From contig NZ_BJDK01000033.1 in the NCBI RefSeq assembly GCF_005405105.1, forward strand, positions 1 through 40,545: 40,545 bases of DNA, written 5' to 3'. Position 1 is the first letter of the stretch; every line of letters begins with the position of its first letter. Below the pieces are notes generated by a model that worked only from the letters and a program-made list of their open reading frames with translations, was not told where the DNA came from and did not search any database. Origin of the DNA: Lactiplantibacillus dongliensis. GTDB lineage: Bacteria; Bacillota; Bacilli; Lactobacillales; Lactobacillaceae. The translations under genes were made by a program, and so were the position numbers. Positions 1 through 40,545 of this stretch are shown piece by piece.

Positions 1-16
1 TTCTCCCCATACAAAA

Positions 17-71
17 ACTCCTCTCTAAGTAAACAAGCTTTAATTATTTGCTTGTCTACCCATAGAGGAGT
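17..71. repeat. Interrupted hairpin at left edge
   Basis: The arms ACTCCTCT (17-24) and AGAGGAGT (64-71) enclose a second pairing, ACAAGC (33-38) with GCTTGT (50-55), so the stretch can fold into one long bulged hairpin. There is no T-run after it, so it is not a convincing terminator. It may be the end of an element that starts left of the window. Confidence 0.35.
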
Positions 72-286
72 ATAGCCATCCAATCTTTTTGTTTGGCCAT
101 ATTTTGAACTAATTGTCAAAGTACACGCTGGAATAAAACGGTTAAATTGCTTAAACACGATAACAAATATGTGACGATAAAATAGTATTAAACTTTATTT
201 TATACAATTTAAATCCAAACAAAACGCTTTCCTGGGGTGTTAATTTATATTTAAACAAATAATTTTATAAAATAAAGTGCAATTAG
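72..286. other. AT-rich upstream region without genes
   Basis: No open frame with a ribosome binding site is visible on either strand. The stretch is AT-rich and lies upstream of the csc cluster 1 promoter. Apart from a cre-like sequence at 219-232, I see nothing specific. Confidence 0.4.
219..232 (+). promoter_or_regulatory. cre-like site upstream of csc cluster 1
   Basis: The sequence ACAAAACGCTTTCC keeps the core of the catabolite-responsive element (AAACGCTTTC) but departs from the consensus at the first two and last positions. It lies about 60 bases upstream of the -35 box. CcpA control of csc clusters would fit their proposed link to carbohydrate use. The match is partial. Confidence 0.3.
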
Positions 287-315
287 TTGATACCTGCTAC
301 ATGGTTAGGTATATT
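287..315 (+). promoter_or_regulatory. Promoter of csc cluster 1
   Basis: TTGATA (287-292) and TATATT (310-315) are separated by exactly 17 bases, a near-ideal sigma-A promoter. Transcription would start near 322, leaving a leader of about 125 bases before the first start codon at 449. Confidence 0.6.
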
Positions 316-330
316 CATTGTATAGTTTGG

Positions 331-362
331 CAACTAGGTGACCAAACACCAAGTTGTTTTTT
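331..362 (+). terminator. Leader terminator / possible attenuator of csc cluster 1
   Basis: CAACT-a-GGTG (331-340) pairs with CACC-a-AGTTG (347-356) and is followed by six T residues, giving an intrinsic terminator between the promoter and cscD. An alternative pairing, GTTTGG (325-330) with CCAAAC (342-347), traps the 5' arm of the terminator in its loop. The two folds exclude each other, as in transcription attenuators. No matching antiterminator gene lies in the window. Confidence 0.5.
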
Positions 363-448
363 GCTGTGGCGGGTAGCTGAGTAATTAATCAGGACAAGGC
401 TCCACACAAACTTACACCATCAGAATATTGGTAGAGGAGTTGGTGGTG

Positions 449-844
449 ATGCACAAGAAAACGATGGTTATGATCTTAGGTGCTGGTGCGTTATTTGCGT
501 GGGGCTGTTGGTTGAACAGTACCGTGCAAGCGGCTAATCGGACTGATAGTCAAGCAACGGTGCGCTTTTATCGGTCCAAAACGTCCGCCACAACGACGAC
601 TCACGCCGGTGACCAACTGCATGTTAAGGCAACGTCCAAATCAACTCAGACCACTAAAAAGTCACGCGTCATTAGTAAAGTGATTGCGCCGACTAATTCG
701 ACCACCACCACGCAACCTGCAGGGATAACCGGCTGGCTGCCACAGACTAGTGAGCAATGGACGATGTGGTTAGTTGGGTTAGGCGTGATGATTTTAATAC
801 TGTTAATCAACTTTAAACTTAGGAAAAGGGGAACACAATCATGA
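449..844 (+). CDS. cscD: CscD-like small LPXTG wall-anchored protein
   Basis: A 131-residue secreted protein with a signal peptide (about residues 1-30), a Thr/Ser/Lys-rich middle and a C-terminal sorting signal: LPQTS at 97-101, a hydrophobic helix, then a basic tail. Sortase would attach it to peptidoglycan. Small LPXTG proteins of this type accompany WxL and DUF916 proteins in csc clusters, where they are thought to help fix the complex to the wall; no biochemical function can be read from the sequence. I chose ATG 449 because GAGGAG (434-439) lies nine bases upstream; a TTG at 428 lies upstream of that site. The stop overlaps the next start by four bases (ATGA), suggesting translational coupling. 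Confidence 0.75.
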   Translation: MHKKTMVMILGAGALFAWGCWLNSTVQAANRTDSQATVRFYRSKTSATTTTHAGDQLHVKATSKSTQTTKKSRVISKVIAPTNSTTTTQPAGITGWLPQTSEQWTMWLVGLGVMILILLINFKLRKRGTQS

Positions 845-1461
845 AAAAAACACTCTTAGGACTTATGCTCTCAGTCTCATTACTTGCCGGGGCGGCAGTG
901 ACCGCTAACGCCGCAGAGGATGCCCCACAAACCTCCAATGGCGAAGTGACTTTCCAAGGGGGCTCGATCACGATTGATAATGGAGATACGTCAACTGGGA
1001 CGAGCGCGGCTGACTTGAATTTTGGGACGCATGATATTTCGACGAGTGATACGGGGACTTATGATAATACCAATGCTAGTGCCAAAGTTTCCGTCGAAGA
1101 TTTACGAGGGACTGCCGCTGGTTGGTCCTTAGCCGTGTCACAAGGGACGCAATTCACGAGTGCCACTAGTAAGAAAGAATTGACTGGCGCCGTGATTACC
1201 TTGAACGGGGTCTTGGATACCACTAATTCTTCAACGGGCGCGGATGCGAAAGTGAATACCGGCGTAGCTTTAACACCGGGCACAACTGCGACTGGGACGA
1301 CGACCCCGATTATGACGGCCGCTAGCGGAACCGGTAACGGGACATCAGTTGACAATATTTCAGCGTCAACATTAGCGGTGCCAACCAGTACTGCTAAAGT
1401 ATCGGAAGCCTACAATACGACATTGACTTGGGAATTAGCAGCAACGCCAAGCAATAGCTAG
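841..1461 (+). CDS. cscB: WxL-domain surface protein (CscB-like)
   Basis: A 206-residue protein with a signal peptide cleaved near NAA (about residue 24), followed by a WxL domain that makes up most of the mature chain. The first motif is WSL after RGTAAG at about 94; the second is LTWEL at 195-199, close to the C-terminus. WxL domains bind peptidoglycan non-covalently, so the protein should sit on the cell surface. It lies between a small LPXTG protein (four-base overlap) and a DUF916 protein, the usual csc partners. The start follows an AGGAAAAGGGGA ribosome binding site. It is short for a WxL protein and carries no extra binding domain, as expected of the CscB type. Confidence 0.85.
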   Translation: MKKTLLGLMLSVSLLAGAAVTANAAEDAPQTSNGEVTFQGGSITIDNGDTSTGTSAADLNFGTHDISTSDTGTYDNTNASAKVSVEDLRGTAAGWSLAVSQGTQFTSATSKKELTGAVITLNGVLDTTNSSTGADAKVNTGVALTPGTTATGTTTPIMTAASGTGNGTSVDNISASTLAVPTSTAKVSEAYNTTLTWELAATPSNS

Positions 1462-1530
1462 ACAAAAATTTAAGGAAAATAACGCGTGCCCACAAACGGC
1501 CGATTTTCCGAATTAAGGGGAGGAATTGGC

Positions 1531-2586
1531 ATGGCCAAACGATGGCAATGGTTAGGATTAGGTTTATTGATCGGCTTACTAGGATTAGGGACGGGCTTAC
1601 ACGCTTCGGCGAATACGGTCGGCTTTGAAGTTGCGCCGGTCGCCTCAAAAGCGCAAGTTGATCAATCGGTCGCGTACTTTGACTTGAAGTTGAAGCCGAA
1701 ACAGACGCAGACGTTGGCGGTCAAGGTGACGAACACGAGTAAAACGGCCATTACGATTTACCCGTCGATTGCTAAAGCCACGACGAACTTGAATGCGGCG
1801 GTCGAATATAAGCATATTCCGGCCGATAAAAGTATCGATCTACCGGCGCACTTTGAGCAAGTAGTGACGACTAAGACAACGCAATTGAAGCTTAAAAAAG
1901 GCGCTAGTAAGGTCGTTCACTTCAAAGTGCAGATGCCTCAAACAGCCTATAACGGCGTGTTAGTTGGTGGCTTGACCTTCTTGAAGAAGGCCGATAAATC
2001 ACAGAATAAGTCTTCGGTCGCGATTAAAAACCAATATTCGTATACCATTGCGGTCGTTTTGCATGGCAAAAAAGACCTCACGAAAAACAAGTTGACGTTG
2101 GGGGCGATTAAAGGCAGTCAGAGTAATCACTATAACCAGATTACACTGGCGCTGGAAAATCATACCGCCGCGTTCTTGAATCAATTAAAGACTAGCGTGA
2201 AGATTTATCATCAGGCTGGCAGTAAAGTCGTATACCAACAAAAGAATGAACATGGTCAGATGGCGCCAAGTTCGGTCTACGAGTTGCCATTGAAGTTAGG
2301 CAAGCAAGCGTTAAAGCCGGGTAAATATACGGCTAAAGTCAGTGTGGCTTCGAAGAAGCAACACTGGACGTTCACTAAAGACTTTACAATTACGGGTGAT
2401 CAGGCGAAGAACTTGAATCAGACCGCCGTAATTGATCAGCAGACGAATTGGTGGCTATGGATTGTGATTGGGGTGTTGATTCTCTTATTACTCTTGTTGA
2501 TTATTTGGTATATCTACCGAAAACAACGCAAGATTAAGGATTTGGAACAACAATTGCAGGAACAAAAAGACCAGCACAAGGATTAA
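1531..2586 (+). CDS. cscA: DUF916/DUF3324 surface protein (CscA-like)
   Basis: A 351-residue protein with an N-terminal signal peptide, an extracellular portion matching DUF916 followed by DUF3324, and a C-terminal membrane helix (WWLWIVIGVLILLLLLLIIW) followed by a basic cytoplasmic tail. Family hallmarks are the N-terminal YFDLKLKPKQTQTLAV segment and, later, ALENHTAAFLNQL and QMAPSSVYELPL. DUF916 proteins are reported to bind WxL proteins and hold them at the membrane. ATG 1531 is chosen because AAGGGGAGG (1515-1523) directly precedes it; a GTG at 1486 would add a hydrophilic leader without such a site. It ends the cluster and is followed by a strong terminator. Confidence 0.85.
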   Translation: MAKRWQWLGLGLLIGLLGLGTGLHASANTVGFEVAPVASKAQVDQSVAYFDLKLKPKQTQTLAVKVTNTSKTAITIYPSIAKATTNLNAAVEYKHIPADKSIDLPAHFEQVVTTKTTQLKLKKGASKVVHFKVQMPQTAYNGVLVGGLTFLKKADKSQNKSSVAIKNQYSYTIAVVLHGKKDLTKNKLTLGAIKGSQSNHYNQITLALENHTAAFLNQLKTSVKIYHQAGSKVVYQQKNEHGQMAPSSVYELPLKLGKQALKPGKYTAKVSVASKKQHWTFTKDFTITGDQAKNLNQTAVIDQQTNWWLWIVIGVLILLLLLLIIWYIYRKQRKIKDLEQQLQEQKDQHKD

Positions 2587-2612
2587 GCAGTGTTGAAAAT
2601 TAGAATTTTTGG

Positions 2613-2661
2613 AAAGTCGTTAACGATTTGGCATTTTTAGCCAATCGTTAGCGACTTTTTT
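2613..2661 (+). terminator. Terminator of csc cluster 1
   Basis: A long stem, GTCGTTAACGATTTGGC against GCCAATCGTTAGCGAC with small mismatches, is followed by a T-run. It lies 26 bases after the cscA stop. Confidence 0.85.
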
Positions 2662-3101
2662 GTTGTCGATTAGGTTAATGGTCAAATAGCCTGACTGGGG
2701 TTAAGTCAATCGAGAAAGCTGTTGTAAAAATCTAACTGGGTCTGAAATAATGACTGGCTTAATATTGGTCGTACTTAAGTATTGAGTTAGAGCACTGTTT
2801 TTTCGTTGAGCTAAAATACTAGTCTAAACCGGTTTATAGCAAGATTCTTAACATGATGTTCGTGATCAGTAAAAAAACATGAGCGTATCTTTTGTCAGCT
2901 GAATATCAATTTGTTAAGTTTATTACACGACATAAAGTTATCAAGTCAATTAGATTTAAGTTATTTCATTCTGATGACTAATGTGAACAGGAGGCGATAA
3001 GACACTAAATTAAATGGTGATCAAGATAAGTGCTACTGAAAAAACGACCAGAAAAATGACGACTGTAACGCTGGACAACCCCCAATGAGGAGGCAGCCCT
3101 G
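2662..3101 (+). other. Intergenic region before csc cluster 2
   Basis: No gene of normal size is present. A perfect AGGAGG stands at 2989-2994 without a start codon at normal spacing. A 24-codon frame (ATG 3014, stop TGA 3086-3088) lies 19 bases beyond it, and its stop overlaps the ribosome binding site of the next gene, so a leader peptide is possible but unproven. AAACCGGTTT occurs at about 2827-2836. I could not assign a clear promoter. Confidence 0.4.
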
Positions 3102-4217
3102 ATGAAAAGACAGCTAATCATTGCCGCGCTAAGTGCGATTACATTGTCGGTAGCGCCCGTGACTGAGCGAGTGAAAACACCACGAGTCGAAGCAACGACT
3201 AGTGTGCAAGCACAGGCAGATGCCGAGGCACGAGTAGCGGCCGAAAAGGAAGAGCAGGAACGCAAAGAACAAGAAGAAAAGGCCAAAAAGGAAAGAGAAG
3301 AGCAAGAACGAAAAGAGCGCGAAGAAAAAGAACGACAGGAGAAAGAAGAGCAAGAACGCAAGGAACAGGAAGCGCAAGCCCAAAAGGAAAAAGAAGCGCA
3401 GGAACGAAAAGAGCGTGAAGAACAGGAACGCAAGGCTGAAGAAGAAAAGAAGCAGAAAGAAGAAGCTGAGCGACTGGCGGAAGAAAAGAAACAAGCTGAA
3501 GAACAAGCTAAGGCTGAAAGCAAGGCCAAGGCTGAGGAAGAAGCTCAAGTGGTAGCTGATAAAGCTAAAGATGAAAGCGCAATCAAGAAAAAGGAAGCCG
3601 AAGAAAACGCTAAGAACGAGAGTGAGGATAAAGCGAAAGAAGCCCAAGCAGAGAATGAAGCTAAGGCCGAAGAAGACGCTGAGACTCAGAAGACAGACGC
3701 AACCAAATCTGACGATGAAAAGACGGAAGACGAGGACGTAGATAAAACTAAAGCTGAGGACGACAAAGACAAAGCGGATAAGAAAGATTCCGATGGCAAG
3801 TTAGCTTTAGTTAGTGTACCAAGTGTCAGTTTTGGGACCGTTGCCGCTGGTCAAAGTCATAACGCCAAGGCTACTGGTAGCTTAAAGGTTGTTAACAGTC
3901 AAAAGAAAGCTGGCTGGATGGTCACGGTTAGTGCCAATGGGTTTAAGGATGCTAAAGGGCAAACCTTAGATGGTGCCATATTAAATCTAAATGCGAGCGG
4001 TCAAACTGTCAGCGGTGGTGATAATAGTAAGCTTCCGGTAGCGCAATCGGTTGGTAATCTAGTTAAAGGTGGGACGGCATTAAAAGCAGGTGTTGGGACG
4101 ACCGGGACGTTTACAGTAAATTATGCGGCTGACGCATTTGGTATCAAGTTACGAGGCTTGGCACCAACAGGTGAGTATAATTCCCAGTTAACTTGGGAGT
4201 TGAAAATGAGACCTTGA
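3102..4217 (+). CDS. WxL-domain protein with long charged helical stalk (CscC-like)
   Basis: A 371-residue protein: a hydrophobic N-terminus that may act as a signal peptide, then about 190 residues (roughly 45-232) made almost only of Glu, Lys, Arg, Gln and Ala (EEQERKEQEEKAKKEREEQE and similar), then a WxL domain with WMV at about 271 and LTWEL at 363-367. The charged part has the i/i+4 Glu-Lys/Arg pattern of a single alpha-helix or coiled coil and lacks hydrophobic heptads, so an isolated rigid helix is the better guess. It would hold something away from the wall-binding domain. GAGGAGG (3087-3093) precedes ATG 3102. It lies in one cluster with a second WxL protein and a DUF916 protein. 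The charged helix is not a usual partner of WxL domains; the signal peptide is weak. Confidence 0.75.
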   Translation: MKRQLIIAALSAITLSVAPVTERVKTPRVEATTSVQAQADAEARVAAEKEEQERKEQEEKAKKEREEQERKEREEKERQEKEEQERKEQEAQAQKEKEAQERKEREEQERKAEEEKKQKEEAERLAEEKKQAEEQAKAESKAKAEEEAQVVADKAKDESAIKKKEAEENAKNESEDKAKEAQAENEAKAEEDAETQKTDATKSDDEKTEDEDVDKTKAEDDKDKADKKDSDGKLALVSVPSVSFGTVAAGQSHNAKATGSLKVVNSQKKAGWMVTVSANGFKDAKGQTLDGAILNLNASGQTVSGGDNSKLPVAQSVGNLVKGGTALKAGVGTTGTFTVNYAADAFGIKLRGLAPTGEYNSQLTWELKMRP

Positions 4218-4350
4218 ATTTTTATTTGATCGATATGGACAAATGCATAATAAGCACATATTAAAGGTGGTGATGATCGGTGTTATTTTAATTAGAAATG
4301 CTAATTAAGAAGAATTGAAATCAGTCGCTTAGAAATGGGAGGATAAGACT

Positions 4351-4911
4351 ATGAAAAAACAATTGAGTTTAATAACGCTTGGTATGTCAGCAATGTTGTT
4401 TATGCCAGTTATTAGTCAGGCTAAATTGGAAGATAGTAGTGAGGCAGTTATTAATGTTACAGGAAGTAGTAGTAATGAGTTGTCTTTAAAAGAAGTTCCC
4501 AAAATTGAATTCAATACGGTTGAATCCAGTGACGGTCTGACAACTGCTGATGGTAAAATGCCTGGACAACTACATGTTCTTAATACTAAAGAGGATCATT
4601 ATTGGGAGGTTACTATGAAAGTCACAGATTTTAAAAGTGACAGAGGTATGATTTCAGCTAATACACTGAAATTTGAGCCAGGGGAGTCAAACAGCAGCAG
4701 TCAGATCAGCGATCTGTCTTCGGTATTGCGTCCATTAAATTGGGAAGCCACAGGGGGTAGAGTTTTGTTTAAAAGTATAGGAACGAGTGACAGTCCTAAG
4801 TATGCAGCGGGGGATTTTTATCAAACATATAAAAACCCTAAAATTACAATTCAACCGTGGACACCTTCAGGAAAATATACATCTACATTAACTTGGAATT
4901 TAAGTCGCTGA
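4351..4911 (+). CDS. cscB: Small WxL-domain surface protein (CscB-like)
   Basis: A 186-residue secreted protein with a signal peptide (hydrophobic to about residue 24, ending SQA) and a WxL domain: a first motif WEV at about 84 (YWEVTMKV) and a second LTWNL at 181-185, two residues before the end. It should bind peptidoglycan at the surface. GGGAGG (4337-4342) precedes the start. The gene is AT-rich, with AGA, ATA and TTA codons, unlike cscB of cluster 1, and the same composition continues into the first half of the next gene. It is separated by 75 bases from the DUF916 gene and probably co-transcribed with it. Confidence 0.8.
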   Translation: MKKQLSLITLGMSAMLFMPVISQAKLEDSSEAVINVTGSSSNELSLKEVPKIEFNTVESSDGLTTADGKMPGQLHVLNTKEDHYWEVTMKVTDFKSDRGMISANTLKFEPGESNSSSQISDLSSVLRPLNWEATGGRVLFKSIGTSDSPKYAAGDFYQTYKNPKITIQPWTPSGKYTSTLTWNLSR

Positions 4912-4986
4912 TATTTGTTTTAGATTGGTTGAAAAATTTGAGTTGGCTCAGAAATGTGATATTACAGAATTAAAAGGAGGTAATTT

Positions 4987-6015
4987 ATGATTAAAAAGTC
5001 AGGTTGGATTTTAGGATTACTCGTCGGGCTGAGTTGTTTAAGTCTCACAGCTTCGGCTAATGCAGAAAAAAATGAATTTTTTGTACAACCTGAGTTACCA
5101 ACTAATCAGGTTAAAAATAATACTAGCTACTTTGACCTTAAAATGAAATCTGGTCAGAAACAAGTTATATATATTAAGATTAATAATGGTGATAAAGTTA
5201 GAAGAAAATATGATGTTAATGTAAATCTTGCAACTACTAGTAATGGTGGAAACATTGACTATACCAATGAAAATCCAGAAATTGATACGTCACTGGGTTT
5301 TAATATTCAGGAATCAACAAGTAATAAAAAAAAGGTTTCAGTAGCAGCTAAAACAAGTAAACGTATCCCAATCAAGGTAGAAATGCCAACCGGGTTGCTT
5401 AAAGGTACTGCTTTAGGGGGTATTGTGATTAAGCAACATGTAATCGATGACAAAGATAATACTAAGAAAGGTGTAGTTGTTAGAAACCAATTTGCTTATA
5501 GCATCCCGTTGCAATTGCGTGAACAAACCAAGCAGACAGTCAAACCAACCATGAATTTACTGTCAGTTGGACCGCAAAAAATTGACAATTATAACTACAT
5601 TACTGCCCAACTTCAGAATCCGCGGGCCGTTATCATGAATGACTTAAAAGTGACCAGCTACCTTACCAAAGCTGGTAGCAATAAAAAGTTGTTAAAGACG
5701 ACTCGAAAGGATATGCGGATGGCACCTAACAGTAATTTCCACTTTGCATTAGGCGATGGGACCAAAAAGTTGGCGGCCGGTAAGTATACGATGCATGTCA
5801 AAGCTGATTCGGAACAAGGCAAGTATAAGTGGAACTTTAAGAAGAACTTCACGATTACCCCCGCCAAGGCTGAGTCATTGACGAAGACGGTGCTTGAAGC
5901 AGATACTGCTGAAACAACTAACTGGTGGTTAATTGGTAGCTTAATCGCCGCAATTGCTGCTTTAGCCAGTGCGTTATTCTGGATGATTTATCGTAACCGA
6001 CGTGCAGCTAAATAA
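4987..6015 (+). CDS. cscA: DUF916/DUF3324 surface protein (CscA-like), mosaic composition
   Basis: A 342-residue protein with a signal peptide (cleavage near ANA, about residue 26), DUF916 and DUF3324 regions (SYFDLKMKSGQKQVIYIKI, then MAPNSNFHFAL) and a C-terminal membrane helix after TTNWWLIGSL ending in a basic tail. Its role should match the other CscA-like proteins: membrane-held partner of WxL proteins. AAAAGGAGG (4972-4980) precedes ATG 4987. Base and codon use change inside the gene: up to about 5450 it is AT-rich and uses AGA for arginine, afterwards it resembles its neighbours and uses CGN codons. This points to recombination between two cscA alleles. The cluster lacks a recognisable small LPXTG partner. 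Confidence 0.85.
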   Translation: MIKKSGWILGLLVGLSCLSLTASANAEKNEFFVQPELPTNQVKNNTSYFDLKMKSGQKQVIYIKINNGDKVRRKYDVNVNLATTSNGGNIDYTNENPEIDTSLGFNIQESTSNKKKVSVAAKTSKRIPIKVEMPTGLLKGTALGGIVIKQHVIDDKDNTKKGVVVRNQFAYSIPLQLREQTKQTVKPTMNLLSVGPQKIDNYNYITAQLQNPRAVIMNDLKVTSYLTKAGSNKKLLKTTRKDMRMAPNSNFHFALGDGTKKLAAGKYTMHVKADSEQGKYKWNFKKNFTITPAKAESLTKTVLEADTAETTNWWLIGSLIAAIAALASALFWMIYRNRRAAK

Positions 6016-6084
6016 GACTTAAAATGAGATAAAAGAAGGCTTGAATTGAATGAGAAGCAGTAAGAGATTCATCACCACATAATT

Positions 6085-6118
6085 GCGATACTGAGGATTT
6101 ACTTAGTATCGCTTTTTT
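6085..6118 (+). terminator. Terminator of csc cluster 2
   Basis: GCGATACTGAG (6085-6095) pairs with CTTAGTATCGC (6102-6112) around a six-base loop and is followed by six T residues. Confidence 0.85.
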
Positions 6119-6185
6119 GCTGCAAAAAGCCTGCCAAATTCAGAGATGTGAATTCAGTGGGTTCTAATCATATTTCAGCTAATCC

Positions 6186-6671
6186 TTAATAACCCCAAGC
6201 ACTCATCCCTTGCACCTCATACAAACTGACGGCGGCATCCACTTGTGCTTCTACCGAGCCACTACTAATATGCATATTCTGGAATAGGCCATAAGCACCG
6301 CTAGAACTATTTACAACATAAGGTTCCCAGTTAGATTCGCGGGTAATAATGGTATTCCAAGTAGCTTCCGAAACGCCAGTCCGTGAAGCCATTTGACTTA
6401 ACACATAGCTTTTTAGGTTTGTGCCGGTGTAACTTGATGATGAACCGGTACTACTGTTTGAACTTGTACTAATTGTGGCCGTTGTTGATGTCGCTGTCGC
6501 ATAACTAGTTGTTGGTGCTTGACGATAACCATACCGCTGAGATTGATGTGCCGTATAAGTTGGTTGGCTAGGGGCAGTCGTGGTATCGGCGTTAGCGGAT
6601 AGCCCACTGACAACAACTAAGCCGGTGGCGATGGCGGACGTGGTTAAGAGATTGCGTAATAATTTTTTCAA
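6186..6671 (-). CDS. Secreted transglycosylase-like protein without LysM
   Basis: A 161-residue secreted protein: a signal peptide ending SANA (about 33), a Ser/Thr/Tyr/Gln-rich linker, and a C-terminal domain of about 75 residues with TWNTIITRESNWEPYVVNSS and AYGLFQNMHI. This domain is almost identical to that of the gene at 20176-20703 and belongs to the transglycosylase-like proteins of lactobacilli; the Glu of RES is the likely catalytic acid. It would cut or remodel peptidoglycan outside the cell. The LysM repeat of the paralogue is absent. I chose the TTG at 6669-6671 because AGGAG (6680-6684) precedes it and the chain then begins MKKLLRN, as in the paralogue; an ATG at 6716 lacks a binding site. 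Confidence 0.8.
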   Translation of the reverse strand: MKKLLRNLLTTSAIATGLVVVSGLSANADTTTAPSQPTYTAHQSQRYGYRQAPTTSYATATSTTATISTSSNSSTGSSSSYTGTNLKSYVLSQMASRTGVSEATWNTIITRESNWEPYVVNSSSGAYGLFQNMHISSGSVEAQVDAAVSLYEVQGMSAWGY

Positions 6672-7036
6672 TGGTAGAACTCCTATTCTATGATTCTGTG
6701 TCTGAGTTAATTGCACTCGAGTTTTTAGTTAATCGATTGGGACTGAGTTTAGCGTGGCTAAGTTACAACTGTGTGTCAAACGCGTTAAAAAGTTCCGGTC
6801 TAGATGGCAGCTTGATGATGAGTTGAGATTTGTCGCTATTGTTGGCGGTGACCGGGGAGTTGTGGAAACGTGCTGTTGGATAATGGTGTCGATGAAAGTA
6901 TTGGGTGATGGAAATATGACAAAACTAGCTAAGCTGTACATTTGAAAGTGGGGTTAAGAAAGGGTAAGGTCGTTTGTATGCCAGCCGTAAAAGCCGTAAA
7001 CTTAGGCTATTAAGCAAGTCATAGGGGGGCTAAATC
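6672..7036. other. Intergenic region between divergent genes
   Basis: It holds the control regions of the - strand transglycosylase gene and the + strand membrane protein gene. A 63-codon frame at 6754-6945 has no ribosome binding site and no family resemblance, and I do not accept it as a gene. I see no clear promoter or repeat. Confidence 0.4.
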
Positions 7037-8032
7037 GTGGGCATAAAGATTGGGCTAATTCTCGTCGTACTGGTTGGACTGGTATTGGCATGGCGGTTTG
7101 CGCGATTGAAGCAACAAATTATTAGTGATCGGCAACACTATCACCGCACAATGTTGCCACAACAAATTCGGGCTAGTCGGCGCTTCTTTTATCGGACCGA
7201 AATTAAGCAGTCACCGCGGTTACGCTGGCTGATGCGGTTGGAACGAGTCGGCTTAATTGTGGTCATAATTAGTATCGGGTTGCCGTGGATCGTGACGCCT
7301 GCGCCAACGCCGGTAGTGATTGTGGGCATGGTTGGACTACTAATCGGTAGTGTCGTTTTTGTCAGTTGCAACATGTTGTTGAATCGACAGCTTTTGGCAA
7401 CGACAGTGGTCCCGGATCAACCGGCAACCGCATCTTTATCCGTTACGCCAAAACATTTTGCGGATCAAGAATTGCGATACTTTAAAGTCTTGAATGGTTT
7501 GTTTTTGATTGCGGCGATTCTTGGGGCCCTCTTAATGTTGGGCCTGGTTCAGAATAATGAGGCGGTTCAACGAACGAAAGTCGTCACGAAAGTTTCTGCG
7601 GCTAATCAAAATGTACGGCAGATTCAACGCTTGGCGGTGGGGTCGCAACGGCTATCATCGCGGGCGAAGATGACGCTTTTTTCAATGTATTATAACGATA
7701 TCACTAACAAGGATTTGGATACGGGTAGTCGCTACACATATCATGTGATTCACGATCAGACGGTGACGTGGTACGTGTTGATGCAGGATTCTGAGGATGA
7801 TGGCGTTAGCTTTTACTACTTAGTCAAGGAAGATGGCCAACATCAGATCCAACTCTATCGGTTCAACGATCCGACTGGTGATAAGACCGCTTTGCATGGC
7901 TTGGTGCCGGCCTATACGCCGTATTACCAGACCAAAGTGAAGCTCGGTCAGTTGACGACTGCTTTTATGACGCAGAGAGGCTATCAATATATGATTAAAA
8001 AGATGCACCCGGGAAAAGCTTGGAGCTTCTGA
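7037..8032 (+). CDS. Membrane protein of unknown function
   Basis: A 331-residue protein starting at GTG 7037 behind AGGGGGG (7022-7028). Four hydrophobic segments are visible: residues about 5-20 (IGLILVVLVGLVLAW), two in the first third around 72-88 and 92-112, and one near 153-175 (VLNGLFLIAAILGALLMLGL). The C-terminal half is soluble and contains SRYTYHVIHDQTVTWYVLMQ. I do not recognise a family. The remaining chain after the last helix is about 155 residues and probably lies outside the cell or forms a cytoplasmic domain. It stands alone, with the next gene 83 bases away. No motif suggests an activity. Confidence 0.7.
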   Translation: MGIKIGLILVVLVGLVLAWRFARLKQQIISDRQHYHRTMLPQQIRASRRFFYRTEIKQSPRLRWLMRLERVGLIVVIISIGLPWIVTPAPTPVVIVGMVGLLIGSVVFVSCNMLLNRQLLATTVVPDQPATASLSVTPKHFADQELRYFKVLNGLFLIAAILGALLMLGLVQNNEAVQRTKVVTKVSAANQNVRQIQRLAVGSQRLSSRAKMTLFSMYYNDITNKDLDTGSRYTYHVIHDQTVTWYVLMQDSEDDGVSFYYLVKEDGQHQIQLYRFNDPTGDKTALHGLVPAYTPYYQTKVKLGQLTTAFMTQRGYQYMIKKMHPGKAWSF

Positions 8033-8115
8033 GCTAATTAGTTGACCTTTTTAACTAAAACCCGTATGTTGAAAGTAACACTATAAATAAATTTATTAAT
8101 CAGGGGGTTTGTCAG

Positions 8116-8688
8116 ATGGCAGCAGTAACGATTTTCGGTAAAGGTAACATGGGTCAAGCAATTGGTGATGTCTTCAAGCAGGGTGGCAATCAAGTGACTT
8201 ATTTAGGTCACAGCGATGCCGTCACTGATCTTGGCGACATTGTAGTACTAGCGGTTCCTTATCCCGCCGCAATTAGCATTGCCAAAGCCAACCAAGCCGC
8301 GTTAGCGCACAAAGTCGTCGTGGATATTACCAATCCATTGAACTTTGACACTTGGGATGCCTTAGTGGTGCCAGCTGATAGTTCAGCCGCCGCTGAAATT
8401 GCCGCTTTATTACCAGAGTCAAAAGTGGTTAAGGCGTTTAACACGACTTTTGCCGCAACCTTACAAAGTCGTAAGGTTGGCGATGCGCAAACGACAGTGA
8501 TGGCCGCTAGTGATGCGGACGATGCTAAGGCAGTTTTAGCCGATGCTTTAACCGATAGTGGCGTGGCCTTTGTTGATGCCGGTTCATTGAAACGGGCACG
8601 TGAATTGGAAAGTTTAGGTTTCTTACAGATGACATTGGCTGCTAAAGAAAAGATTGGCTGGACTGGCGGCTTTGGTGTTATGAAGTAA
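8116..8688 (+). CDS. Rossmann-fold oxidoreductase, F420-reductase-like family
   Basis: A 190-residue soluble protein with an N-terminal dinucleotide-binding motif, GKGNMG at 8-13 in VTIFGKGNMGQAIGDVF, and the order of elements seen in NADP oxidoreductases of the coenzyme F420-dependent type (VVLAVPYPAA, VVDITNPLNF, VVKAFNTTFAATL). The family usually binds NADP(H). Lactobacilli are not known to make F420, so the family name should not be taken as the reaction; an NADPH-dependent reductase with unknown substrate is the safer call. The start follows AGGGGGT. It is monocistronic, with its own terminator. Confidence 0.8.
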   Translation: MAAVTIFGKGNMGQAIGDVFKQGGNQVTYLGHSDAVTDLGDIVVLAVPYPAAISIAKANQAALAHKVVVDITNPLNFDTWDALVVPADSSAAAEIAALLPESKVVKAFNTTFAATLQSRKVGDAQTTVMAASDADDAKAVLADALTDSGVAFVDAGSLKRARELESLGFLQMTLAAKEKIGWTGGFGVMK

Positions 8689-8703
8689 ATTAGTTTTTAA
8701 GCA

Positions 8704-8746
8704 ATACCGATTGCAGTGGGCAACTCATGGCGATCGGTATTTTTTT
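8704..8746 (+). terminator. Terminator of the oxidoreductase gene
   Basis: ATACCGATTGC (8704-8714) pairs with GCGATCGGTAT (8730-8740) and a T-run follows. Confidence 0.85.
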
Positions 8747-8871
8747 GACGACAAATAATGTCGTTTGGGGGCTAGTAATTTTTGCACGGTAAATTTATAA
8801 TAAACTCATTAGACAGGTATATTAGTTTTGGGGAAAGCTGTTTAATAAAAAATACTTTGGGGGAGAGAATT

Positions 8872-11800
8872 GTGTTAAAGGTAAGTTGTTTTAGAGATAC
8901 TGGTGTTATGTATAATGCTGATAAGAAATGGTTGATGTTGGGTGTGCTTTCGTCAGCGTTAGTGTTTGGCGGGTGGACGTATCAAGCGCAAGCGGCAACG
9001 ACAGTTGGGAAATCTGTGGCAGTAGTCGCAGAAACAGTTAAGCCCGCTGAAGCCACGTCGATGTCAATGGCTGGGACGAGTCAAGTGCTGCCATCAAACC
9101 AACTGGTTCCAGAAGTAGACACGCCGACTAGTGCGACAGCAGTCACTGTGGAGTCAGCTGAATCGGCAACATCCGCGACGAGTGCTGGCGCGTCTGCAGA
9201 TTCGGAACAGTCAATGGCTACATCGGCGGACGACACGATGTCCGCAACCGCCGGGACGCAGGTATCGTCGGCGGTAACTAGTCAGGCGACATCCAGTTCA
9301 AGTGTTGCGGAATCCGCGGCAACTTCGGTAGCACCTACGAAGTCGGTAGTACCAGTTGTAAAAGCGAAAGCGGTGACGCCGGCCGAATCCATTGATGCTT
9401 GGATGCCGAATAAACAGCTACAACAAATCGTGTTAGTTAATTTAGCCGTCGCCTTTCCAGATGAAAACTGGCATCAAGTCAGTGATATCACGAAGGAAAG
9501 TTTGGCAAGATTAACAACGTTTGATACGAATAATTGGACGACGATTGATGGCAAAAAGTGGGAATTTGGTACGCATATTGATGGTCAACAGTCCTTTTCC
9601 TTGGCTGGCTTAGAGTACGCTACCAACCTAACGAATTTGCATTTAGGTAATAATCTTAACTTTAATCCGGGGTCAGTGTATGGGGACATTACCGATATTA
9701 CGCCACTCCAAGGCTTGACCAAGCTAACCGATTTGGGCTTAGAGTTGAACCGGATTAGTGATATTACCCCGATTACGGGACTGACTCAAATCAAGAATCT
9801 AGACATTCGTTATAACCAGATTGTTGATTTATCGACTTTAAAGCTAGGTCAATATGCAGATCTGAAGTATGAAGGCCAAATCATAGAGAATCCAATGGCC
9901 TATATTCCGATTAATCATGAATATACCATGCATAATCCAATTAAAGCGCCTCAAGGGGTAACTTTAGGTAATGTGGAAGCCGGACAATATCATGAGTTTT
10001 TTAATATGGTCGGTTTTACAGCTAAAGGGGAACCAATCTACAAATACTATACGGCTTCTGGTGGCGGTTATACATTGAACGGCGATCAAATCACTTTCCA
10101 TAAAATCGATGATCAAATCTTCCTTGATGGCGATGAAGACGAAGGTGAAACGACCTATCCGCGAAAGTTCTATATGTATTTAGTCGCGACATTTTTTGAT
10201 GCCCATGGCGAAATCGACGAAGATGGTGAGGGGACGCCATTAGTCACTATCTATACACCGTACTATAACTTAGGCGCGCCGGTTACGGTGAACTATGTCG
10301 ATGAAGCTGGGCATGCCATTGCGGATGCTGAGAAATTGAGTGGCGTGATTGATGATGACTATCAGGTGGCCGCTAAAGAATTCGTTGGTTATCAGCTGGT
10401 TGGACCAGATAGTGTTGTGAAAGGGACGTATGGCGAAGACGCCCAAACAATCACCTTCACGTATCGGGCGGTAATGGGCACTTTAACAGTCCGTTATCAA
10501 GATACCGAAGGACGTGAGTTACACCAACCTGATGAGTTTACCGGTCAGGTTGGTCATCAATTTAAGTTAACTGCGCCAGAAATTGCTGGCTATACGTATC
10601 AAGTAGTGCCGGGTCAATTAACGGGCACATATGCGGAACAAACGATGACTGTGATTCTCACGTATCGGCAGAATCCGACTAAAGTTACGATTAATTATGT
10701 GGATGATGATACCAATAAAACGCTGAAAACTGATACATTGAGCGGATTACCAGCCAATACTAGCGATTATCAGATTCAAACGATTGTTCAGCAACAACAT
10801 AAACAAGGTTACCAATTAGTCGGGACGTATCCAACTGGCCAACTCCAATTCGGCAAGAACAATCAAGTTGTGACAATCCACTTTAAACATCAACGGGTGC
10901 AAACGTCGCAACAACATGTCTTTACCCAAACGATTCATTATCGTTATGCCACTGGCAAGCAAGCTGCGGCCGATGTAGTGACGCAACTGACTTTCCAGCG
11001 CCAGGGTCGGCAGGACTTAGTGACGAAGCAAGTGAGTTGGGGCGCCTGGACACCAGCAACTATTAACTTGCCGGCTAAAGTGTCGCCAATGATTGCAGGT
11101 TATCAAGCTGACCAACTTAAAGTGGCGGCGCAGACGGGAATCACGCCAACGACGCGTAATCGTGAATTGACCGTGACTTACCATCCGTTGGCCGTGGGAC
11201 CGATTCGCGTGATTTATCGTGATATGACGGCGGATAAAATCTTACAAACCGTTAATTTAACCGGCAAGTTTGGTAGTACTAGTAATTATCAATTAGCTGC
11301 ACAGCTGGACAAATATAAGCAACAGGGTTATCGCATTGTCAGCAGTACCTATCCAACTAATGATGTCACGTTCGGGACTGAGCCCCAAACGTATTTAGTG
11401 CAACTAGCCCACCGTCACAATTCAGTGACTGACACTAAAACCGTGACGCAAACGATTCATTATACCTATACCAATGGGGCCGTGGCCGCACCGCTGCGGC
11501 AGACCACGTTAAGTTTTCAACGTACCGGACGACAAGATTTGGTCACGGGGAATACAACTTGGCAAGCTTGGACCGGAACTGAAACCACGTTCCCAGCCCA
11601 AGTCTCACCAATGATTAAGGGTTACAAAGCGCAACAGCCGGTCGTGGCGGCTGAAACCGGGATTACTGCCGAGCAAGCGGATCGTGACCTAACCGTTATT
11701 TATATGCCAGTTGATAATGGGTCTGCAGTGACTGATTCAGAAGGTGATCATTTGACGACGGGGACCGATGAACGGCCAGCACATGGCACCCATCGACCAG

Positions 11801-12015
11801 CTGTTAAGCCGACTGCCACCGCACCCATTGAAACGGCAATGGTGGGACAAGGTGACCAGTTACAACCTAGTCAGCCAGTCCTGCGACCGTTAGTCACGCA
11901 TCCAGCATCGCAGCTGCCCCAGACGGATGAGTCTAGGACAGGTCATTGGTTACCACTAATTGGTCTGTGGTTATCAGCGCTAGTCGGTGGCTTTGTGTAT
12001 CGCCGGCGTCATTAA
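8872..12015 (+). CDS. LPXTG surface protein with leucine-rich and MucBP/Mub repeats
   Basis: A 1047-residue wall-anchored protein. It has a long signal peptide of relaxed KxYKxGKxW type (MYNADKKW, then a hydrophobic core ending QAQA), a Ser/Thr/Ala-rich stretch to about 175, a leucine-rich region at about 274-321 (ITPLQGLTKLTDLGLELNRI), MucBP-like repeats at about 470-533, 535-599, 604-673 and 778-848, two Mub-B2-like modules starting TQTIHY at about 685 and 859, and LPQTD at about 1015 with membrane helix and RRRH tail. Such proteins bind mucus or host glycans. GTG 8872 is chosen because GGGGGAG (8859-8865) precedes it; a TTG at 8782 has no such site. MucBP and Mub units alternate as a duplicated pair. 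Single-gene transcript. Confidence 0.88.
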   Translation: MLKVSCFRDTGVMYNADKKWLMLGVLSSALVFGGWTYQAQAATTVGKSVAVVAETVKPAEATSMSMAGTSQVLPSNQLVPEVDTPTSATAVTVESAESATSATSAGASADSEQSMATSADDTMSATAGTQVSSAVTSQATSSSSVAESAATSVAPTKSVVPVVKAKAVTPAESIDAWMPNKQLQQIVLVNLAVAFPDENWHQVSDITKESLARLTTFDTNNWTTIDGKKWEFGTHIDGQQSFSLAGLEYATNLTNLHLGNNLNFNPGSVYGDITDITPLQGLTKLTDLGLELNRISDITPITGLTQIKNLDIRYNQIVDLSTLKLGQYADLKYEGQIIENPMAYIPINHEYTMHNPIKAPQGVTLGNVEAGQYHEFFNMVGFTAKGEPIYKYYTASGGGYTLNGDQITFHKIDDQIFLDGDEDEGETTYPRKFYMYLVATFFDAHGEIDEDGEGTPLVTIYTPYYNLGAPVTVNYVDEAGHAIADAEKLSGVIDDDYQVAAKEFVGYQLVGPDSVVKGTYGEDAQTITFTYRAVMGTLTVRYQDTEGRELHQPDEFTGQVGHQFKLTAPEIAGYTYQVVPGQLTGTYAEQTMTVILTYRQNPTKVTINYVDDDTNKTLKTDTLSGLPANTSDYQIQTIVQQQHKQGYQLVGTYPTGQLQFGKNNQVVTIHFKHQRVQTSQQHVFTQTIHYRYATGKQAAADVVTQLTFQRQGRQDLVTKQVSWGAWTPATINLPAKVSPMIAGYQADQLKVAAQTGITPTTRNRELTVTYHPLAVGPIRVIYRDMTADKILQTVNLTGKFGSTSNYQLAAQLDKYKQQGYRIVSSTYPTNDVTFGTEPQTYLVQLAHRHNSVTDTKTVTQTIHYTYTNGAVAAPLRQTTLSFQRTGRQDLVTGNTTWQAWTGTETTFPAQVSPMIKGYKAQQPVVAAETGITAEQADRDLTVIYMPVDNGSAVTDSEGDHLTTGTDERPAHGTHRPAVKPTATAPIETAMVGQGDQLQPSQPVLRPLVTHPASQLPQTDESRTGHWLPLIGLWLSALVGGFVYRRRH

Positions 12016-12024
12016 TAACTAGTC

Positions 12025-12051
12025 AGTGTCCATCTGCGGGTGGGCACTTTT
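12025..12051 (+). terminator. Terminator of the MucBP protein gene
   Basis: AGTGTCCA (12025-12032) pairs with TGGGCACT (12041-12048), with one wobble pair, followed by four T residues. Confidence 0.65.
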
Positions 12052-12072
12052 AATTTGGGTTGAATCTTATCG

Positions 12073-12101
12073 TTGACAAATGTAAACGATAAGACTAAAC
12101 T
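12073..12101 (+). promoter_or_regulatory. Promoter of the copper operon
   Basis: TTGACA (12073-12078) and TAAACT (12096-12101) are 17 bases apart. The -35 box overlaps the first CopY-like operator and the second operator lies just downstream of the start site, the arrangement seen at copper-inducible cop promoters. Confidence 0.7.
12075..12084 (+). promoter_or_regulatory. CopY-like operator 1 (cop box)
   Basis: GACAAATGTA differs from the cop box TACANNTGTA at the first base only. It overlaps the -35 box, so a bound repressor would block polymerase. Confidence 0.6.
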
Positions 12102-12114
12102 GGTTTTTGAGGTT

Positions 12115-12124
12115 TACAAGTGTA
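12115..12124 (+). promoter_or_regulatory. CopY-like operator 2 (cop box)
   Basis: TACAAGTGTA is a perfect TACANNTGTA match, 40 bases (about four helical turns) downstream of operator 1. CopY repressors release such boxes when copper is in excess. No copY-type gene lies in this window, so the regulator would act from elsewhere. Confidence 0.7.
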
Positions 12125-12165
12125 ATCATAAAAATAAACAGGCTAAAGAGAGAGGTTGGTTTCAA

Positions 12166-12537
12166 ATGACAAAAATTTTAGTGTTGATTGGTGGGTTGGC
12201 GATTATCGGGTTCATTCTTTGGTGGTTCTTCGGCAAACATGCCGTAGCTAGTGTCGACGCGACTGTGACCGATCATCAACAAAGTGTCGATATCGAAGTC
12301 AGCGGGGGTTATTCACCAGAAAATGTTGTTTTAAAACAAGGGGTGCCCGCAGTTCTGAACTTTACGCGTAAAGATGCGTCCAGTTGTTTGGATCACGTGG
12401 TCTTCAGTGATTTTGGGATTAACCGAGCATTACCGCAGAATCAAGCGGAAACAGTTCAGATTGATACGAGCAAGCCCGGCGAATACGAATGGGCTTGTGG
12501 CATGGATATGTTTCACGGCAAGTTAATCATTAAGTAA
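12166..12537 (+). CDS. Membrane-anchored cupredoxin-domain protein
   Basis: A 123-residue protein with one N-terminal membrane helix (residues about 4-22) and a cupredoxin-like domain outside the cell. Candidate copper ligands are Cys and His in SSCLDHVVF and Cys, Met, Met and His in WACGMDMFHG near the end. It probably receives or buffers Cu(I) at the outer membrane face, next to the exporter encoded two genes later. ATG 12166 follows AGAGAGG (12149-12155); upstream in-frame codons would overlap the promoter. It is the first gene of a three-gene operon, 16 bases before the next. Confidence 0.8.
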   Translation: MTKILVLIGGLAIIGFILWWFFGKHAVASVDATVTDHQQSVDIEVSGGYSPENVVLKQGVPAVLNFTRKDASSCLDHVVFSDFGINRALPQNQAETVQIDTSKPGEYEWACGMDMFHGKLIIK

Positions 12538-12553
12538 AACGGAGGCTATTATT

Positions 12554-12826
12554 ATGACAAATACACAACAAAAACAAACGATTACGGTGGCTGGTGGCTA
12601 TGATCCCGCTGTCGTAACTTTAAAACAAGGTGTTCCGGCCCAGTTAACATTCGACCGTACCAGTTCGCAAGGCTGTTTGGACGTGGTACAGTCAACGGAT
12701 TTGAAGTTTACTAGTGACCTACCGTTGAACCAACCCCAGACGGTGACGATTCCCACCGACACTGCTGGTGAATTCACCTATAGTTGCGGGATGGATATGT
12801 TTCAAGGAAAAGTGGTGATTAAGTGA
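12554..12826 (+). CDS. Small cupredoxin-like protein without signal peptide
   Basis: A 90-residue protein that is almost only a cupredoxin-like domain. It is paralogous to the preceding gene, with matching VVTLKQGVPAQL, QGCLDVV and SCGMDMFQGKVVIK segments, but lacks any signal peptide or membrane helix, so it should be cytoplasmic. Ligand candidates are Cys of GCLD and Cys/Met/Met of CGMDMF; the His of the paralogue's DHV and FHG is replaced. It may act as an intracellular copper chaperone for the ATPase that follows. GGAGG (12541-12545) precedes the start, and its stop overlaps the ATPase ATG by one base. Confidence 0.75.
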   Translation: MTNTQQKQTITVAGGYDPAVVTLKQGVPAQLTFDRTSSQGCLDVVQSTDLKFTSDLPLNQPQTVTIPTDTAGEFTYSCGMDMFQGKVVIK

Positions 12827-14751
12827 TGACGATTACGAAACGGTTTTGGATCTCGCTGATTTTCTCATTACCGATGTTAGCGAATATGATCCTTATGCCA
12901 TTTGGTTGGATGTTGCCCGGTGGGGACTGGACACAGTTAGCGTTGACGACCGTTATCATGTTAGTTGCCACGGGGCCGTTTGTGCAGAGTGCTTGGTCGT
13001 CATTTAAGAAGCATCATTCGAATATGGATACCTTGGTGGCAATCGGGACGGCAACTGCGTATCTTTATAGTATTTATGCGATGGCAACGCAGCAACCAGT
13101 CTTCTTTGAAAGTGCTGCCTTTGTTACGACCTTCGTCTTATTAGGCCAAGTTTTCGAGGAACGGATGCGCAACAATGCGTCTAACGCGGTTGAAAAGTTA
13201 GTTAATTTGCAAGCAAAGGACGCCGAAGTTTTACGGGGCAACGAGTTCGTTAAAGTGCCCTTAGCCGAAGTTGAACTAAACGATGTGATTCGGGTTAAAC
13301 CCGGGCAAAAAGTCCCGGTTGATGGGGTCATCGTAAAAGGCAGTTCGACTTTAGATGAATCAATGGTTACTGGTGAAAGTATGCCCGTCGAAAAAAGTGT
13401 CGATGATGCCGTGATTGGGTCCACGATGAACAGTACCGGGACATTCTTGTTTAAAGCTAACAAGATTGGTGACCAGACGATGTTGTCCCAAATCGTCGAC
13501 CTCGTGAAGAAGGCCCAAAATAGTCATGCGCCGATTCAAAAGTTGACCGACAAAGTTTCGGACATTTTTGTTCCGGTTGTGTTGATTTTAGCGATTTTAA
13601 CGTTCTTAACGTGGTATGTCTTCCTCGATGCCAGTATCGCTCGCGCCTTGATCTTTGCGGTTTCGGTCGTTGTGATTGCTTGTCCATGTGCGCTCGGGTT
13701 GGCCACACCAACTGCATTAATGGTCGGAACGGGCCGGGGCGCTAAGATGGGAATCTTGATTAAGAACGGTGAAGTCTTAGAAGCCGTAAACGATGTGAAG
13801 ACGGTGGTCTTTGATAAGACTGGGACGATTACGGTTGGCAAGCCCCAAGTCACGGATATCGTGGGTGACCAGCAACAAGTCTTGCAAGTGGCAGCCAGCT
13901 TAGAAGAATCATCAGAGCATCCCTTAGCCGCCGCAATTTTAGCGCGTGCCAAAACGGCGACCATTGCAGCTTTACCAGTCGATGATTTCAAAGCGATTGA
14001 AGGTAAAGGGGTGTCGGCCACGATTGATGGCCAGACTGGCTTTGTCGGTAACACTAAGTTATTAACGACGGCCAAGCTCAGCGATGAACTCGAACAACAG
14101 GCGGTTAAGTTGCAAAATGAAGCGAAAACGGTCGTTGTTGTGGGTGTTGCTGATGAAATCATCGGTTTGATTGCGATTCAAGATATGCCGAAGCCAACCT
14201 CCAAGGCAGCGATTGCGGCTTTGAAGTCGCGGGGCTTAAAGACCGTCATGTTGACCGGTGACAATCAACGCGTGGCGCAAGCTGTAGCGGATCAAGTCGG
14301 GATTGACGATGTGATTGCGGATGTCTTGCCAGGTGATAAAGCCGAACAGGTGCAAGCCTTGCAAGCAACCGGTAAAGTGGCCTTTGTTGGTGACGGGATT
14401 AACGATGCGCCAGCCTTGACGACTGCTGATGTCGGGATTGCAATGGGTTCCGGTACAGATATCGCGATTGATGCCGGTGGGATTGTACTCGTTAAGAATG
14501 ACTTGCGGGATGTGGATCGGGCCTTAGCGTTGAGCAAGAAGACCTTTAACCGTATCAAGTTGAACTTATTCTGGGCCTTTATCTACAATGTCTTAGGTAT
14601 CCCAGTTGCCGCCGGAATTTTCTTCGCCATTGGCTTGACGCTTAGTCCTGAATTGGCTGGGTTGGCCATGGCGTTTAGTTCATTGTCCGTGGTGACAAGT
14701 TCAGTCTTGTTGAATAAAGCGAAGATTACGTCGAAAGTTCAGCCAGCATAA
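12826..14751 (+). CDS. copA: Copper-exporting P1B-type ATPase lacking N-terminal HMA domains
   Basis: A 641-residue P-type ATPase with TGES at about 182, CPC in ACPCALGLATP near 286, phosphorylated Asp of DKTGT at about 330, the SEHP motif at about 364 and GDGIND near 522. CPC, the YN pair in helix 7 (FIYNVLGIP) and MAFSSLSVVTSS in helix 8 mark subgroup P1B-1, which exports Cu(I). The chain starts directly with the first membrane helices, without the CxxC metal-binding domains usual in CopA, which explains the short length. The cupredoxins of the same operon may replace them. Translation begins at ATG 12826 or GTG 12823, both overlapping the previous stop. Copper induction is inferred from the cop boxes upstream. 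Confidence 0.9.
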   Translation: MTITKRFWISLIFSLPMLANMILMPFGWMLPGGDWTQLALTTVIMLVATGPFVQSAWSSFKKHHSNMDTLVAIGTATAYLYSIYAMATQQPVFFESAAFVTTFVLLGQVFEERMRNNASNAVEKLVNLQAKDAEVLRGNEFVKVPLAEVELNDVIRVKPGQKVPVDGVIVKGSSTLDESMVTGESMPVEKSVDDAVIGSTMNSTGTFLFKANKIGDQTMLSQIVDLVKKAQNSHAPIQKLTDKVSDIFVPVVLILAILTFLTWYVFLDASIARALIFAVSVVVIACPCALGLATPTALMVGTGRGAKMGILIKNGEVLEAVNDVKTVVFDKTGTITVGKPQVTDIVGDQQQVLQVAASLEESSEHPLAAAILARAKTATIAALPVDDFKAIEGKGVSATIDGQTGFVGNTKLLTTAKLSDELEQQAVKLQNEAKTVVVVGVADEIIGLIAIQDMPKPTSKAAIAALKSRGLKTVMLTGDNQRVAQAVADQVGIDDVIADVLPGDKAEQVQALQATGKVAFVGDGINDAPALTTADVGIAMGSGTDIAIDAGGIVLVKNDLRDVDRALALSKKTFNRIKLNLFWAFIYNVLGIPVAAGIFFAIGLTLSPELAGLAMAFSSLSVVTSSVLLNKAKITSKVQPA

Positions 14752-14771
14752 CCAATCTAGATTTTAATCAT

Positions 14772-14808
14772 AAAAGCTCGTTAGTCGTTGGTGATTAACG
14801 AGCTTTTT
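14772..14808 (+). terminator. Terminator of the copper operon
   Basis: AAAAGCTCGTTA (14772-14783) pairs with TAACGAGCTTTTT (14796-14808), stem plus T-run. Confidence 0.88.
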
Positions 14809-14830
14809 CGTGTCAAAAAATAAATATGAC

Positions 14831-14838
14831 AACCGGTT
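14831..14838 (+). promoter_or_regulatory. Upstream AACCGGTT operator of the sucrose operon
   Basis: AACCGGTT, inside the 10-base palindrome CAACCGGTTG, overlaps the first bases of the -35 box. Palindromes with a central CG are typical LacI-family operators, and a LacI-type gene follows this operon. A second copy lies 59 bases downstream. Confidence 0.55.
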
Positions 14839-14865
14839 GACATAAAAATGAAACGTGGCTATAAT
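14837..14865 (+). promoter_or_regulatory. Promoter of the sucrose operon
   Basis: TTGACA (14837-14842) and TATAAT (14860-14865) are consensus boxes 17 bases apart. The promoter would be very strong, so control must come from repression through the operators around it. Confidence 0.85.
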
Positions 14866-14879
14866 AGAAAACGTTTTCA
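14866..14879 (+). promoter_or_regulatory. cre site / central palindrome at the transcription start
   Basis: AGAAAACGTTTTCA matches the catabolite-responsive element at all positions but the first and contains the perfect palindrome GAAAACGTTTTC. It starts directly after the -10 box, so CcpA (or the local LacI-type protein) bound here would block initiation. Confidence 0.65.
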
Positions 14880-14889
14880 AGGATATACT

Positions 14890-14897
14890 AACCGGTT
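14890..14897 (+). promoter_or_regulatory. Downstream AACCGGTT operator of the sucrose operon
   Basis: AACCGGTT lies within the perfect 12-base palindrome CTAACCGGTTAG. With the copy at 14831 it brackets the promoter, which suggests cooperative or looping repression. Confidence 0.6.
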
Positions 14898-14934
14898 AGC
14901 ATACCGACGATTAATTTCCTGGGAGGGTTTTAAA

Positions 14935-16254
14935 TTGAGCAAGAAATTTGATTTTAAATTATTAAAAAATGGGTCTTATATTCAAAATTCCGTGACGTTA
15001 TTGCTATTCTTCGCATCTTGGGGTGTTTGGTGGTCCTTCTTCCAACTTTGGTTGACTTCAACTAAGAACGGCTTGGGTTTATCCGGTAGTGCGGTTGGGA
15101 CAATCTATTCCGCGAATTCGGCAGTGACCTTAGTGTTGATGTTTGTTTACGGGGCGTTACAAGATAAGTTAGTTTTAAAGCGGACGTTGCTAGTGACCTG
15201 TGCCACATTGGCAACGTTAGTGGGACCGTTCTTTACTTGGGTCTACGCACCATTGTTAAAACACCAATTTGTAATCGGTATCATTGTAGGCTCAATCGTC
15301 CTTTCAGCTGGATTCTTAGCAGCTTCACCAGTGCTAGAAGCCTTTGCGGAAAAGGCTAGTCGTCAATTTGATTTTGAATATGGTCAAGCTCGGGCCTGGG
15401 GATCATTTGGTTATGCGTTAGTGGCCTTGTTAGCTGGGTTCCTATTCGTGATTAATCCGCAATTAAACTTCTGGTTTGGTTCAGGTTTTGGCTTGTTACT
15501 ATTACTAGATTTGCTTTTCTGGCATCCAGCCGCTGAACGCCGAGTAGATCTAGCTCAGGTCGCAGCTGGGACCGAAGCTAAGTCCCCCTCACTAAAAGAA
15601 ATGTTTAGTGTTTTAAAGATGCGGGAACTCTGGGAAATGATTATTTTCATCATGTTTACTTGGACTTTTTATACCGTCTTTGACCAACAAATGTTCCCAG
15701 AATTCTATACCAATTTATTCGCCACCCCAGCATTGGGACAACATATGTATGGCACCTTAAACTCTATTCAAGTCTTCTTTGAAGCCATTATGATGGGGGT
15801 TGTACCCTTGATTATGCGTAAGATTGGGGTTCGCAAGACCTTATTACTCGGAATGGTTGTGATGTGTATTCGAATTGGCGCGTGTGGATTTGCGACCGAT
15901 CCTGTCACAGTCTCACTAATCAAGATGTTGCATTCATTGGAAGTGCCGTTATTCTGCTTGCCAGTCTTCCGTTACTTTACGTTGCATTTTGATACAAAAT
16001 TATCCGCCACGTTATATATGGTCGGTTTTCAAGTCGCCGCTCAAGTGGGGCAAGTGATCTTATCAACGCCACTCGGAGCGTTCCGCGATCACTTTGGGTA
16101 CAGTGTCACTTTCCGGGTCATTTCTGGAATCGTCTTGTTAGCTGGAATATACGCCTTCTTTATTCTGAAGAAGGATGATCAAGATGTGAACGGGGATCCA
16201 TTTATTAAGCGCGAAAAGAAATCAACAACGCAACTTACAGAAGGGAATAACTAA
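14935..16254 (+). CDS. MFS oligosaccharide:H+ symporter (sucrose permease-like)
   Basis: A 439-residue, twelve-helix major facilitator protein of the oligosaccharide:proton symporter (LacY/CscB/RafB) family; the N-terminal FASWGVWWSFFQLWL, the QARAWGSFGYALVAL segment and the length fit. It should import sucrose or a short beta-fructoside unphosphorylated, driven by protons. TTG 14935 is chosen because GGGAGGG (14921-14927) precedes it; upstream in-frame codons lie within promoter and operators. It is the first gene of the operon, two bases before the GH32 gene. The substrate is inferred from the neighbours. Confidence 0.85.
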   Translation: MSKKFDFKLLKNGSYIQNSVTLLLFFASWGVWWSFFQLWLTSTKNGLGLSGSAVGTIYSANSAVTLVLMFVYGALQDKLVLKRTLLVTCATLATLVGPFFTWVYAPLLKHQFVIGIIVGSIVLSAGFLAASPVLEAFAEKASRQFDFEYGQARAWGSFGYALVALLAGFLFVINPQLNFWFGSGFGLLLLLDLLFWHPAAERRVDLAQVAAGTEAKSPSLKEMFSVLKMRELWEMIIFIMFTWTFYTVFDQQMFPEFYTNLFATPALGQHMYGTLNSIQVFFEAIMMGVVPLIMRKIGVRKTLLLGMVVMCIRIGACGFATDPVTVSLIKMLHSLEVPLFCLPVFRYFTLHFDTKLSATLYMVGFQVAAQVGQVILSTPLGAFRDHFGYSVTFRVISGIVLLAGIYAFFILKKDDQDVNGDPFIKREKKSTTQLTEGNN

Positions 16255-16256
16255 AC

Positions 16257-17687
16257 ATGCCAACTAAAATTGAAGTTACGAATAATCGCTACCGCCTCGG
16301 CTACCATCTGATGACCCCTGGTGGTTGGATGAATGATCCGAATGGCTTTTGCTATTTTCAAGGTTACTATCATGTGTTTTATCAGTACTATCCCTATTCG
16401 GCAGCATGGGGTCCCATGCATTGGGGTCATGCCCGCAGTAAAGATTTAGTCAGTTGGGAAACGTTGCCGACCGCACTAACACCCGGTGATTCCGAAGATG
16501 AGGATGGCTGCTTTTCTGGGAGTGCCGTGGTTAAAGATGATAAATTATTTTTGATTTACACCGGTCATCATTATTATGGTGACAATGATCCTGATCACTT
16601 CTGGCAAAATCAAAATTTGGCTTACAGTACCGACGGCATTCACTTTACCAAGTATGCGCATAATCCAATTATTGCTAAGGCGCCCGTTGATAATACGCAG
16701 CATTTTCGGGACCCAAAAGTTTGGCAAGCTGATGACCATTATTACCTGGTTCTAGGCAGTCAAGATCAACAGGGCTTAGGGCGCGTGCTATTGTATCGGT
16801 CAGATGACTTAATGGATTGGACGTATTTAGGCCCAATCGCTGGTGCCAAAGATGTCCAACATGAAGGCTTTATGTGGGAATGTCCGGATTTGTTTAACTT
16901 AAATGGTCAACAAGTCCTATTGACATCGCCACAAGGGATTAAGGCTACTGACAAACAGTATTTGAACTTGTTCCAAACGGGGTACTTTATTGGGCAACTC
17001 GATTATCAACAGCCACAACTTCAACATCGGACTGACTTTCAGGAATTAGACCACGGCCATGATTTTTATGCGACCCAAACGGTGTTAACCCCGGATGGCC
17101 GGCGCGTGGTGTTAGGTTGGATGGCAATGTGGGAAAGTCAGATGCCAGAACAAGCTGATGGTTGGGCTGGCGCGTTGACGTTACCACGAGAACTGACGCT
17201 AAAAGGTCACCAGTTAGTGATGCAGCCAGTCCGTGAAGTAGCGGCATTACGCACGCAGACCTTACTGAATCAGCAAGCCACGGTCAACGGCACAGCTGAC
17301 TTTGGTAACAATCTGGAACAGGCCGAATTCAAGGCCAGTTTAGATTTAACGGCGACACAACAGTTAAAGAGTACGATTAGTCTGATGAATGCGAGTCAAC
17401 AGGCGGTTGTTAGTCTGACCTTTGATCAAGCAACGGGGGATTTGGTCTTGCACCGCGCTGATCGACCAGATGCCCGCTATGCGGTGACTGCAACTGACCG
17501 GGACTCATTGGAGTTGGATCTCTTTATTGATACGAGTTCGATAGAGCTCTTTATCAATGGTGGGACGGTTGTCTTTACGGAGCGCTTTTATGACGACACC
17601 GCTAAGTCACTGCAATTGCAAACGGATCAAGCCGTAACGGTGACGGCCAAGTTGTTTGCCTTAAACGGTCAAGCAAATCAGTATTAA
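16257..17687 (+). CDS. GH32 beta-fructosidase (sucrose hydrolase)
   Basis: A 476-residue glycoside hydrolase of family 32: the nucleophile Asp27 in WMNDPNG, the transition-state Asp of FRDPKVW near 152 and the acid/base Glu208 in WECPDLF, followed by the C-terminal beta-sandwich. It has no signal peptide and so acts in the cytoplasm, splitting sucrose or short fructo-oligosaccharides to release fructose. Homologues are often named sucrose-6-phosphate hydrolase, but here the partner is a proton symporter, not a PTS, so free sucrose is the more likely substrate. The start follows AGAAGGGA; the gene lies two bases after the permease and is followed by the fructokinase. Confidence 0.9.
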   Translation: MPTKIEVTNNRYRLGYHLMTPGGWMNDPNGFCYFQGYYHVFYQYYPYSAAWGPMHWGHARSKDLVSWETLPTALTPGDSEDEDGCFSGSAVVKDDKLFLIYTGHHYYGDNDPDHFWQNQNLAYSTDGIHFTKYAHNPIIAKAPVDNTQHFRDPKVWQADDHYYLVLGSQDQQGLGRVLLYRSDDLMDWTYLGPIAGAKDVQHEGFMWECPDLFNLNGQQVLLTSPQGIKATDKQYLNLFQTGYFIGQLDYQQPQLQHRTDFQELDHGHDFYATQTVLTPDGRRVVLGWMAMWESQMPEQADGWAGALTLPRELTLKGHQLVMQPVREVAALRTQTLLNQQATVNGTADFGNNLEQAEFKASLDLTATQQLKSTISLMNASQQAVVSLTFDQATGDLVLHRADRPDARYAVTATDRDSLELDLFIDTSSIELFINGGTVVFTERFYDDTAKSLQLQTDQAVTVTAKLFALNGQANQY

Positions 17688-17702
17688 TTGGGAGGAATGA
17701 CG

Positions 17703-18578
17703 ATGTTATTAGGAAGTATTGAAGCGGGTGGCACTAAGTTTGTCTGCGCGGTGGGTGATGGGGATTATCGCATTAAAAATCAAACGGTCATTCCAACCAC
17801 GACTCCAGCTGAAACGTTGACGGCGACGATTAATTATTTTAAACAATTTAAGTTAGATGCCATTGGAATTGCCTCATTTGGGCCGATCGAGATACGCCGG
17901 CATGCTGATGACTATGGCTTTATTACCAAAACACCGAAACCCGGGTGGTCACAGACTGATTTTGTGGGGCCGATTCGTCAGGCTTTAGATTGTCCGGTGG
18001 CTTGGACAACTGATGTTAATGGTTCGGCGTATGGTGAATATGTGATGGCCGGATTAACGAATGCGCAATTGGACTCACTCGTTTATTATACGATTGGGAC
18101 GGGTGTCGGGGCTGGTGCCGTGATTAACGGTCAATTCTTGGGCGCAGTCGGTCATCCTGAGATGGGTCATGTCTTAGTCAAACGGCATCCGGATGATTTA
18201 GCTTTTAAAGGTATTTGCCCATTCCATGGTGACTGCTTGGAAGGCTTAGTGGCCGGGCCAACGTTTGAAGCCCGGACGGGGCGGCCCGGTTCTGAAGTCC
18301 CCTTAACTGATCCAGTTTGGGACATTATGAGTTATTATGTTGCACAAGCGGCTTTACAGACGACGTTGACGATTCGACCGGACAAGATTGTCTTTGGTGG
18401 CGGCGTGGTTAGCGAAGGCTTTCTGCAGAAAGTTCGGCGTGATTTTAAGACGTTATTGAATGGATATGTAACTGTACCAGCATTAGCAGACTATTTGACG
18501 GTGCCCTTAATGGCTAATAATGGTTCGGCAACATTAGGTGATTTTGCGTTAGCGGCACAAGAATTAAAACGAGCATAG
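17703..18578 (+). CDS. scrK: ROK-family fructokinase
   Basis: A 291-residue sugar kinase of the ROK family: phosphate-binding EAGGTK at 8-13, GTGVGAGAVI, HPEMGH near 151 and the zinc site CPFHGDCLEG. These mark the fructokinase branch. It phosphorylates fructose released by the GH32 enzyme, delivering fructose 6-phosphate to the central pathway. ATG 17703 is chosen because GGGAGGA (17690-17696) lies six bases upstream; the ATG at 17697 would touch that site. It ends the operon before a terminator. The substrate assignment rests on family and context. Confidence 0.88.
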   Translation: MLLGSIEAGGTKFVCAVGDGDYRIKNQTVIPTTTPAETLTATINYFKQFKLDAIGIASFGPIEIRRHADDYGFITKTPKPGWSQTDFVGPIRQALDCPVAWTTDVNGSAYGEYVMAGLTNAQLDSLVYYTIGTGVGAGAVINGQFLGAVGHPEMGHVLVKRHPDDLAFKGICPFHGDCLEGLVAGPTFEARTGRPGSEVPLTDPVWDIMSYYVAQAALQTTLTIRPDKIVFGGGVVSEGFLQKVRRDFKTLLNGYVTVPALADYLTVPLMANNGSATLGDFALAAQELKRA

Positions 18579-18587
18579 CGGCATTAG

Positions 18588-18613
18588 CGGAGCGGGTAAC
18601 CGTTCCGTTTTTT
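18588..18613 (+). terminator. Terminator of the sucrose operon
   Basis: CGGAGCGG (18588-18595) pairs with CCGTTCCG (18600-18607) around GTAA, followed by six T residues. The LacI-type gene downstream is therefore probably transcribed separately. Confidence 0.8.
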
Positions 18614-18633
18614 CGTCCGAAGCCTTTTTACGG

Positions 18634-18639
18634 TATAAT
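18634..18639 (+). promoter_or_regulatory. -10 box of the LacI-type gene
   Basis: A consensus TATAAT lies 44 bases before the start codon and after the operon terminator. The -35 region is poor (TTTCGT), suggesting weak constitutive expression. Confidence 0.5.
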
Positions 18640-18683
18640 ACTAAAAGCTAGATGAAATTTACCAGAAAGGCGGTGACCACTGG

Positions 18684-19661
18684 ATGGCACCTAAACTTGA
18701 CGATGTGGCTAAGTTAGCCCAAGTGTCAAAGACGACAGTTTCGCGGGTGTTGAATAAGCGGGGCTATTTAAGTCAAGCGACGATTGATAAGGTGTATGCC
18801 GCGATTAAAGAATTGGACTACCATCCAAATGTGGTGGCACGCCAGCTTTATAAAAATAAGACCAATTTGATTGGGATTTTATTACCGACCGTCGCGAATC
18901 CCTTTTTCGGTGAACTGACAGCGGCGTTGGAGATGAAGTTATACCAACAAGGCTTCAAAGTATTGATTGGTAATTCAATGAATGATCCGGCTAAGGAAAC
19001 GGCCTACTTGAATGAGTTACTCACCAAGCAAGTTGATGGCCTAGTTGTCGGGACTCATAATCAAGGCATCAAGCAATATGAACATCGAGACTTACCGATT
19101 GTCGCAATTGATCGGATTATGAACCAAGATATTCCAATTGTAGAATCCGATAATTATCGCGGTGGCGTCGTCGCGACAACGCGCTTGATTGATCAAGGCG
19201 CACAGCATATTATCCATATCAATGGGCCGCGTGAATTGGCGACGCCTGCCAGACGTCGGCGGGATGCCTATGAAGCAGTGATGCGGGAACATGGGCTAAC
19301 ACCGAGCACGTATGAGATTGATTTTAATTTACCAGAAGGACGAAAAAAGCAGCTTTTCCGGCAATTGTTAATTGATCATCCAGAGATAGAGGGAATCTTT
19401 TCGTCGAACGACACCGATGCGGCGTTGATTATGCAATTAGCGCATGAACTTGGTCGTAAGATTCCGGATGAGTTGTTGTTGATTGGCTATGATGGGACTA
19501 AAACCGTCCGGGAGCTATTACCGTCGTTAACGACCATCGTTCAACCAATCGATGACTTAGCCACCACTGCGATTCAAGTTTTAAATGACCGCATGCAGGG
19601 TATCACCACTAAGAAAGAATATATCTTACCAATTAAGTTATGGCAGGGTGATACGGCCTAG
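18684..19661 (+). CDS. LacI-family transcriptional regulator (probable sucrose operon repressor)
   Basis: A 325-residue regulator: an N-terminal helix-turn-helix (LDDVAKLAQVSKTTVSRVLN, about 5-24) with hinge, followed by a periplasmic-binding-type effector domain (NLIGILLPTVANPFFGELT, GYDGTKTVRELLPSLTTIVQ). It probably represses the upstream operon through the AACCGGTT palindromes and is released by sucrose, fructose or a derivative; operator and ligand are inferred. The start follows AAAGGCGGTG. It has its own -10 box behind the operon terminator. The permease/hydrolase/fructokinase/LacI set mirrors the non-PTS csc sucrose regulon of Escherichia coli. Confidence 0.88.
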   Translation: MAPKLDDVAKLAQVSKTTVSRVLNKRGYLSQATIDKVYAAIKELDYHPNVVARQLYKNKTNLIGILLPTVANPFFGELTAALEMKLYQQGFKVLIGNSMNDPAKETAYLNELLTKQVDGLVVGTHNQGIKQYEHRDLPIVAIDRIMNQDIPIVESDNYRGGVVATTRLIDQGAQHIIHINGPRELATPARRRRDAYEAVMREHGLTPSTYEIDFNLPEGRKKQLFRQLLIDHPEIEGIFSSNDTDAALIMQLAHELGRKIPDELLLIGYDGTKTVRELLPSLTTIVQPIDDLATTAIQVLNDRMQGITTKKEYILPIKLWQGDTA

Positions 19662-19700
19662 CATGTTGGTTTTTGCGCCCATGCTATGGCTTTAGATACG

Positions 19701-19864
19701 TTTGGAACTAGTTTGATTAAGTTGTCACTCTGGTTGGGTCAGCATCGGCTGGAACGTGGTGGCCACGTTTATGAGCCGAAGGGCGGTCTCATAAGCCGGG
19801 CTTTGACTAAGCCGAGCAGGTCACTCAGCTAAGTCAAACGACACCACTGAGCCAATGCTGACCC
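19701..19864 (+). repeat. Structured intergenic element, copy 1
   Basis: The stretch starts with TTTGGAACTAGTT (19701-19713) and folds into a multi-branched structure: outer stem GGGTCAGCAT (19736-19745) with ATGCTGACCC (19855-19864), second helix GTGGTG with CACCAC, and inner hairpins TTATGAG (19769-19775) with CTCATAA (19788-19794) and TTTGACT (19802-19808) with AGTCAAA (19832-19838). Constant single-stranded blocks such as GCTGGAACG and AACGACAC recur in copy 2. It lies 39 bases after the LacI-type gene, and read-through would transcribe it in this sense. No open frame is present. A folded non-coding RNA or palindromic repeat unit is likely. Confidence 0.7.
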
Positions 19865-19922
19865 GCCCGGCGTTAATTGATCGGTAAGTTATTAACCGTT
19901 TGAGCTGCCGTTTTAGCCGAGA

Positions 19923-20089
19923 GGTTGGGTTCTAAAATGCTCAGCCGTGTCGTTGGCCTTAGTGCGAGTGGTTTGCTCGGACTTAGGCCAAGGTCAGTTT
20001 TGAAGACCGGGCTTTGGCTTCAAAATGGCCCATGGCGTTCCAGCATTTTAGAACCCAACCGGTAGGCGGCATGCTTAACTAGTTCCAAC
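19923..20089 (-). repeat. Structured intergenic element, copy 2 (inverted)
   Basis: Read on the - strand, this has the same plan as copy 1: TTGGAACTAGTT (20088-20077), a perfect 19-base outer stem (19923-19941 with 20042-20060), hairpins TTTTGAAG with CTTCAAAA (19998-20005, 20018-20025) and TTGGCCT with AGGCCAA (19953-19959, 19985-19991), and the constant blocks GCTGGAACG and AACGACAC. The arms differ from copy 1 but stay complementary. The two copies converge, 58 bases apart, so the pair looks like a large inverted repeat with TTGGAACTAGTT at both outer ends. Confidence 0.7.
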
Positions 20090-20105
20090 TGAATTTAGAT
20101 AGATA

Positions 20106-20145
20106 AAAATGGCACTCAAACCGATCATAGTTTGAGTGCCATTTT
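20106..20145. terminator. Bidirectional terminator
   Basis: AAAATGGCACTCAAA (20106-20120) pairs perfectly with TTTGAGTGCCATTTT (20131-20145). It ends the - strand transglycosylase gene and would also stop + strand transcripts coming from the left. Confidence 0.88.
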
Positions 20146-20175
20146 CAATTGGTTAGTTATTGGGGGATGGTGAGG

Positions 20176-20703
20176 TTAAAGCGCCCAAGCAGCCATACCT
20201 TGGGCGTGATACAAGGCTACGGCAGCATCGACTTGGGCTTCAACGGAACCGCTATGGATGTGCATGTTCTGGAATAACCCATAAGCACCGCTGGAACTGT
20301 TACGGACGTATGGTTGCCAGTTGGATTCACGCGTGATAATCATATTCCAAGTGGCAGCGGAAACGCCTGTCCGGCTAGCCATCTGACTTAATACATAGGC
20401 TTGCAAGTTGCTGCCAGTGTAAGTCATTGCACTAGGCTTAGCTGATTGGGCTGGTGCTGTGGTTGGTGCTTGGCCAGTACCCGGAATCGTTAATTCTTGG
20501 CCAGGTAAGATTAAGTGGTTTTGAATATGGTTAGTGGCTTCTAATTTAGCAACCGTGGTTTGGTGGTTCTTAGCAATTGCCCAGGCTGAGTCGCCAGCTT
20601 TAACCGTGTAAGTGGTTGCCGCATTAGCGGAAACGGCACCGGCCATGATGAAGCCAGCGACAACGGCAGTAGTAGATAAGATGGTACGAATTAGTTTTTT
20701 CAA
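20176..20703 (-). CDS. Secreted LysM transglycosylase-like protein
   Basis: A 175-residue secreted protein: signal peptide ending SANA (about 28), one LysM peptidoglycan-binding module (TYTVKAGDSAWAIAKNHQTT to LTIP, about 31-74), a short Pro/Ala linker, and the same C-terminal transglycosylase-like domain as the gene at 6186-6671 (ATWNMIITRESNWQPYV, AYGLFQNMHI), with the Glu of RES as likely catalytic residue. It would cleave glycan strands at the cell surface and may aid growth or separation. The start is TTG (20701-20703) behind AAGGAG (20711-20716), as in its paralogue; the use of TTG before AAA-AAA in both suggests limited translation. Single gene with its own terminator. Confidence 0.87.
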   Translation of the reverse strand: MKKLIRTILSTTAVVAGFIMAGAVSANAATTYTVKAGDSAWAIAKNHQTTVAKLEATNHIQNHLILPGQELTIPGTGQAPTTAPAQSAKPSAMTYTGSNLQAYVLSQMASRTGVSAATWNMIITRESNWQPYVRNSSSGAYGLFQNMHIHSGSVEAQVDAAVALYHAQGMAAWAL

Positions 20704-21048
20704 AATAGTTCTCCTTCTCGTGTCAATCGATTAGTTACGGACAAAGACTTAAACAATCGTGATGCTCAAGCTGATGACCAGAGTGTACGCCGGGAATGTT
20801 ACGGGTAAATGTCAGTCGCGTTAAGAAATTGAGGCAAAAAGATAGTGAATAAGGGGTCTTTGTCATACTTGTCATCTAAAAAAATTATAGGGGCCGGCTG
20901 GAAATAGACTGATGTGGAGGCTAGCTGCTGGTTGGTTCGTTCAATGATTTATTACAATTCCGGTGCGGTTTTGATGGCTGCTTAGTTTGACGTTAGCCGC
21001 TTGCGCCCGCTATAATGCAGCTAAAGCTTAAAAACAGGAGGCCCCAAC
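20704..21048. other. Divergent intergenic region
   Basis: This holds the control regions of the - strand transglycosylase gene and the + strand membrane protein gene. The + strand promoter is clear and listed separately. I could not fix the - strand promoter and see no gene or repeat. Confidence 0.4.
20987..21016 (+). promoter_or_regulatory. Promoter of the small membrane protein gene
   Basis: TTGACG (20987-20992) and TATAAT (21011-21016) are 18 bases apart, 32 bases before the start codon. Confidence 0.7.
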
Positions 21049-21423
21049 ATGAACTTTACGTTCGCGGAATGGTTTAACTTGAAACAGCGGGTTAAACACG
21101 ATCAAGTATTTGAAAAAGAAGTCAACGGCGAACGCCAGACGAAAAAAGTTTATGGCTCGTTTAATTGGTGGGCACTATTGTTTACCTGGTTCTACGCTGT
21201 CCTAAGTCCCCGTTGCCAGACCCGGTTCTTTGCAATTAAGTCGGCAGTCCCGTTTCTAGCGATGCTCCTCGTCAACATGGTTATGCGATTATTCTTCATC
21301 GAAAATGTCGCCTTGATTGTGAGTTTAGTCGGTGATGTGTGGTATGGCTTGATGTTTGAAACTTGGTTCCGCAATCAATTAGTTGCGAATGGCTATCAAC
21401 CAGTTAAAGACGCTGATAACTAA
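21049..21423 (+). CDS. Small membrane protein, DUF2628-like
   Basis: A 124-residue protein with a hydrophilic N-terminus (about 40 residues), an aromatic NWWALLFTWFYAVLSP segment and two further hydrophobic stretches (AVPFLAMLLVNMVMRLFF and ALIVSLVGDVWYGLMF). The aromatic segment followed by helices resembles DUF2628-type proteins, whose function is unknown. CAGGAGG precedes the ATG. It has its own promoter and terminator. No catalytic residues are visible. Confidence 0.7.
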   Translation: MNFTFAEWFNLKQRVKHDQVFEKEVNGERQTKKVYGSFNWWALLFTWFYAVLSPRCQTRFFAIKSAVPFLAMLLVNMVMRLFFIENVALIVSLVGDVWYGLMFETWFRNQLVANGYQPVKDADN

Positions 21424-21425
21424 AG

Positions 21426-21472
21426 ATCAGCTTAATGGCGTTTTTTGATGACGTTAGTTAAGCTGATTTTTT
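21426..21472 (+). terminator. Terminator of the small membrane protein gene
   Basis: ATCAGCTTAA (21426-21435) pairs with TTAAGCTGAT (21458-21467), followed by T residues. Confidence 0.8.
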
Positions 21473-21890
21473 ATTTTATGAAATTTTTTTGATTTATTTA
21501 TCAGTTTAAATTAATTTAATGGCTCAACTAATAGCGAAAGTTTTAACTTAACTTTTGAGAAAACGTCAGTATAAATAAAGTTAATGATGAAAATAGTTGG
21601 TTCGTTTAAAAAAGAGTGTTGGTTGGTTTCGAACGAACAATCGGCAATAAGTAATAGTTATAGTGTGATTAATGAAAATTTTGGTGGCCAGCTTACTAAT
21701 AACCAACCTTTACCAGCTAAAAAACACGTGAAAAAGAATAAGAATGGCTATGTATCAGCGTTTATCAGCTTAATAGCTAGTTGAATTGTACACGTTGAGG
21801 GGGTACACTATCAGTGTTGATAAATATTTAAGTGGATAAAAATAAATAATGCATATCGAGTTAAGGTCATCAATAAAGGGGATAGTGCAC
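21473..21890 (+). other. Long leader / upstream region of the BspA-repeat protein
   Basis: This AT-rich stretch contains a TATAAAT sequence at about 21572-21578 but no convincing -35 box. A 66-codon frame at 21584-21784 lacks a ribosome binding site and any family likeness and is not accepted as a gene. Two GTACAC direct repeats lie near 21788 and 21804. Confidence 0.35.
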
Positions 21891-24800
21891 ATGAGTACGA
21901 AGCTGAACACTACGGCGGCAATGAGTGGCAAAGAACATTATAAGATGTATAAAAAGGGCCGGGTTTGGCTGTTTGCGGGAGTGCTTGCGCTGACGGTTTG
22001 GCAAGGGAGTGCCATGGCACAGGCCGATACAACCACGGAATCAACCGCAAGTTCTGACAGTAGTTCATTGGCCACAGGAACTAGCGGTTCAACGGATAAG
22101 ACCGTTACGCTGGCTGGCGGTAGTACTGAGACTAAGTCTAATGACCAAACGAAGCCAACGGTAACGGCTACAACCACCGCTGACGACACAAAAACCACCG
22201 CTTCATCGGCCTCGGATACTGATGATCAAACTAAAGCTGTAGCGGTCGACACGCCCAGTCAGACGGTGCCTTCTAAGGATGCACCAACCAAGCAGGCCAG
22301 CCAAGGCAATGAAAGCGGTTCAAATGACGCTACTGATTCACAAGTAACTGAGGAATCAAAGCCAACCCCCAAAACGGATTCAACGGTGCCAGCACCAAAG
22401 CCGACGACTGACACGACTAATCAGACGACTGATCCAACAACGACGACTGAAACTACCCCGGCTACGACGGTGACTGAACCAGCGACCACTGACGATCCGG
22501 TTACTGTTGATAAGTTAGTTGACGATCCGGCTGTTGATGTTAAGACGCTGTCACTAACTGACTCAAAAATAGCAACTAGTACTGGTTTTAATCGGGCTAA
22601 CTTAATGCGGCTGGCAGTTGCACCAGCAGTTACAAGTACAGATCTTGGTAGTGGGACATTTGGGACCAGTAACTGGCGGATTGATGCAGACGGGGTGTTA
22701 CATATTGGCGCTGGGACGTTTAATAATTTTGCTGGTACCTGGTCGAAGTACGGAACATTAATTAAAACGATTACGTTCGATGGTAAAGTTACGGCCGCAT
22801 CAGATTCAAGCCAAGTCTTTTGCGGGTTAAAGAACCTAACGACGATTACTAACCCCGAAATGTTTGACACGAGTTCTGCAACCCGAATGGTCAGCACGTT
22901 TGCTAATGATTCTAGTCTGACCAGCTTGAACTTGAATAGTTGGGATATGAGTAATGTCACGGATATTGGCTCAATGTTTGAATGGGATACCAGTCTAGCT
23001 GATTTACAAATTAGTGATTGGAATACTGGTAAAATTGAATCGATGAAATTCACCTTTTTTGTGGCGAATAGCTTAACCAGTCTGGATTTGAATAAATGGG
23101 ATACGCACAGCTTGAAGTCACTTTATGAAGCGTTTGGTACTGAAAATGGCTACCAAAGTCATTTGCAAGACTTGGAAATCAGTAATTGGAATACGAGTAG
23201 TTTAACGACCATGTATTATGCTTTTGCTCAGGCTGAAAAGTTAACTAGTCTGGATCTAAATGGCTGGGATACGAGTCATGTTACTGATATGTCCGCAGCC
23301 TTTATGGGCGACTATGCTTTAACAACGCTCAATGCCAGCAGCTGGGACACGAGCAAGGTTACCTCGATGTACTACATGTTCATGGGTGATAAAAATTTGA
23401 CTACGCTTGATCCAAGCGGCTGGAAAACTGGCAATGTTGTTCAAATGTACAATATTTTTAATGGTGTTGGGTTAACCAGTCTTGATCTGAGTGGTTGGGA
23501 TGTTAGCAAGGTCCAACGGTTTGATCTGATCTTCTCCGGTGATGATCAACTGACATCGTTGAACGTTGCTGGTTGGGATGTTAGCAATGCAACCAGTACC
23601 ATTGATACCTTTGCTTACTTAACGAAATTAACCTCTTTAGACTTAACTGGATGGACATTGAGTAGTGATACCAAGGCTTGGAATATGTTTATCAAGGATA
23701 CCAATTTAGAAGTAATTAAAATGCCAGACATGGATTTGCCGGTTTTGCAGTCTGCAAGTGGGATGTTTGCTAGTGATTCGAAATTGAAAACGATTGAGGG
23801 TCCATCTTGGCATTTGAACAATTTAGTTGATGGCTATTGTATGTTTAGTGATAATAATGCCTTGACTACTTTAGATACCACTAACTGGAATTTAAGTAAA
23901 TTAGCTAATGCTAGTTATATGTTTTGGAATGACTTTGCTTTGAATAACATTGATACGAGCAATTGGAATTTAAATCAGGTTATTAATGGGTTTGGCATGT
24001 TTGCCTATAATTATGCCTTAAGCAACTTAGCTACAGCTAGTTGGGGCTTGAGCAGCTTAACCGATGCTCAGCAGATGTTTATGGAAGATGGCAAATTAGA
24101 TGGACTAGATACAAGTAATTGGGACCTGAATAAGTTAACAACAGCCTTTAATATGTTCTATAATGCCAGCAGTTTGACCAAGTTGGATACGGCTAACTGG
24201 GGGCTAAGTAGTTTAACAACTGCTACCCAGATGTTCTTTGGCATGTCAGCCTTAACCGCTTTGGATACGACCGACTGGGATGTCAGTCAGGTGACTAATG
24301 CGCAAAATATGTTTTATGGCGACACCGCTTTAGCGCAATTAGACGTTTCTAAGTGGAATACTGGCAATCTACAAAATGCCGCCTACATGTTCTACCAAGA
24401 CGCGGCTTTGACGGCGATTGCGGTCGATAATTGGGATACACACAGCCTGACCGATGCACGCGGGACCTTTAACCAAATGTTGACTTTGAAGGCGATTGAT
24501 CTTTCTAAATGGGATACGAGCAAGATTACATTATTAACTGGCTTGTTCAATCGTGACTATGACTTAGCCTCAATTAATTTGAGCAATTGGGATACGAGCA
24601 AAGTCACGGCCATGCGGAATATGTTCTTTGATACGACTAATTTAACGGATTTGGATTTATCAAATCTTGATATGACGGCCTTGAATCCTTTTGATACGTT
24701 GCTTAAAGGTTCCGGTGTTAAAACTTTAACCTTGGGTACCAAGACAGTGCTCGCCAAAGATGGTAAGACTGCTGAAATTCCCGACGTACCAACCACTGAT

Positions 24801-26453
24801 GGCTACCTCGGTCACTGGATCAACACGGAAGGCCAATTATTCACTTCTGCTGAATTGATGGCGTTATACAACGGTACTGATACGGCCGTAGCTGATACTT
24901 ATACGTGGCAAGTTGACAAGACCACGTTGGCGGTTCATGACACCACGGTTGACCAAACGCACCACGCAACTTGGACGGCCGCAGATAACTTTACCAGTGC
25001 GACTGATGAGCTGGGTCAAGCAATTACGGTGGCAGATGTCACTGTTGATAGCGATGTTGATTTAACTAAACCGGGTAAGTATACCGTCACTTATAAGGCG
25101 GCTAATGGGTCAACGGCGACCGCGACGGTTATAGTTGCGCCGAGTCAGATGAAGTTAGACGTGCAAGGTGTAACGGTAACTAAAGGTGCTAAGTGGACGG
25201 CGGCTGACAATTTCGTCAGTGCGACTGATGCTACTGGTCAACCAGTGCCGCTGAGTGATGTCACGGTCACTGGCGCCGACCAAGTGGATACGAGTCAAGC
25301 CGGCAAGACTTATCAAGTCACTTACAGTTACACTGATGCCAACGGGAATCCGTTAAGCAAGAAGGTAACGGTCACGATTGCAGCTAGCCAAGTGAGTGTT
25401 AAAGCACACGATGTTCAGCTAACGCAAGGCCAAGTATGGAATACTATGGCTGGTTTAGATGACGCGACGGATGCTAACGGCAATGTGGTGGCACTCGATG
25501 ATGTCGCGGTGACTGGTGATGTCGATACGCAGACGCCAGGTCACTATCAAGTGACGTATACCATGACCGATGCTTATCAAAATACCGCCACAGCGACGGT
25601 CACGGTGACGGTGGCTGCTACGGCAGCGAGTGTTGACGTTAAAGACAGTACGTTAACGCAAGGTGATCAATGGACCGCCGCGGATAGTTTTGTCAGTGCC
25701 ACGGATGCGGCTGGTCAAGCACTGGGCTTGGATGCGTTGACCGTGACCGATGCTGATAAAGTTAATGTTGCGGTACCAGGGACTTATGCGGTCACTTATC
25801 GCTATACAGATGAATACGGCAACGTCATTACTAAGACGATTACCGTGACCGTCCAAGCAAAAGCTGTAGTGACTAAGCCCGACGATCATAATGGTGGCAC
25901 GACTGGTACGACCACGACACCCGCTACGGATACTAATGGCGGTGCAGGTACTAGTACGACGCCAATCACTCCGGATACTGATTCAAGTGCTGGAGCAACG
26001 ATTAATCCCAACCTTGATCCGAATGAGGTTACCCCAACACCGGCGGTACCAGTTGTTTCAACCCCAACGGATGCTGGGCAAGCTGATAGGATTGATCCCG
26101 GGATGGCGCTGACCAATGCAGTAAAACCAGCGGCTGCTAAAACGGCTACCAAAGCCGCAACTAGTGCGACTTGGGATGGTGATCATATCAATGCGCAACC
26201 AGCTAAGTCAGCGGTTCAACCAACCAACTTAGCGGTGGCTAAAGTTCAAGCACAACCGGCTACTATGACAATTGCAACGGCTAACGCGACCTTAAAGGCT
26301 GGAACCACAGCGCAACCAGCTGCTAAATCAGCCACAAGGTTGCCGCAGACGGAAGAAGTGACGCCGACACCAACGACCTTGATGGGATTGATGTTATTAG
26401 GATTGAGCGGTGTGGTGGCCAGTCTTGGAAAAGCACGGCGCCAAGATAAGTAA
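21891..26453 (+). CDS. Giant LPXTG surface protein with BspA-type leucine-rich repeats and Ig-like domains
   Basis: A 1520-residue wall-anchored protein: KxYKxGKxW signal (HYKMYKKGRVW near 16-26), a Thr/Ser/Asp-rich region to about 240, about 25 DUF285/BspA-type repeats between roughly 310 and 935 (each about 24 residues with LTSLDLNGWDTSHVTDMSAA-like sequence), four Ig-like domains at about 1003-1083, 1084-1164, 1166-1244 and 1244-1325, a repeat-poor linker, and LPQTE at about 1484 with helix and basic tail. Proteins of this kind act in adhesion. ATG 21891 follows AAGGGGA (21877-21883); an ATG at 21849 has no such site. The repeats drift from WDTS to WNLN or WGLS forms in the middle, showing internal duplications. 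Single-gene transcript. Confidence 0.9.
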   Translation: MSTKLNTTAAMSGKEHYKMYKKGRVWLFAGVLALTVWQGSAMAQADTTTESTASSDSSSLATGTSGSTDKTVTLAGGSTETKSNDQTKPTVTATTTADDTKTTASSASDTDDQTKAVAVDTPSQTVPSKDAPTKQASQGNESGSNDATDSQVTEESKPTPKTDSTVPAPKPTTDTTNQTTDPTTTTETTPATTVTEPATTDDPVTVDKLVDDPAVDVKTLSLTDSKIATSTGFNRANLMRLAVAPAVTSTDLGSGTFGTSNWRIDADGVLHIGAGTFNNFAGTWSKYGTLIKTITFDGKVTAASDSSQVFCGLKNLTTITNPEMFDTSSATRMVSTFANDSSLTSLNLNSWDMSNVTDIGSMFEWDTSLADLQISDWNTGKIESMKFTFFVANSLTSLDLNKWDTHSLKSLYEAFGTENGYQSHLQDLEISNWNTSSLTTMYYAFAQAEKLTSLDLNGWDTSHVTDMSAAFMGDYALTTLNASSWDTSKVTSMYYMFMGDKNLTTLDPSGWKTGNVVQMYNIFNGVGLTSLDLSGWDVSKVQRFDLIFSGDDQLTSLNVAGWDVSNATSTIDTFAYLTKLTSLDLTGWTLSSDTKAWNMFIKDTNLEVIKMPDMDLPVLQSASGMFASDSKLKTIEGPSWHLNNLVDGYCMFSDNNALTTLDTTNWNLSKLANASYMFWNDFALNNIDTSNWNLNQVINGFGMFAYNYALSNLATASWGLSSLTDAQQMFMEDGKLDGLDTSNWDLNKLTTAFNMFYNASSLTKLDTANWGLSSLTTATQMFFGMSALTALDTTDWDVSQVTNAQNMFYGDTALAQLDVSKWNTGNLQNAAYMFYQDAALTAIAVDNWDTHSLTDARGTFNQMLTLKAIDLSKWDTSKITLLTGLFNRDYDLASINLSNWDTSKVTAMRNMFFDTTNLTDLDLSNLDMTALNPFDTLLKGSGVKTLTLGTKTVLAKDGKTAEIPDVPTTDGYLGHWINTEGQLFTSAELMALYNGTDTAVADTYTWQVDKTTLAVHDTTVDQTHHATWTAADNFTSATDELGQAITVADVTVDSDVDLTKPGKYTVTYKAANGSTATATVIVAPSQMKLDVQGVTVTKGAKWTAADNFVSATDATGQPVPLSDVTVTGADQVDTSQAGKTYQVTYSYTDANGNPLSKKVTVTIAASQVSVKAHDVQLTQGQVWNTMAGLDDATDANGNVVALDDVAVTGDVDTQTPGHYQVTYTMTDAYQNTATATVTVTVAATAASVDVKDSTLTQGDQWTAADSFVSATDAAGQALGLDALTVTDADKVNVAVPGTYAVTYRYTDEYGNVITKTITVTVQAKAVVTKPDDHNGGTTGTTTTPATDTNGGAGTSTTPITPDTDSSAGATINPNLDPNEVTPTPAVPVVSTPTDAGQADRIDPGMALTNAVKPAAAKTATKAATSATWDGDHINAQPAKSAVQPTNLAVAKVQAQPATMTIATANATLKAGTTAQPAAKSATRLPQTEEVTPTPTTLMGLMLLGLSGVVASLGKARRQDK

Positions 26454-26474
26454 AGTACTAACCCCCTAAATAAG

Positions 26475-26515
26475 AATGGCTTGAAACAGGTGTCACTGTT
26501 TTGAGCCATTTTTTT
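26475..26515 (+). terminator. Terminator of the BspA-repeat protein gene
   Basis: AATGGCTTGAAACAG pairs with CTGTTTTGAGCCATT, with wobble pairs, followed by a T-run. Confidence 0.85.
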
Positions 26516-26525
26516 AAATTATAGT

Positions 26526-26546
26526 AAAACGTAATTGTTACTATTT
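26526..26546 (+). promoter_or_regulatory. Zur-like box 1
   Basis: The 21 bases centred on CGTAATTGTTAC match the Bacillus-type Zur box (AAATCGTAAT-N-ATTACGATTT) with three mismatches. They overlap the -35 box of the zinc lipoprotein gene. Confidence 0.55.
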
Positions 26547-26572
26547 ACAACGAGGCTAATTATTGGTAATCT
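26544..26572 (+). promoter_or_regulatory. Promoter of the zinc lipoprotein gene
   Basis: TTTACA (26544-26549) and TAATCT (26567-26572) are 17 bases apart. The promoter is bracketed by two Zur-like boxes. Confidence 0.6.
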
Positions 26573-26574
26573 TT

Positions 26575-26595
26575 AAAGAGTAATGATTACGATTT
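26575..26595 (+). promoter_or_regulatory. Zur-like box 2
   Basis: The 21 bases around GTAATGATTACGATTT match the Bacillus-type Zur box with two mismatches. They lie directly after the -10 box, where bound Zur would block initiation when zinc is plentiful. Confidence 0.65.
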
Positions 26596-26618
26596 AAAAA
26601 AGCGATGGAGGGTTTTCG

Positions 26619-27530
26619 ATGTTTAAAGGGCATTATCTAAAAGTTATTGGTTTGTTAGGCTTGAGCTTGTTAGTTGGTGGGAGTTTATTGACCGGTTGTC
26701 GGAAGGTGACGACGCAATCACCTAAGTCGAACCGGTTAACCGTTGTTACCTCGACGAACTTTTATGGTGAGGTGGCGCGGGCGGTTGGGGGCAAGCGGGT
26801 ACAAGTGACGTCGATTATTAATCGGCCGTCTGTCGACCCGCATGACTTTGAACCGACAAGTCAGGTAGCCGCGACCGTGGCTAAGGCGGATGTCGTCGTG
26901 GCGAATGGTTTGGGCTACGACAGTTGGTTGTCGAAGTTAGCTAAGAATGCTCCACAAGCAAAAATGATTCGGGTGGGGGAAGATGTGATGGATAAGCAAA
27001 TGGGAGCGAATGCCCATCTGTGGTATGATCCGCAGACGATGCCGAAATTAGCCGCGGCTTTGGCGACCCAATTAGGCCAGCAGCAGCCACAATATCGTGC
27101 TTACTTTAAAGCCAATGCTAAAAAGTATGTAGCGTCGTTAAAACCTATCCAGACGGAGTTAACAGCTTTGAAGAAGGTCGCCCGGACTAGCCAGACGCAG
27201 CAAGTCTTTGTCAGCGAACCAGTCTTTGATTACGCGTTGCGTGCGATGGGGTTCAAGGTGGGTAACGCCAACTTTGAAAAGGCGGTTGAAAAGGGCACCG
27301 ACCCCTCACCCAAAGTGATTAAAGCCATGCAAACCGGCTTGAAACAACGACGGGTGGCTTACTTTGTGCAAAACAAACAAGTTAGTGATGCGCTAGTGAC
27401 GAATATGGTCAAATTAGCTAAGCAGCATCAGGTACCAGTCTTACAAGTGACGGAGACGATGCCAGCTAAACAGAATTATCGGCAGTGGATGTTATCACAA
27501 TATCGTGCTTTGAATCGTATTTTAGATTAG
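26619..27530 (+). CDS. Zinc ABC transporter substrate-binding lipoprotein (ZnuA/AdcA-like)
   Basis: A 303-residue lipoprotein with the lipobox LLTGC (lipidated Cys27) and the fold of cluster A-I metal-binding proteins: VVTSTNFYGEVARAVGG, the metal His of VDPHDFEPTSQ, a second His in GANAHLWYDPQTMP, and the FVSEPVFDYALRAMGF segment. It should capture Zn2+ at the outer membrane face for an ABC importer; Mn2+ is the main alternative, but the Zur-like boxes favour zinc. The His-rich loop of some ZnuA proteins is absent. No permease or ATPase lies beside it, so it must use a transporter encoded elsewhere. Single gene between its own promoter and terminator. Confidence 0.87.
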   Translation: MFKGHYLKVIGLLGLSLLVGGSLLTGCRKVTTQSPKSNRLTVVTSTNFYGEVARAVGGKRVQVTSIINRPSVDPHDFEPTSQVAATVAKADVVVANGLGYDSWLSKLAKNAPQAKMIRVGEDVMDKQMGANAHLWYDPQTMPKLAAALATQLGQQQPQYRAYFKANAKKYVASLKPIQTELTALKKVARTSQTQQVFVSEPVFDYALRAMGFKVGNANFEKAVEKGTDPSPKVIKAMQTGLKQRRVAYFVQNKQVSDALVTNMVKLAKQHQVPVLQVTETMPAKQNYRQWMLSQYRALNRILD

Positions 27531-27553
27531 CCAACTTTAGTTTTGATTAAAAT

Positions 27554-27594
27554 AACCGCCGTTAGCTTAAGTTAAACAAGTTAACGGCGGTTTT
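27554..27594 (+). terminator. Terminator of the zinc lipoprotein gene
   Basis: AACCGCCGTTA (27555-27564 region) pairs with TAACGGCGGTT, followed by T residues. Confidence 0.85.
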
Positions 27595-27743
27595 AACGTT
27601 ATTAAAAAGTGTAAAGATTTGTTACATTTGAGCGTTAAACCCGCGAACTAGCAGTAAATATGGTATAAATAGATTCCAAGAAAAAAAGTTGTTAAGTTAG
27701 TGTCCGTTTGAACATTGTCAATTGACAAAGGGGCAAATCACAA

Positions 27744-28523
27744 GTGAGGAAAATTGGTCGGTTACTATGGTCAGTTGTGCTGATCATTGGCATTATTTGG
27801 GGTTATCAGCATCGCGCTACGGTTGGGCCGCAGCTCACGTCTGCCGTAGCATTTTATCAAACAAAACTTACGGATGCGTTATCGGGCAATCTAGGCAGTA
27901 GTCTGTTGGATGCTGACAATCAAGCATCGAATCCTAAGGGCAGTAAGGCGTCATCGGTGACTAACAGTCGGTCCAGCAGTACTGCAACGCGAGCCAGTCA
28001 AAAGACGACGCAACAAACTGCCAGTACTAAGGCTGCGACGCCAGTAGAATCAATTGTGCAAGGCATTAAGTTGTCGAATAAGTATTACTATCAATTCGAC
28101 GATGACTTATCTACGGCTGGTCGCCAAGTCTTTAAAGATGCGGTGGCGACGTATAATCAGACTGGTATCGTCAAGTTAGTGGCGGGCCAAGCGCCTACCG
28201 GTGGCAACCAGATTACGTTTAATGTGTACCATAAAAAAATGCAGCATTTTTCAACAAGTATTGAATTGGGGCATGGTGGCCCGAAGATTATCGAACGGAT
28301 TAGCTGGTACGGGACTGAGTATCAGAATCAAGCAACTGCTAGTCTGAATGGCTCATATTCGCGGTCATACAGTGATGCGGTGGCCGTCCATGAGTTAGGC
28401 CATGCGCTGGGGATGGACCACAGTGCGAAGAAGAGTTCGGTGATGTATCCAATCAGTCAAGGTAGAACGGCGTTATCAACTGCCGATTTGGCGAGCTTGA
28501 AGTTAATTTATCAACAGTCATAG
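27744..28523 (+). CDS. Secreted matrixin-like zinc metalloprotease
   Basis: A 259-residue protein with an N-terminal signal or anchor helix (about 8-22), a Ser/Thr/Lys-rich linker to about 100, and a C-terminal catalytic domain with the extended zinc motif HELGHALGMDH (His216, Glu217, His220, His226) and the Met-turn SVMYP. This is the metzincin signature of peptidase family M10, as in matrixins. It should act outside the cell, possibly held at the membrane. Substrate unknown. GTG 27744 follows AAAGGGG (27727-27733). No propeptide cysteine switch (PRCGxPD) is visible, so latency by that route is unlikely. Single gene. Confidence 0.85.
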   Translation: MRKIGRLLWSVVLIIGIIWGYQHRATVGPQLTSAVAFYQTKLTDALSGNLGSSLLDADNQASNPKGSKASSVTNSRSSSTATRASQKTTQQTASTKAATPVESIVQGIKLSNKYYYQFDDDLSTAGRQVFKDAVATYNQTGIVKLVAGQAPTGGNQITFNVYHKKMQHFSTSIELGHGGPKIIERISWYGTEYQNQATASLNGSYSRSYSDAVAVHELGHALGMDHSAKKSSVMYPISQGRTALSTADLASLKLIYQQS

Positions 28524-28531
28524 AGTTGTGG

Positions 28532-28557
28532 GAGCTAATATTCGATTAGCTCTTTTT
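28532..28557 (+). terminator. Terminator of the metalloprotease gene
   Basis: GAGCTAAT (28532-28539) pairs with ATTAGCTC (28545-28552), followed by five T residues. Confidence 0.82.
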
Positions 28558-28603
28558 CAGTATCAACTTTTTATTTTCCATGATACCAATTAGTATCGGT
28601 ATG

Positions 28604-28672
28604 CTTGGTTCTAGTCGGATTAAAATGTCATTCTGGTTGGCCCAGTATCGGCTGGACGGCGGGTTACTGTTT
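28604..28672 (+). repeat. Truncated third copy of the structured element
   Basis: About 65 bases align with the 5' part of copy 1 (19700-19757): CTTGG..CTAGT, ATTAA..TGTCA, TCTGGTTGG and CAGTATCGGCTGGA are shared in the same order and nearly the same spacing. The inner hairpins and 3' arm are missing, so the copy is incomplete or decayed. Confidence 0.5.
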
Positions 28673-28848
28673 TTCATGAACTAGACCACCGTAGCAATCA
28701 TAGTATCCCGGCAATAATGGTACTAGAGCATGAGTTTTACCAGTGCTGAATACAAGGCGAACAGGTAAAAAGGTTAAAAGACTTATTCCCAATATCAGGT
28801 TATGGGGGGCAATGAAGTAACACGGCACATGAATGCTATCAATAGTTG

Positions 28849-28877
28849 TTGAACCGGTTTATAATTTAACGTATGAT
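28849..28877 (+). promoter_or_regulatory. Promoter of the 110-residue protein gene, with AACCGGTT
   Basis: TTGAAC (28849-28854) and TATGAT (28872-28877) are 17 bases apart. AACCGGTT (28852-28859) overlaps the -35 box, as at the sucrose promoter, so the same LacI-type regulator could act here; this is inference from one short match. Confidence 0.4.
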
Positions 28878-28945
28878 ATGACCAAAGATAAAGATTATGC
28901 GACGTTTATACTAGGGCTATTAATCACGACTTAGGGGGTCTTTAA

Positions 28946-29278
28946 ATGGACTTTAAAATCCGTATTCCGTATGACCAATTGCCGTCTGGTTGCTTGTTTA
29001 CAATGAAGTTGGACCAGGCTGATGTTGACGTTGTCAAGTTCGGCTGGGACAATGACCGTTTAGTTACGAATAGTACCGCAGCGTATGACTATTTAGCGTT
29101 TGAGATGACTTACCATGTTCCAACGTTGATTAGGCTACCTGACGAGATGGACTATACGAACGATATGACAATGGGCGCCAACGTTTATAAGGCTATTTTG
29201 GCGGTGTTCCATAAGGCTGTGGTTGAGCAGGCCCCCACCGATGAGTTTATGGGTCAATTTGAGGGCGCAATCTATTAA
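28946..29278 (+). CDS. Protein of unknown function, 110 residues
   Basis: A soluble, acidic 110-residue protein without signal peptide, membrane helix or known motif. Notable segments are MDFKIRIPYDQLPSGC at the start and DEMDYTNDMTMGANVYKAIL in the middle. I do not recognise the family. ATG 28946 follows AGGGGGT (28932-28938), a strong site at good spacing, and the gene has its own promoter and a weak terminator, so it is likely real. No neighbour suggests a role. Confidence 0.7.
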   Translation: MDFKIRIPYDQLPSGCLFTMKLDQADVDVVKFGWDNDRLVTNSTAAYDYLAFEMTYHVPTLIRLPDEMDYTNDMTMGANVYKAILAVFHKAVVEQAPTDEFMGQFEGAIY

Positions 29279-29298
29279 AAAACTAAAGTAAATGAATG

Positions 29299-29323
29299 AG
29301 GTTGCCAATGCTGGCAGCCTTTT
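29299..29323 (+). terminator. Weak terminator
   Basis: AGGTTGCCA (29299-29307) pairs with TGGCAGCCT (29312-29320) around AATGC-like bases, with a short T-run. Confidence 0.6.
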
Positions 29324-29401
29324 CAAGCAACGTTTAAAAAGCATGTTGAACGTTAAATGAAAAACTACAAGCAAAATTTAAACCACTTTCAAAATAAGGA
29401 C

Positions 29402-29407
29402 TATAAT
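29402..29407 (+). promoter_or_regulatory. -10 box of the 71-residue protein gene
   Basis: A consensus TATAAT lies 35 bases before the start codon. No good -35 box stands at 16-18 bases upstream. Confidence 0.45.
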
Positions 29408-29442
29408 AGGTATTGAACCTTAAGAAAGGAAGTTGTTTTAGT

Positions 29443-29658
29443 ATGGCTACTGTTGAAAAGACTAAAGTATTGGACGAGAAGATGTGTGATGTGTTCGAAT
29501 GGAGCGATTCCAAGATGCCTGTTCGGGATGCATTATGGGATCATTTCATGGATGGCAACAATCATGATACGGACAAAACTTCCGCAGAAGTCGCAAAATA
29601 CATGGACATGAGTGATGACGACGTTAAGACTAACGCTGAAAAGCTCTTAAAGGCCTAA
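29443..29658 (+). CDS. Small acidic protein of unknown function
   Basis: A 71-residue, strongly acidic cytoplasmic protein. The C-terminal KTSAEVAKYMDMSDDDVKTN followed by AEKLL resembles a small helix-turn-helix-like fold in its spacing, but without basic residues for DNA contact, so I assign no function. ATG 29443 is chosen because AAGAAAGGAAG (29422-29432) precedes it; a TTG at 29413 would lie before that site. It has a TATAAT box upstream and a strong terminator downstream, which supports a real single-gene unit. Confidence 0.7.
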   Translation: MATVEKTKVLDEKMCDVFEWSDSKMPVRDALWDHFMDGNNHDTDKTSAEVAKYMDMSDDDVKTNAEKLLKA

Positions 29659-29692
29659 AGAACAGCTTAATTTCAACTAATTAAACAATTCC

Positions 29693-29725
29693 AGCACCTA
29701 TCAGTTAACTGATAGGTGCTTTTTC
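29693..29725 (+). terminator. Terminator of the small acidic protein gene
   Basis: A perfect palindromic stem, AGCACCTATCAGTT with AACTGATAGGTGCT, is followed by T residues. Confidence 0.88.
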
Positions 29726-29755
29726 TTGGCAAGATGTAAGCGGGTCCAATATAAT
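29726..29755 (+). promoter_or_regulatory. Promoter of the GtrA-like gene
   Basis: TTGGCA (29726-29731) and TATAAT (29750-29755) are 18 bases apart, directly after the preceding terminator. Confidence 0.6.
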
Positions 29756-29827
29756 TAAGTTGTTAACATGGGAAACTGGACCGTTATTAATGGATTTAGT
29801 AAGATTACATAGAAAGGTCGCAGAAAA

Positions 29828-30355
29828 ATGAGTATGAAAAAGGAACCGTCGTCGAAGCAGTCGTCAGAAGAATTAGCGACCGCTGAAGTTGAAGAAGTCG
29901 TTGCGCCCATTGAAGTGATTGAGCCGATCGTGACTGAAGCTGGGGAACAATCAGCGGGAGCTAAGTTAGCGCGACAACAAGCAGTGCGGTATTTACTGTG
30001 GGGCTTGATTAGTGTCGTTGTGAACCTAGGCGCCTTTTACGTTGGGTATCGGTTATTAGGGATTGAATATCAAGTTGCCAATCTAATTGCCTGGGCACTC
30101 GGGGTGCAGTGTGCTTTTTGGGTTGACCGTATCTTGGTCTTCAAACATAAATCTGCCCGCCCATTTCACGAGATGGGAAAGTTTTATGTCACCCGGATTG
30201 CCACTTACCTAGTCGAAAGTTTGGTTCTATGGGTGGGGATTTCATTACTCGGAATCCCTGGGACGTGGACTAAAATAATTGGTCAGGGATTAGCAATTGT
30301 GGGGAACTTCTTCTTTTCGAAGCTAGTCGTTTTTCGAAAAGCAACTAAAGAATAA
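29828..30355 (+). CDS. GtrA-family membrane protein
   Basis: A 175-residue protein with an acidic, Glu-rich cytoplasmic N-terminus of about 50 residues and four membrane helices. The helices carry the GtrA-like pattern RYLLWGLISVVVNLGAFYV, then NLIAWALGVQCAFWVDRILVF and IGQGLAIVGNFFFSKLVVF. GtrA-type proteins are thought to move lipid-linked sugars, or to serve glycosylation of wall polymers, at the membrane. No glycosyltransferase lies nearby, so the substrate is unknown. AGAAAGG precedes ATG 29828; a second ATG two codons later is possible. The long acidic extension is not usual for the family. Confidence 0.82.
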   Translation: MSMKKEPSSKQSSEELATAEVEEVVAPIEVIEPIVTEAGEQSAGAKLARQQAVRYLLWGLISVVVNLGAFYVGYRLLGIEYQVANLIAWALGVQCAFWVDRILVFKHKSARPFHEMGKFYVTRIATYLVESLVLWVGISLLGIPGTWTKIIGQGLAIVGNFFFSKLVVFRKATKE

Positions 30356-30358
30356 AGT

Positions 30359-30397
30359 AAAGGTGATGGTCAGCTGCTGAACTGACCATCACCTTTT
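30359..30397. terminator. Bidirectional terminator between convergent genes
   Basis: AAAGGTGATGGTCAG (30359-30373) pairs perfectly with CTGACCATCACCTTT (30382-30396). It serves the GtrA-like gene and, from the other strand, the TetR gene. Confidence 0.88.
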
Positions 30398-30426
30398 GTG
30401 TTTAAGCCAACTAACACCAAATTTAT

Positions 30427-30954
30427 TTAGAGCTTTTCAGGATCAATCGGTGGTAAATCTTGAGCTAAGACGCTGCGGAAGATAATCCTGGTCAGCTCAT
30501 GTGGAGTTTCTGGCATTTCAGCTTTGACCCATTGCTGAATAATGGCTTTGACGCCACTCCAAATATAAGTGATCTGGTAAGTATTGGCGAACGGCACATC
30601 AGCCGGAATCGTTGCTTGCATGCGATCCAGTAACTTCGTCTTACCGTCCACAAAAACCAGATTACTTAAGCGTCGCTGTTGATAAAAGGCGTCTAATAGC
30701 CGCTCGACATTAACCGTTGGCCGGGCACCTTTATCAAAAGAATATGAAGCTAGAAAAGTTTGTTCAATCTGATCCAAACATTGGAAGATATCGGTATAGT
30801 GTCGATAAAAAGTGGTCCGGTTGACATCGGCTAGCTGGCAGACTTCAGTGACTGAAATACTTTCAACTGGTTTGGTTTCTAATAGCTGTAAAACGGTATC
30901 TTCAATGACCTGCTGGGTGTATTGAGCCCGGCGATTATTGGGGGTTGCGACCAT
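30427..30954 (-). CDS. TetR-family transcriptional regulator
   Basis: A 175-residue regulator with an N-terminal helix-turn-helix of TetR type (ISVTEVCQLADVNRTTFYRHYTD, about 34-56, with the conserved TTFYRHY) and an all-helical ligand or dimer domain. It most likely represses the divergent ABC exporter gene at 31147 and perhaps itself, through the inverted repeat at 30984-31001. The start ATG at 30954 is chosen because GGAGG lies directly before it; an ATG four codons upstream would overlap that site. Ligand unknown; a substrate of the exporter is plausible. Confidence 0.85.
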   Translation of the reverse strand: MVATPNNRRAQYTQQVIEDTVLQLLETKPVESISVTEVCQLADVNRTTFYRHYTDIFQCLDQIEQTFLASYSFDKGARPTVNVERLLDAFYQQRRLSNLVFVDGKTKLLDRMQATIPADVPFANTYQITYIWSGVKAIIQQWVKAEMPETPHELTRIIFRSVLAQDLPPIDPEKL

Positions 30955-30983
30955 AAAATCCTCCATGACTGCAACAGATTTGG

Positions 30984-31001
30984 GTAAACTGTGGTGTTTA
31001 C
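30984..31001. promoter_or_regulatory. Inverted repeat, probable TetR operator
   Basis: GTAAAC (30984-30989) and GTTTAC (30996-31001) form an 18-base inverted repeat with a six-base spacer between the two divergent genes, 30 bases from the regulator start. Size and place fit a TetR-family operator. Confidence 0.5.
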
Positions 31002-31053
31002 AACAAACTGCTGCTAATTGACGGTTGTCAGTTTAAAACATTTAATTTATTAT

Positions 31054-31084
31054 TTGAGACACAATGTTGCATTAATGATATAGT
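31054..31084 (+). promoter_or_regulatory. Possible promoter of the ABC exporter gene
   Basis: TTGAGA (31054-31059) and TATAGT (31079-31084) are 19 bases apart, a little wide. Other weak combinations exist in the same region. Confidence 0.35.
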
Positions 31085-31146
31085 AACAGAAAGTCAATTG
31101 TTTGGGATAAATATCGTCATTAAAGATTGGGAAGGACTTAACTTAA

Positions 31147-33474
31147 ATGCTTGAATTAACCCACATTAAGAAGTATTACCACGTTGGTGATTCGGTCACC
31201 AAAGCGCTCGATGATGTGTCGGTCGCGTTTCGTAAGCAAGAATTCGTCGCCATCTTAGGCCCGAGTGGTTCCGGGAAGACCACCATGTTGAACGGTATTG
31301 GTGGGCTGGATGTCTACGATTCTGGGGATTTAGTCATTAAAGGTAAATCAACGAAAGATTTCAAAGATAGCGATTGGGACGCTTACCGAAATAATTCCGT
31401 GGGCTTTATCTTCCAGAGTTACAACATTATTGGCCATTTAAGCATTCTCGATAATGTTGAGATGGGGATGACCCTAAGTGGCGTCGGTAATGCGGAAAAG
31501 AAAGCTAAAGCTAAAAAAGCGCTCGAACGGGTTGGTTTAGGGCCACATATGAATAAACGGCCAAACCAACTTTCAGGTGGACAGATGCAACGAGTTGCGA
31601 TTGCTCGGGCGATTGCTAATGATCCTGAAATCTTACTCTGTGATGAACCCACGGGGGCCTTAGATACTGAGACTAGTGTTCAAATTATGGACCTAATCAA
31701 AGAACTTTCGGCGGAACGCCTGGTGATTATGGTCACCCATAATCCGGAATTAGCGCAAGAATATGCGAACCGGATTATCGAATTCGCTGATGGGAAGATT
31801 CAACACGATTCGAATCCCTTCAACGAGACCGAAGCCGACGAGACGTTTGCCTTAAAGAAGACTAAGATGACGTTCTGGACCGCCTTAAAGTTATCATTCA
31901 CCAACATTAAGACGAAAAAGGGGCGGACAGCGTTAACCGCGTTTGCCTCCAGTATTGGGATTATTGGGATTGCGATTGTCTTAGCGCTATCCAATGGGTT
32001 CCAAAAGCAGATTGATAAAACGCAGAGTAACACTTTAGCGCAAATGCCGATTACAATCTCGCAAGTGGTTTCGAGTCAAACCGGAACCCCTAAAGCAACG
32101 ATCAAAGCAGCCAAATCAGGGTCGGTTAGAGCTAAAACGAGTCAAGCTGATCAAGCCACCCACACGAATAAGTTAACGAAGCGTTACTTGACGTATATTA
32201 AGGATTTGAATCCAGATTTAAGTAAAAACGTCACTTATACGTATTCGACTGGGATGAACTTGATTCGCCAAGTCGATGGCAAGACTAAGTCCGTGTCATT
32301 CTCTAATCAGAATAGTAAGAATGGCTCCGCGGGCAGTGCTTCTGCCGCGATGGCCAGTGCGACTGGGGTTGGGACCTCCGTTTATCCGAGTGCGAACCAA
32401 GGTAAGAATAGTTTACTCAAGAAGCATTACAGTGTCTTAGCCGGTAAGTATCCAACGAAAGCCAGTGAAGTCGTCTTGATTACGGATCGTAAAAATACGA
32501 CCAATATCAATGCCCTAAAGAACTTGGGTTATGACGTGAAGTCGAATCAAAACTTGAGCTATAGCAAGTTAGTTGGAACGACGATTAAGGTCGTTGCCAA
32601 TAATGATTACTACCAAGAATTACCAACTGGCAACTATTTGCCGAATAAGTTGACCAAGTCGATGTACAACAAGTCAGCTAATCAGACGATTAAAGTTGTC
32701 GGCATCTTAAAGGCGAAGAATAAGGATTCAGAGAATGTGTTGGCAACTGGGATTGCGTACAGTGACCAACTATCAAAGAATATTATTCAAGCTAACAAGG
32801 ATTCCAAGATTGTTAAAGCTCAAAAGCAGAGTGATACGAATGTTATGACCGGGGCTAAGGTCGATAGTGACACCAAGACCAGCTTAATCAGTTATCTTGG
32901 CGGATCCTCAACGCCGGCTAGTATCTTGATCTATCCGAATAGTTTCAAGAACAAGGACAAAGTCTTGAAATACTTGGATAAATATAATAAAGGTAAATCC
33001 AAAGCCAACAAAGTGGTTTATACCGACTTAGCTGGGACGGTTTCAACCTTAACGGGTGGCTTGATGGACGCGATTACGTACGTCTTGATTGCCTTTGCCG
33101 GGATTTCGTTAGTTACGAGTATGATTATGATTGCGATTATCACGTATACTTCCGTTCTGGAACGAACTAAGGAAATCGGGATTCTAAAGGCCTTAGGGGC
33201 ACGGAAGAAAGATATTACCCGGGTGTTCGATGCTGAAACCGTGATTCTTGGGGTCGCCTCAGGAGTTCTCGGGGTCTTGATTGCGTGGGCGATTACGTTC
33301 CCAACCAATACCATTTTGAGTAACATTACTGGTTTGGGCAATGTCGCCCAGTTAAATCCAGTCCATGCGATTGTCTTGATCATCATTAGTACCGTCTTGA
33401 CGGTCTTAGGTGGTCACATTCCTGCACGGATGGCTGCGAAGAAAGATGCAGCGACCGCGTTACGTTCAGAATAA
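31147..33474 (+). CDS. MacB/FtsX-type ABC exporter, fused ATPase and permease
   Basis: A 775-residue protein: an N-terminal ABC ATPase with Walker [10 protein letters not shown] at 38-46, signature LSGGQ at about 142, Walker B LLCDEP at about 163 and the switch His of VTHNPE; then a first membrane helix near 265-285, an extracellular Ser/Thr/Lys-rich domain of about 350 residues, and three C-terminal helices of FtsX type ([20 protein letters not shown], with [19 protein letters not shown]). Such mechanotransmission transporters export or extract peptides and antimicrobials, or signal through partners. All parts are on one chain, and no third component lies nearby. AAGGA precedes ATG 31147. 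The divergent TetR gene suggests induction by a ligand. Confidence 0.88.
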
Positions 33475-33486
33475 TCAGTCCTTACT

Positions 33487-33521
33487 AAAACGTCTAACCT
33501 TAATTGGTTGGACGTTTTTTT
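33487..33521 (+). terminator. Terminator of the ABC exporter gene
   Basis: AACGTCTAACC pairs with GGTTGGACGTT with one wobble pair, followed by a T-run. Confidence 0.85.
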
Positions 33522-33669
33522 GTTTAGCAACCCGCTGATTCCAGTTCTACGCTGAAATAAATTTTATTAAGCTAAGGTAAAATCCAGCTGAATAAAACAA
33601 ATTAATTTTGAATATTGACGATTATTAGTCATTAACTGATGTTATCAGGGGAATGCCGGCTGATAAAGG

Positions 33670-33693
33670 GGCTAAAAAAAACTTTTTTTAGCC
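33670..33693. repeat. A/T-tract hairpin
   Basis: GGCTAAAAAAA (33670-33680) pairs with TTTTTTTAGCC (33683-33693) with only two unpaired central bases. A DNA cruciform, a bent A-tract or a weak terminator are possible. Confidence 0.5.
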
Positions 33694-33806
33694 GTAATTG
33701 GCCTAGACTAGCTGTGAAACCATTGATAGTCCTGAATATTTGACTGCTTATTATATTATAACTATTAAAAATATGACTACTTTATGAATTAATGGTGATA
33801 AAAATA

Positions 33807-33834
33807 TTGATATTAAAAATTAACGTGGTAAACT
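33807..33834 (+). promoter_or_regulatory. Promoter of csc cluster 3
   Basis: TTGATA (33807-33812) and TAAACT (33829-33834) are 16 bases apart, 36 bases before the start codon. Confidence 0.55.
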
Positions 33835-33870
33835 ATGTTAGCAGGTCAATTGAAAAGGGGATAACTAGTT

Positions 33871-34605
33871 ATGAAAAAAGGACTTAAAACGTTATTAATG
33901 AGCAGTGCATTATTGTTGGCAGTTGCCGCACCATTGGCAGCTAACGCGGATACATCAACTGATATTGGGAATGGTAGTGGGTCAACTGACGTTAGCGCGA
34001 CTTTTGAAAAGAGTACGCAAACCGTAACTCCAGTTAACCCTGATAAACCTGGTACAACTGATAATAGCGGTGATGGCGGTAACGGTGCGGCTGCCGGTGG
34101 CGATCTTTCGTTAATTTACGTCACTAACAAATTAGATTTCGGTTCACACGAAATTGATGTGGCGAACGATCAGACGTATGCCGCTAACTACACTGATGCT
34201 GATACGACGAAGAGTGCCGATGTCAGCAGTCTTTGGAACAATAAGGCCGTTGTCGAAGTTTCCGATGTGCGTGGGACGAACGCCGGCTGGAACTTAACGG
34301 TTTCAGGGACCGCTTTGACGGGTACTGATGGCACCATCTTGAAGGGGGCCACGCTAGCCTTACCAACTGGGACGTTAGCGAACACTGGTAGTGGCAACAA
34401 TGGCACAAGTAGTGTTGCCGTTACCAATGCGTTGGACACCGCCGCGGCGCAAGTCTTAACCGCTGGCAAAGATGCCGGTGCCGGGATCACCACTGATCAA
34501 TTGAATCCTAGTGATATCAAATTGACAGTTCCCGCTAACCAAGCCAAAGCGCAAGGTTACACGACTAAATTAACTTGGAACTTAAGCGATACACCAGCAA
34601 GCTAA
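33871..34605 (+). CDS. cscB: WxL-domain surface protein (CscB-like)
   Basis: A 244-residue secreted protein: a signal peptide ending NAD (about 26), a Gly/Asp/Thr/Pro linker (to about 75), and a WxL domain with the first motif WNL after RGTNAG at about 139 and LTWNL at 234-238 near the end. It should bind peptidoglycan non-covalently. It closely resembles the WxL protein at 841-1461 (shared VxDxRGTxAGW block and C-terminal LTWxLxxTP), pointing to duplication of whole clusters. AAAAGGGGA precedes the ATG. It is followed by the CscA-, CscD- and CscC-like genes. Confidence 0.87.
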   Translation: MKKGLKTLLMSSALLLAVAAPLAANADTSTDIGNGSGSTDVSATFEKSTQTVTPVNPDKPGTTDNSGDGGNGAAAGGDLSLIYVTNKLDFGSHEIDVANDQTYAANYTDADTTKSADVSSLWNNKAVVEVSDVRGTNAGWNLTVSGTALTGTDGTILKGATLALPTGTLANTGSGNNGTSSVAVTNALDTAAAQVLTAGKDAGAGITTDQLNPSDIKLTVPANQAKAQGYTTKLTWNLSDTPAS

Positions 34606-34842
34606 ACATGAAAAACGTTAAAGGTGGCACTGTGCAAACGGGGCGACCTTTTACTTACATAGAGGTACCGATATGGTTTCAGATTGCTTTCACTACGATG
34701 CAACTAGTTTGAACTAGCGGTTACCAGACGCTTGGTTGGTTTAGATGGCCACCCTGGTCCGGCCGCCGTTAATCAGCAGTGGTCCGGGAATCACCCAGCG
34801 TAAAAAATTAAAGATCACATTTTGAGAGGGGCAGACGAATTG
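34606..34842 (+). other. Spacer within csc cluster 3
   Basis: This 237-base gap contains an imperfect hairpin with AAAGGT (34619-34624) and ACCTTT (34646-34651) that could attenuate transcription after cscB. It also contains CTAGTTTGAACTAG, an inverted repeat near 34707-34720, and two GGTCCGG copies. Part of it resembles the start of the structured element at 19701, but too weakly to call. Confidence 0.35.
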
Positions 34843-35889
34843 ATGCAATGGATGAAGAAGTTAGCTTGGGGAGGCGCATTGGTGGCGGCTGGCATGAGTT
34901 TTAGTCTCACCGCTCAAGCAGCGAAGACGACTCAAAGTAATGAGATTGGGTTTAGTGTTGCCGCCAAGCTACCTAAGAATCAACTACATGCCAAGAATTC
35001 ATTTTTTGATTTAAAGATGACGCCGGGGAAGACGCAGACGTTGAAGACGGTCATTTATAACGTCACGAATCGGGATATTAAAGTGAAGACGGCCATCCAT
35101 ACGGCTTATACCAATAGTAACGGGGTGATTGAATATGTCACGCCAACTAAAGAGTTCGATGCATCACTCGATTATCAAATGAGTCAGTTGACGAAAATCA
35201 ATGGTGCCAAAACGGTCACGGTACCGGCAAATGGGTCTAAAGTCGTGACGGCCACCGTTAAGATGCCGACTACCAAAGTTAATGGGGTGATTTTAGGCGG
35301 TTGGTACTTTAAGCGAGTTGATCAAAAAGTCACCGGTACGGTTAAGGGGTCGATGAATATTAGTAATCAATATTCGTATGTGATTGGCCTGAAGTATACG
35401 GAAGGGACCGTTCCGCAGCCAAACTTAAAGTTAGCTAAAGTGACAGCTGGCATGCGTAACTATCATCGCGGCATTTTTCCAGAACTACGTAATACCGCGG
35501 CCGTGATTATTCCCAATTTGACGATGAAGACGACCATTACGAGTCAAAATAGCGGCAAAGTTGTGAAATCAGCGAAAAAGGCCAATGTTCAAATGGCACC
35601 TAATTCAACTTTTGATTATCCGATGTTGTTAGGCAAGACTGAGTTACAAGCCGGTAATTATCATTTGCACATGGTCGTTAAGAATACGGACCATCGTTGG
35701 GTCTTTGATCGTGATTTTAAGATTAGTAACGCCGATGCCAAGAAGTATAATCGGCAGTCAGTTGATAATAGCGGCATTAATGTCATTTGGTTTGTAGTTC
35801 TCGGTGCCTTAGGGATGTTTGTCTTAATGCTGCTAGGGTTATGGTTATTCTTCTGGTTACGAAAACGACGTCAGTCAAAAGCACAATAA
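34843..35889 (+). CDS. cscA: DUF916/DUF3324 surface protein (CscA-like)
   Basis: A 348-residue protein: signal peptide ending AQA (about 27), DUF916 and DUF3324 regions (NSFFDLKMTPGKTQTLKTVI, RNTAAVIIPNL, VQMAPNSTFDYPM), one C-terminal membrane helix (about 315-338) and a basic tail. It is the membrane-held partner of the WxL proteins of this cluster. ATG 34843 is used; GAGGGG (34826-34831) lies eleven bases upstream, so TTG 34840 at eight bases is an equal alternative. The spacing to cscD is 15 bases. Confidence 0.87.
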   Translation: MQWMKKLAWGGALVAAGMSFSLTAQAAKTTQSNEIGFSVAAKLPKNQLHAKNSFFDLKMTPGKTQTLKTVIYNVTNRDIKVKTAIHTAYTNSNGVIEYVTPTKEFDASLDYQMSQLTKINGAKTVTVPANGSKVVTATVKMPTTKVNGVILGGWYFKRVDQKVTGTVKGSMNISNQYSYVIGLKYTEGTVPQPNLKLAKVTAGMRNYHRGIFPELRNTAAVIIPNLTMKTTITSQNSGKVVKSAKKANVQMAPNSTFDYPMLLGKTELQAGNYHLHMVVKNTDHRWVFDRDFKISNADAKKYNRQSVDNSGINVIWFVVLGALGMFVLMLLGLWLFFWLRKRRQSKAQ

Positions 35890-35904
35890 AGGAGGGTCCC
35901 GTTC

Positions 35905-36300
35905 ATGCGCAGAATTAGTTTAATTGGTCTAATTGGATTGTTATTAGTACTGGGTTTGAGTAGTTCGGTCTGGGCGGCGCAATCCTCACAGACTGAGTTA
36001 TCAGTATCCTTTTATAATGATCCAACGACGGTTAGCGGGGCGCGATTAAATCCGGGCATCCCGGATGGACGGACGGCGTATCGGGTGCCGGCGCGACCAA
36101 CGACGACTGCTAAGCGGCCACAGTCGACCAGTACAGGCCATTTTGGCGCTTGGATTCAAGCGGTTCGGCGGGGCCGATTACCACAAACCAGTGCCTACCG
36201 TAATGTTTATCTAGGTTTAATTGGCGGCTTGTTACTCGTGATTGCTGGCTTAATGGTGATTATTTGGCGACAATGGCGGCAATTACGAAAGCGGGTGTAG
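35905..36300 (+). CDS. cscD: CscD-like small LPXTG wall-anchored protein
   Basis: A 131-residue secreted protein: signal peptide ending WAA (about 25), a Pro/Thr/Arg-rich middle, and LPQTS at 92-96 followed by a hydrophobic helix and a basic tail. It has the same length and plan as the protein at 449-844, including an early RFYRS- or SFYND-like FY pair. Sortase should attach it to the wall, where it may tie the complex down. AAGGAGGG precedes the ATG. It lies between the CscA-like and CscC-like genes, with a three-base gap to the latter. Confidence 0.82.
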   Translation: MRRISLIGLIGLLLVLGLSSSVWAAQSSQTELSVSFYNDPTTVSGARLNPGIPDGRTAYRVPARPTTTAKRPQSTSTGHFGAWIQAVRRGRLPQTSAYRNVYLGLIGGLLLVIAGLMVIIWRQWRQLRKRV

Positions 36301-36303
36301 GCG

Positions 36304-37791
36304 ATGCAACAATTCAGACGATTATTAACGCCAATCAGCTTATTACTAGTCGGCTTCATGGCGATGACTTGGCCGTCACAAGTTAGTCACGCCGCTACCG
36401 GCATGACCAATGTGATGACTGGGACCACGTTTGTCCCCAAGCCTAGTGGGAATTCGTTAACGGATACAGGTGGCTCATTGGCGTATCCAACACTGGAAGC
36501 CGTCACCGCTAATAATCTTGAAAACGGCCGGTTGACTACTAAAACGACCCAAATTGCCATTACCTTTTCAGATACGGTTACCATGAATACGAAGTATGTG
36601 AAGATTAATGATTTTTATTATGATGTGATGACTGCCGGCGGGGTGTCACTGCGAACTAATGGCCCGGAGATTATCGGGACGAATACGACTAGTATTAATT
36701 TAGGGAGTGGCAAGACGCAGACGATTTCGGTTGATCTTTCGCATTTAAAGGATGTTTTGCCCGTGTATATCGGTTTTCGGTATACGCCATCCACGTTTCC
36801 TAATCTAAACGTTGGTTACCAATTTGGCTCATTTACGGCTGATGCCACGGTTAGTGCCACCATTAAGCCAACGATTACGGGGAGTTTGACGAGTAAAGAT
36901 ACGGTGATTAAGGGAACGGGTTCTTACGCTGGCGATACGATTTCTAGCGACGTGAATGGTGTGACGACCACGGTTGGTAGTGATAAGACCTATACGTTGG
37001 ATTTGGGCAGTGCGTTAGGTAGCACTAGCAGCGTGAAGATTACTGAAAGTAATAGTAATGGGGATAGCGGTTCGGTGACTGGCAATGTGGCCCAGAAAAG
37101 TCTGGATCTAAAAGTTGCCAATGCCACGATTGCGGCTGGACCCAATGACGTAGCAACCGAGATGAGTGATAGTGAAGTGCTGACTTGGTTAACCAAGCAA
37201 ATTGAGCCGACCGCTACTTTTTCAGATGGTAGTAGCACGGCGGATGTCACGTATCAGACGGATGAGACGGGTTTAGCGGCTAAAATCGCTGCGTTGGGCA
37301 GTGGTGATAGCATTAACGTTGAGGTGTATGCACAAGTTGGCACGACCAAGTCCAGTCCGCAGACCATCACGATTAAAAAGACCGCTGGAACCTTAAGCTT
37401 TGGCCCGATTAGTGGCAGTATTGGGTTTGGGACGTTGGCGATTCCAACTAAGGAAGCCATTTATCAACCAAGTAGTAAGTGGGAAGTTAATATCAGTGAT
37501 ACTCGGGCAACCGGCTCAAAATGGTATGTCTATGCGAGTGCAACACCATTGAAGTCCGATAGTCATACCTTAAAAGGGGATTTGGTCTATCAAGATGGGG
37601 CTAATCAAGCGGTATTGACGAACCAATCGATGCTGGTGGCGAGCGGTGCGCGGGGGACTGCTAACACGACTGCCGTGACAAGTGACTGGTCGAGTACCAA
37701 AGGCATCTTCTTAGATGTTCAACCAAGCGTGTACGCCGATAGTTACCAAGGTAAAGTGAATTGGAGTTTACAATCAACACCGACTGAATAG
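36304..37791 (+). CDS. cscC: Large WxL-domain surface protein (CscC-like)
   Basis: A 495-residue secreted protein: signal peptide ending SHA (about 30), an N-terminal beta-rich domain (about 45-185), a short Ig-like repeat region (SLTSKDTVIKGTGSYAGDTI, about 195-270), a further Thr/Ser-rich domain, and a C-terminal WxL domain with WYV at about 407 and VNWSL at 484-488. The WxL part fixes it to peptidoglycan; the N-terminal part is the likely ligand-binding end, target unknown. It is the last gene of the cluster. The binding site before ATG is weak (AAAGCGGGTG), so coupling to cscD is likely. It is followed by a strong terminator. Confidence 0.82.
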   Translation: MQQFRRLLTPISLLLVGFMAMTWPSQVSHAATGMTNVMTGTTFVPKPSGNSLTDTGGSLAYPTLEAVTANNLENGRLTTKTTQIAITFSDTVTMNTKYVKINDFYYDVMTAGGVSLRTNGPEIIGTNTTSINLGSGKTQTISVDLSHLKDVLPVYIGFRYTPSTFPNLNVGYQFGSFTADATVSATIKPTITGSLTSKDTVIKGTGSYAGDTISSDVNGVTTTVGSDKTYTLDLGSALGSTSSVKITESNSNGDSGSVTGNVAQKSLDLKVANATIAAGPNDVATEMSDSEVLTWLTKQIEPTATFSDGSSTADVTYQTDETGLAAKIAALGSGDSINVEVYAQVGTTKSSPQTITIKKTAGTLSFGPISGSIGFGTLAIPTKEAIYQPSSKWEVNISDTRATGSKWYVYASATPLKSDSHTLKGDLVYQDGANQAVLTNQSMLVASGARGTANTTAVTSDWSSTKGIFLDVQPSVYADSYQGKVNWSLQSTPTE

Positions 37792-37797
37792 GCAACT

Positions 37798-37835
37798 AAA
37801 AAAGTTCTAAGTCAGGTCGACTTGGAACTTTTTTT
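37798..37835. terminator. Bidirectional terminator at the end of csc cluster 3
   Basis: AAAAAAGTTCTAAGT (37798-37812) pairs with ACTTGGAACTTTTTTT (37820-37835), with one wobble pair. A and T tracts on the two sides let it work for both converging genes. Confidence 0.88.
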
Positions 37836-37839
37836 GCGT

Positions 37840-38112
37840 CTAACTAGCGAGTGGCGTTTGTTTTGGTAACGCCGCTAACTGTTGGTCGGTTAATGGAATG
37901 GCTTTATCAAAGTGAAAGTCGCCGGACATTTCTGTCTGGGAGGAGGCTTGATAGACTTTGATGACGTGGTCAGCGAGGTCTAATTGATAGACGGTTCGCT
38001 GACCGTCGACGTCCACGCACAACGCAGTACTCTCAAATTCTTCCCAATGAAAGGCTTGCTGTGGTAGGACTTTGATGGTTTGTAAATAGTGCACTAACAT
38101 ATTTGGGCTCAT
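37840..38112 (-). CDS. Small protein of unknown function
   Basis: A 90-residue soluble protein without signal peptide or membrane helix, with a regular beta-rich central part (STALCVDVDGQRTVYQLDLA) and a Gln/Leu-rich end. I do not recognise the family. AAGGGAG (38122-38128) lies nine bases before the ATG, and the gene shares a bidirectional terminator with csc cluster 3, so it is likely real. No context hints at a function. Confidence 0.65.
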   Translation of the reverse strand: MSPNMLVHYLQTIKVLPQQAFHWEEFESTALCVDVDGQRTVYQLDLADHVIKVYQASSQTEMSGDFHFDKAIPLTDQQLAALPKQTPLAS

Positions 38113-38348
38113 TAAAGATGACTCCCTTCACTTGCTGAACCGCGTCTATTATAGTTCCTTTGTAAGCCAATTCAAAATATTTAGGACTACCTAAAACCAG
38201 AATGCTAAAAAAGGTACTGACGTTTGGTGTTAGTTAGATTATGATTGAACCAGTAGACGGTAATTTTAACCAGCACTAAATGTATCTTATATAGAAGCTT
38301 TTTAATTTAAAACTGAAGCACAGTTAGTTGAAAGTGAGTTGGAAATCA

Positions 38349-38999
38349 ATGTTAAAAGACAAACAGATTGCTTGGGCGATTCATCAAATGGAAGCGGATA
38401 TTGGGCCAGTGGGGCCATCGCTAGATTCACGCACGCCTTTTCAATATTTAGTTTCTGTCATTTTGAGCGCGCAAGCAACCGATGTATCGGTCAATAAGGT
38501 GACACCAATTTTGTTTGACCGCTATCCAGAGCCGAAAGATTTAATGATTGCGGATGTGACCGAAGTGGAGCAAATTATTAAAAGTGTGGGGTTATTCCAT
38601 AACAAAGCGAAGAACATTATCAAAACGGCCCGCATTGTTCATGAAGACTTGCATGACGTCGTACCAACGGATCGCAAAGGCATTATGGCGTTGCCGGGAG
38701 CAGGTCGTAAGACGGCGAACGTGGTGTTGAGCGATGTGTTTGAGCAAAATACGTTTGCGGTTGATACGCACGTCTCGGCCATTTCCAAACGGCTACATTT
38801 CGTCTCACAATCAGCCACACCTTTGCAGGTGGAAACGAAGATTGTTGGTGCCTTGCAGCCAGAAGAGTTGCATCAAGCGCATCATACGATGATTGAGTAT
38901 GGACGTAAGTACTCAATGAAATTGGCGCCGGATAAAGAGGTTTGTCAATTGATTATTGATTGCGATAAGTTGAATGAGGAAAATGAATCGGGATTATAA
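38349..38999 (+). CDS. nth: Endonuclease III family DNA glycosylase lacking part of the Fe-S site
   Basis: A 216-residue base-excision repair enzyme: TPFQYLVSVILSAQATD at the start, the helix-hairpin-helix LPGAGRKTANVVL with catalytic Lys121, and the catalytic Asp139 in VDTHVSAISKRL. It should cut oxidised pyrimidines and nick the strand as a lyase. In Escherichia coli Nth four cysteines near the C-terminus hold a 4Fe-4S cluster; here only two remain (CQLIIDC) and the other two positions are non-cysteine, so the cluster is probably absent. ATG 38349 is chosen with a weak AAGTGAG site; TTG 38328 is an alternative. A canonical nth may exist elsewhere. Confidence 0.87.
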   Translation: MLKDKQIAWAIHQMEADIGPVGPSLDSRTPFQYLVSVILSAQATDVSVNKVTPILFDRYPEPKDLMIADVTEVEQIIKSVGLFHNKAKNIIKTARIVHEDLHDVVPTDRKGIMALPGAGRKTANVVLSDVFEQNTFAVDTHVSAISKRLHFVSQSATPLQVETKIVGALQPEELHQAHHTMIEYGRKYSMKLAPDKEVCQLIIDCDKLNEENESGL

Positions 39000-39057
39000 G
39001 TTGCTGGCGAAGACTTAAAAAAGTACCATTTTTTGACTATTGCTGTAATTATATCGA

Positions 39058-39095
39058 AGTAACATTCAAAAATCGGCTGTTTTTTGAATGTTACT
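39058..39095. repeat. Palindrome 1 upstream of the Fic gene
   Basis: AGTAACATTCAAAAA (39058-39072) pairs with TTTTTGAATGTTACT (39081-39095), fifteen base pairs. T-rich sequence follows, so it may also end nth transcripts. Its inner arms recur in palindrome 2. Confidence 0.75.
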
Positions 39096-39111
39096 TTTAT
39101 TTTACGGGTTT

Positions 39112-39143
39112 AACATTCAAAAAATGGCTATTTTTTGAATGTT
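39112..39143. repeat. Palindrome 2 upstream of the Fic gene
   Basis: AACATTCAAAAAA (39112-39124) pairs with TTTTTTGAATGTT (39131-39143) around a six-base centre. The arms are the same as in palindrome 1 and the centres are about 51 bases apart, close to five helical turns. No long T-run follows, so terminator use is unlikely. Confidence 0.75.
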
Positions 39144-39280
39144 GTGGTTAACTTAAGCTACTAAGATTATAAAAACAGTGATTTTTAGCAAGTGGGTTCA
39201 TTTATAAAGGATTAATTGGATTGGTTTAATGCTTAAAAGTTTACCTTTTGGCCGATTCTGGAAATGGAAGTGACTGATAA

Positions 39281-40495
39281 ATGACGATAAAGAAATATCA
39301 AACTTTGAAAGGCCTATATTATCAGAATATGCAAAATGGTGACTTTGTTCACTTTGATACGGTGGTTAAACAGCGGCAAACTAATGAATTGGCTATCCAT
39401 ACTGGTATGGTGATGTCGCCGTTCAAACGTGATTATCGGTTGCCGATTGAGTATGAAATCTTTTATTTGCCAGTACTGCAAATAAGTCAACTCGAGGAAC
39501 AAATTAATCAGTTATCCAAGGAAATTGAGCAGAAGATGGCTCAGCTTCCGGTAGTTTCACAGAATCAAATCTTCATTAGTAATTTGATTGATGAGTTACA
39601 AAGTACTAATGATATTGAGGGTGTTCGGAGTTCCCGAGAAGAAATCAGTCAGGTGATTGAACAAATTCAAAGGCGAAAAGGTGACCGAGGCAGATTCTCT
39701 GGCTTAGTTAAACAATATGCTAAATTTGAAGAAAACCAATATAGTCAAATTCGTGAAATTCAAGATTTTCGGAATATTTGGAATGAATTAGTCAGTCAAG
39801 AGGTGGCTGAACAAGATTTTCCTGATGGTAAATATTTTAGAAAAAACGGTGAGGTTATTAAAGATGGTGATCGAGTGGTTCACCGTGGTGATGCTAATGA
39901 GCAGCAGATTGACCATGATTTACAGGTGCTAGTGCAAACAATGAATAATGATGATATTCCTTCATTAGCAAAATGCTTTTTGTCACACTATTATTATGAA
40001 TACATCCATCCGTTTTATGATGGTAATGGTCGTACCGGGCGCTTTATTGTCTGTTCATATTTAGCTCGAAAGTTAGATCGAATGTCAGCAATCAATTTCT
40101 CGTCGACGATTGTTGCACATAAAAGTACGTATTACAAGGCTTTTACTGCCATGGCTGATGAACACAATTATGGTGAAGGGACAGGCTTCGTTATTAGTAT
40201 GATGCGTCTATTAATGATGGGACAAGTGGAAGTTGCTAAGAAATTAGATCATGGTATTCAAATGCTGGATAAAGCAGATCAACTGACTGAACAACAGCAT
40301 TTTTCAGACTTAGAACAACAGGCTTTATTTATTTTATGTCAGAAAGCAATTTTTGGTCGCTATGTGGGTCCGATTACAGATCAAGACTTGACAGATATTA
40401 TGCATATTAGTCGTTATCGACTTGATCAAACGTTAGCTAAGCTAGTAAATGACGATTATTTAGTGGTTACTAGGGTCCGTTTGAAAACTACTTAA
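39281..40495 (+). CDS. Fic-domain protein, class II (AMP-transferase family)
   Basis: A 404-residue protein with the active-site motif HPFYDGNGRTGR near 245 (catalytic His, GNGR phosphate loop) and, toward the N-terminus, the inhibitory motif TNDIEG (consensus S/T-x3-E-G/N) at about 110, whose Glu blocks ATP binding. This order defines class II Fic proteins, which keep the inhibitory helix on the same chain. They usually transfer AMP to a protein; the target is unknown. The C-terminus (ITDQDLTDIMHISRYRLDQT) looks like a winged helix, so DNA binding is possible. The gene stands alone behind two matching palindromes. The binding site is weak (TGGAAGTG). Confidence 0.88.
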   Translation: MTIKKYQTLKGLYYQNMQNGDFVHFDTVVKQRQTNELAIHTGMVMSPFKRDYRLPIEYEIFYLPVLQISQLEEQINQLSKEIEQKMAQLPVVSQNQIFISNLIDELQSTNDIEGVRSSREEISQVIEQIQRRKGDRGRFSGLVKQYAKFEENQYSQIREIQDFRNIWNELVSQEVAEQDFPDGKYFRKNGEVIKDGDRVVHRGDANEQQIDHDLQVLVQTMNNDDIPSLAKCFLSHYYYEYIHPFYDGNGRTGRFIVCSYLARKLDRMSAINFSSTIVAHKSTYYKAFTAMADEHNYGEGTGFVISMMRLLMMGQVEVAKKLDHGIQMLDKADQLTEQQHFSDLEQQALFILCQKAIFGRYVGPITDQDLTDIMHISRYRLDQTLAKLVNDDYLVVTRVRLKTT

Positions 40496-40545
40496 GTAAA
40501 ATACAAATTGAGGCAACGTATACTGCTGACAGAAAGACGTGCGCT

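Follow-up and report, generated by a model that had tools for sequence, protein, structure and literature searches.

MITEs carry the inverted repeats of a parent IS, are flanked by a short target duplication, hold no gene and occur in many copies, and REP/BIME sequences are intergenic palindromic units that stand as inverted pairs in BIMEs. A paper on Cardinium MITEs names IS982 in its abstract (PMC9769881). PMC3446304 and PMC3733652 describe bcr1-bcr18 of the Bacillus cereus group as intergenic repeats, with bcr1-bcr3 being MITE-like and bcr10 and bcr18 having a conserved secondary structure, and PMC3733652 also treats the REP/BIME palindromic repeats. Two further papers cover the BOX/RUP repeats of Streptococcus pneumoniae (PMC3049150) and list the repeat family Lac-1 of Lactobacillus johnsonii (PMC2267715). 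In the open-licence literature on lactobacilli repeats, MITEs, IS982 and non-coding RNAs, we found no description of the element reported here, and one may exist elsewhere.

The element in the window

We analyzed a stretch of 40,545 nucleotides from Lactiplantibacillus dongliensis (the window, meaning this whole stretch), for which a preliminary description had pointed out an inverted pair of copies between a LacI-type and a LysM gene. The positions, strands and ordered constant blocks given there for copy A (+ strand) and copy B (− strand) are confirmed in the sequence. The limits of the unit were corrected: the pair forms one 395-bp element, positions 19699 to 20093, with TTTAGATA on either side, and the TTGGAACTAGTT block that the copies share is a terminal inverted repeat lying outside the folded module. 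The element, to which no strand is assigned, is bounded by inverted and direct repeats and is a probable IS982-type MITE. The left (19691 to 19698) and right (20094 to 20101) occurrences of TTTAGATA, likewise unstranded, are probable target-site duplications, this 8-bp direct repeat being our own reading of the border sequences, joined for the left copy by the family statistics given below. The left terminal inverted repeat, TTGGAACTAGTT, occupies positions 19702 to 19713 on the + strand, and its family consensus, CGCTTGGTGCTAGTTG, matches an IS982 end; the right one was placed by border reading at 20077 to 20088 on the − strand and reads AACTAGTTCCAA on the + strand. Both ends of the window copy share the variant TTGGAACTAGTT, which has diverged from the family TTGGTGCTAGTT. 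No open reading frame of at least 80 amino acids is listed within 19699 to 20093, that is, no transposase gene.

Between these ends lie two structured modules, which we scored with R1, a covariance model of the hairpin module with 153 positions and 45 pairs. Module A spans 19725 to 19877 on the + strand (158.2 bits) and module B, which has the same architecture with other helix sequences, spans 19914 to 20067 on the − strand (142.2 bits). Each consists of an outer stem, a conserved CTGGAACG/CTGAGC internal loop, an inner stem and two hairpin branches, and their single-strand folds, compared with dinucleotide shuffles, gave z-scores of −5.4 for A and −5.7 for B. Elsewhere in the window, positions 28601 to 28680 hold an apparent truncated left end of another family element (TATGCTTGGTTCTAGTCGG plus the first part of the module). 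The window also encodes two large proteins. One (21849 to 26453) has, within its first 1000 residues, eight DUF285 stretches and a KxYKxGKxW signal; in the other (8782 to 12015), the first 999 residues include the mucin-binding domains MucBP and Muc_B2.

Copy number, convergent build and IS982-type ends

The L. dongliensis genome contains at least 150 modules: all 150 candidates scored, of 1,453 returned by R1, match with at least 118 bits. DNA searches with the two arms gave 43 and 41 matches, and all of these copy counts are floors set by the number of candidates scored (150 for the model, 40 for each DNA search). A scan of the window together with 60 further stretches of this genome gave 117 modules with E-values no worse than 1e-11. 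When modules lay less than 900 bp apart, 47 of the 52 neighboring pairs were convergent, four tandem and one divergent, with a gap of 30 to 50 bp in 42 of the 47 convergent pairs; this count leaves out five loci as repeats, one of which (L170) is not a repeat. Similarly, 34 of 37 neighboring modules in other genomes were convergent and three were tandem. Modules for which no neighbor was found numbered 17 of 117 in L. dongliensis and 31 of 103 elsewhere. The predominance of convergent neighbors indicates that the usual unit is A> <B, so the side-by-side inverted copies that the preliminary description had considered unusual are in fact the element's usual build.

Forty-one composites of this build were aligned from the L. 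dongliensis genome; they start with TACGCTTGGTGCTAGTTG and finish with its complement. Among the 42 elements with both neighboring genes called, one sits inside an open reading frame and no clear preference for gene ends was seen. A crude open-reading-frame caller placed 21 of 43 elements between co-directional genes, 13 between convergent genes, eight between divergent genes and one at an edge, compared with 23 co-directional, four convergent and three divergent background gaps. At three places on two contigs of this genome (C3:1381-1541, C3:38592-38847 and C43:173-438) there are shortened elements that keep their ends and have module parts fused or missing; these are apparently internal deletion products.

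The ends of the family suggest transposition by an IS982-family enzyme. An 18-bp end pattern matched the genome 160 times with up to two mismatches, compared with one match for the reversed control. Of 30 end pairs, 15 were flanked by perfect direct repeats no shorter than 7 bp (shuffled partners, 0.03) and 10 by ones no shorter than 8 bp (shuffled partners, 0); the other 15 had no perfect 7-bp direct repeat. The duplication lengths are read as 7 to 12 bp, a spread due in part to an ambiguous TA at the ends. A search among DDE_Tnp_1 genes of four genomes yielded, in the genome of a sister species (G013), a 960-bp IS whose two ends both agree with the family consensus over 18 of 18 bp and which is bordered, in our reading, by an 8-bp direct repeat. 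Its protein belongs to the IS982 family (NF033520, E 6.5e-65, 219 bits against a cut-off of 130). Moreover, four L. dongliensis contigs (C16, C31, C46 and C59) end 77 to 78 bp into this IS, with 97 to 100% identity. Such breaks are what one would expect if the assembly failed to span an IS present in multiple copies, and L. dongliensis thus probably has several near-identical, unassembled copies. Other IS982 copies of this species (L279, L296) end in TACGCGTTGTGCTAG, and the same sequence with one base changed ends the plasmid-borne version of the element from L. plantarum. That version matched 26 plasmids, while the window version had no match among plasmid records and neither version had one among phage records.

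From the direct repeats, the common 18-bp end and the contigs that break inside the IS, the element is most likely an IS982-mobilized MITE. The preliminary description had named a match to a known transposon end as a result that would speak against its reading, and the family's outer ends do match one. We put the probability at about three in four that the window pair is one non-autonomous mobile element with IS982-type ends and two convergent older modules. Judged from the matching ends, the IS transposase probably moves the element. The DDE transposase of an IS982-family IS would most likely cut at the outer ends, and insertion would give a target duplication of ∼8 to 9 bp in mostly intergenic DNA. 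Inside the ends, the hairpin module of ∼150 nt, which is older and foreign to the IS, is present twice in convergent orientation.

Covariation and the level at which the module folds

The preliminary description had also remarked on arms that differ between the copies yet remain complementary. Indeed, over the 45-pair consensus, copies A and B have 26 identical pairs, one pair with a one-sided change, 17 pairs that are changed on both sides and still paired, and one that is unpaired, and when the partners were slid by 1 to 6 columns in either direction, 0 to 1 double changes stayed paired. The covariation statistics that it had proposed were computed on larger sets. Alignment A2 comprises modules from L. 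dongliensis itself and A3 comprises 104 distinct sequences from other genomes; both were found and aligned with R1, a model biased towards its own structure, and their counts are not independent events because the copies share kinship. With this bias, 96.1% of the cells in A3 pair (68.0% in shuffles, at most 49.8% when slid), 1,281 cells are double-changed (333.5 in shuffles) and the covariation score is 0.697 (0.167 shuffled, at most 0.103 slid). Among the five measures, the count of further pair types showed no excess (117 vs 114.4 in shuffles). Double-sided changes occur at every pair in four of the six helices.

Unpaired conserved blocks sit between the helices. Two of them, CTGGAACG and CTGAGC, served as search seeds, and in the relatives of alignment A1 (which drew on 10 of the 61 sources from L. 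dongliensis itself, with one false pick and one duplicate removed) their invariance arises by construction, because the picking pattern demanded both.

We compared the module with small SRP RNA of the same family (n = 29; 30 of 61 matches fetched and one excluded for length), in which G.T pairs outnumber A.C pairs by 115 to 6, or by 86 to 6 without one constant pair. For the module, the ratio of G.T to A.C over all columns was 234 to 77 in A2 and 154 to 105 in A3. Leaving out one junction column that is constantly G.T (115 cells in A2 and 100 in A3) gave 119 to 77 and 54 to 105, and leaving out a second G.T-rich column as well (69 and 22 G.T; 0 and 5 A.C) gave 50 to 77 and 32 to 100, or 46 to 58 and 31 to 64 when counted as cluster events. 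Hence, leaving out a single column decides the balance in the L. dongliensis copies, and the A3 counts tilt toward the opposite strand. Wobble pairs without the constant junction column make up ∼1 to 2% of cells, compared with 14.7% in SRP RNA. The two strands of the module also folded alike relative to dinucleotide shuffles (z −6.6 and −6.8 in one set, −7.5 and −7.7 in the other, 25 sequences per set), whereas those of SRP RNA differed (z −2.5 and −1.7; 24/29).

A further observation comes from two near-identical L. plantarum plasmids, L243 (NZ_AP028149.1) and L276 (NZ_CP121258.1), which are 97 to 99.9% identical over the aligned pieces. They differ by the loss of one hairpin, through a deletion bounded by an 8-bp repeat, GTCAGCCG, at the hairpin foot; there is also a second internal deletion. 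Slippage during replication causes such losses at DNA hairpins, and we regard the differences as natural snapshots of element decay.

Given the small G.T excess, the absence of a strand preference and the hairpin-linked plasmid deletion, we read the pairing as a property at the DNA level, and a folded-DNA role of the arms is favored, though unproven. We infer that the module matters as folded DNA and not as RNA; it would act either as an extruded cruciform or as a hairpin that forms when the DNA is single-stranded during replication or transposition. Of the two possibilities in the preliminary description, a repeat kept for its secondary structure therefore fits, and a folded RNA is not favored. 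A fuller version, which we offer tentatively and below even odds, is that the module is a ∼150-nt branched folded-DNA element, conserved across the bacterial family, whose shape as a cruciform or in single-stranded DNA is under selection. A cellular or transposon protein would recognize this folded form, and the module would later have been captured between IS982 ends in Lactiplantibacillus.

Alternatively, the pairing could be a by-product of template switching at hairpins during replication, which would copy one arm to the other without any selection on structure. Two-sided changes do greatly exceed one-sided ones, the Watson-Crick pairing is nearly pure and the plasmid deletion is linked to a hairpin, all of which would be in line with such copying; by itself, however, it does not explain unpaired blocks that are conserved across genera, even if CTGGAACG and CTGAGC are partly conserved by construction. 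We consider this explanation rather unlikely. The conserved loops are better explained by selection on folded DNA, and the scarce one-sided changes by arm-to-arm template switching.

An RNA reading is unlikely; in it, the module would be a functional non-coding transcript, perhaps of the opposite strand, and would either travel with the mobile element or serve it. The strong covariation and fixed internal-loop sequences across 14 genera would suit an RNA, as would the preponderance of A.C over G.T in the A3 cluster events, since an A.C mismatch reads as G.U on the opposite strand. Among sequences longer than 140 nt (115 of 117 in A2, 101 of 104 in A3), that strand also has the lower raw free energy in 92 and 87 cases, respectively, but this gap disappears against dinucleotide shuffles. 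The wobble fraction is far from that of SRP RNA, and the 42 elements with called neighbors show no clear preference for gene ends. Nor did any named family emerge, as the preliminary description had anticipated: with 0 Rfam matches at the gathering score in the window and in the loci of 20 relatives, a known RNA family was rejected, and at a relaxed threshold there were far sub-threshold hits only, among which MIR5638 scored highest over the pair (E 0.0021, 20.1 bits vs a gathering score of 500).

Spread in Lactobacillaceae and comparison with known repeats

The covariance-model search of Lactobacillaceae suggested at the outset found R1 matches in 72 of 251 genomes and 14 of 40 genera. None lay outside the family in a 295-genome sample of the order, where all 11 positives belong to Lactobacillaceae. 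IS982 was above its cut-off in 24 of the 251 genomes, including 11 of the 72 that bear the module (our own count from the lists), and with only these 11 it fails to explain the module's spread. Inverted ends that beat shuffles were found for 11 of 20 module pairs within the genus vs 0 of 11 outside it, three of the latter (L209, L213, L216) being assumed to lie outside; in seven pairs of genome G005, the inverted repeat found differs from the IS982 end. The module is older than the IS982 ends. At one locus of another genus, a module follows a terminator in one genome (G190) and is absent from another (G299), with a junction that is not clean. In L. daowaiensis, whose LacI protein is 89% identical to the one flanking the window element, the gap between the LacI and LysM genes lacks the module and is too diverged for the junction to be read.

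That the element is of the REP/BIME kind and is mobilized by a RAYT-type transposase of the Y1 (HUH) class is very improbable: intergenic inverted hairpin pairs are BIME-like and Y1 matches co-occur weakly with the module (odds ratio 2.5, p 0.002; 32 of 72 genomes with the module vs 43 of the 179 without), but the direct repeats and inverted ends are DDE-type and there are 0 Y1 matches in L. dongliensis, G005 and G013, all of which bear the module. For the L. dongliensis genome this disfavors a RAYT/HUH mobilizer, and 40 of the 72 module genomes have no Y1 match.

A high-copy, strongly covarying module is thus present in 14 of the 40 genera sampled, with no counterpart in Rfam or in the literature searched. 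In our judgment, covariation alone cannot separate RNA structure, DNA structure and arm-to-arm copying, and the module is a natural test case for the three, because its covariation is as strong as that of a real RNA, yet the wobble and strand signature of the SRP type is largely missing. The IS partner in the same genus makes the mobility of the element directly testable.

Among the known systems, the bcr repeats belong to another host group, and the modules described here come in pairs, extend across a family and are DNA-like in their base pairing. The BOX/RUP repeats are, like the present element, small and interspersed in a Lactobacillales genome; within the order sample, however, R1 matched Lactobacillaceae alone. 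Compared with REP/BIME sequences, the module is a branched structure of ∼150 nt (REP, 20 to 40 bp), the ends are DDE-type and the genome has no Y1 match. There is a further resemblance to MITEs with IS982-family ends, which share with the element the IS982-family inverted repeats, a short target duplication, the lack of a gene and many copies, and from which it differs in its interior of two convergent branched modules that are found elsewhere without detectable IS982 ends.
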